Virus record (IMG/VR): IMGVR_UViG_3300042879_002807
Coordinates: 1 to 29,655 of that record
Origin: a virus
Direction: 5' to 3' (one strand)
Length of the DNA: 29,655 nt
Made by a program: the position numbers and the translations under genes
Shown: positions 1 through 29,655 of the stretch, piece by piece
How positions within the stretch are numbered: the stretch's first letter is position 1
Layout: each line of letters starts with the position of its first letter
Notes under the pieces: generated by a model
Database searches by the model: none
Seen by the model: the letters and a program-made list of their open reading frames with translations, nothing else
What the model was told of the DNA's origin: nothing

Positions 1-375
1 GGCGTAGATACCGATCAGGAAGTGGAACACAATCAGTTGGAAAGGTCCACCGTTATAGAGCCATTCATCAAGACTTGCTGCTTCCCAGATGGGATAGAAG
101 TGAAGACCAATGGCGTTGCTTGAAGGAACAACAGCACCAGAGATGATGTTGTTTCCGTACATGAGTGAACCAGCAACAGGTTCACGAATACCATCAATGT
201 CCACCGGAGGTGCGGCAATGAAGGCGACGATGAAACATACGGTTGCGGCAAGCAGCGTAGGAATCATCAGAGTTCCGAACCAACCAACATAAAGGCGGTT
301 GTTCGTTGAAGTAACCCACTCGCAGAATTGTTCCCAAGTGGAAGTAGATCGTTGTTGAGCAATTGAAGCAGTCAT
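1..375 (-). CDS. psbA: Photosystem II D1 protein, N-terminal part (runs off window start)
   Basis: This encodes the first 125 residues of D1, the core PSII reaction-centre subunit in the thylakoid membrane. Phages carry it to replace host D1 lost to photodamage during infection. The translation begins [20 protein letters not shown] and continues through the first transmembrane helix, the [17 protein letters not shown] segment and the lumenal [16 protein letters not shown] stretch. It ends at [12 protein letters not shown] exactly at base 1, with no frameshift. The window stops about five residues before position 130, where the Q/E residue separates D1:1-like from D1:2-like forms, so the class cannot be read. 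The gene is noticeably more GC-rich than the downstream radical SAM genes, as expected for a host-derived photosynthesis gene. A long structured leader with its own promoter lies upstream. Confidence 0.98.
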
Positions 376-403
376 TTGTTTTAAAAGGGTAAGTATAAGT
401 CCA

Positions 404-533
404 GGGGGTTCTGGATGTTACAATATTCCCCACAACACCCTCCATTGTGGGTATGAGAGACGTAATTTATACACCCATAGGTCTCGGTTAACGGGTGTCA
501 CTAATGTTAAGAATTATGAGGAATCCTTAACAT
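404..533 (-). promoter_or_regulatory. Structured psbA 5' leader with successive hairpins
   Basis: The gene-free interval between psbA and gmd (376-584) contains several perfect inverted repeats. ATGTTAAG/CTTAACAT occupies 504-511 and 526-533. ACACCC/GGGTGT arms lie near 471-499. CCCACAA/TTGTGGG occupies 429-435 and 445-451. A small TCCAG/CTGGA hairpin lies near 401-415. The array lies in the transcribed leader if the promoter at 543-576 is used, so it may affect message stability or translation. No coding region is seen here. Confidence 0.5.
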
Positions 534-542
534 TTGTTTACC

Positions 543-576
543 TATTTATCATACCATGTGACAGATATCCTGTCAA
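543..576 (-). promoter_or_regulatory. psbA promoter: sigma70-like, with overlapping T4-late-like motif
   Basis: On the minus strand TTGACA (576-571), a 17-bp spacer and TATGAT (553-548) form a near-consensus sigma70 promoter. The -10 element runs into GATAAATA (550-543), which matches the NATAAATA motif known from late promoters of T4-like cyanophages. The psbA ATG is about 165 nt downstream. The overlap suggests early transcription by host RNA polymerase and late transcription by the phage-modified enzyme. This is inferred from motifs only. Confidence 0.75.
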
Positions 577-584
577 GAGGCTCA

Positions 585-1556
585 TTATCCCAGTTCGTCA
601 AACCAATACTTAATCATCTCATCAATCATAGATTCAAAAGTATACTTTGGTTTCCATCCCAAATGATCTCTAATTTCTGATGAATCTCCACATAGATAAT
701 TAATTTCTTCTTTTCTTAAATATTTTTCATTTTGAATAACATAATCTTCGTAGTTTAACCCAAGAGAAGTAAAAGTATATTTACATAAATCTCTCACACT
801 CTTAGTCTCTCCAGTAGAAACAATCCAATCCCTAGGTATATTATGATTTAAAATCAGATGCATTGCTCTAATATAATCGTGAGAGTGGCCCCAATCCCTG
901 TAAGAATCTAAATTACCCAATTCCAACTCTTGTTTAAGACCTAGTTTAATTTCAACAGCAGTCTTAACTACCTTATTAGTTACAAAATTAGTTCCTCGTC
1001 TTGGAGATTCATGATTAAAAAGAATACCATTGCAAGCATGAAGTTTATATCCATCACGATAATGTCTTGTCAAATTAAATCCCATTACTTTTGAACACCC
1101 ATACGGACTTACAGGTCTCATAGGAGTTTCCAACCGTTGAAATTTATCTTCATCAATACTATTTCCAAACATTTCTGAAGAACTGGCCTGATAAAACTTT
1201 GAGTTTGGACATCTTGTTCTTATAGCTTCAAGGATGTTAAGAACTCCTAAGGAATTAGTTTTAATAGTAAAAGAAGGAACATCAAAACTAATCCTTACAT
1301 GACTCATTGCAGCAAGATTATAAACTTCATTTGGTTGAACCTCTTCAATTATTTTATACAAAGAATGTTCATCCAACAAATCTCCATAATGACATGTTAT
1401 ATGTTCATCTATATGTTGAATTCTCTCTGTTTGATTTTCAGCTACGGACAACCTTCTAACGATCCCATGAACTTCATAACCAAGTTCTAAAAGATATTCG
1501 GAAAGATAACTTCCATCTTGACCTGTAATACCCGTAATTAAAGCTACTTTACTCAT
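585..1556 (-). CDS. gmd: GDP-mannose 4,6-dehydratase
   Basis: This extended SDR-family enzyme converts GDP-D-mannose to GDP-4-keto-6-deoxy-D-mannose, the first step toward GDP-L-fucose, GDP-rhamnose, GDP-perosamine and related sugars. The 323-residue product opens with the Rossmann motif ITGITGQDGSYLSEYLLELG. It carries the family signature SSSEMFGN and the catalytic YGCSK (YxxxK), and the NHESPRRG segment is typical of Gmd. Length is near the lower end for the family and nothing appears missing. Its ATG overlaps the stop of the upstream cupin gene by 4 nt (ATGA), so it is the last gene of a three-gene radical SAM-cupin-gmd operon. No GDP-fucose synthase (Fcl/WcaG) is recognised anywhere in the window, so the fate of its product is open. 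Confidence 0.95.
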   Translation of the reverse strand: MSKVALITGITGQDGSYLSEYLLELGYEVHGIVRRLSVAENQTERIQHIDEHITCHYGDLLDEHSLYKIIEEVQPNEVYNLAAMSHVRISFDVPSFTIKTNSLGVLNILEAIRTRCPNSKFYQASSSEMFGNSIDEDKFQRLETPMRPVSPYGCSKVMGFNLTRHYRDGYKLHACNGILFNHESPRRGTNFVTNKVVKTAVEIKLGLKQELELGNLDSYRDWGHSHDYIRAMHLILNHNIPRDWIVSTGETKSVRDLCKYTFTSLGLNYEDYVIQNEKYLRKEEINYLCGDSSEIRDHLGWKPKYTFESMIDEMIKYWFDELG

Positions 1557-1969
1557 AGAAACACCTTATCATTTTCTATTCCCATGTAAGGGCCAGTTTT
1601 GTATTCATACACAACGGTATCATCTTCAAGAATTTCATATGTATGACCACCCTCAAAAGTCATGGAACAATCTCCAGGATTGATAATTTCTGTTTCTAAA
1701 AGTTGTCCATCAATATCATACATATAAACTTTTACAGATCCTCGGATAACAACCCACGATTCTTGTGCAATTATTTTTTCTGTAGGAGAGGGTTTCCAAA
1801 TATGTTGATGCGGCCTAAAAGTCTTACCCTGTTCCATTCTAAGAGTTGCTAGTTGAAGAAATTGTTCATTAGGTGAGACATTTGTTCTGTCTGTTATATC
1901 ATTTAATCGATTAATAATATGAAGAAGTTTTTCAGGTTCTTTTTTGGAATAGATGTGTTTCATTTTCAT
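1553..1969 (-). CDS. Cupin-fold metalloprotein, WbuC-like
   Basis: This 138-residue single-domain cupin has putative metal ligands RPHQH, a glutamate in QESWVV and a histidine in EGGHTYE. It ends with a GPYMGIENDK stretch that resembles, from memory, the C-terminus of WbuC-family cupins found in O-antigen clusters. The reaction is unknown; sugar isomerisation or epimerisation is possible but not shown. The first ATG (1969) overlaps the stop of the upstream radical SAM gene by 4 nt, which favours it over the in-frame ATG at 1963. The context of gmd downstream and radical SAM upstream suggests a role in making or modifying a deoxysugar. Confidence 0.75.
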   Translation of the reverse strand: MKMKHIYSKKEPEKLLHIINRLNDITDRTNVSPNEQFLQLATLRMEQGKTFRPHQHIWKPSPTEKIIAQESWVVIRGSVKVYMYDIDGQLLETEIINPGDCSMTFEGGHTYEILEDDTVVYEYKTGPYMGIENDKVFL

Positions 1970-3171
1970 TTAATGTTGTTTTTCCAATATGATAATATCT
2001 CTTTAAATTCTGGTATTATCTCAAATAGATTTTCTTTTCTGGCTTTGTCCATCTCTAGAGTTTTAACTAGAAATTTATATTGAAATATTTTATCGTTTTC
2101 TATTTCATAATCCAAAGCGTTTAAAATATGTGTGAATTTTTCTGATATGTCAACATCATATTTTAAATTATAATCGTCTATAAAAGAAAGTATTTTTTTC
2201 TTTATTTTTACTTTAATGATTTTAGGTATAATATAAACAGAGTAAATTGAATTTTCCAAACCCCCATCAATCAAACTCAAATCATAATTCATATAATTGA
2301 ATGATGAATGAATCCAATTAATATCAGTAAGATATTCTATAATTTCAGGCAATCTAAAAACGTTAAAACATGATACTACTATATTAGTCGATCTATTAAA
2401 TTTTTGAGTAGAAACAATTTTTAAATTTTTTTCAACAGTATTCCACTTAGTTCCCTTTCTAATATACTCAGCTCTGTCTCCGATTTCATCAATACTAGTT
2501 AAAATTGTAAGTTTTTTGGGATTCCATTTATTCCAATAATCTAAAATATTTTTATTTTTATATGACAGTACCGATAGATTTGTATTATAACAAAGTTCTA
2601 TATTTGTTTTTTTGTTCTCAATTAATTTTTCAAGTAAATAATATTGTTCGTCCATTAATGAAGTTTCTCCACCAGCAAACTCTATTAATTGCAAGTGATC
2701 TATATTTTTTTCCAAAAATTCATCAATATTCAATTCTTTAGAATGTTCTAAAATTTCTCCAGTAAAAGAACTACTCAATCTGGGATTACACATTCTACAT
2801 TTAAAATTACATTTATTACTAACTTTAAAATCGTAACCTTTAAATTTTATAGTTTGTATAGATCCATCATCATTTGTATTATCAATTATTTCAGAAAATG
2901 AATCTTTAAAAAAATTATTATATTTTTCTCTTAGACTAATAGCACCCAATTTTTCACTCTGTTTACATACCTCGCAACTAGGAGGAAGTTCATCTTCAAA
3001 CATTGATAATCTAAATTTTTTTATTATCTCATCATTCCAAATTTCTTCAATAGAACTTTCTTTAATATTTCCCAATTCCAATTCATTGCCACAACAAGGA
3101 GTTACTGTACCTTCAGGAAAAATTTCAAGATACAACCATGGCATGATACACTTTGGAACTTTATTACCCAT
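1966..3171 (-). CDS. Radical SAM protein with N-terminal twitch/SPASM-like cysteine domain
   Basis: This 401-residue protein has an N-terminal cysteine-rich module (C8, C26-C27, C66 and C69) of the twitch/SPASM type, expected to hold an auxiliary Fe-S cluster. The radical SAM core follows with CxxxCxxC at C121, C125 and C128 (SNKCNFKCRMC). Placing the auxiliary domain before the core reverses the usual SPASM order and matches 'twitch domain-containing radical SAM' proteins annotated in phage and surface-sugar loci. The substrate is unknown; the cupin and Gmd downstream point to sugar chemistry by association only. The gene is very AT-rich compared with psbA, suggesting separate acquisition. 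It is divergent from the plus-strand radical SAM gene, whose start is 43 nt away. Confidence 0.85.
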   Translation of the reverse strand: MGNKVPKCIMPWLYLEIFPEGTVTPCCGNELELGNIKESSIEEIWNDEIIKKFRLSMFEDELPPSCEVCKQSEKLGAISLREKYNNFFKDSFSEIIDNTNDDGSIQTIKFKGYDFKVSNKCNFKCRMCNPRLSSSFTGEILEHSKELNIDEFLEKNIDHLQLIEFAGGETSLMDEQYYLLEKLIENKKTNIELCYNTNLSVLSYKNKNILDYWNKWNPKKLTILTSIDEIGDRAEYIRKGTKWNTVEKNLKIVSTQKFNRSTNIVVSCFNVFRLPEIIEYLTDINWIHSSFNYMNYDLSLIDGGLENSIYSVYIIPKIIKVKIKKKILSFIDDYNLKYDVDISEKFTHILNALDYEIENDKIFQYKFLVKTLEMDKARKENLFEIIPEFKEILSYWKNNIK

Positions 3172-3214
3172 ACATTAAGTGTCAATATATAAAGTATATC
3201 TATAAGATTATAAA

Positions 3215-4051
3215 ATGTCAATAAAAACTACTGAGAGAATAAAAGTTCTTGACATTCATATAACTCATAATTGCAATTTGACTTGTGAAAGTTGTTCAGA
3301 TTTTACCAACAGTGGTTTAAATTGGATGATAAGTAAAGAAGAATTTGAAGTTTGGATAAAGAACTGGAATAAGAGAGTTAATCCTTCTATGTTTAATATA
3401 CTGGGGGGAGAACCAACATTACATAAAAATCTAGAAGAATTTTTATATTTAGCTAGAGAGTTATGGGGACCTAACCAAAATATATCACTAATAACAAACG
3501 GTTTTTTTGTACACCTTCATCCAAATTTAAACAAAGTATTAAAAGAAACAAATATAGATCTCTGCGTTTCAATACATACGAAAGACAAGGAATACGTAAA
3601 TAAATTGAAAAAAAATATTTTATTGATGAAAGAGTGGAAAAGAGAAGGTGTATCTGTTTATTTTGCCGACCATTTTTCAAACTGGAGAAAAATATATAAA
3701 GGTTATGGCGAGTCTATATTGCCCTATGAAGATAATGATCCCCAATCTAGTTGGGAAAATTGTTTTGCAGATGAACTAAAATGTTTCCAATTATATGAAG
3801 GTAAACTTTGGAAATGTGCTCCTATAACATACTTAAAAGATATAAGTAAAAAATATAAAATTTCCGATAAATGGGATCCATATTTAAAATATGTTCCCAT
3901 GTCACCAGACTGTTCAGATGAAGAATTAGAAAAATTTTGGAATAGTGAGTGTATGGATATATGTTCTATGTGTCCTGCTAATAAAATTGAAATAAAAGTA
4001 ACAAAAAATCCCTTAATGAGTGTGTCGCAATCCGAAAAATATTATCAATAA
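3215..4051 (+). CDS. Radical SAM protein with C-terminal cysteine cluster
   Basis: This is the only plus-strand gene in the window. The 278-residue protein has a radical SAM CxxxCxxC at C20, C24 and C27 (HNCNLTCESC) and the SAM-contacting GGEP at residues 64-67 (NILGGEPTLH). Further cysteines lie in the C-terminal third, including NCFADELKC, WKCAP and ECMDICSMC. They could ligate an auxiliary cluster. No Shine-Dalgarno sequence is obvious before the ATG. The gene is strongly AT-rich and faces the 2OG-oxygenase fusion gene with only 10 bp between the two stops. It may act with the divergent radical SAM protein on the same substrate, but that is inference from position only. Confidence 0.85.
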   Translation: MSIKTTERIKVLDIHITHNCNLTCESCSDFTNSGLNWMISKEEFEVWIKNWNKRVNPSMFNILGGEPTLHKNLEEFLYLARELWGPNQNISLITNGFFVHLHPNLNKVLKETNIDLCVSIHTKDKEYVNKLKKNILLMKEWKREGVSVYFADHFSNWRKIYKGYGESILPYEDNDPQSSWENCFADELKCFQLYEGKLWKCAPITYLKDISKKYKISDKWDPYLKYVPMSPDCSDEELEKFWNSECMDICSMCPANKIEIKVTKNPLMSVSQSEKYYQ

Positions 4052-4061
4052 TAATTGTAGG

Positions 4062-5162
4062 TTATGCAGGAGAAAATTCTAGATAACTTTGAATCAAGTT
4101 AAAATCACTTCGATTCCTAAGAACAATGTATTCATTTGCAAAGTGAAGTTCAACTCCAGATTCTAAAGCTAAATTGAGAATATTATCTCTCCATTCTTTT
4201 TTATCAGGAAGTGAAAAGATACTCAACATTACAATACCATCTGGTTTTTGTCTAATGAAATGCTGAAGAGATGGACACCAATCCAAATACTCATTTTCAA
4301 ATTGAGAATCGGAGTAACTAATTTTATTTTTTTCACAATAGACATCAATGACATCTCTTTGCATTGGCAGAGGAATGTTTTTAGTATACTTACTACTCCA
4401 ACAATCATAAGTAATGAAATGTCTTCCTGTATAATCTTCAAAGATATCTGAGCGATAATCTCCAGGAAATCTTAGATAACCACCAGGCAATCTCCTGTGA
4501 TAAGGTTCTCCTTCCACAAGGATTCTGATATCCATACTTACTCTAGTAATGTCAGTATCATTGTTTACATTCCCATGAATATGTTCTTGGAAAAATAGAT
4601 GGCATTGACCATAATCAAGGGTAATTGGGAAAGAATGTTTGATTGATTCTTCTTCAAACTTTTCAAGAGACCATTTGTTGTTGATGCATTGTTTAGTAAT
4701 TTTCCTAGAAATTTTTAAAGGAAGCATTTGCATACTATTGGTCTCATAACATTTTGTAAAAGGCATCCATATAGTTCGCAGACCTTTACCATTTCCAACC
4801 CAAATACCTTGATGAAAAAACAATCTACGTGAGTTTTTAGCCTGATTTGGTTCTACAATTCTCAAAGTAGGATATCTCTGAATCAAATACCTCTTATTAC
4901 AAATTCTTTGAGGGATATATTCGGACATAAAATTATCAACCATTTCCATAAAATCTTTTCTGGTTGATGCTCTATGAAAATGTTTTCTAATTTTTGTTAA
5001 CTCTTCTGGTGTAACTTGGAGATGTAAGGTTTCTAATTCCGTTACTTCTGGTTTCACTTCTTGAATTACTGAAATGGCCCATTCTCTAAATTTAAATCTA
5101 CTATTATCATAATTTAGAGTTTTGTTATCCCATTCCAATTGGGTGTTCTTTAACATAGACAT
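4062..5162 (-). CDS. Two-domain protein: StrG-like 2OG-Fe(II) oxygenase plus LIC12192-family domain
   Basis: This 366-residue protein appears to join two families usually seen as separate adjacent genes in 'sporadic carbohydrate clusters' (names recalled from memory). Residues about 80-235 resemble a StrG-like oxygenase: HIHGNVNND at 194-202, RVSMDIRI at 207-214, then the GGYLRFPG segment. Residues about 245-362 resemble the LIC12192 family: ITYDCWSSKYTKNIPLPMQR, PDGIVMLSIFSLPD and SGVELHFANEYIVL. Both families occur with surface-polysaccharide genes, and neither has an established reaction as far as I know. Two in-frame ATGs (5162 and 5156) are possible starts and neither has a clear ribosome site. 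The carbamoyltransferase gene upstream ends 4 nt before it. Confidence 0.7.
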   Translation of the reverse strand: MSMLKNTQLEWDNKTLNYDNSRFKFREWAISVIQEVKPEVTELETLHLQVTPEELTKIRKHFHRASTRKDFMEMVDNFMSEYIPQRICNKRYLIQRYPTLRIVEPNQAKNSRRLFFHQGIWVGNGKGLRTIWMPFTKCYETNSMQMLPLKISRKITKQCINNKWSLEKFEEESIKHSFPITLDYGQCHLFFQEHIHGNVNNDTDITRVSMDIRILVEGEPYHRRLPGGYLRFPGDYRSDIFEDYTGRHFITYDCWSSKYTKNIPLPMQRDVIDVYCEKNKISYSDSQFENEYLDWCPSLQHFIRQKPDGIVMLSIFSLPDKKEWRDNILNLALESGVELHFANEYIVLRNRSDFNLIQSYLEFSPA

Positions 5163-5166
5163 AATA

Positions 5167-6585
5167 TTAATTAAAAACCTTTACTTTATAACATTTTTCC
5201 CATTCTATCATATCTTTATGACTATTGACAATAGGATATCCTTTAATATTTAAACTAGTGTTCAAAAGGATTGGACAACCAGTTTTACTATACCACTGAG
5301 ATAAAAGATCATGAAAAATTGGATTGTCACGTTTATTTAATATCTGAACTCTACTTGTAAAATCTATATGCTGTATTGATGTCAATTCTTTTGACTTACA
5401 TTTAACAGCAAATTGCATATAATTATTTCCACCTTCAAAATAATCCTTAGCATATTCTTCCAAAACAACAGGAGCAAATGGCCTAAACTTTTGTCGTTTT
5501 TTAATGACATTAACCAAATCTTTTATAGATGAATCTCTGGGATCTGCAATTAAACTTCTATTCCCTAAAGCTCTAGGACCAAACTCAGCTCTACCTCTAG
5601 CAATACCACAAATTTTAACATTCAAAAGATAATCAACAATTTCTTTATTAGTAGAAGAATATCCCATATCAAATCCCAGATAAGGACCATCCCACTCAAT
5701 ATGATTTCGTTTATGTGCAAGAACAGCTCCAATTGCAGATCCACTATCTCCTGGAGCAGGCATAATCCATACATTATCATAATAATTAAAACTAATAGGA
5801 TTTGCAGAGCAATTCAATGCACACCCCCCCATCAAAACTAGATTATTTGATTTAACTAAAGATTTGGACAACTGCAAAATCTCATTAAAAATTAACTTAT
5901 AAATTCTTTGAGTAGCTGCTGCAATGTCAAAATAATCTTGTTCCGTTTTTAAATCGGGTCTCCAATTTATACATCCTCGGTGAAGGTTGGTTTTAAATTT
6001 AAAATCTTCTCCAATAAAATCCTCAAATATATTATCAAATAATCTACCAGAATCGCCATAAGCAGACATGCCCATGAGGATGTATTCTTCTTCATTTGGT
6101 TTCAATCCACACCTTTGGGTCATTGCAGAGTACCAAAGTCCGACGCTGTGTGGATATCTACGTTGAAATTTAAGTTTTAGTCTATTACCTTTCGCTTCCC
6201 AAATTGTAAGTGTTTGGAATTCTCCTATAGCATCAATAACCACCACGCAACACTCGTCAAACTGACTAGTGAAATAACCAGCACAAGCATGAGTATAATG
6301 GTGATCATAATACTTGATTGGAACATCAACATACTTCTTGACGTTTTGGATCCATCCTTGACCTGCAAGAAGTTGTCTAAGTGTTTTCTTATACGGGTTC
6401 TCATACCAACAGACCAGTTCTGGTTTTCCAAACTTTAGTGCATAGTTAATAATATCATCATTCAAATATGCATCATTTTTTATACCACTAAATCTCTCAC
6501 TTTCACTTGCGAAAATGAGAGTATCATTCATAAAAACAGAAAGTGCAGCATTGTGACTTTCAGAAGATATTCCCCAAGTAATCAT
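5167..6585 (-). CDS. Carbamoyltransferase (NodU/CmcH/TobZ family)
   Basis: The family transfers a carbamoyl group from carbamoyl phosphate to hydroxyls of sugars or antibiotics through a carbamoyl-adenylate. The 472-residue sequence carries the family landmarks in order: SSESHNAALSVF at the N-terminus, metal-binding DHHYTHACAGYF, GMSAYGD, GGCALNCSANPI, GPRALGNRSLIADPRD, KFRPFAPVVLEE and LNTSLNIKGYPIV. It is shorter than the roughly 570-residue TobZ type but keeps both the Kae1-like N-terminal domain and the carbamoyltransferase C-terminal domain. It lies 2 nt from the SGNH gene upstream and 4 nt from the oxygenase fusion downstream, so the three are probably co-transcribed. The likely role is carbamoylation of a glycan. 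Confidence 0.93.
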   Translation of the reverse strand: MITWGISSESHNAALSVFMNDTLIFASESERFSGIKNDAYLNDDIINYALKFGKPELVCWYENPYKKTLRQLLAGQGWIQNVKKYVDVPIKYYDHHYTHACAGYFTSQFDECCVVVIDAIGEFQTLTIWEAKGNRLKLKFQRRYPHSVGLWYSAMTQRCGLKPNEEEYILMGMSAYGDSGRLFDNIFEDFIGEDFKFKTNLHRGCINWRPDLKTEQDYFDIAAATQRIYKLIFNEILQLSKSLVKSNNLVLMGGCALNCSANPISFNYYDNVWIMPAPGDSGSAIGAVLAHKRNHIEWDGPYLGFDMGYSSTNKEIVDYLLNVKICGIARGRAEFGPRALGNRSLIADPRDSSIKDLVNVIKKRQKFRPFAPVVLEEYAKDYFEGGNNYMQFAVKCKSKELTSIQHIDFTSRVQILNKRDNPIFHDLLSQWYSKTGCPILLNTSLNIKGYPIVNSHKDMIEWEKCYKVKVFN

Positions 6586-6587
6586 TT

Positions 6588-7511
6588 TTAATTAATACGA
6601 GATTTTAAAACTTCTGATAGTGATTTTGATAAACTACTATGAAAATGTCTACTTGGGTGGGAAAAATCTCTCGCAAATTCTGATTGAGATGTACCTCTAT
6701 GATTATACTCAACACTTGGTGGCCAAGATATTGGATTAAAATAAAATCTGTTTTTATTTGGATTCATTTCTTCTATGAATTTATAAGAAAAATAATCAAC
6801 AGAATATTCAATATATGCCGTTTTTGATCTGAACATTTTCCAAATATTGTTCATAGTATTGGAAGTTGTTATACTACGTATAATACTATTAGATCTATTA
6901 GCCTTCATTTGAGATTTATTATCGGTCCAGGATCCACGATGGTGAATGTAATCCCAGTGATAAATCGGATACCTTTGCATTGCAGTTAAGGCAAAAATAA
7001 CTGCTTTGGGTTTAGGATATTGGGTCAGTAAGATATTTGAATTATAGGTATGAAATTCATTTGAACTTCCACCAACGCCCATATTAATTACAGGCAAATT
7101 CATTTCCTTTTCCAAAAAATAACTTAATGTATGAAAATCATCTACTCCAACACCTTGAACATAAGAACAACCAAAAATTACTATAGAATTAGCCCAATCT
7201 ATTTCATTAAAATTTTTAGTTCTATATCCAAAAGAGTTTAAAGTATAATTTACTGTATTATTTTTATAATACCAGTCATCTTTAGATAATTTTGAATTAA
7301 ATCTAAAAGTTTTTTCATCATCTTGTCCACAATAATTCCAAGTAGTATATGAATTATCTTCTTTTAAAGTTTCTATTGATTCGTATTTTTCTCTAATTAA
7401 GTGGTCAATATTATTAAAATTATTTGTACCATCAGTACCCTGTGCAAAGGATCCATCTGGAAAAGGCATAAAAGTATTATTTTTTATACCTTCCAAAATT
7501 ATAGAGCGCAT
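6588..7511 (-). CDS. SGNH/GDSL-type hydrolase-like protein
   Basis: The 307-residue protein has SGNH-type landmarks. IVIFGCSYVQGVGV could supply the block I nucleophile serine. NMGVGGSSNEFH fits block II glycine, and DFSHPSRHFH near the C-terminus fits a block V DxxH. Many sugar O-acetyl esterases or acetyltransferases use this fold, so deacylation or acylation of the glycan made next door is plausible but unproven. The first about 100 residues resemble nothing I recognise. The gene is AT-rich. An AT-rich inverted repeat (ATATTATAT/ATATAATAT separated by 3 bases) lies just upstream at about 7513-7533. It may contain a promoter, since the minus strand reads TATAATATAAATG into the start codon. 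Confidence 0.6.
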   Translation of the reverse strand: MRSIILEGIKNNTFMPFPDGSFAQGTDGTNNFNNIDHLIREKYESIETLKEDNSYTTWNYCGQDDEKTFRFNSKLSKDDWYYKNNTVNYTLNSFGYRTKNFNEIDWANSIVIFGCSYVQGVGVDDFHTLSYFLEKEMNLPVINMGVGGSSNEFHTYNSNILLTQYPKPKAVIFALTAMQRYPIYHWDYIHHRGSWTDNKSQMKANRSNSIIRSITTSNTMNNIWKMFRSKTAYIEYSVDYFSYKFIEEMNPNKNRFYFNPISWPPSVEYNHRGTSQSEFARDFSHPSRHFHSSLSKSLSEVLKSRIN

Positions 7512-7537
7512 TTATATTATATCGTATATAATATAAT

Positions 7538-8071
7538 TTATGCAGAAATTAAAAGGTTAGATTTAACATAAGAAAGAACTTTTTCTGGGGTAGAGTACTC
7601 ATAGGGATCGATATCCACATTGTCTCGTTTACCATCTTCCATAAAGAGTTGTTCAATCACACCATCATTAATGACTGCAGCATAACGCCAAGAACGTTGA
7701 GCAAATCCAAGATTACGTTTTTGGACAAGCATATCCATACCTTGAGTAAACTCACCATTACCATCAGGAATCATCTTGACATTGGTAATCATTTGATCTT
7801 TTGCCCATGCATTCATCACAAATGCATCATTTACAGAAAGACAATAAACTTCTTCAATACCAGCTTCCGTAAATTGTGAATACTTTTCTTCAAAACCAGG
7901 AAGTTGATAGGCACTACAAGTAGGAGTGAAAGCACCAGGAAGTGCAAATAGAACTACTTTTTTACCACCAAAAAGTTCTTCAGTGGAACGAACTACAAAT
8001 TCACCATTCTCACGGAACATAAAGTCCACAGAGGGAATATTTACAGTTTCTTCAGGAGCAAGTTGAGGCAT
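7538..8071 (-). CDS. Peroxiredoxin, Prx5-like
   Basis: This thiol peroxidase reduces H2O2 and alkyl hydroperoxides and is a plausible defence against photosynthetic oxidative stress during infection. The 177-residue protein carries the active-site segment LPGAFTPTCSAYQLPGFEE with the peroxidatic cysteine in PTC. A possible resolving cysteine is in EVYCLSVND, which also holds the conserved family stretch. The WRYAAVINDG segment near the C-terminus is typical of the Prx5 branch. It is the last gene of a run that starts at the promoter at 8799-8827, following two hli genes and two small genes. The gap to the 95-residue gene upstream is only 4 nt. Confidence 0.93.
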   Translation of the reverse strand: MPQLAPEETVNIPSVDFMFRENGEFVVRSTEELFGGKKVVLFALPGAFTPTCSAYQLPGFEEKYSQFTEAGIEEVYCLSVNDAFVMNAWAKDQMITNVKMIPDGNGEFTQGMDMLVQKRNLGFAQRSWRYAAVINDGVIEQLFMEDGKRDNVDIDPYEYSTPEKVLSYVKSNLLISA

Positions 8072-8075
8072 AATT

Positions 8076-8363
8076 TTAGTTACTAGAATGTTGTTGTTTA
8101 AGTTCAGGATTTGCTTGAGAAGGAATCACAGGATTCTTGGATTTGTTTTTGATAACAATAAATGCATCACTTTGATAAGACACAGTTCCAAATGGTTTAG
8201 CCCATTTTGGATTTGCATCTGGATGAGTTGCAGTTCCTGTTACTGCAACTCCACCAATCTCAACTGAAAGTTGATCACCATTATTCCAAGTTCCAGATTC
8301 TACCAATGTTTGTAGGGCAATAGAGAGTTGCCCCAACATGTCATGATGTGTATGTGTTGTCAA
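8076..8363 (-). CDS. Conserved hypothetical protein (95 aa, TTG start likely)
   Basis: I do not recognise this protein. It opens MTTHTHHDMLGQLSIALQTL, has a short beta-like segment (LSVEIGGVAVTGTATH) and ends in a polar tail rich in K, N and Q. The furthest start is a TTG at 8363 that overlaps the hli stop codon (TTGA), giving likely translational coupling. An in-frame ATG at 8339 would remove eight residues, and neither has a clear ribosome site. It contains no membrane helix or cysteine. Its place between hli and peroxiredoxin suggests a role in the same light/oxidative-stress programme. Confidence 0.65.
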   Translation of the reverse strand: MTTHTHHDMLGQLSIALQTLVESGTWNNGDQLSVEIGGVAVTGTATHPDANPKWAKPFGTVSYQSDAFIVIKNKSKNPVIPSQANPELKQQHSSN

Positions 8364-8479
8364 AAGATTCCGGGGATAATTTGACCAGTGGTGAGATAAG
8401 CACCAACAGCTGCAACGAATCCAATCATTGCAAGACGAGCGTTGAGGATTTCTGCCTCAGGGGTAAAACCGAATTTCAT
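8360..8479 (-). CDS. hli: High-light-inducible protein (39 aa)
   Basis: This is a single-helix chlorophyll-binding protein of the Hlip/LHC family. It is expected in the thylakoid membrane, where Hlips protect photosystem assembly and quench excess energy. The 39-residue product opens MKFGFTPEAEILNARLAMIG and contains the Hlip signature ExxNxRxAMxGF followed by a hydrophobic helix ending GQIIPGIF. A strong AAGGAG ribosome site sits 6 nt before the ATG, immediately after the stop of the 28-residue gene. Its stop overlaps the TTG of the next gene. Confidence 0.93.
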   Translation of the reverse strand: MKFGFTPEAEILNARLAMIGFVAAVGAYLTTGQIIPGIF

Positions 8480-8490
8480 TTGTTTTCTCC

Positions 8491-8577
8491 TTAGTAAGTT
8501 TCGGATAATTTTTCTACAGAGTAACTCAGAAGCACAAAAAAGGCAACTGAGGTAATGGTGAAGATTGCTTCAGTCAT
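8491..8577 (-). CDS. Single-span membrane micropeptide (28 aa) between two hli genes
   Basis: The 28-residue frame begins MTEAIFTITSVAFFVLLSYS and ends VEKLSETY. It has an acidic N-terminus, one hydrophobic helix of about 17 residues and a charged tail, much like the small single-helix subunits of photosystems or cytochrome b6f. It matches none of PsbT, PsbM, PsbI, PsbN, PetN, PetL or PsaM as I recall them. Its ATG overlaps the stop of the upstream hli in TGATG, and its stop abuts the ribosome site of the downstream hli. It is therefore well placed to be translated by coupling. The existence of the protein is an inference. Confidence 0.6.
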   Translation of the reverse strand: MTEAIFTITSVAFFVLLSYSVEKLSETY

Positions 8578-8771
8578 CAGAAGACACCGAAGAAGAGTTT
8601 GCCAGTGCCAAGATAAGAAATGAGACCAGCAACAATACCGACCATTGCCCAACGCCCATTATACTTCTCCTTTACTTGGTTGGGAGTATCCATCCCATAG
8701 TTTTCGTAGTACATAGTGGGTTCTTTAGCCCACATGTTCTGTTGACCACGATCATTCGTTGTTACAGTCAT
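8577..8771 (-). CDS. hli: High-light-inducible protein (64 aa)
   Basis: This Hlip/LHC-family chlorophyll-binding protein acts in the thylakoid. It carries the signature EKYNGRWAMVGIVAGLISYL (ExxNGRxAMxG) in its C-terminal helix, preceded by an N-terminal region opening MTVTTNDRGQQNMWAKEPTM. I chose the ATG at 8771 because upstream in-frame residues run into the promoter (8799-8827), which would then be transcribed only in part. It is the first gene of the hli-micropeptide-hli-hypothetical-peroxiredoxin operon. No strong ribosome site is seen. Confidence 0.93.
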   Translation of the reverse strand: MTVTTNDRGQQNMWAKEPTMYYENYGMDTPNQVKEKYNGRWAMVGIVAGLISYLGTGKLFFGVF

Positions 8772-8798
8772 TTTCGTTTTATTACGAATTGTTACACA

Positions 8799-8827
8799 AT
8801 TATATAGGAAAAATAAAGGGGTGTCAA
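8799..8827 (-). promoter_or_regulatory. Perfect sigma70 consensus promoter of the hli operon
   Basis: TTGACA (8827-8822) and TATAAT (8804-8799) are separated by exactly 17 bp on the minus strand, about 28 bp upstream of the 64-residue hli start. This is a perfect consensus and should be read by unmodified host RNA polymerase early in infection. Confidence 0.88.
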
Positions 8828-8873
8828 GCACCCCCTAGTATTATCTGATACTTATTTTGCTAGGAAATGCAAA

Positions 8874-9854
8874 TCACTTCTCACCCATACCGACTTGCTG
8901 AACCTTAATACGGGAACGATTCAGAATCGAACCAGCAAGAGGAACATAACCTAGATCGTCAGCAATAGATTGTGCTTTAGAACTCAGAGCATAGTTGATA
9001 GCATCACGAACTGCTTGAGCCTTACCAGGAGCGTAACCACTCTTATAAGCAAGAATCCAAGTCAGAGTGGAAATAGGATATGCCTGAGCGCCTGCAGGAT
9101 TAGGATCTTCACCAGCAAGAGTAACAGGATCCAATTTGATACCGTTCAGAGCGGCAGCACCAGTCACAGCAGAAGGTCCGACAAACTTGCCTGCCTTATT
9201 TTGAAGAACTGCTGCTTGAAGTTTGTTAGGACGAACGAATCCAGTGTTGATATAACCAATTGCACCAGGAGTGTTCTTGATTGTACCAGAGACACCTTCG
9301 TTACCCTTAGCACCAACACCAACAGGCCATTTTACCGACTTACCAACACCAGGAGTCCAACCACCAAAAGCATCCAGAGAGTTAGTGAACGCATAAGTGG
9401 TTCCAGAACCATCAGAACGATGAACAACCATCATCTTACCAGCAGTACAACCGACTTGTTTATAGTCAGTAATACGACCGGAGAAAATATCCACAACTTG
9501 TTTCTGAGTCAGTTTCAGTTTGCAACCAGGTTTGTTGTAAGCAATAGCAATCGTTCCACCCACCATAGGAATCTGAACAACACCACGTTTCACTTTCTTT
9601 GCTTCAGATGACTTAATAGGTTCATCAGTAGCACCAAAGTCAACAGTTCCAGCAACGAATTGACGAATACCAGCACCAGAACCAACTGACTGGTAGTTCA
9701 CACGGTCACCAGAAGATGCAGAGTAATCTTGGAACCAACGTTGATAGATGGGTGCAGGGAACGTAGCACCAGCACCATTAATAGCAGGTCCAGCAAATGC
9801 TGTAGTAGGAACGAGAACAAAACCAATAGTAAAAATTTTTGTAGTAAGTTTCAT
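8874..9854 (-). CDS. pstS: Phosphate ABC transporter substrate-binding protein
   Basis: PstS binds periplasmic phosphate for the host PstCAB transporter; phage copies are thought to boost phosphate uptake during infection. The 326-residue protein begins with a cleavable signal peptide (about residues 1-21, ending TTAFA). It has the phosphate-binding landmarks NGAGATFPAPIYQRWF, SVGSGAGIRQF and HRSDGSGTT, and the family stretch GAIGYINTGF. It is complete and of normal length. A Pho-box-like sequence is centred about 58 nt upstream, and the HNH gene stops 3 nt beyond that box. No strong terminator is seen between its stop and the hli promoter. Confidence 0.98.
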   Translation of the reverse strand: MKLTTKIFTIGFVLVPTTAFAGPAINGAGATFPAPIYQRWFQDYSASSGDRVNYQSVGSGAGIRQFVAGTVDFGATDEPIKSSEAKKVKRGVVQIPMVGGTIAIAYNKPGCKLKLTQKQVVDIFSGRITDYKQVGCTAGKMMVVHRSDGSGTTYAFTNSLDAFGGWTPGVGKSVKWPVGVGAKGNEGVSGTIKNTPGAIGYINTGFVRPNKLQAAVLQNKAGKFVGPSAVTGAAALNGIKLDPVTLAGEDPNPAGAQAYPISTLTWILAYKSGYAPGKAQAVRDAINYALSSKAQSIADDLGYVPLAGSILNRSRIKVQQVGMGEK

Positions 9855-9901
9855 AAAAATTAAGAGACTACGAAGGAATTCTAAAATAGGAGTAAAGTAA
9901 A

Positions 9902-9922
9902 GTCCACTAAGAGTTGGTTAAG
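9902..9922 (-). promoter_or_regulatory. Pho box upstream of pstS
   Basis: The minus strand reads CTTAACCA-act-CTTAGTGG-act, an 8-bp repeat with 11-bp period that fits the cyanobacterial PhoB consensus (PyTTAAPyPyT/A in tandem). The 21-bp block matches the block upstream of the porin gene at 18 of 21 positions. A -10-like TAGAAT (9883-9878) lies 18 bp downstream. Regulation by host PhoB under phosphate limitation is inferred. Confidence 0.7.
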
Positions 9923-9925
9923 GTT

Positions 9926-10273
9926 TTAAAATTCATATCCATCATAACATGAAGGGAGAGGATCACATAATCTTTTATGTAATTTTTTATGACAATCATA
10001 ACACAAACACCAACATTTTTTAACTTCCTCATCTATTTTCTTTTTACTATATGTTTTAAACTCTTTTATACACCCCTCTTTTTTATTTGGATTTAAATGA
10101 TGAAACTCTATATTATCTTTAGTTTGACAAAATAAACAAGGTTTTTTAAGTTTATGAATATATTCAAGATTATCTTTCCACCTTTGGCCCTTCCTTTCTA
10201 TGAATTTTCTATATTTTTCTAAATCGGAATAACTTGATTTTTCAAATGCCTTTAAAAGTAACTCTTCATCCAT
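9926..10273 (-). CDS. HNH endonuclease
   Basis: This small nuclease carries a treble-clef HNH domain, seen as CLFCQ (first zinc pair), IEFHHLNPNKK (the HH catalytic segment with N) and CYDCHKKLH (second zinc pair and final H). Free-standing HNH genes in T4-like phages are commonly mobile homing endonucleases. I chose the ATG at 10273 (115 aa, MDEELLLKAFEKSSYSDLEK) over an in-frame TTG at 10282, since the latter abuts the terminator T-run. No ribosome site precedes it. The gene is AT-rich and is wedged between the porin terminator and the pstS Pho box, a layout typical of an inserted mobile gene. Confidence 0.88.
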   Translation of the reverse strand: MDEELLLKAFEKSSYSDLEKYRKFIERKGQRWKDNLEYIHKLKKPCLFCQTKDNIEFHHLNPNKKEGCIKEFKTYSKKKIDEEVKKCWCLCYDCHKKLHKRLCDPLPSCYDGYEF

Positions 10274-10280
10274 TTGCAAC

Positions 10281-10329
10281 AAAAAAAACCTATACTATTT
10301 AGGTGGTTTTTTCCTAAAATAGTATAGGT
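10281..10329 (-). terminator. Rho-independent terminator of the porin gene
   Basis: A 16-17 bp stem (right arm 10313-10329, left arm 10288-10303, one bulge) with a 9-base loop is followed on the minus strand by eight Ts (10288-10281). It lies 54 nt after the porin stop and only about 8 nt before the HNH start codon. Confidence 0.88.
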
Positions 10330-10330
10330 C

Positions 10331-10382
10331 TAATTACTATTACCCCAGAAAGGGGTGGTTCCACTCAATTTATGAGTAATTA
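10331..10382 (-). repeat. Nested inverted repeat directly after the porin stop
   Basis: Perfect 8-bp arms TAATTACT (10331-10338) and AGTAATTA (10375-10382) enclose an inner ACCCC-agaa-aGGGGT hairpin. The outer arm begins at the base after the porin stop codon. It may protect the 3' end of the mRNA or assist the terminator just beyond it. Confidence 0.45.
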
Positions 10383-11870
10383 TCAGAACCTAAACTGGGT
10401 CTGGATGACACCACCATAGTTGGAAGATGCGTTCTTAAATGCCTGATTGTTGGAGACATAAAAGATTGCGGGAGTGATACTGATATTATCACTAACTTTG
10501 TAACGATAGAAAGCTTCCCACATCAGAGAGTCTTGAGACAGAGTAGGTGCGTTGCCAGGAGCACCGATTGCAAAACCAGCAGCATTACCCTTAGCAAACA
10601 CATCACTCCACTGAACGCCTGCCATCCAGGTCTGGGAGTTGGTTGCAGCGTTAGGGGTTGCAGGACCACTTACATAGTTCCAACCATAAGCGGCAGAGAT
10701 CGAAGGAATGATACCTGATTTATTAGGTTGCCAGTAAGCATTCAGAGCATAACCGTTGGAACCTTGATTAACACCAAGAGTACCACCATTACCGTTCACA
10801 CCATTGAAAGTACGAATACGAGTTCCTTCAGTACCATTACGATAACCAAAGGCGATACCGTACTGAGGGGCACGATAACCAAGTTGAACCAGAGTGTTCA
10901 GAGCACCAGAGGCATCAAATTCACCTTTGGTAGAATCCGAACCGTTTTGGGCAACATAGTTAATAGCGGCAACGAATCCACCCTTACCTTTTTTGGTAGG
11001 CTGGGCCCATTGAGCACCGAAACCAGAACCAGTTGCCTTGTTATAGACACCAGGAGCACCAGCAACAGCAAAGAAGTCAAGAATGTCCGACTTATAAGCA
11101 GTAGGAATCCATGCCATCTCAGTGTTACGAACCAAAGCACCAGCAGTCAGAGTCACACCCTTAGCGAGTGCAGGGAAACTGTAGTACAAACGGTCAATTT
11201 GGACGTTGTTGGAGGTACTTTCCGCCTTATCCAGTTTGAACAGTGAAGAAGAAGAACCAAAGGGTTGACTGGAGAAGTTACCAGAACGCAGACGAGTCTT
11301 CAACAGATCCTTACCAGTGAAGGAAGTATCAAAGTTCAGACGAAGGTCATAGTTAAATGCGGTATTACCAACATTAGTATTGTTAGTAAGACGAGCACCA
11401 CTTACACCACCAAGAACGAAGGTTGCTTCACCACGCAGTTTGGTAGTGGTGGAGAACTGAGTTGCTTGAAGTTGACCAACCTGAGTTTCCAGTTTGGTAA
11501 CACGACCACGAATGACAGTAAGTTCGCTGGAGAACTCATTCATCAGACGAGAAAGTTCATCGGTAACTTCAGACACGCGATCGAGACAAGCATTAAGAAG
11601 TGCTGCTGCCTCAAAACGAGTCATTGACTTTTGGCCACCATAGTTTCCATTAGGATAACCCGCTACGCAACCATAACGTTCAACAAGATTACTGAGTGCC
11701 TGATAGGCCCAATCAGTAGGTTTTACATCAGACAATTGAGTGATACTTGAGACCTGTTCCGAAGTAGAATATTGGTTGACTGCTGCCATATTAAGATCTG
11801 CGGCATTCGCAGCAACAGGAGCAACCATTCCCAGAGCAACAGGTGCAAGCATCAGTTGTTTGAGTTTCAT
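10383..11870 (-). CDS. Outer-membrane porin, SLH-OprB type (cyanobacterial Som-like)
   Basis: The 495-residue precursor has a signal peptide (MKLKQLMLAPVALGMVAPVA, cleaved after ANA). An SLH domain follows at about residues 40-95 (DVKPTDWAYQALSNLVERYG, SMTRFEAAALLNACLDRV). A short coiled coil comes next (about 98-128, TKLETQVGQLQA), then a long beta-barrel rich in aromatic and glycine residues, ending in F as outer-membrane porins do. I chose the ATG at 11870 because it creates the signal peptide; an upstream in-frame extension would cross the regulatory hairpin. Its Pho box suggests the phage makes this porin under phosphate stress, presumably to feed PstS by letting phosphate cross the outer membrane. 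Barrel selectivity cannot be read from the sequence. Confidence 0.93.
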   Translation of the reverse strand: MKLKQLMLAPVALGMVAPVAANAADLNMAAVNQYSTSEQVSSITQLSDVKPTDWAYQALSNLVERYGCVAGYPNGNYGGQKSMTRFEAAALLNACLDRVSEVTDELSRLMNEFSSELTVIRGRVTKLETQVGQLQATQFSTTTKLRGEATFVLGGVSGARLTNNTNVGNTAFNYDLRLNFDTSFTGKDLLKTRLRSGNFSSQPFGSSSSLFKLDKAESTSNNVQIDRLYYSFPALAKGVTLTAGALVRNTEMAWIPTAYKSDILDFFAVAGAPGVYNKATGSGFGAQWAQPTKKGKGGFVAAINYVAQNGSDSTKGEFDASGALNTLVQLGYRAPQYGIAFGYRNGTEGTRIRTFNGVNGNGGTLGVNQGSNGYALNAYWQPNKSGIIPSISAAYGWNYVSGPATPNAATNSQTWMAGVQWSDVFAKGNAAGFAIGAPGNAPTLSQDSLMWEAFYRYKVSDNISITPAIFYVSNNQAFKNASSNYGGVIQTQFRF

Positions 11871-11902
11871 AAAAAGTTTTTTTGTTCTATAGGACATAAT
11901 GA

Positions 11903-11933
11903 TTAACCGTGCAAGTAGTTGCGGCACGGTTAA
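11903..11933 (-). promoter_or_regulatory. Perfect 10-bp inverted repeat in the porin leader
   Basis: TTAACCGTGC (11903-11912) and GCACGGTTAA (11924-11933) are separated by 11 bases and lie 33-63 nt upstream of the porin ATG. The outer end reads CTTAACCG on the minus strand, like half of a Pho-box repeat. It is either an operator or an mRNA hairpin. Confidence 0.55.
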
Positions 11934-11965
11934 GTCAAAGTATATTAACAGTTTCTTTAGAATCT

Positions 11966-11986
11966 GTCAACTAAGAGAAGGTTAAG
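11966..11986 (-). promoter_or_regulatory. Pho box upstream of the porin gene
   Basis: The minus strand reads CTTAACCT-tct-CTTAGTTG-ac, the same 11-bp periodic pattern as upstream of pstS, with 18 of 21 bases identical. TAATAT (11947-11942) lies 18 bp downstream, the same spacing as TAGAAT at pstS. The box overlaps the stop codon of the GT25 gene. Confidence 0.7.
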
Positions 11987-12788
11987 AAGTTTGTTGTTGA
12001 GCTTCAGAAGTTCTCCCAAGGTATGGATCATAGTCCATAAGTTTTTCAATTTCTAAGTCAGAACCACGAGTTTCCCAAAGATTACGAAGACCATCATGAG
12101 ATCCACGATGAAAAATTTCAATGTGTTCTGGATGAATAGAAGAACCCAATTCAATCTTATAAAGGAAAAGAGGAATAGCAAAAGTATTTCCGGAATTATA
12201 AATCAAGTCATCAGCAACTGCACGAGGTTTGATATTATAATCAAGTTTATATTTTTCCCCACGACAATGAAATTTAACAATTTTTTCTGCATGATGTCTA
12301 GTAATAACATAACATGCTGTGGAAAAATCATTTACAAATCTACGATGTAGATTTACATGCAAAGTTCCTGGACAAATAATCGCAAGTTGAACTACATCAT
12401 AATCATAAGGAAGTCTTGCAATAAATTGATTCCAAGTAAAGTTCCAATATTTTGCAACACTAATATCAACATCATCTTCCATCACCACACAATATGGTGA
12501 ATCAGAATTTTCCAAGTAATGTTTAAGAAGTTTAAGGTGAGATGTTACACAACCAATCTCACCAGAACTCATATTACTTGGATACCTACCATGAATAATA
12601 TCACTCAGATCATCATTTCTGCCATCATAGGCAGAAATGCGTTCATAGTTATCAACCTCCCAATATGAAAACATATCTTCCATATACTGTTTTCTTTCTG
12701 GTTGATCGTCCAAATTAATATAATAAATTGGACCAATACCTTTTAGTTTATAGGCAGCTTTATTCTTATCCATAACCGCAGATTCCAT
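11982..12788 (-). CDS. Glycosyltransferase family 25 (LPS-type)
   Basis: Family 25 enzymes transfer galactose or similar sugars in LPS and collagen glycosylation. The sequence shows IYYINLDDQPERKQYMEDMF at the N-terminus, a SSGEIGCVTSHLKLLKHYLE segment and the acidic CVVMEDDVDIS motif for metal/donor binding. I chose the ATG at 12788 (268 aa) because it overlaps the upstream stop in TGATG. An alternative TTG at 12803 is less likely. It is the last gene of the 13-gene glycan operon, and its stop codon lies inside the porin Pho box. Confidence 0.88.
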   Translation of the reverse strand: MESAVMDKNKAAYKLKGIGPIYYINLDDQPERKQYMEDMFSYWEVDNYERISAYDGRNDDLSDIIHGRYPSNMSSGEIGCVTSHLKLLKHYLENSDSPYCVVMEDDVDISVAKYWNFTWNQFIARLPYDYDVVQLAIICPGTLHVNLHRRFVNDFSTACYVITRHHAEKIVKFHCRGEKYKLDYNIKPRAVADDLIYNSGNTFAIPLFLYKIELGSSIHPEHIEIFHRGSHDGLRNLWETRGSDLEIEKLMDYDPYLGRTSEAQQQTS

Positions 12789-13642
12789 CAGATAACTTCC
12801 CAACCCTCACAATAAAGATCATCAGTAATCTTGTCTGCATAAGCAGGTCCAAACCACATTTTAGGTGCTACAATTTTTCCAGCACCATTCTGCAACCATG
12901 CACCCCACCAACTCAAGGAAGAGTTAGCAATAATACCACCTTTACAATTAGCCATAATGCAAAGATCGACATAAGGAGTATAAGATCCATCAGGATATTT
13001 TTCCTCAGGAGTAGAAACATAAAAACGATCTGGCTTAAAAAGTTCTTGTTCAAGAACCCATTCAGGAGAATCAGATACAATAACTACTTCTTGATCTTCA
13101 GGGAACATTGCAAGAGCCTTTTCGTAATACTCTAGAGGTTGCGGTGGATGTTGTTCCGAACATTGCGTATAAGACCACTTAAATCCACGAGCATCTACAA
13201 GATTAGGATCACCGCGGCGAACATGAAGAAAGATAGGATCTTTCAGTTCATCCAAAAACCCTTTTACTGGTACAATCAAATCATCATGGAATGTAAAATC
13301 CTTGAGAATTTCATTTTTGATGTGTGCAAAATACTTTTCCGTTTGGAAAAATCCATACAGAGAAATATCATTAGGACAAAGTTGAAGAAGTTCTTCATCA
13401 AAATGAAAATGTTTTTCACCTACGATTGGAGCAAAACCTCTATCAAGAATGTAAAGATTAGTTGACTTTACACTCTCCAAAGTAAAACAATTTGCCAAAC
13501 TGTAATTATCAATTCTACGAGTATTATATGGAGGAATACACCAATCATATCCTTTTGCGGCTGCAATACCTCGTAGTGCTGCATACTGAAACATTTGGTT
13601 ACCGAGACGACCAATGTTTCCTAGTTCATTAAACGCTAACAT
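12788..13642 (-). CDS. GT11 family fucosyltransferase (alpha-1,2-fucosyltransferase-like), copy 1
   Basis: GT11 enzymes use GDP-L-fucose (some GDP-sugar relatives). The 284-residue protein has the N-terminal GRLGNQMFQYAALRG motif, the donor-binding IFLHVRRGDPN (intact HxRRxD) and the C-terminal GGIIANSSLSWWGAWLQNG motif. It is complete. It is one of three tandem-type paralogues (12788, 14447 and 15343 starts of spans) and the only one keeping a textbook HxRRxD. It overlaps the GT2 gene upstream by 14 nt. Confidence 0.93.
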   Translation of the reverse strand: MLAFNELGNIGRLGNQMFQYAALRGIAAAKGYDWCIPPYNTRRIDNYSLANCFTLESVKSTNLYILDRGFAPIVGEKHFHFDEELLQLCPNDISLYGFFQTEKYFAHIKNEILKDFTFHDDLIVPVKGFLDELKDPIFLHVRRGDPNLVDARGFKWSYTQCSEQHPPQPLEYYEKALAMFPEDQEVVIVSDSPEWVLEQELFKPDRFYVSTPEEKYPDGSYTPYVDLCIMANCKGGIIANSSLSWWGAWLQNGAGKIVAPKMWFGPAYADKITDDLYCEGWEVI

Positions 13643-14450
13643 TTAATTGTTCTCCTCTCTTTTTAATGTACTCTTGTTGTTGATAATACTGTGTTAATTT
13701 AGGTGCTTCCCAAGTTCTAATATTTTGCCAAAGATTATGATTATCCATAAACTTTGGATTATGATAATGAGAATTAAAAGTTCTACCATGTTCAAAATGG
13801 TAGATATCTTCATTCACTCTACCAACTTTAAATCCGAAAGAATTTAGTCTGAAATAAAATTCACAATCTTCTGCGCCCCAAGAAATAAAATTTTCATTCC
13901 ATAGACCTACTTTGATTTCAACTTCTCTTTTCAACATTTGTCCCCAACCAATTGAGGATGCAACTCTAAATTTTGAATCAGTAAGAACTGAAAAATCAAA
14001 ATTAGAATCTAAAAATTGATTAAAAGTTGAATCAGAATAATTTACAGCCCATTGATAAACTCCACATCCAAATGGATAGATTGCATCAACTCCATCATTT
14101 CTAATTGCATTATAAGCAATTTCATAACTTCGTTTTGGCAAAACTATATCTACATCATGATTATAAACGATCTCAGTCTCAGAAGCAACTAGAAGATCGT
14201 TGAGAATACGAGTTTTATGGAAAAACTTTTCTTCATTTTCTTCATATATATGAGTTAATTGTTTAGTGTCAACATACTTATTGATTACAGGAAGTGCCCT
14301 AAACTTGAAATTAGACTGAGTGTCAACTTCTTTAAGAATAACTTTTGCTTCTGGAAAATTTTTAAGCAAATATGTTACTGAAGTAATAACATTTTTGAGT
14401 CTATCTTCAGATTCAATTCTACAAGGCAATAAAAAAGTTAAATCTTTCAT
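13629..14450 (-). CDS. GT2-like glycosyltransferase (GT-A fold)
   Basis: The 273-residue protein opens MKDLTFLLPCRIESEDRLKN, typical of GT-A nucleotide-sugar transferases. It carries the DxD-like VYNHDVDIVLP and a galactosyltransferase-type C-terminal acidic motif NFISWGAEDCEFYFRL. The ILNDLLVASETEIVYNHDVD context and the GWGQMLKREVEIKVGLWNE segment fit the family. Donor and acceptor are unknown. It overlaps GT11 copy 2 upstream by 4 nt (ATGA) and sits between two GT11 genes, suggesting it adds the sugar that one of them then fucosylates. Confidence 0.85.
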   Translation of the reverse strand: MKDLTFLLPCRIESEDRLKNVITSVTYLLKNFPEAKVILKEVDTQSNFKFRALPVINKYVDTKQLTHIYEENEEKFFHKTRILNDLLVASETEIVYNHDVDIVLPKRSYEIAYNAIRNDGVDAIYPFGCGVYQWAVNYSDSTFNQFLDSNFDFSVLTDSKFRVASSIGWGQMLKREVEIKVGLWNENFISWGAEDCEFYFRLNSFGFKVGRVNEDIYHFEHGRTFNSHYHNPKFMDNHNLWQNIRTWEAPKLTQYYQQQEYIKKRGEQLNVSV

Positions 14451-15343
14451 TCTTCTGCAGCAATGGGGGAAGGATCATTATGAAGTTTAACCCATCTTTG
14501 TGGGATCATATCTTTCATATTGTAGTGAGAATAAGCAGGACCAAACCAAGGATCAGGTACAATAACTTTACCAGTGTCATTTTGCAACCAAGCTCCCCAC
14601 CAACTCAGAGAAGAGTTAGCAATAATTGCACCACCACACAGACTCATAAGACAAAGATCAATGTAGGGGACAGAAGCACCATCTCCGAATGTCTCATGAG
14701 AAGAATCAGAGAACTGGAATCGTTCACCTTGAAGCCAATCTTGACGCTTACACCAATCAATAAGATCCGATACAACGATCACAGTTTTATCTTCAGGAAA
14801 CTGTTTCAGTGCTTCAATATAGTATTCTTTCTTACAAAGAGGATGATACTCTTGAACCATCTGATAAGACCACTTCTCCCCTCTGCGTCCAGTCAGATTA
14901 GGAGATCCACGACGAACATGCAGAAAGATGCAATTCTCTCTACCACCAAGAGAATCAACATACTCTTTACAAGGTTCTAGATAATAATTCTTGAACGTAA
15001 AATCTTCTCGGATACTATCAGAAATAGCTTCAAAGTATCTTTCTGTCTGGAAGTTACCAGAGAAGTTTGTATTGTCATCGCACTCATTAAAAATCTCTTC
15101 ATTGAAGTGCATATCACGATACTCTACAGTCTTGTAGAAGGGTTCTCCAGCATTCTTCTCTAGATCACAATTGGTTAGTTCAAATGCATCAAACAACCCA
15201 TAGTTGTCTAGACGATCTGCATCTGGTCCAGGGATGATCCAATCAAATCCACGATTTGCAGCAAGACCACGAATAAATGCGTATTGAAACATTTGGTTTC
15301 CGAGGCGCCCCTCATTACCAAGTCCTTTAAATGATACAGCCAT
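14447..15343 (-). CDS. GT11 family fucosyltransferase-like, copy 2 (altered HxRRxD)
   Basis: This 298-residue paralogue of the other two GT11 proteins keeps GRLGNQMFQYAFIRGLAANR and AIIANSSLSWWGAWLQND. The donor-site motif reads FLHVRRGSPN, with serine in place of the usual aspartate of HxRRxD. The enzyme may have altered donor choice (such as GDP-L-galactose) or reduced activity. It overlaps copy 3 upstream in TAATG and the GT2 gene downstream in ATGA. Length is normal for the family. Confidence 0.9.
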   Translation of the reverse strand: MAVSFKGLGNEGRLGNQMFQYAFIRGLAANRGFDWIIPGPDADRLDNYGLFDAFELTNCDLEKNAGEPFYKTVEYRDMHFNEEIFNECDDNTNFSGNFQTERYFEAISDSIREDFTFKNYYLEPCKEYVDSLGGRENCIFLHVRRGSPNLTGRRGEKWSYQMVQEYHPLCKKEYYIEALKQFPEDKTVIVVSDLIDWCKRQDWLQGERFQFSDSSHETFGDGASVPYIDLCLMSLCGGAIIANSSLSWWGAWLQNDTGKVIVPDPWFGPAYSHYNMKDMIPQRWVKLHNDPSPIAAEE

Positions 15344-16203
15344 TACTTACTCCACTCTTGAATAATCCAACGATCAGGTACGATATCTGAAGTATCTAGG
15401 TGAGTCATTGCAGTACCAAACCACTTCTTAGGATCTGGAGCAACTACCTTACCACGATCATTTTGCAACCATGCTCCCCACCAAGAAAACGATGAGTTTG
15501 CAATGATAGCACCAGAACAAAGACTCATCAGACACAAATCGACTTGTGGAAGAAGAGTATTTTGCATCTGTCCAGTACCATCAATAGTACGATATGCATA
15601 TCTACCATTACTTTCATTAAACAGGAAACGATCCTGTTTGAAAAATTCTTGCGACTTACACCATTCAATATCATCAGTAAAGACAAAACATGGAGTGTTT
15701 TCCGGAAATTCTTTTAACGCATCCTCAAAAAATTCAATCGGGAGGATGGGATGGTATTGTTCTCTCCCAATATTGTCACTTTGTCTAATATGCAAAAAGA
15801 TAGGATTAACGCCCAAAGAATTAATGTACTCCTTACAAGGATCAAGATAATCTTTTCTAAAAGTAAAATCCTCACGAATCTCCTCCGCAATGTGGATGAA
15901 ATATTTTTCAGTCTGGAAATATCCATCGAGACTCACATTATCGGGGCATTCTTCGAAAAACTCTGGAATAAAACAATGATCATTTTCTTGTATATATTCC
16001 CCATTTACAAATCCAATATTAGATTTCTTAACATTTGTTAGTTCAAATGTTTCAAAGAGGCCATAGTTGTCCTTATGATCATAAGTATCTGGAGGAATAC
16101 ACCAATCATATCCTCGTTTTGCAGCAATTCCTCTGAGTGATGCATACTGGAACATCTGATTTCCCAGACGACCATTACTTCCTAGTCTATTATATCCAAT
16201 CAT
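15343..16203 (-). CDS. GT11 family fucosyltransferase-like, copy 3 (altered HxRRxD)
   Basis: The third GT11 paralogue has 286 residues with GRLGNQMFQYASLRGIAAKR and AIIANSSFSWWGAWLQNDRG. The donor motif reads FLHIRQSDNI, where the second arginine of HxRRxD is replaced by glutamine. A divergent donor or acceptor specificity is possible. It overlaps the nucleotide-sugar dehydrogenase upstream by 4 nt (ATGA). All three copies share the opening G-x-x-GRLGNQMFQYA, so they probably arose by duplication within phages or were acquired as a set. Confidence 0.9.
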   Translation of the reverse strand: MIGYNRLGSNGRLGNQMFQYASLRGIAAKRGYDWCIPPDTYDHKDNYGLFETFELTNVKKSNIGFVNGEYIQENDHCFIPEFFEECPDNVSLDGYFQTEKYFIHIAEEIREDFTFRKDYLDPCKEYINSLGVNPIFLHIRQSDNIGREQYHPILPIEFFEDALKEFPENTPCFVFTDDIEWCKSQEFFKQDRFLFNESNGRYAYRTIDGTGQMQNTLLPQVDLCLMSLCSGAIIANSSFSWWGAWLQNDRGKVVAPDPKKWFGTAMTHLDTSDIVPDRWIIQEWSK

Positions 16204-17345
16204 AAATTAATTGCAATTGTTTTAATACCTTCAGGCGGTTTACCAAACTTGATTCTATCACCATAACACTCAGTTAAATTTGACTTAACTTGTTTAATAA
16301 TAGAATCAATATCATCAACATAAACAGTATAACCTTGATCAAGTAAATCTTGACATAGAATGTATTGTTGACTTTCAGTTAAAATATCAGTTCCTTTCTT
16401 ATAGGAAATATAACTAAAGTAAAATGGAAGACTTTCTTTATTCTTTTTAATAAAGTAATTCTTTAAGAACTTTGCGTGTTCGTAATTAAAATTATCTGTT
16501 GTCTCACCTAAATTATAAGTTAATCCCAATTTTTTTGCAAATGCTGCAAAGGATCTGTTATCTCTAGGCAGACATGGACCACCAAATCCATATCCATATC
16601 TGAGATATTTAGTTCCTACTCTAGAATCATTTCCAATAGCATTTAAAACGGTTTCAATTTCATCCTCCAGTCCAGCCATGGTCATGACTTCACCAACCAT
16701 GTTTGCATAACTAATCTTAGTAGTAAGATAACAATTAACCGCAAGTTTTACAAGTTCTGCAGATGTCAGAGACATGCGACTAATTTTTGGTTTAATAACT
16801 TGAATCTTCTTATACATTTCAGAAAGAAGATTCATAACTTCTTCATTCTCGCCACCAATAAGAACCATATCTGCATGAGTAAGATCCTTAATGATTGATC
16901 CCTGAGCAATAAATTCTGGATTATAAATGACGTTCACACCATAAGATTTAAGTTGTTCTTGGAATGTTTCACAATCTCCAGGATTTGTAGTACACCCAAC
17001 AACTAATGTTTTACCTTCAACATTAGGATATTCTTGGAAGTCACGAACAACACTCCAAACAGCACTCACATCATAAGATCCATCAGGAGAAGATGGGGTT
17101 GCAACAAGAGTAAAGATGATATCACACTCTGCAATCACTTTTTTATTATCAGTAGTTGCTTCAATACTTGTTGATTCTTTTAGATGTTCTGCAACATGTG
17201 GTTCTGATGTTTGAATGATTTTTTTATTGAGGTTTTCTACATAATCCTCACGAATATCAGAAACTAGGACATCATATCCCGCATTCTCCATAAGAAGTGC
17301 AAGACAGATTCCCAGTCTCCCTGCGCCGATTAGTCCAATTTTCAT
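16200..17345 (-). CDS. UDP-glucose/GDP-mannose dehydrogenase family protein
   Basis: This family oxidises a nucleotide sugar twice to the uronic acid with NAD. The 381-residue sequence shows the Rossmann GLIGAGRLGICLALLMENAG, a VATPSSPDGSYD segment, the YNPEFIAQGS stretch and the lysine region AVNCYLTTKISYAN. The catalytic cysteine is in GFGGPCLPRDNRSF. It is shorter than typical members (about 430-450), mostly in the C-terminal domain. Which nucleotide sugar it uses cannot be read. It overlaps nadE upstream and GT11 copy 3 downstream by 4 nt each. Confidence 0.88.
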   Translation of the reverse strand: MKIGLIGAGRLGICLALLMENAGYDVLVSDIREDYVENLNKKIIQTSEPHVAEHLKESTSIEATTDNKKVIAECDIIFTLVATPSSPDGSYDVSAVWSVVRDFQEYPNVEGKTLVVGCTTNPGDCETFQEQLKSYGVNVIYNPEFIAQGSIIKDLTHADMVLIGGENEEVMNLLSEMYKKIQVIKPKISRMSLTSAELVKLAVNCYLTTKISYANMVGEVMTMAGLEDEIETVLNAIGNDSRVGTKYLRYGYGFGGPCLPRDNRSFAAFAKKLGLTYNLGETTDNFNYEHAKFLKNYFIKKNKESLPFYFSYISYKKGTDILTESQQYILCQDLLDQGYTVYVDDIDSIIKQVKSNLTECYGDRIKFGKPPEGIKTIAINL

Positions 17346-18133
17346 AGTTTGAATGTAGGAATTTCTACCATTTTATGTTTGTTTTGCATGTGAAACTTCT
17401 GGAACACATTGATAGCATTGGTCTGTTCTTCATTCAAGAACAATGGATCTTCTAAAAGACCCTTTTCCATAACCCATTCCAACATTGCATAAGAAGTTCC
17501 AATCTGATCTTCATCGGTTCTACCATCATCCCAAAGGCCATCAGTGGGAGGAGCTGAAATAATTCTTTCATCCACTCCAAGATGCTCACCAAGTATCCAC
17601 ACTTCGGTCTTATAAAGATCAGCAATGGGGGCGATATCAATACCACCGTCACCATACTTGGTATAGAATCCTACACCGTAATCTTCAACTTTATTACCAG
17701 TTCCAACAACAATTCCATTAACTGTTGTAGCAATTTGATAAAGAGTTACCATACGAATTCTTGAACGAGTATTAGCTTGTGCAAGTTTATTCGTTGCAAA
17801 ATTTTCACCAATGTCATTAGAAACTGTCTGAAGAAATGAATCATAGACCGAACTCATATCAGTCTTGACAAACTTTACATTGTTAAATTTAGACTCTAAC
17901 CACTTACCGTGGTAATCAGAAAGAGACTCCTGATTCTCAAGTTGATTGATTGGCATTCCGACAACATAAGTAGGCATACCAGTCAAAGCACAAAGAGTAG
18001 AAACCACAGAGGAATCAATTCCTCCAGAGATTCCTACTACAAGACTCTTAATTTTAGGATGAGTGATGCAATAATCAGAGATCCATTTTACGATCCGATC
18101 TTCCAACTCATCATAATCTTTGATACGATTCAT
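17342..18133 (-). CDS. nadE: NH3-dependent NAD(+) synthetase
   Basis: NadE adenylates and amidates nicotinic acid adenine dinucleotide to make NAD. The 263-residue protein has the ATP-pyrophosphatase P-loop VVGISGGIDSSVVSTLCAL, the GTGNKVEDYGVGFYTKYGDG motif, IAPIADLYKTEVW, and PPTDGLWDDGRTDEDQIG. No glutaminase domain is attached, so it would use ammonia or a host glutaminase. Its location inside a glycan operon, overlapping the dehydrogenase downstream and a methyltransferase upstream by 4 nt each, suggests NAD supply for the NAD-dependent sugar enzymes. An unrecognised role in amidating a sugar acid made by the adjacent dehydrogenase is an alternative. Confidence 0.88.
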   Translation of the reverse strand: MNRIKDYDELEDRIVKWISDYCITHPKIKSLVVGISGGIDSSVVSTLCALTGMPTYVVGMPINQLENQESLSDYHGKWLESKFNNVKFVKTDMSSVYDSFLQTVSNDIGENFATNKLAQANTRSRIRMVTLYQIATTVNGIVVGTGNKVEDYGVGFYTKYGDGGIDIAPIADLYKTEVWILGEHLGVDERIISAPPTDGLWDDGRTDEDQIGTSYAMLEWVMEKGLLEDPLFLNEEQTNAINVFQKFHMQNKHKMVEIPTFKL

Positions 18134-18909
18134 GATTCCTTTACCTTGGCGAGAATTACAGTATTTTCGTAATCCTTAGATGTATTGAACTCAAAACGTT
18201 CATTCATTCTTTCGGTAAACTTATTATAGTAGAAATCATTAAAGTTGACAAGATTATAAATGATGTAAGCATACTTAGCATCAGAAATCAGTTTATCATA
18301 ATAGTTTACTTGAGTATCATAATCACACTCGGAGAGAGCATAATTACTAATAAACAAGTCAACATCTTTAACTTCTTCCACATCATCACAACTAATAAAC
18401 TTACACTTTGCATAGAGTTCAGGAAAATTTTTAAGATATTTTTCCTGAACTGCAACAGCTTCTGGAAGATCAACTAAAATATATTCATCGAAATCACATA
18501 CAACGCTCAGAGTCTTACAAAGTCCGCCATACCCGCCACCAACTTCAACTACACGACTAATGGGAGAATCTCCAAGAAGAGTCGCCATCTCAAATACATT
18601 CTTGATATATCTGATTGTAGTGGGAGAGATTTTACCCGTTTCTGAATAAGAAAACTTATCAGGAGTGCCAATACTATCGTTTTCTTTAAAAGATTCTAGA
18701 TTTTCTAGAAGAGCATCTCCAGCCATTTCCATGGCAACTTGGAGATATTCAGCACCTTGTCTTGGAGTTACATGTTCAAGAATATTCTTGTAACCCTGCA
18801 GTGATTTAAACTTGGCAAAAATTTCATCATCTTCCACTGCACTACGACAGGTTTCGAGATAATCAACTGCAATTTGTTCTTCTGCTTCCCAGCCTTTGTA
18901 AGTACTCAT
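18130..18909 (-). CDS. Putative sugar O-methyltransferase (SAM-dependent)
   Basis: This class I SAM-dependent methyltransferase has 259 residues. RVVEVGGGYGGLCKTLS is the SAM-binding motif I, and YILVDLPEAVAVQEKYL with the LFISNYALSECD stretch follow. The arrangement resembles 'putative sugar O-methyltransferases' found in surface-glycan clusters (recalled from memory). I chose the ATG at 18909 because it overlaps the upstream GT10 stop in ATGA; an in-frame TTG lies 6 nt earlier. The product is probably a methyl-capped sugar. It overlaps nadE by 4 nt. Confidence 0.8.
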   Translation of the reverse strand: MSTYKGWEAEEQIAVDYLETCRSAVEDDEIFAKFKSLQGYKNILEHVTPRQGAEYLQVAMEMAGDALLENLESFKENDSIGTPDKFSYSETGKISPTTIRYIKNVFEMATLLGDSPISRVVEVGGGYGGLCKTLSVVCDFDEYILVDLPEAVAVQEKYLKNFPELYAKCKFISCDDVEEVKDVDLFISNYALSECDYDTQVNYYDKLISDAKYAYIIYNLVNFNDFYYNKFTERMNERFEFNTSKDYENTVILAKVKES

Positions 18910-19706
18910 TTCCAATAGGTTTCGTAAAGATAATCTTCTGCCACTGGCAGATTGTTTGCACGTTCAAAGTTGTCCTTGATCGCATCCATTTTAGAATAAT
19001 ATAGTTCCTCTGTCAATGTAGAAATATCAAAGTCATCATCCAAGAATATGATTCCATCCTCGTTGAAATACTCTGTTACTCCCCTACAACCGTAAAAGAT
19101 TGGAATTGTTCCTGTTGCGAAACAATCCGTTAGTTTCTCTGTAAAGTATGTATCATAGACGGCATTCTCCACGGCAATAGAGAACATATAATCTATAATT
19201 CCTTCTTCTTTTCTGGGAAGATCACGGAACCCACGACCATAAAGATCAACTTGATCTTTAAACTTATCAACAAACTCAAGTCTCTTTCGATGACCAGGAA
19301 TCATAGACTTATTTGAAGAGATCATGGAAATAAGTTTAGTCTTGTCATAAATTTGGCGTTCTTCAATCCATGGAGCCGCATTACTTAGTGCATATTGGAA
19401 CTTCGGATATTTCTCACAAAGTTCACGATCACAACTAAAAATACCATCCACTCTAGAAGAAACAAATTCATAATTTTCTAGAATCCAATCATAAACTCCC
19501 TGAATGATTTGTTTTGATTCTAAAAGCCAGATATACTTAGGAGTTGAGGAAACATCCTGAAGTACAGCTAAAGACTTTTGATTTACATAAAGACTTACTG
19601 AACCAGATCCATCATAAACCCATTCAGTAAATTTAGAAGTATTTTTATCTGAGGTTGATGGAAGAAGAGAATCGTTACAGTAAAGATTAATTTTGAACTT
19701 GTTCAT
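18906..19706 (-). CDS. GT10 family alpha-1,3-fucosyltransferase-like
   Basis: GT10 enzymes transfer fucose from GDP-fucose in alpha-1,3/4 linkage. The 266-residue protein has the family C-terminal core: MISSNKSMIPGHRKRLEFVD, VDLYGRGF and the donor-site FSIAVENAVYDTYFTEKLTD followed by ATGTIPIFYGC. The N-terminal half is divergent. I chose the ATG at 19706, preceded by GGAGAT 4 nt upstream and 1 nt from the neighbouring stop. An in-frame TTG at 19721 is less likely. It overlaps the methyltransferase gene by 4 nt. Confidence 0.85.
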   Translation of the reverse strand: MNKFKINLYCNDSLLPSTSDKNTSKFTEWVYDGSGSVSLYVNQKSLAVLQDVSSTPKYIWLLESKQIIQGVYDWILENYEFVSSRVDGIFSCDRELCEKYPKFQYALSNAAPWIEERQIYDKTKLISMISSNKSMIPGHRKRLEFVDKFKDQVDLYGRGFRDLPRKEEGIIDYMFSIAVENAVYDTYFTEKLTDCFATGTIPIFYGCRGVTEYFNEDGIIFLDDDFDISTLTEELYYSKMDAIKDNFERANNLPVAEDYLYETYWK

Positions 19707-19707
19707 A

Positions 19708-20346
19708 TTATCTCCACACAATCATTCCACCAACATGACCATTTTCGGGAATATCAAACTTATACCCAGTACGATCCAACCATTCTCTGGCAGCTAGTCT
19801 TTCATGATGATCAAATTGAGGATCATGGCCATGCCAGTCATCGAAACGAATATACAATTTATCCCAATCACATTTATCTAAAAATTTAAGACAAGAAACA
19901 GTAGGTTCATAGATATCAACATCCACATTAACGGCAATAATTTTACCAATTCCATAATCAGATGGATCTTTTAATTCATGGACATCTTCAACATATAGAC
20001 TTACATTGGGATATGGTTCTAATTTTTTAAATACCCCAGCAATAGTGTTCGGTATGTGTGGGTAATCCGGATCTCCTACTCTAAATGCACCTTCATGCCA
20101 ACCTGCATGAGAAGGTAATGGTTTAGAAGATTCTTCTAAACCCAAAAAGTGATCATATGCAAAAACTTTACGATCTGGATTATTTTTAGCAATTTCAATA
20201 GTAGTCTGTGCAGATGCTACACCAAATTCAATAATATCACCATAATCAAGATCTTTTATTTTTTGTGCAAACTTTTCAATCGAACAAGATTCTGAGTTTG
20301 TAAACTCAGGGAAAATATTATCAATATCTATAAATTGATCAGCCAT
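19708..20346 (-). CDS. TylF/MycF-like SAM-dependent O-methyltransferase
   Basis: This family methylates sugar hydroxyls on macrolides and surface glycans. The 212-residue protein carries the SAM motif IIEFGVASAQTTIEIAK and the acidic FAYDHFLGLEE. VDVDIYEPTVSCLKFL and IRFDDWHGHD match the metal-binding and catalytic segments of the TylF family. It starts at an ATG that overlaps the epimerase end by 8 nt. It is probably one of three methyltransferases acting on the same polysaccharide. Confidence 0.82.
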   Translation of the reverse strand: MADQFIDIDNIFPEFTNSESCSIEKFAQKIKDLDYGDIIEFGVASAQTTIEIAKNNPDRKVFAYDHFLGLEESSKPLPSHAGWHEGAFRVGDPDYPHIPNTIAGVFKKLEPYPNVSLYVEDVHELKDPSDYGIGKIIAVNVDVDIYEPTVSCLKFLDKCDWDKLYIRFDDWHGHDPQFDHHERLAAREWLDRTGYKFDIPENGHVGGMIVWR

Positions 20347-21202
20347 TTGAAATCTCCCTATCTTTTTTCATAGCCTCAAACACTTTTGCGATTCCATTAT
20401 CAATAGTAGTTTTAGGTTGCCACCATTTAGTTAAATAAGTATCTGGTTTATTTCTCTTATCAAGTTGAACACCATCCTTTTCGGTTGATGGTTGAAGTTT
20501 AACATCATATCTGCCAATTAAATTAAATTGTCCCATGATCATGCTCGCAACATCAATGATTTTTGTAGAGTGGAAGCTGGTGATGTGAAGATTGTCTTCC
20601 GAAGTAAAATCATCATAATTTTCCATGATCGTTTCAAGTGCATCGCAACAATCTTCTGCGTATAAAAACTCTCGTTCTTCTTGACCATCAGTAAGCATGT
20701 CAATAACACCAGTTTCAAAACCCTTGCGGATAAAATCTGTAATTGCATGGGATTTTTCGTGATCTTTTTCAATTCCATAAACATTCCAAAACTTAACGAT
20801 CAATCCATTCAATGATTTGGTATAAAGCTCACCAACATTTTTGAGAACTCCGTATGGTGAGTAACTCATATTACTCATCTGTGATGATGCAAAAATGAAC
20901 CTCTTATTATACTTTTTAAGAAGTCCAAATGCATTGACCATCAATCGACTATTGTTATCAATGAATTGGAAAGTATGTTGATACTTTTTAAGATAACGAG
21001 AACCACCAACATCAAATGCAAGGAAAAATACAAAATCAGAATCTTGTATTGTCATCTCCAATGTTGAATTGGGAATTCTAGTCATATCCTGTTCAGGACC
21101 ATTAACAACATCAAACTCATGAACAATATGACCTTTATCCCGAAGATATTCTGTTAGGTAGGCACCGATTTGCCCACTGGAACCTAGTACTGCAATTTTC
21201 AT
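20339..21202 (-). CDS. NAD-dependent epimerase/dehydratase (extended SDR)
   Basis: The 287-residue protein opens MKIAVLGSSGQIGAYLTEYL with a glycine-rich NAD site. It has a FIFASSQMSNMSYSPYGVLK region holding the SDR tyrosine and lysine (YGVLK). The substrate sugar nucleotide is unknown. It lacks the motifs I associate with GDP-fucose synthase, so I do not assign that step to it, although a reductase or epimerase acting on the Gmd or GME products is possible. Its start overlaps the stop of the methyltransferase upstream in TGATG. Confidence 0.82.
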   Translation of the reverse strand: MKIAVLGSSGQIGAYLTEYLRDKGHIVHEFDVVNGPEQDMTRIPNSTLEMTIQDSDFVFFLAFDVGGSRYLKKYQHTFQFIDNNSRLMVNAFGLLKKYNKRFIFASSQMSNMSYSPYGVLKNVGELYTKSLNGLIVKFWNVYGIEKDHEKSHAITDFIRKGFETGVIDMLTDGQEEREFLYAEDCCDALETIMENYDDFTSEDNLHITSFHSTKIIDVASMIMGQFNLIGRYDVKLQPSTEKDGVQLDKRNKPDTYLTKWWQPKTTIDNGIAKVFEAMKKDREISNG

Positions 21203-21771
21203 CAGATAATAGTAATTTCGTGTGCATTTCCAAAGTTAACGATACCAGTTCCACTCATATGAGCAATCTCAGTAACATCAAACTTTTCTTCAGGGATTTC
21301 ATCCCACATCAACTGAATATCAGGCCAACCAGGACCAATATCATCATGAATTAAAATACCTTTCCACTCTTTCTCACGAAGCCAATCCATCATGACTCGT
21401 TCTTGAGCTCCATCATGAGGATCTACATCAATCATAACGATAGGAATATTATCCCAATCAAGAGTTTCATCTTCCATGAAATCTTGAATTTTCCAGGTAA
21501 TGTTTTCTTTTTTAATTGAACTTGCGCCCTGTTCTACAAGATCATAACTAATTACTTGATTAGTCGGATTATAAGAAAGAGCGAGAGCGGATCCACCAGT
21601 ACGAGTACCAATATCAAGAATAGTGGCTTTATTAAAGAAAGTGGAGAGGTAAGCATAAAGTCTATACTCACTTTGGCCTGCAGGAAGCCAGTCATTTTGA
21701 TTGAGAGACATATCTCTCAGATGACCAACATCTAAATCTTTTACGTGTTCTTTAACAATTTCAATTTTCAT
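21202..21771 (-). CDS. SAM-dependent methyltransferase-like protein
   Basis: The 189-residue protein has a class I methyltransferase core: TILDIGTRTGGSALALSYN (motif I), ISYDLVEQGASS, PIVMIDVDPHDG and a GILIHDDIGPGWPD segment. The HDD resembles the metal site of small-molecule O-methyltransferases and cephalosporin-hydroxylase-like proteins. Substrate unknown. I chose the ATG at 21771, overlapping the GME end by 11 nt, because an in-frame extension upstream (to 21855) lies wholly inside the GME gene. Only a weak AAAAGAAT ribosome site is present. Confidence 0.75.
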   Translation of the reverse strand: MKIEIVKEHVKDLDVGHLRDMSLNQNDWLPAGQSEYRLYAYLSTFFNKATILDIGTRTGGSALALSYNPTNQVISYDLVEQGASSIKKENITWKIQDFMEDETLDWDNIPIVMIDVDPHDGAQERVMMDWLREKEWKGILIHDDIGPGWPDIQLMWDEIPEEKFDVTEIAHMSGTGIVNFGNAHEITII

Positions 21772-22822
21772 TATTCTTTTTAGCAATTTGTTCAGAAATC
21801 CAGGTATATGTCTTACGAATACCTTCTTCAAGAGTCTGGGAATAATCCCAACCAAGTTCTTTACGAACTACATCATTGTTGGAGTTACGTCCACGAACAC
21901 CAAGAGGAGCATCAAGAATGTGTTGTTTTTTTACATTCTTACCAGAAACTTTAGCAGTTGTTTCAACTAGTTGATTGATAGTAACCATTTCTTCAGATCC
22001 AATATTAACTGGTCCAATAAAATTGCTGTTCATCATACGACGAGTTGCTTCAATACACTCATCGATATAGAGGAATGAACGAGTTTGTTTACCATCACCC
22101 CACACCTCAATAGTTCCACCCTCTTTCGGTAAGTATGCTACTTTACGACAGATTGCTGCTGGTGCCTTCTCGCGTCCACCTTCCCATGTTCCTTCGGGGC
22201 CAAAGATATTATGGTAACGAGATACACGAACAGGTATACCGTAATTCCTATGATATGCAAAGTATAGTCTTTCGGAAAAAAGTTTTTCCCAACCATACTC
22301 CGAATCTGGGTTAGCGGGGTAAGCAGATTCTTCACGGCAATCGGGATTATCGGGATCTAATTGATTATGTTCTGGATACATGCAAGCAGATCCAGAGTAG
22401 AAAATTTTAGTTCTAATTGTACCAATTCTTTCATTCATCTGACGTTGCATTTCAAGAACATTCAGATTAATGGTGACCGAGTTGTGCATAATATCTGCAT
22501 CGTTCTCGCCAGTGAAAACAAATCCTGCTCCACCCATATCAGCAGCAAACTGATAAATTTCATCAAAAGGTTGAATATAACGATAGGGTACAGAATTGTA
22601 AAAATTACCCCTATCTCCTTTGTATTCAAGGACACGACTGACAAAATTTACATCACGAAGATCTCCGATAACAAATTCGTTTGCTTCGTGTTTGGAGAAC
22701 TCTGGATACTTAAGGTCTACACCACGAACCCAGTATCCTTCGGAACGCAATCTACGAACCATGTGACTTCCAATAAAACCGCCGGCACCAAGTACAAGTG
22801 CCTTCTTAATATATTGACTCAT
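21761..22822 (-). CDS. GDP-mannose 3,5-epimerase-like (plant GME type)
   Basis: GME converts GDP-D-mannose to GDP-L-galactose (and GDP-L-gulose). The 353-residue protein has the NAD site VLGAGGFIGSHMVRRL, an AADMGGAGFVF segment, and SGSACMYPEHNQL. The catalytic YGWEK is followed by SRYHNIFGPEGTWEGGREKA, GDGKQTRSFLYIDECIEATR and GVRGRNSNNDVVRKELGW. These closely parallel plant GME as I remember it. It is the first gene of the 13-gene glycan operon; a candidate promoter lies about 35 nt upstream in the end of the preceding gene. GDP-L-galactose could serve as a donor for the variant GT11 copies. Confidence 0.88.
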   Translation of the reverse strand: MSQYIKKALVLGAGGFIGSHMVRRLRSEGYWVRGVDLKYPEFSKHEANEFVIGDLRDVNFVSRVLEYKGDRGNFYNSVPYRYIQPFDEIYQFAADMGGAGFVFTGENDADIMHNSVTINLNVLEMQRQMNERIGTIRTKIFYSGSACMYPEHNQLDPDNPDCREESAYPANPDSEYGWEKLFSERLYFAYHRNYGIPVRVSRYHNIFGPEGTWEGGREKAPAAICRKVAYLPKEGGTIEVWGDGKQTRSFLYIDECIEATRRMMNSNFIGPVNIGSEEMVTINQLVETTAKVSGKNVKKQHILDAPLGVRGRNSNNDVVRKELGWDYSQTLEEGIRKTYTWISEQIAKKNNEN

Positions 22823-22856
22823 ATTTTGATCAAAAATAATAATCTCAATAGTATAT

Positions 22857-22885
22857 ATTCTAGTTCAAAATATCTATTTTTGCAA
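22857..22885 (-). promoter_or_regulatory. Candidate promoter of the 13-gene glycan operon
   Basis: TTGCAA (22885-22880) and TAGAAT (22862-22857) are 17 bp apart on the minus strand, overlapping the stop of the two-domain oxygenase gene and ending 34 nt before the GME start. The -35 differs from consensus at two positions and the -10 at one. Confidence 0.4.
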
Positions 22886-23903
22886 CCTTTAATTCAATAA
22901 TAGAATTAAAATCTAATGTTGTAATATTTGTTGGATCAGTAAAAGCTTTTATTGCTAAAGAAAATCTATCCGATTTTGTAAATGGAGTTAAAGGTAAAAC
23001 CTTATGTTCTATTTCAGAATCAAATACAACTATCCTGCCAGGAACAAAATCTACTATTTTATTAACGGATGTATTAATATCATCATAAAGTTTTAGTTCA
23101 CCACCCCAAGTTTCATCCCAATACTTATTACAAAAAATTAAAATAGTAACAGATCCTGGTAAAAAAGAATCCGTATGTCTATTTACATATGAAATCTGGG
23201 AATAGTGATTAATATAAAACTCCCTTAAGTATAAAGTAACTCCAATTTCATTTACAATTTCCTGTATGGATGGTATAATTAAAGTATTTTCAAATTCTTT
23301 TTTGGATAAATGACACACTAATCTATTATCTCTTTCTGTAGATAACATGTCACTAATTTGTTGAAATTTATAATTAGATTGTAGGCAATAAGTGTGCAAA
23401 TAATTTAATTGCGATCTACTAAGTTTGCCATCAAATACATATAAATTATTTTTACAAGGTTCTAAAGACATATTTAAATTATAATAGTATTTTAATCTCT
23501 GTTGTATTGTTTTTAAATGTTTGAAACTAATATCATCCAATTCATTAATTTGTTCCAATAAATTTGCATACTCTATAATATACAAATCTTTTTGCATTTT
23601 TGATTCAAATTTATGTGATAATATATTTTCAATTCTATTATCAATTTTAGAATAAAAATATACAAGATTTTCGGCATCATTGCCTATTATTTTTTTAATA
23701 TGATCTCTATCTATATTACTATCAAACTCAAAATAACAAGTACCATATATTGCGTGATATAATCCAGCATCAATTAAATATTGATGTTCTGAAAAATATT
23801 GTTGTATTATTTTAGATGTATTATACAAATGTTCAAAAAAAGTTTTATTCCCATGTTGAACATTTTTTGTTTTATCGAAAACGAATTTAAGTTTTTTATT
23901 CAT
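22860..23903 (-). CDS. Two-domain protein: DUF6817-like HD-type domain plus 2OG-Fe(II) oxygenase
   Basis: The 347-residue protein appears to join two domains. Residues about 15-110 carry an HD-like pattern, QHGNKTFFEHLYNTS and DAGLYHAIYGT (H17, H25, H50), which resembles the DUF6817 family as I recall it. Residues about 150-325 form a prolyl-4-hydroxylase-like 2OG-Fe(II) oxygenase: H243 and D245 in NRHTDSF, WGGELKLYDD, then H300 in SEIEHKVLPL and R313 for 2-oxoglutarate. Substrate unknown. The gene is strongly AT-rich, has no ribosome site, and its ATG lies about 8 nt after a terminator T-run, which suggests a recent insertion. It precedes the glycan operon. Confidence 0.75.
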   Translation of the reverse strand: MNKKLKFVFDKTKNVQHGNKTFFEHLYNTSKIIQQYFSEHQYLIDAGLYHAIYGTCYFEFDSNIDRDHIKKIIGNDAENLVYFYSKIDNRIENILSHKFESKMQKDLYIIEYANLLEQINELDDISFKHLKTIQQRLKYYYNLNMSLEPCKNNLYVFDGKLSRSQLNYLHTYCLQSNYKFQQISDMLSTERDNRLVCHLSKKEFENTLIIPSIQEIVNEIGVTLYLREFYINHYSQISYVNRHTDSFLPGSVTILIFCNKYWDETWGGELKLYDDINTSVNKIVDFVPGRIVVFDSEIEHKVLPLTPFTKSDRFSLAIKAFTDPTNITTLDFNSIIELKVAKIDILN

Positions 23904-23910
23904 TTTTATT

Positions 23911-23933
23911 AAAAAAGGAGGGTTTCCCCTCCT
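23911..23933 (-). terminator. Rho-independent terminator before the two-domain oxygenase
   Basis: The minus strand folds AGGAGGG-gaaa-CCCTCCT followed by a T-run. It ends the 25317-24076 gene group and lies just upstream of the next ATG at 23903. Confidence 0.88.
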
Positions 23934-23949
23934 CCGTATAATTCAGGCT

Positions 23950-24084
23950 CGCCACTTGTTTTGAGTACGAGAAAACAAGAAACTCGGCGGGAGTTATCCC
24001 ATCCGCACCACTTGTTTTTTAATGGAAAAACAAGAAACCAAAGGGGTCAAACTTGACTCCACCACCTAGTTTATCCTAACTAGG
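23950..24084 (-). repeat. Three spaced related hairpins after the small membrane-protein gene
   Basis: Three hairpins each start, read on the plus strand, with CCAC and end with AAC(A)AAGaaa or AACTAGGaaa. The arms are CTTGTTTT/AAAACAAG (23955-23962, 23972-23979), CTTGTTTTT/AAAAACAAG (24011-24019, 24026-24034) and CCTAGTT/AACTAGG (24065-24071, 24078-24084). Spacing is about 55 nt. GTCAA/TTGAC and ACTC/GAGT mini-hairpins lie between them. The last one contains the stop codon of the membrane-protein gene. Function unknown. Confidence 0.6.
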
Positions 24085-24303
24085 AAAGGTTAGTTGAATA
24101 AGTTTTGGAATCTCAATTGCGGCATAGAAACCACAAAGAATGAGAATGTCCCAAAACTTATACTTGATTGCGAAAGGAATGACAAAAGCATTACCAACAC
24201 ATTTTACAAGCAATCCAACTTTGGGATCTCCCCATAAAAGGACAAAGTATCCTGATAGAAGGAGAATGTTTCCAATGTATCTTAATACATCAGTGTTTTT
24301 CAT
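24076..24303 (-). CDS. Small membrane protein (75 aa), unknown function
   Basis: I do not recognise a function. The 75-residue protein begins MKNTDVLRYIGNILLLSGYF and has about two or three hydrophobic segments (YIGNILLLSGYFVLLWG, VGNAFVIPFAIKY and DILILCGFYAAIEI). The ATG at 24303 has a GGGAG ribosome-like site; an in-frame ATG at 24339 would add 12 residues and lacks one. It lies after the 2OG oxygenase gene and ends within the first of the three hairpins before the terminator. Confidence 0.7.
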   Translation of the reverse strand: MKNTDVLRYIGNILLLSGYFVLLWGDPKVGLLVKCVGNAFVIPFAIKYKFWDILILCGFYAAIEIPKLIQLTFPS

Positions 24304-24345
24304 AAGGGGTTGCTCCCGACCAGTTCTGTTTAAGTCCATCCGTGA

Positions 24346-24873
24346 CTATATGAATGAACACCATCCAGTTATCACATATTTTGTTTCTTCTTTAGAAACT
24401 ATACCATAATGACTATGAGTCCAACCTGCTGGCCAAATGCATAAATCACCAACTTTTGCTGACTTTTTAAAGTTTTGTTGAGGCCAATAAGTTTCTCCAC
24501 CAACTTTAACATCATTTAAATAAACCATCCAAGCAAGAAGTCTAGTACTATCATAGTCATCTTTACCATGTTCCATGTGTTCTGGATGATAAGCTTGACC
24601 TGGTAAGTACTTCTGCAAGTTATAGTGTTCATAAATTCCCCAAGGAGCATATAATGTCTTGAGAAATTTATGTTCTTCGGTATATTGATCTACATTTTTT
24701 TGTATGGTTTCTATTAGAAACTTATGTGGTGTAGTGCTTACAGAAGAATTAACCAAAAAATAAAAATTGGCAAAAGATTTACGAGAACTATCAATATAAC
24801 TAATTATAGAATTACATTGATCTATGGTTAGTGACTTTTCTTTTACATAAATGTAGTTTTTAGTCTCTGACAT
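24346..24873 (-). CDS. 2OG-Fe(II) oxygenase (cyanophage type)
   Basis: Members of this superfamily hydroxylate amino acids, nucleotides or small molecules using 2-oxoglutarate and Fe(II). The 175-residue protein has YHPEHMEHGKDDYD (the H-x-E/D metal pair region), LLAWMVYLNDVKVGGETYWP, GDLCIWPAGWTHSHYG with the second histidine, and a closing TGWC. T4-like cyanophages usually carry several such genes. Substrate is unknown. It overlaps the 79-residue gene upstream by 14 nt. Confidence 0.88.
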   Translation of the reverse strand: MSETKNYIYVKEKSLTIDQCNSIISYIDSSRKSFANFYFLVNSSVSTTPHKFLIETIQKNVDQYTEEHKFLKTLYAPWGIYEHYNLQKYLPGQAYHPEHMEHGKDDYDSTRLLAWMVYLNDVKVGGETYWPQQNFKKSAKVGDLCIWPAGWTHSHYGIVSKEETKYVITGWCSFI

Positions 24874-25099
24874 AACAAGGGACTCTATCTGGATCTAACC
24901 ATTTCGCATACTCGATATCTTCCATTGCAGTAATACATTGTAGACTGTTATCAAAAAGATAAATGTCATTCCATCGTTTGGTATAAAAATCTTTTTTCTG
25001 CATTCTATAGTCAGGCATACCATTAAGTTCTATAATACCCTTTTGAACAAACCTATATCCTTCTCTTTCAAGAAGTACTTTAGGAAGTATTTCAATCAT
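24860..25099 (-). CDS. Hypothetical protein (79 aa)
   Basis: I do not recognise a function. The 79-residue protein begins MIEILPKVLLEREGYRFVQK and is rich in aromatic and charged residues (KKDFYTKRWNDIYLFDNS). It has no signal peptide or membrane helix. Its ATG overlaps the stop of the gene upstream in ATGA, and its end overlaps the 2OG oxygenase start by 14 nt, so coding is strongly supported by layout. Confidence 0.72.
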   Translation of the reverse strand: MIEILPKVLLEREGYRFVQKGIIELNGMPDYRMQKKDFYTKRWNDIYLFDNSLQCITAMEDIEYAKWLDPDRVPCYVRD

Positions 25100-25317
25100 G
25101 GTACAAGAACTCCTTCGGATTCAAGATCATTGTAAATATATTCCATCAGGATTTCATAATCATCCAGAGGATCACCGGAGAAAATAACACCATTAGATTC
25201 ATAAAACCTACGAACTTTTTTGTAAAGTTTCGGATTCTTTACATCGAGATAAGATTCTCCATTCGCGGCAGACTTCAAAGTTTGAAGATCTTTTTTGAAT
25301 TTAGCAGTGAGTGACAT
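25096..25317 (-). CDS. Hypothetical protein (73 aa)
   Basis: The 73-residue protein starts MSLTAKFKKDLQTLKSAANG and continues with KLYKKVRRFYESNGV and DDYEILMEYIYNDLESE. I think similar proteins occur in other T4-like cyanophages, but the function is unknown. I chose the ATG at 25317 because the promoter at 25342-25370 lies just upstream; longer in-frame starts (25395 or 25419) would put the promoter inside the gene and overlap the tRNA. It is the first gene of a group ending at 24076. Confidence 0.78.
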   Translation of the reverse strand: MSLTAKFKKDLQTLKSAANGESYLDVKNPKLYKKVRRFYESNGVIFSGDPLDDYEILMEYIYNDLESEGVLVP

Positions 25318-25341
25318 TTGTTTGAATTTGTTTACCTTGTT

Positions 25342-25370
25342 ATTATAGGGTTTAGACTCGGAAAAGTCAA
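25342..25370 (-). promoter_or_regulatory. Near-consensus sigma70 promoter
   Basis: TTGACT (25370-25365) and TATAAT (25347-25342) are separated by exactly 17 bp on the minus strand, 25 bp upstream of the 73-residue gene and just after the CAT tRNA. Confidence 0.82.
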
Positions 25371-25395
25371 GAAGGACAATTGTTAAAGTGTCCAT

Positions 25396-25467
25396 GCTCG
25401 ATGAGGGGATCGAACCCACCTATATCCGATTATGAGTCGGGTGCTTTCACCAGATAGCTAATCGAGC
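25396..25467 (-). tRNA. tRNA with CAT anticodon (Met elongator or Ile2)
   Basis: The 72-nt cloverleaf pairs GCTCGAT with ATCGAGC in the acceptor stem, the T-loop reads TTCGATC, and the anticodon loop CTCATAA gives CAT. The G1-C72 pair argues against an initiator. Met elongator and Ile (lysidine-modified CAT) cannot be told apart by eye. The anticodon stem has a C-A mismatch at its base. No CCA is encoded. Confidence 0.85.
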
Positions 25468-25468
25468 G

Positions 25469-26590
25469 TCATTCAAATACCCATTGGGGGTGGGATGGAG
25501 AACACCAATACCAATATGATTGTGGATTGGTCCAAGGAAGTGGGTTAGTATAATCACATATTTTATTATATAAATTATTAATTCCCATTCCATCAGAAGT
25601 TTGTTTATTTTGATACCCCCTTAGAATATTAATTCTTTTAGAATAAGTTGATTTATATGTTCCATAAAATATTTTAGAGTTTACACAAATCAACTGCTCA
25701 ATTATTGATGTTTCCATCTCATCATAACAATCATAAAAATCTTTAAAAAAATATATTTTTTTATATTTCCTCAGTTCATTAAAAAAAGATAAATCTTTTT
25801 CATCAGTTGCAATATAAATTGGTTTATCATCTTTTAATAGATATTTAACTATGGAAGAAAATTTAGATGAAGTAGAAACATCAGAAAGATGTTCGGCTCT
25901 ATCCTCCAGAAAATCATTTCTTCTAACATGTATTGAATTATATGGACCTATAGTATCATGTACTTTGTTTGATATTTCATCAAATACTTTATTATACATT
26001 AAGGATGTATTTATTTTTTTCTTTAGTTTATTTCTTTTATTACTGTCACCGGGATATACACTGTACCAATATGTACCATATAAATTCCATTCAAAATGTA
26101 TAAATTTCTCATCAAAGTCTAAATTCATACTATTTCTTTTGCTTAAGAAATTATTAAAATCGGATAAATTTTTTATATCACCACAGTATAATACAGTTTG
26201 AGAATCAGATAATACACAAGGTTCATATAGCTCATTTACAAATGTAATATTTTTTAAATCAAAAATGTGATTACTAATATTACCTGTATATGAATATGGT
26301 TTAGTTTCCGTTTCTTTTTTTTCTATCTTAAATAATGATTCAGATAACTCCGGTACGTCATAAAAATCAATGCAATTAAAGTTTGAGTAAATATATTCTT
26401 TATTAAGATATTTTATTATATCTACAAAATAATCCTTTCCATACCCCTTTGATACCGAAAAACACCAAAAATTAGGAGGAATGATTAGAGTTCTTCCCGT
26501 TATTTCACTTAAAGCCAAGGCAACTTCCAAATTCATCAATACATTGACAAATCCAGCGTCATGTGGAGAAAAGGAAATATACTTGGTCAT
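25469..26590 (-). CDS. O-fucosyltransferase-like protein (POFUT/NodZ type)
   Basis: The 373-residue protein resembles the GDP-fucose O-fucosyltransferase superfamily. The N-terminus has FVNVLMNLEVALALSEITGR followed by TLIIPPNFW, as in the donor-facing start of the family. A central SIHVRRNDF gives an intact HxRRxD, and the C-terminal EQLICVNSKIFYGTYKSTYS fits the region where the fold closes. The acceptor is unknown and could be protein or glycan. It is AT-rich, ends 2 nt before the CAT tRNA, and its start lies 8 nt after the Phd-like gene. It is the fifth GDP-fucose-type transferase in the window. Confidence 0.78.
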   Translation of the reverse strand: MTKYISFSPHDAGFVNVLMNLEVALALSEITGRTLIIPPNFWCFSVSKGYGKDYFVDIIKYLNKEYIYSNFNCIDFYDVPELSESLFKIEKKETETKPYSYTGNISNHIFDLKNITFVNELYEPCVLSDSQTVLYCGDIKNLSDFNNFLSKRNSMNLDFDEKFIHFEWNLYGTYWYSVYPGDSNKRNKLKKKINTSLMYNKVFDEISNKVHDTIGPYNSIHVRRNDFLEDRAEHLSDVSTSSKFSSIVKYLLKDDKPIYIATDEKDLSFFNELRKYKKIYFFKDFYDCYDEMETSIIEQLICVNSKIFYGTYKSTYSKRINILRGYQNKQTSDGMGINNLYNKICDYTNPLPWTNPQSYWYWCSPSHPQWVFE

Positions 26591-26597
26591 TTAAATA

Positions 26598-26768
26598 TTA
26601 TGGTGCTTCATTATTCAAGTCAGTATACATGTTTATAAGTTCATCATCCGCAGGAACCATTACATAAGTATTATTTCCGTCTGTTATTCCAATATGTTCT
26701 CCGTCTTCAACTCTTTGAATCATTTCATCCCAACGTTCTTGAAATTGTTCCACCGTGTAGATTTCCAT
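26598..26768 (-). CDS. Small Phd/YefM antitoxin-like protein (56 aa)
   Basis: The 56-residue product begins MEIYTVEQFQERWDEMIQRV and continues EDGEHIGITDGNNTYVMVPA. This matches the N-terminal DNA-binding domain pattern of Phd/YefM antitoxins (V-E-x-G-E-x-I-x-I-T, then a hydrophobic strand and VP-A-D). The acidic tail is too short for a normal toxin-binding region. No partner toxin is recognised next to it. No clear ribosome site; AATAAATA lies 9-16 nt upstream. An independent repressor role is an alternative. Confidence 0.55.
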   Translation of the reverse strand: MEIYTVEQFQERWDEMIQRVEDGEHIGITDGNNTYVMVPADDELINMYTDLNNEAP

Positions 26769-26798
26769 AGTTGTTGTATTTATTTACCCTTTAAAAGT

Positions 26799-26871
26799 CG
26801 GGCATAAAGGATTTGAACCTTTGACCTTCCCGCCCCAAACGGGACGCGCTACCAAACTGCGCTAATGCCCG
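26799..26871 (-). tRNA. tRNA-Pro (TGG)
   Basis: The 73-nt cloverleaf has acceptor arms CGGGCAT/ATGCCCG, a 5-bp anticodon stem TCCCG/CGGGA with loop TTTGGGG (anticodon TGG), and a T-loop TTCAAAT. The C1-G72 pair is typical for bacterial tRNA-Pro. A perfect promoter lies about 30 nt upstream. Confidence 0.95.
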
Positions 26872-26874
26872 AAA

Positions 26875-27015
26875 TCACCTTAATTTGTTTCGGTGTACAT
26901 ACATTATACCCAAAGTGGGGACTGTTGTCAACCCCATACCAATGATAAAAATTGATATGGGATTATTTAGTACAAATTCCACAAACTTAAATAAAAGATT
27001 AGTGTGCGGTTCCAT
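26875..27015 (-). CDS. Possible small membrane protein (46 aa)
   Basis: The frame begins MEPHTNLLFKFVEFVLNNPI and has a single hydrophobic stretch (SIFIIGMGLTTVPTLGIMYV) followed by the basic tail HRNKLR. A weak AGG lies about 12 nt upstream. The frame covers the tRNA-Pro promoter, so either both signals coexist or the reading frame is by chance. No function is suggested. Confidence 0.45.
   Translation of the reverse strand: MEPHTNLLFKFVEFVLNNPISIFIIGMGLTTVPTLGIMYVHRNKLR
26903..26931 (-). promoter_or_regulatory. Perfect sigma70 consensus promoter upstream of tRNA-Pro
   Basis: TTGACA (26931-26926) and TATAAT (26908-26903) are separated by exactly 17 bp on the minus strand, with the -10 about 32 nt from the tRNA-Pro 5' end. 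It lies inside the possible 46-codon gene. Downstream transcription could continue through the Phd-like and O-fucosyltransferase-like genes to the CAT tRNA. Confidence 0.85.
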
Positions 27016-27034
27016 AATATTTTACCTAATAATA

Positions 27035-27229
27035 TTATGCAAAAACCCCTGGTACATAATTAATTCTTTCACGAATCTCATCCAGAATAACTCCATACTC
27101 TCTAAACCTGCGGTCCCCTGCAATGAAACGTCTCTGTCTCATCCAAACAGCATCCGCTAAAAGTTTCAGTTCATACTCTGAAAAATCTTTAAATCTTTCC
27201 ATATCATCTCCGATGTTAGTAGTATTCAT
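27035..27229 (-). CDS. Hypothetical protein (64 aa)
   Basis: The 64-residue protein begins MNTTNIGDDMERFKDFSEYE and contains LKLLADAVWMRQRRFIAGDR. It is basic and predicted helical. I chose the ATG at 27229 because GGAGAGG stands 3-9 nt before it and it overlaps the upstream stop in ATGA; an in-frame TTG at 27241 is less likely. Similar small proteins seem to occur in other T4-like cyanophages, but the function is unknown. Confidence 0.75.
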   Translation of the reverse strand: MNTTNIGDDMERFKDFSEYELKLLADAVWMRQRRFIAGDRRFREYGVILDEIRERINYVPGVFA

Positions 27230-27420
27230 ATCCCTCTCCAATTTTTATATTCATAATGAAAGTATTGATCCACAGTACTATCTAGGGGTGCTTGAACATC
27301 CCATTGAGCCCACTCTCTACAAAACTGTTTGATATAGTTGTCATTCAAAATACCCCTACCATAAGTTCTCACAAAACAAGTCATTGCAAAACTATATCTT
27401 TGTTTAGTGTGGGTAGGCAT
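27226..27420 (-). CDS. Hypothetical protein (64 aa)
   Basis: The 64-residue protein begins MPTHTKQRYSFAMTCFVRTY and ends in a tryptophan-rich part (FCREWAQWDVQAPL, YEYKNWRGI). It has a GGGGAT ribosome-like site before its ATG, and its stop overlaps the next start in ATGA. No domain is recognised. Confidence 0.72.
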   Translation of the reverse strand: MPTHTKQRYSFAMTCFVRTYGRGILNDNYIKQFCREWAQWDVQAPLDSTVDQYFHYEYKNWRGI

Positions 27421-27493
27421 TGTTTAATCCCCACAAAATAAAAAGAGCTATTGTTGAAAAAATAAGAATAGTAGATAAGGTTAGGTTATTCAT
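27404..27493 (-). CDS. Single-span membrane micropeptide (29 aa)
   Basis: The 29-residue frame begins MNNLTLSTILIFSTIALFIL and ends WGLNNAYPH. It is almost wholly one membrane helix. A strong GGAGG site stands 6 nt upstream, and its ATG overlaps the preceding stop in TAATG. It overlaps the next gene by 17 nt. Function unknown. Confidence 0.6.
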   Translation of the reverse strand: MNNLTLSTILIFSTIALFILWGLNNAYPH

Positions 27494-27618
27494 TAAGACC
27501 CTCCTCCGTTTCTAAATCCAACTATGTATCCGATGATTAGTCCACACATAAATGCAATTAAAAAATAGAGTTCTTTTGAAACAAGTTCAATAAACTCCAC
27601 CCATTCCGTAGTTGTCAT
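27493..27618 (-). CDS. Small membrane protein (41 aa)
   Basis: The 41-residue protein begins MTTTEWVEFIELVSKELYFL, has one hydrophobic helix (YFLIAFMCGLIIGYIVGF) and ends RNGGGS. A GAGGATG ribosome-like site precedes the ATG. Its TAA forms TAATG with the next gene, and the upstream gene overlaps it by 32 nt in another frame. No function is suggested. Confidence 0.62.
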   Translation of the reverse strand: MTTTEWVEFIELVSKELYFLIAFMCGLIIGYIVGFRNGGGS

Positions 27619-27721
27619 CTTCATCCTCATAAGTTGACGGTTCTTCAAAAAGTTCATCCATCTTTTGTTTTAAAACAATGTCTCGTAGTTTTTGTAAATC
27701 TTCTTCTGTTAAACTTATCAT
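27587..27721 (-). CDS. Small acidic protein (44 aa)
   Basis: The 44-residue protein begins MISLTEEDLQKLRDIVLKQK and has a highly acidic stretch (DELFEEPSTYEDEDD) before a GMGGVY end. AAAGGA stands just before the ATG, which overlaps the preceding stop in ATGA. No function is suggested. Confidence 0.62.
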   Translation of the reverse strand: MISLTEEDLQKLRDIVLKQKMDELFEEPSTYEDEDDNYGMGGVY

Positions 27722-27897
27722 TTGTCCTTTAAAAGTTCTTCTATTCTTTTACGCATGTTTGTACTTTCCTGATTCATGTAATCTCTAAGAGAGTAACCTC
27801 TTTGACCTTTCATAATACATGTTCCTTGGTAGAACATTGTAGCAGCAAATACTAACAGGAAAACGATTCCTATTATTTCAGCGTAATGTTGAGCCAT
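27718..27897 (-). CDS. Small membrane-anchored protein (59 aa)
   Basis: The 59-residue protein has an N-terminal membrane helix (EIIGIVFLLVFAATMFYQG) followed by a basic cytoplasmic-type tail (KGQRGYSLRDY, RKRIEELLKDK). Its ATG lies 25 nt inside the end of the gene upstream and has no ribosome site; its stop couples to the next gene by ATGA. No function is suggested. Confidence 0.6.
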   Translation of the reverse strand: MAQHYAEIIGIVFLLVFAATMFYQGTCIMKGQRGYSLRDYMNQESTNMRKRIEELLKDK

Positions 27898-28073
27898 GGT
27901 AGAACTGGCGGAATAACACCTATAAGTCTTAACAATCCTTCAGCAAATAAAGCAAGAACCACCCAACCAACACACATAGAAATAATGGAAGCATTCCTAT
28001 TGTGCCTTCGTATAGCAGCATCAATCATCTCCTGCACTTCTGCACGACTTACAAATTCATCTTGAGGTTCCAT
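27873..28073 (-). CDS. Small membrane protein (66 aa)
   Basis: The 66-residue protein begins MEPQDEFVSRAEVQEMIDAA, with a charged helical half (AIRRHNRNAS) and a C-terminal hydrophobic region (IISMCVGWVVLALFAEGLLR). GGAGA stands 10 nt before the ATG, which overlaps the preceding stop in TGATG. The in-frame GTG at 28076 is an alternative start. Function unknown. Confidence 0.68.
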   Translation of the reverse strand: MEPQDEFVSRAEVQEMIDAAIRRHNRNASIISMCVGWVVLALFAEGLLRLIGVIPPVLPWLNITLK

Positions 28074-28222
28074 CACTTTTCGTCTCCAAGAAACTTTGAT
28101 AGAGGATCTCTCTTTGTTTTGACGATCTCACATGCCCTTTTATAGAACATATTATCAGTATTACCAGAGGCTTCAAAAGTAGCCTTGATTTTCACCCAAT
28201 TCATATAGGTGTGGTCGTCCAT
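28073..28222 (-). CDS. Small soluble protein (49 aa)
   Basis: The 49-residue protein begins MDDHTYMNWVKIKATFEASG and ends RDPLSKFLGDEK. It is the first of the micro-gene chain. An AT-rich sequence with a TATAAT at 28249-28244 lies 22 nt upstream, but no convincing -35 is present at 17 bp. Function unknown. Confidence 0.62.
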   Translation of the reverse strand: MDDHTYMNWVKIKATFEASGNTDNMFYKRACEIVKTKRDPLSKFLGDEK

Positions 28223-28326
28223 GTGAATATTAGATTGTACATAATTATATAATAATCATGGAAGCCTTAACGGCAACCTTATGTGTTAATATCGTAACAC
28301 TGATTAAGCAATTATTAAATTAAAAC

Positions 28327-28411
28327 GGAAGCGGTAGGATTTGAACCCACGAACGCTATTAACGTTGGTTGTTTTCAAGACAACTGCCATAAACCACTCG
28401 GCCACGCTTCC
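28327..28411 (-). tRNA. tRNA-Ser (TGA)
   Basis: This 85-nt class II tRNA has acceptor arms GGAAGCG/CGCTTCC, anticodon stem GTTGT/ACAAC with loop CTTGAAA (anticodon TGA), a long variable arm (AACGTTAATAGCGTT region) and T-loop TTCAAAT. Confidence 0.95.
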
Positions 28412-28415
28412 AAAC

Positions 28416-28506
28416 GGAGGATGTTGGATTTGAACCAACGGATGCACTTGAAGTACATCGGGGGATTAGCAATCCCCTGCATTAAACCTAACTCTGCCAA
28501 TCCTCC
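28416..28506 (-). tRNA. tRNA-Ser (GCT)
   Basis: This 91-nt class II tRNA has acceptor arms GGAGGAT/ATCCTCC, anticodon stem GGGGA/TCCCC with loop TTGCTAA (anticodon GCT), a long variable arm (GATGTACTTCAAGTGCATC hairpin) and T-loop TTCAAAT. It overlaps the stop of the zinc-ribbon gene by one base. Confidence 0.95.
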
Positions 28507-28757
28507 TATCGGATTTCAAAATCCAGTTTACGAACTTTACGAGCTCGTCTGGACTCCTGGAAAGCAAGTTCAGATGGACTGAACAAACTATCCTTTTTAT
28601 TTTCCTTCAGTGAGTTTAACATAACTACCTGGTTTAGGTCAACAGCAGTGATGGTGTCTCCCTTCACAAGTGTCATATTATCACATCCACAACATATTGA
28701 TTTTGTTGGATGAGACTCCAACTCGGTGTTACACACCTTACATCTTACTCTTAACAT
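28506..28757 (-). CDS. Zinc-ribbon-like small protein (83 aa)
   Basis: The 83-residue protein has a short N-terminal zinc-ribbon pattern: CKVC at residues 6-9 and CCGC at 22-25. A charged, serine- and lysine-rich remainder follows (SLKENKKDSLFSPSELAF, RRARKVRKLDFEIR). It may bind nucleic acid or act as a structural adaptor, but no function is established. Its ATG is 15 nt after the Dps-like stop. Confidence 0.75.
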   Translation of the reverse strand: MLRVRCKVCNTELESHPTKSICCGCDNMTLVKGDTITAVDLNQVVMLNSLKENKKDSLFSPSELAFQESRRARKVRKLDFEIR

Positions 28758-28772
28758 TGTTCAATACCTTAA

Positions 28773-29288
28773 TTATTCTTCAGTAATTTCTTCCGTAGTT
28801 TCTACCTCAGTTTCTTCCGTAGTTTCCAATTCTTCCTGAACTTTCTTACTTGGTTTATCGGTAAATGATCTCAACATCCAGATAAACTTACCATGTTCTT
28901 CATTCAGATCATCAACTAGGTTTGTAGTTCCTCTTGATTTTTGTTCTTCAGATTCTTCTGCAACTTGCCCTAGAAGTTCTACAAATTTTTGGTGACTGGA
29001 AATAAGATCACGAATCATTCCCATACTATCTAGAGAACTATTTGTTTCTGAAATATGAGATACCTCAGTAATTCTTGATAGAGTGGGTACTGGTTTGATA
29101 TTTAGATATCTCATATGTTCAGTGAGACGATCTATCTGTTCAAACATTGACTCATATTGAGTTCCAAATAAGTTATGAAACTGATAAAAGTCATCTCCAA
29201 CTACATTCCAGTGGTATACCCATGTCTTTTGAAAAAGAACAAATAAACTGGCTTGAGTATCTGAAAGTAGTTTAAAAAGTTTTTCCAT
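28773..29288 (-). CDS. Dps-like ferritin-fold protein
   Basis: Dps proteins form 12-mers that oxidise and store iron and can coat DNA. The 171-residue protein has the ferroxidase-type segments YHWNVVGDDFYQFHNLF and YESMFEQIDRLTEHMRYL, which match the first Dps helices (H, D and E ligands). A LNEEHGKFIWMLRSF helix comes later. An unusual tail of alternating T and E (about residues 151-171) replaces the usual lysine-rich DNA-binding end. Its role in infection is unknown; iron or oxidative stress is likely. A NATAAATA late motif lies 23 nt upstream. Confidence 0.9.
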   Translation of the reverse strand: MEKLFKLLSDTQASLFVLFQKTWVYHWNVVGDDFYQFHNLFGTQYESMFEQIDRLTEHMRYLNIKPVPTLSRITEVSHISETNSSLDSMGMIRDLISSHQKFVELLGQVAEESEEQKSRGTTNLVDDLNEEHGKFIWMLRSFTDKPSKKVQEELETTEETEVETTEEITEE

Positions 29289-29302
29289 TATACCAAATAC
29301 TT

Positions 29303-29318
29303 TTATGAAGTATTTATG
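29303..29318 (-). promoter_or_regulatory. T4-late-like promoter motif upstream of the Dps-like gene
   Basis: CATAAATA (29318-29311, minus strand) matches NATAAATA and lies about 23 nt before the Dps-like ATG. It overlaps an AAATACTT/AAGTATTT inverted repeat (loop CATAA). Confidence 0.55.
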
Positions 29319-29321
29319 AGT

Positions 29322-29392
29322 GGGAGATACTGGGATCGAACCAGTGACCTAATCCTTGTAAGGGATCCGCGCTACCGCTGTGCTAATCTCCC
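29322..29392 (-). tRNA. tRNA-Val (TAC)
   Basis: This 71-nt cloverleaf has acceptor arms GGGAGAT/ATCTCCC, anticodon stem GATCC/GGATT with loop CTTACAA (anticodon TAC), and T-arm ACTGG/CCAGT with loop TTCGATC. Confidence 0.95.
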
Positions 29393-29397
29393 GAAGA

Positions 29398-29467
29398 GCG
29401 GGTAATCGGATTCGAACCGATGAGAACAACTTGGAAGGATGTCATGTTACCACTACATCATACCCGC
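29398..29467 (-). tRNA. tRNA-Gly (TCC)
   Basis: This 70-nt cloverleaf has acceptor arms GCGGGTA/TACCCGC, an anticodon loop CTTCCAA (anticodon TCC) and T-loop TTCGAAT with stem ATCGG/CCGAT. Confidence 0.93.
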
Positions 29468-29508
29468 TTATGTACCAATCATAAACTATTTAAGTTTGAT
29501 TGGCAAGT

Positions 29509-29590
29509 GCTCCAGAGAAGATTTGAACTTCCACGCTTTTTAAGGCGGCGGATTCTAAGTCCGCTGTGTCTACCGTTCCACCACTGAAGC
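29509..29590 (-). tRNA. tRNA-Leu (TAG)
   Basis: This 82-nt class II tRNA has acceptor arms GCTTCAG/CTGGAGC (one G-T pair), anticodon stem GCGGA/TCCGC with loop CTTAGAA (anticodon TAG), a long variable arm (CGCCTTAAAAAGCG) and T-loop TTCAAAT. Confidence 0.93.
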
Positions 29591-29655
29591 TAAATGGGTA
29601 TCGAGTGCCCGACACCCGCAGAAGACACTTTCTGCAACTTGCGGGGGTGATCAAG
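29590..29655 (-). CDS. Possible 3' end of a gene cut by the window (unrecognised)
   Basis: A reading frame open from the window edge ends VSSAGVGHSIPI at a TAG (29592-29590) that overlaps the tRNA-Leu first base. The segment is GC-rich compared with its surroundings and can also fold: CCCGCA/TGCGGG arms at about 29625-29645, with an alternative GCAGAA/TTCTGC hairpin. It could therefore be a gene end or a structured non-coding RNA. It is too short to identify. Confidence 0.25.
   Translation of the reverse strand, partial: LDHPRKLQKVSSAGVGHSIPI

Follow-up and report, generated by a model that had tools for sequence, protein, structure and literature searches.

An oxygenase-like domain with an HxG iron motif fused to a recombinase-derived domain in phages: a putative sugar-modifying, perhaps sugar-halogenating, enzyme

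Introduction

The closest described relatives of the protein reported here are two families of the sporadic carbohydrate cluster, the 2OG-Fe(II) oxygenase family TIGR04324 (SpoChoClust_2) and the LIC12192 family TIGR04323 (SpoChoClust_1), and a text search of the open literature gave no open paper naming LIC12192, TIGR04323 or TIGR04324. With respect to the chemistry, the oxygenase half can be compared to the Fe(II)/2OG halogenases (SyrB2, CurA Hal, WelO5, BesD, AdaV, DAH), whose mechanistic mark is a Gly/Ala in place of the Asp/Glu iron ligand, leaving one coordination site open to the halide (PMC12346261). For plant DAH this D-to-G switch has been traced (PMC12346261), and the Asp/Glu to Gly/Ala exchange has been used as a motif to screen for nucleotide halogenases (PMC11186838). 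However, human AspH carries an HXG...H motif and yet hydroxylates, and FIH retains some activity after an Asp-to-Gly exchange (PMC10947486), so that HxG alone is no proof of halogenation. A precedent for cyanophages carrying halogenases is given by flavin-dependent enzymes (Gkotsi et al. 2019, as cited in PMC10452541). Unlike the protein described below these are flavin enzymes, with an unrelated fold and mechanism.

Results and Discussion

The window, by which we mean the whole stretch of 29,655 nucleotides that was analysed (IMG/VR virus record IMGVR_UViG_3300042879_002807), resembles large Synechococcus myoviruses, the best record being S-SCSM2R with 31% covered. The gene of interest and its two domains are as follows.

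4062..5162, minus strand: fusion gene, TIGR04324-like oxygenase plus TIGR04323-like domain, 366 aa, ATG start (NCBIfam HMMs, recurrence, AlphaFold2)
4443..5162, minus strand: N-terminal domain, aa 1-240, PhyH-type 2OG-Fe(II) oxygenase fold (TIGR04324 match at aa 25-220, VIA-align, Foldseek)
4065..4433, minus strand: C-terminal domain, aa 244-366, a TIGR04323 member with serine-recombinase-like fold (model match over aa 262-361, fold, profiles)

A sequence-only reading of this DNA had proposed that the gene fuses two sporadic carbohydrate cluster families, and all four peptides it quoted are found in the 366-aa minus-strand ORF. When the protein was compared to the NCBIfam models using hmmscan, TIGR04324 matched aa 25-220 with 91.1 bits (E 8.2e-26) and TIGR04323 matched aa 262-361 with 45.8 bits (E 5.1e-12), without overlap and with no other credible NCBIfam match. 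Each model thus hits its own half as had been predicted, in position and with significance, at scores below the curated cut-offs of 150 bits for TIGR04324 and 55 bits for TIGR04323, and therefore automatic annotation would give neither family name to the protein. Judged from these matches, the fusion protein is a remote member of both families. A search of Pfam found no real domain in it and PHROGs had no family for it. The two folds that had been expected were also seen in the AlphaFold2 model, which consists of two folded domains (pLDDT 87.4, pTM 0.85). That the C half is a normal extension of the oxygenase can be ruled out, as it is a separate gene in bacteria. Promoter and terminator scans gave signals at chance level only.

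The spread of the fusion among viruses was followed by searching IMG/VR with the full-length protein as well as with either half alone and by six-frame scanning of the matched contigs, which resulted in 32 non-redundant viral proteins (that of the window included) having both halves in one frame; where aligned, the others share 37-89% identity with the protein of the window. This recurrence rules out an assembly artefact as the source of the fusion. It is also present on a short contig binned as uncultured Pelagibacter, which is possibly viral (L050), and on a 957-kb Roseivirga genome contig (L051). Neither the GenBank collection of sequenced phages nor the plasmid collection yielded a relative of the fusion. 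Several of the loci are from MAGs or short viral contigs, and the genome samples are partial. On several contigs (L032, L034-L039) two copies of the fusion gene lie in tandem (pairs at L032:1782-4066, L034:2366-4650, L035:3844-6128 and L037:3832-6128), the first copy having a strongly diverged C domain with altered IPLPMQR and LHFANE motifs but retaining HQG in its oxygenase half.

In bacteria, where the pair would serve to make surface sugars, the two families are encoded by separate genes with the oxygenase first, which is the order of the phage fusion. In 41 of 44 cases a TIGR04323 ORF directly follows a TIGR04324-type ORF of the same orientation, beginning at about -16 to +62 nt relative to its stop, and most of the pairs overlap slightly or almost touch, as in translational coupling. 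The assumption that both families are normally neighbours was therefore correct, and the evidence says that TIGR04324 and TIGR04323 are one functional unit. TIGR04323 was detected in 20 of 369 genomes of the Bdellovibrionota group, in 6 of 398 genomes of the Pseudomonadota sample and, mostly as weak matches, in 3 of 395 genomes of the Bacteroidota sample. In the Pelagibacter order the fusion profile gave hits in 19 of 247 genomes. Unfused pairs of the HxD type were found on only three viral contigs, as separate genes in each.

To describe the iron site of the oxygenase half, four positions are needed.

4806..4814, minus strand: H117-Q118-G119, iron motif with Gly in place of Asp/Glu (alignment, PtlH comparison)
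4575..4577, minus strand: H196, second (distal) iron His (invariant in 87/87 domains; aligns with the distal His of PtlH)
4581..4583, minus strand: H194, possible replacement ligand (in 34/35 HxG proteins, mostly Leu in HxD proteins)
4542..4544, minus strand: R207, 2-oxoglutarate-binding Arg as predicted by family (invariant in 87/87 domains)

Using VIA-align the best match of the predicted N domain was PtlH (Z 14.7, 3.7 A, 210 residues), and using Foldseek it was the CurA halogenase domain (E 2.9e-9), which has the same PhyH-type fold. A profile of 25 N-domains matched PtlH, an Fe/2OG hydroxylase of solved structure, with E 7.7e-5 and placed H117-x-119 on its H-Q-D and H196 on its distal His. 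Matches of the N-domain profile to characterised halogenases were weak (SyrB2 E 0.09, CytC3 E 0.18). H117, H196 and R207 are present in all 87 N-domains, whereas at position 119 there are 50 domains with Asp, two with Glu and 35 with Gly. Thus, the fusion shares the distal His, the Arg, the oxygenase fold and the TIGR04323 partner with TIGR04324 and differs from it in being joined to this partner and in its motif, since the 2-His-1-carboxylate motif HxD...H is HxG in 35/35 members of the clade described below and HxD/E in the 52/52 others. The loss of the Asp/Glu ligand to Gly with both His kept is the mark of the Fe(II)/2OG halogenases, and it had not been mentioned in the sequence-only reading.

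The 35 HxG proteins are exactly 34 fusions and one adjacent pair (L052, HTG, from a Bacteriovoracaceae MAG). In a tree built from N-domain columns only, leaving out column 119 and the remotest rows, they form a monophyletic clade with a support of 100/95. As the fused proteins group without L052 at 77/89, the Asp was probably lost before the fusion took place; alternatively, as L052 comes from a MAG, it might be a fusion that was split by a frameshift. A stand-alone oxygenase of the HxD type, distantly related to the N half, is encoded a few kb from the HxG fusion on two contigs (L008:2253-2867, L009:2-460).

The neighbourhood of the fusion in the window comprises the following genes.

5167..6585, minus strand: NolO/NodU-type carbamoyltransferase, upstream neighbour (adjoins the fusion in L005 and L006, too)
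3215..4051, plus strand: radical SAM gene between fusion and wbuC, on the opposite strand (conserved in L005 and L006)
1966..3171, minus strand: SPASM/twitch radical SAM gene between fusion and wbuC (NF033640, 312 bits)
1553..1969, minus strand: WbuC-family cupin (TIGR04366, 43.5 bits, cut-off 42)
585..1556, minus strand: GDP-mannose 4,6-dehydratase-like gene (PF16363, E 8e-112)

The fusion starts 4 bp behind the carbamoyltransferase gene. In close relatives (L002, L003, L004, L007) it is followed directly by the WbuC cupin and then by the GDP-mannose 4,6-dehydratase-like gene, in L040, L041 and L045 it is followed by a GDP-mannose-dehydratase-type gene, and the Roseivirga fusion is flanked by FUT8/NodZ-like genes with gmd homologues close by. 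A WbuC cupin is also located near one bacterial pair (L092). The glycan island of the window additionally contains three GT11-type genes, a GT10-type gene, an O-FucT-type gene, a UDP-glucose dehydrogenase, an NAD synthase and epimerases. The carbohydrate setting that had been assumed for the fusion is thus supported, and GDP-mannose dehydratase, WbuC cupin and fucosyltransferases as neighbours suggest a GDP-6-deoxyhexose or a fucosylated glycan, so that the setting points to 6-deoxyhexose/fucose glycans. Against this stands that in some of the more divergent phages neither gmd nor wbuC lies near the gene.

Other genes of these phages deserve mention. The same island encodes a further fusion, of DUF6817 (PF20680) and a 2OG-FeII_Oxy_3 domain (22860-23903, minus strand), and the window also encodes an OprB-type porin with an SLH domain, of the cyanobacterial outer-membrane type (10383-11927, minus strand), a similar gene being present in Synechococcus phage S-SRM01. 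Between carbamoyltransferase and peroxiredoxin lies a gene for a 307-aa protein (6588-7511, minus strand) with a weak GDSL/SGNH-like match below the cut-off (PF14606, E 0.005). Near the fusion on contig L033 (2664-3872 and 7301-7888) a class-V aminotransferase (IscS/cysteine-desulfurase-like), a NifU/IscA-type Fe-S protein, HSP20 and a peroxiredoxin are encoded, and similar Fe-S-type gene clusters were seen in the divergent fusion phages L025, L026, L030, L031, L035 and L047, which makes a phage Fe-S supply set possible.

The C domain modelled alone (pLDDT 88.8) showed the highest similarity in Foldseek to the catalytic domains of serine recombinases (TP901-1 integrase, E 4.6e-5), and after VIA realignment the top 31 rows were all serine recombinases with Z from 12.6 to 8.6, after which Z falls to 7.4 for periplasmic-binding lobes. 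The comparison of TIGR04323-type domains with ten resolvase domains in hhalign gave a probability of 92.9 (P 3.8e-7) and reversed, shuffled and unrelated controls gave 0.0-0.3, the N-domain row of the control being invalid as its alignment contained fused C-domain residues. Moreover, the TIGR04323 model matches a true resolvase (L099, itself matching PF00239 with E 4e-26) with E 2.9e-4. The link to the recombinases follows from the fold, the profile-profile alignment and this weak match; when the C-domain sequence itself was searched in the PDB, no serine recombinase and only a weak dehydroquinase match (E 0.07) was obtained. Phage and bacterial TIGR04323 domains align in hhalign with a probability of 99.3 (E 1.5e-20, 118 columns), and they differ in an S-R pair that is invariant in ten aligned bacterial domains and absent from the phage C half. 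The D-R..R motif of the recombinases is not kept, KLDRLGR being aligned by hhalign with the non-catalytic SIFSLPD, and the catalytic Ser/Arg of the first-strand loop, which lies outside the hhalign alignment, seem on visual inspection to be missing from the phage form. As it has the recombinase fold without the D-R..R motif, the C half is a recombinase-derived domain in another use, and unlike PF00239 proteins it has no DNA-binding domain and is found with sugar enzymes.

What this use might be is indicated by the partners of the domain. In the phages TIGR04323 is fused on its N side to the oxygenase, whereas elsewhere it carries on its C side a SAM methyltransferase (L074, L076, L078, L079, L087) or a sugar aminotransferase of the DegT type (L084, L085); such fusions (L084:352-1878, L085:376-1845, L076:1462-2553 and others) are from genomes of the Bdellovibrionota group. 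For a module that occurs with an oxygenase, with methyltransferases and with aminotransferases, a role in docking or substrate binding is more probable than one fixed catalytic step. The sequence-only reading had taken both halves as enzymes acting one after the other on the same substrate, which would make the TIGR04323 half catalytic, a question that depends only in part on what the N half catalyses. The obligate adjacency of TIGR04324 and TIGR04323 and conserved polar residues of the C domain in a 15-protein alignment (e.g. E289, S314, R325, E344) would fit to this, but a serine-recombinase fold whose D-R..R motif falls on non-catalytic residues, and which is joined to different enzyme classes as is typical of a docking or binding module, makes it clearly unlikely, and a docking partner explains the arrangement at least as well.

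For the oxygenase half halogenation is the leading, if tentative, candidate chemistry, based on the analogy of its putative iron site to that of the halogenases. It differs from these in its sugar setting and shows no significant sequence match to them, and the highest VIA Z being that of a hydroxylase speaks against halogenation. It is somewhat unlikely that the half is a two-His hydroxylase, epimerase or desaturase by which the sugar would be hydroxylated or otherwise oxidised and not halogenated. AspH, which shares the two-His HxG...H site, acts on EGF-like domains and is absent among the structural matches listed for the fusion, is a natural example, PtlH as best VIA match is a hydroxylase and ordinary oxygenase activity is expected of the 50 HxD relatives; however, AspH has been termed highly unusual among structurally characterised hydroxylases (PMC10947486), and the other natural HxG/A enzymes in PMC11186838 and PMC12346261 are halogenases. 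H194, two positions ahead of the distal His, could be a third iron ligand and would then count against halogenation, as a three-His site in which it replaces the lost Asp would lead to a different, perhaps 2OG-independent chemistry. It is present in 34 of the 35 HxG proteins and mostly Leu in the HxD core, yet one HxG protein (L018) has Met at this position and the conserved Arg together with the fold suggests retained 2OG binding, so we regard such a site as very unlikely. Finally, the loss of one iron ligand might indicate an inactive pseudo-oxygenase with a sugar-binding or structural role, but even proteins with no more than 31-47% identity to the window protein have, without exception, the two His, the Arg and the motif around them, which suggests a maintained active site and renders this highly improbable.

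With halogenation as the preferred chemistry, the halide would fill the empty iron site to give a ferryl-halide, from which Cl or Br would be transferred to an unactivated C-H of the sugar, the likely substrate being a GDP-linked 6-deoxyhexose or a fucosylated glycan. The former serine-recombinase domain would perform no strand exchange and might instead dock the oxygenase to the sugar or its carrier and to other tailoring enzymes, the end effect being a modified glycan produced during infection. As a whole, we read the fusion, with a rough probability of 0.4, as a sugar-tailoring complex of two proteins in covalent form, encoded within the glycan island of a large cyanomyovirus of the Synechococcus type. 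That it represents a new family of sugar-acting Fe(II)/2OG radical halogenases, found mainly in phages and fused to a repurposed serine-recombinase docking partner with a GDP-6-deoxyhexose or fucosylated glycan as substrate, is conceivable and rather doubtful.

Conclusion

In summary, this gene of a marine cyanophage may encode an unusual viral enzyme that modifies, and perhaps halogenates, sugars. The LIC12192 family gains a fold, that of a repurposed serine-recombinase domain, and the phage branch is singled out by its halogenase-type iron site. If sugars are halogenated, this would be a class of halogenases with carbohydrate substrates, and cyanophages would have a second type of halogenase unrelated to the first; if the enzyme hydroxylates, it would be a natural example of a two-His oxygenase other than AspH. 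Either outcome would show whether the HxG motif alone safely predicts the chemistry.
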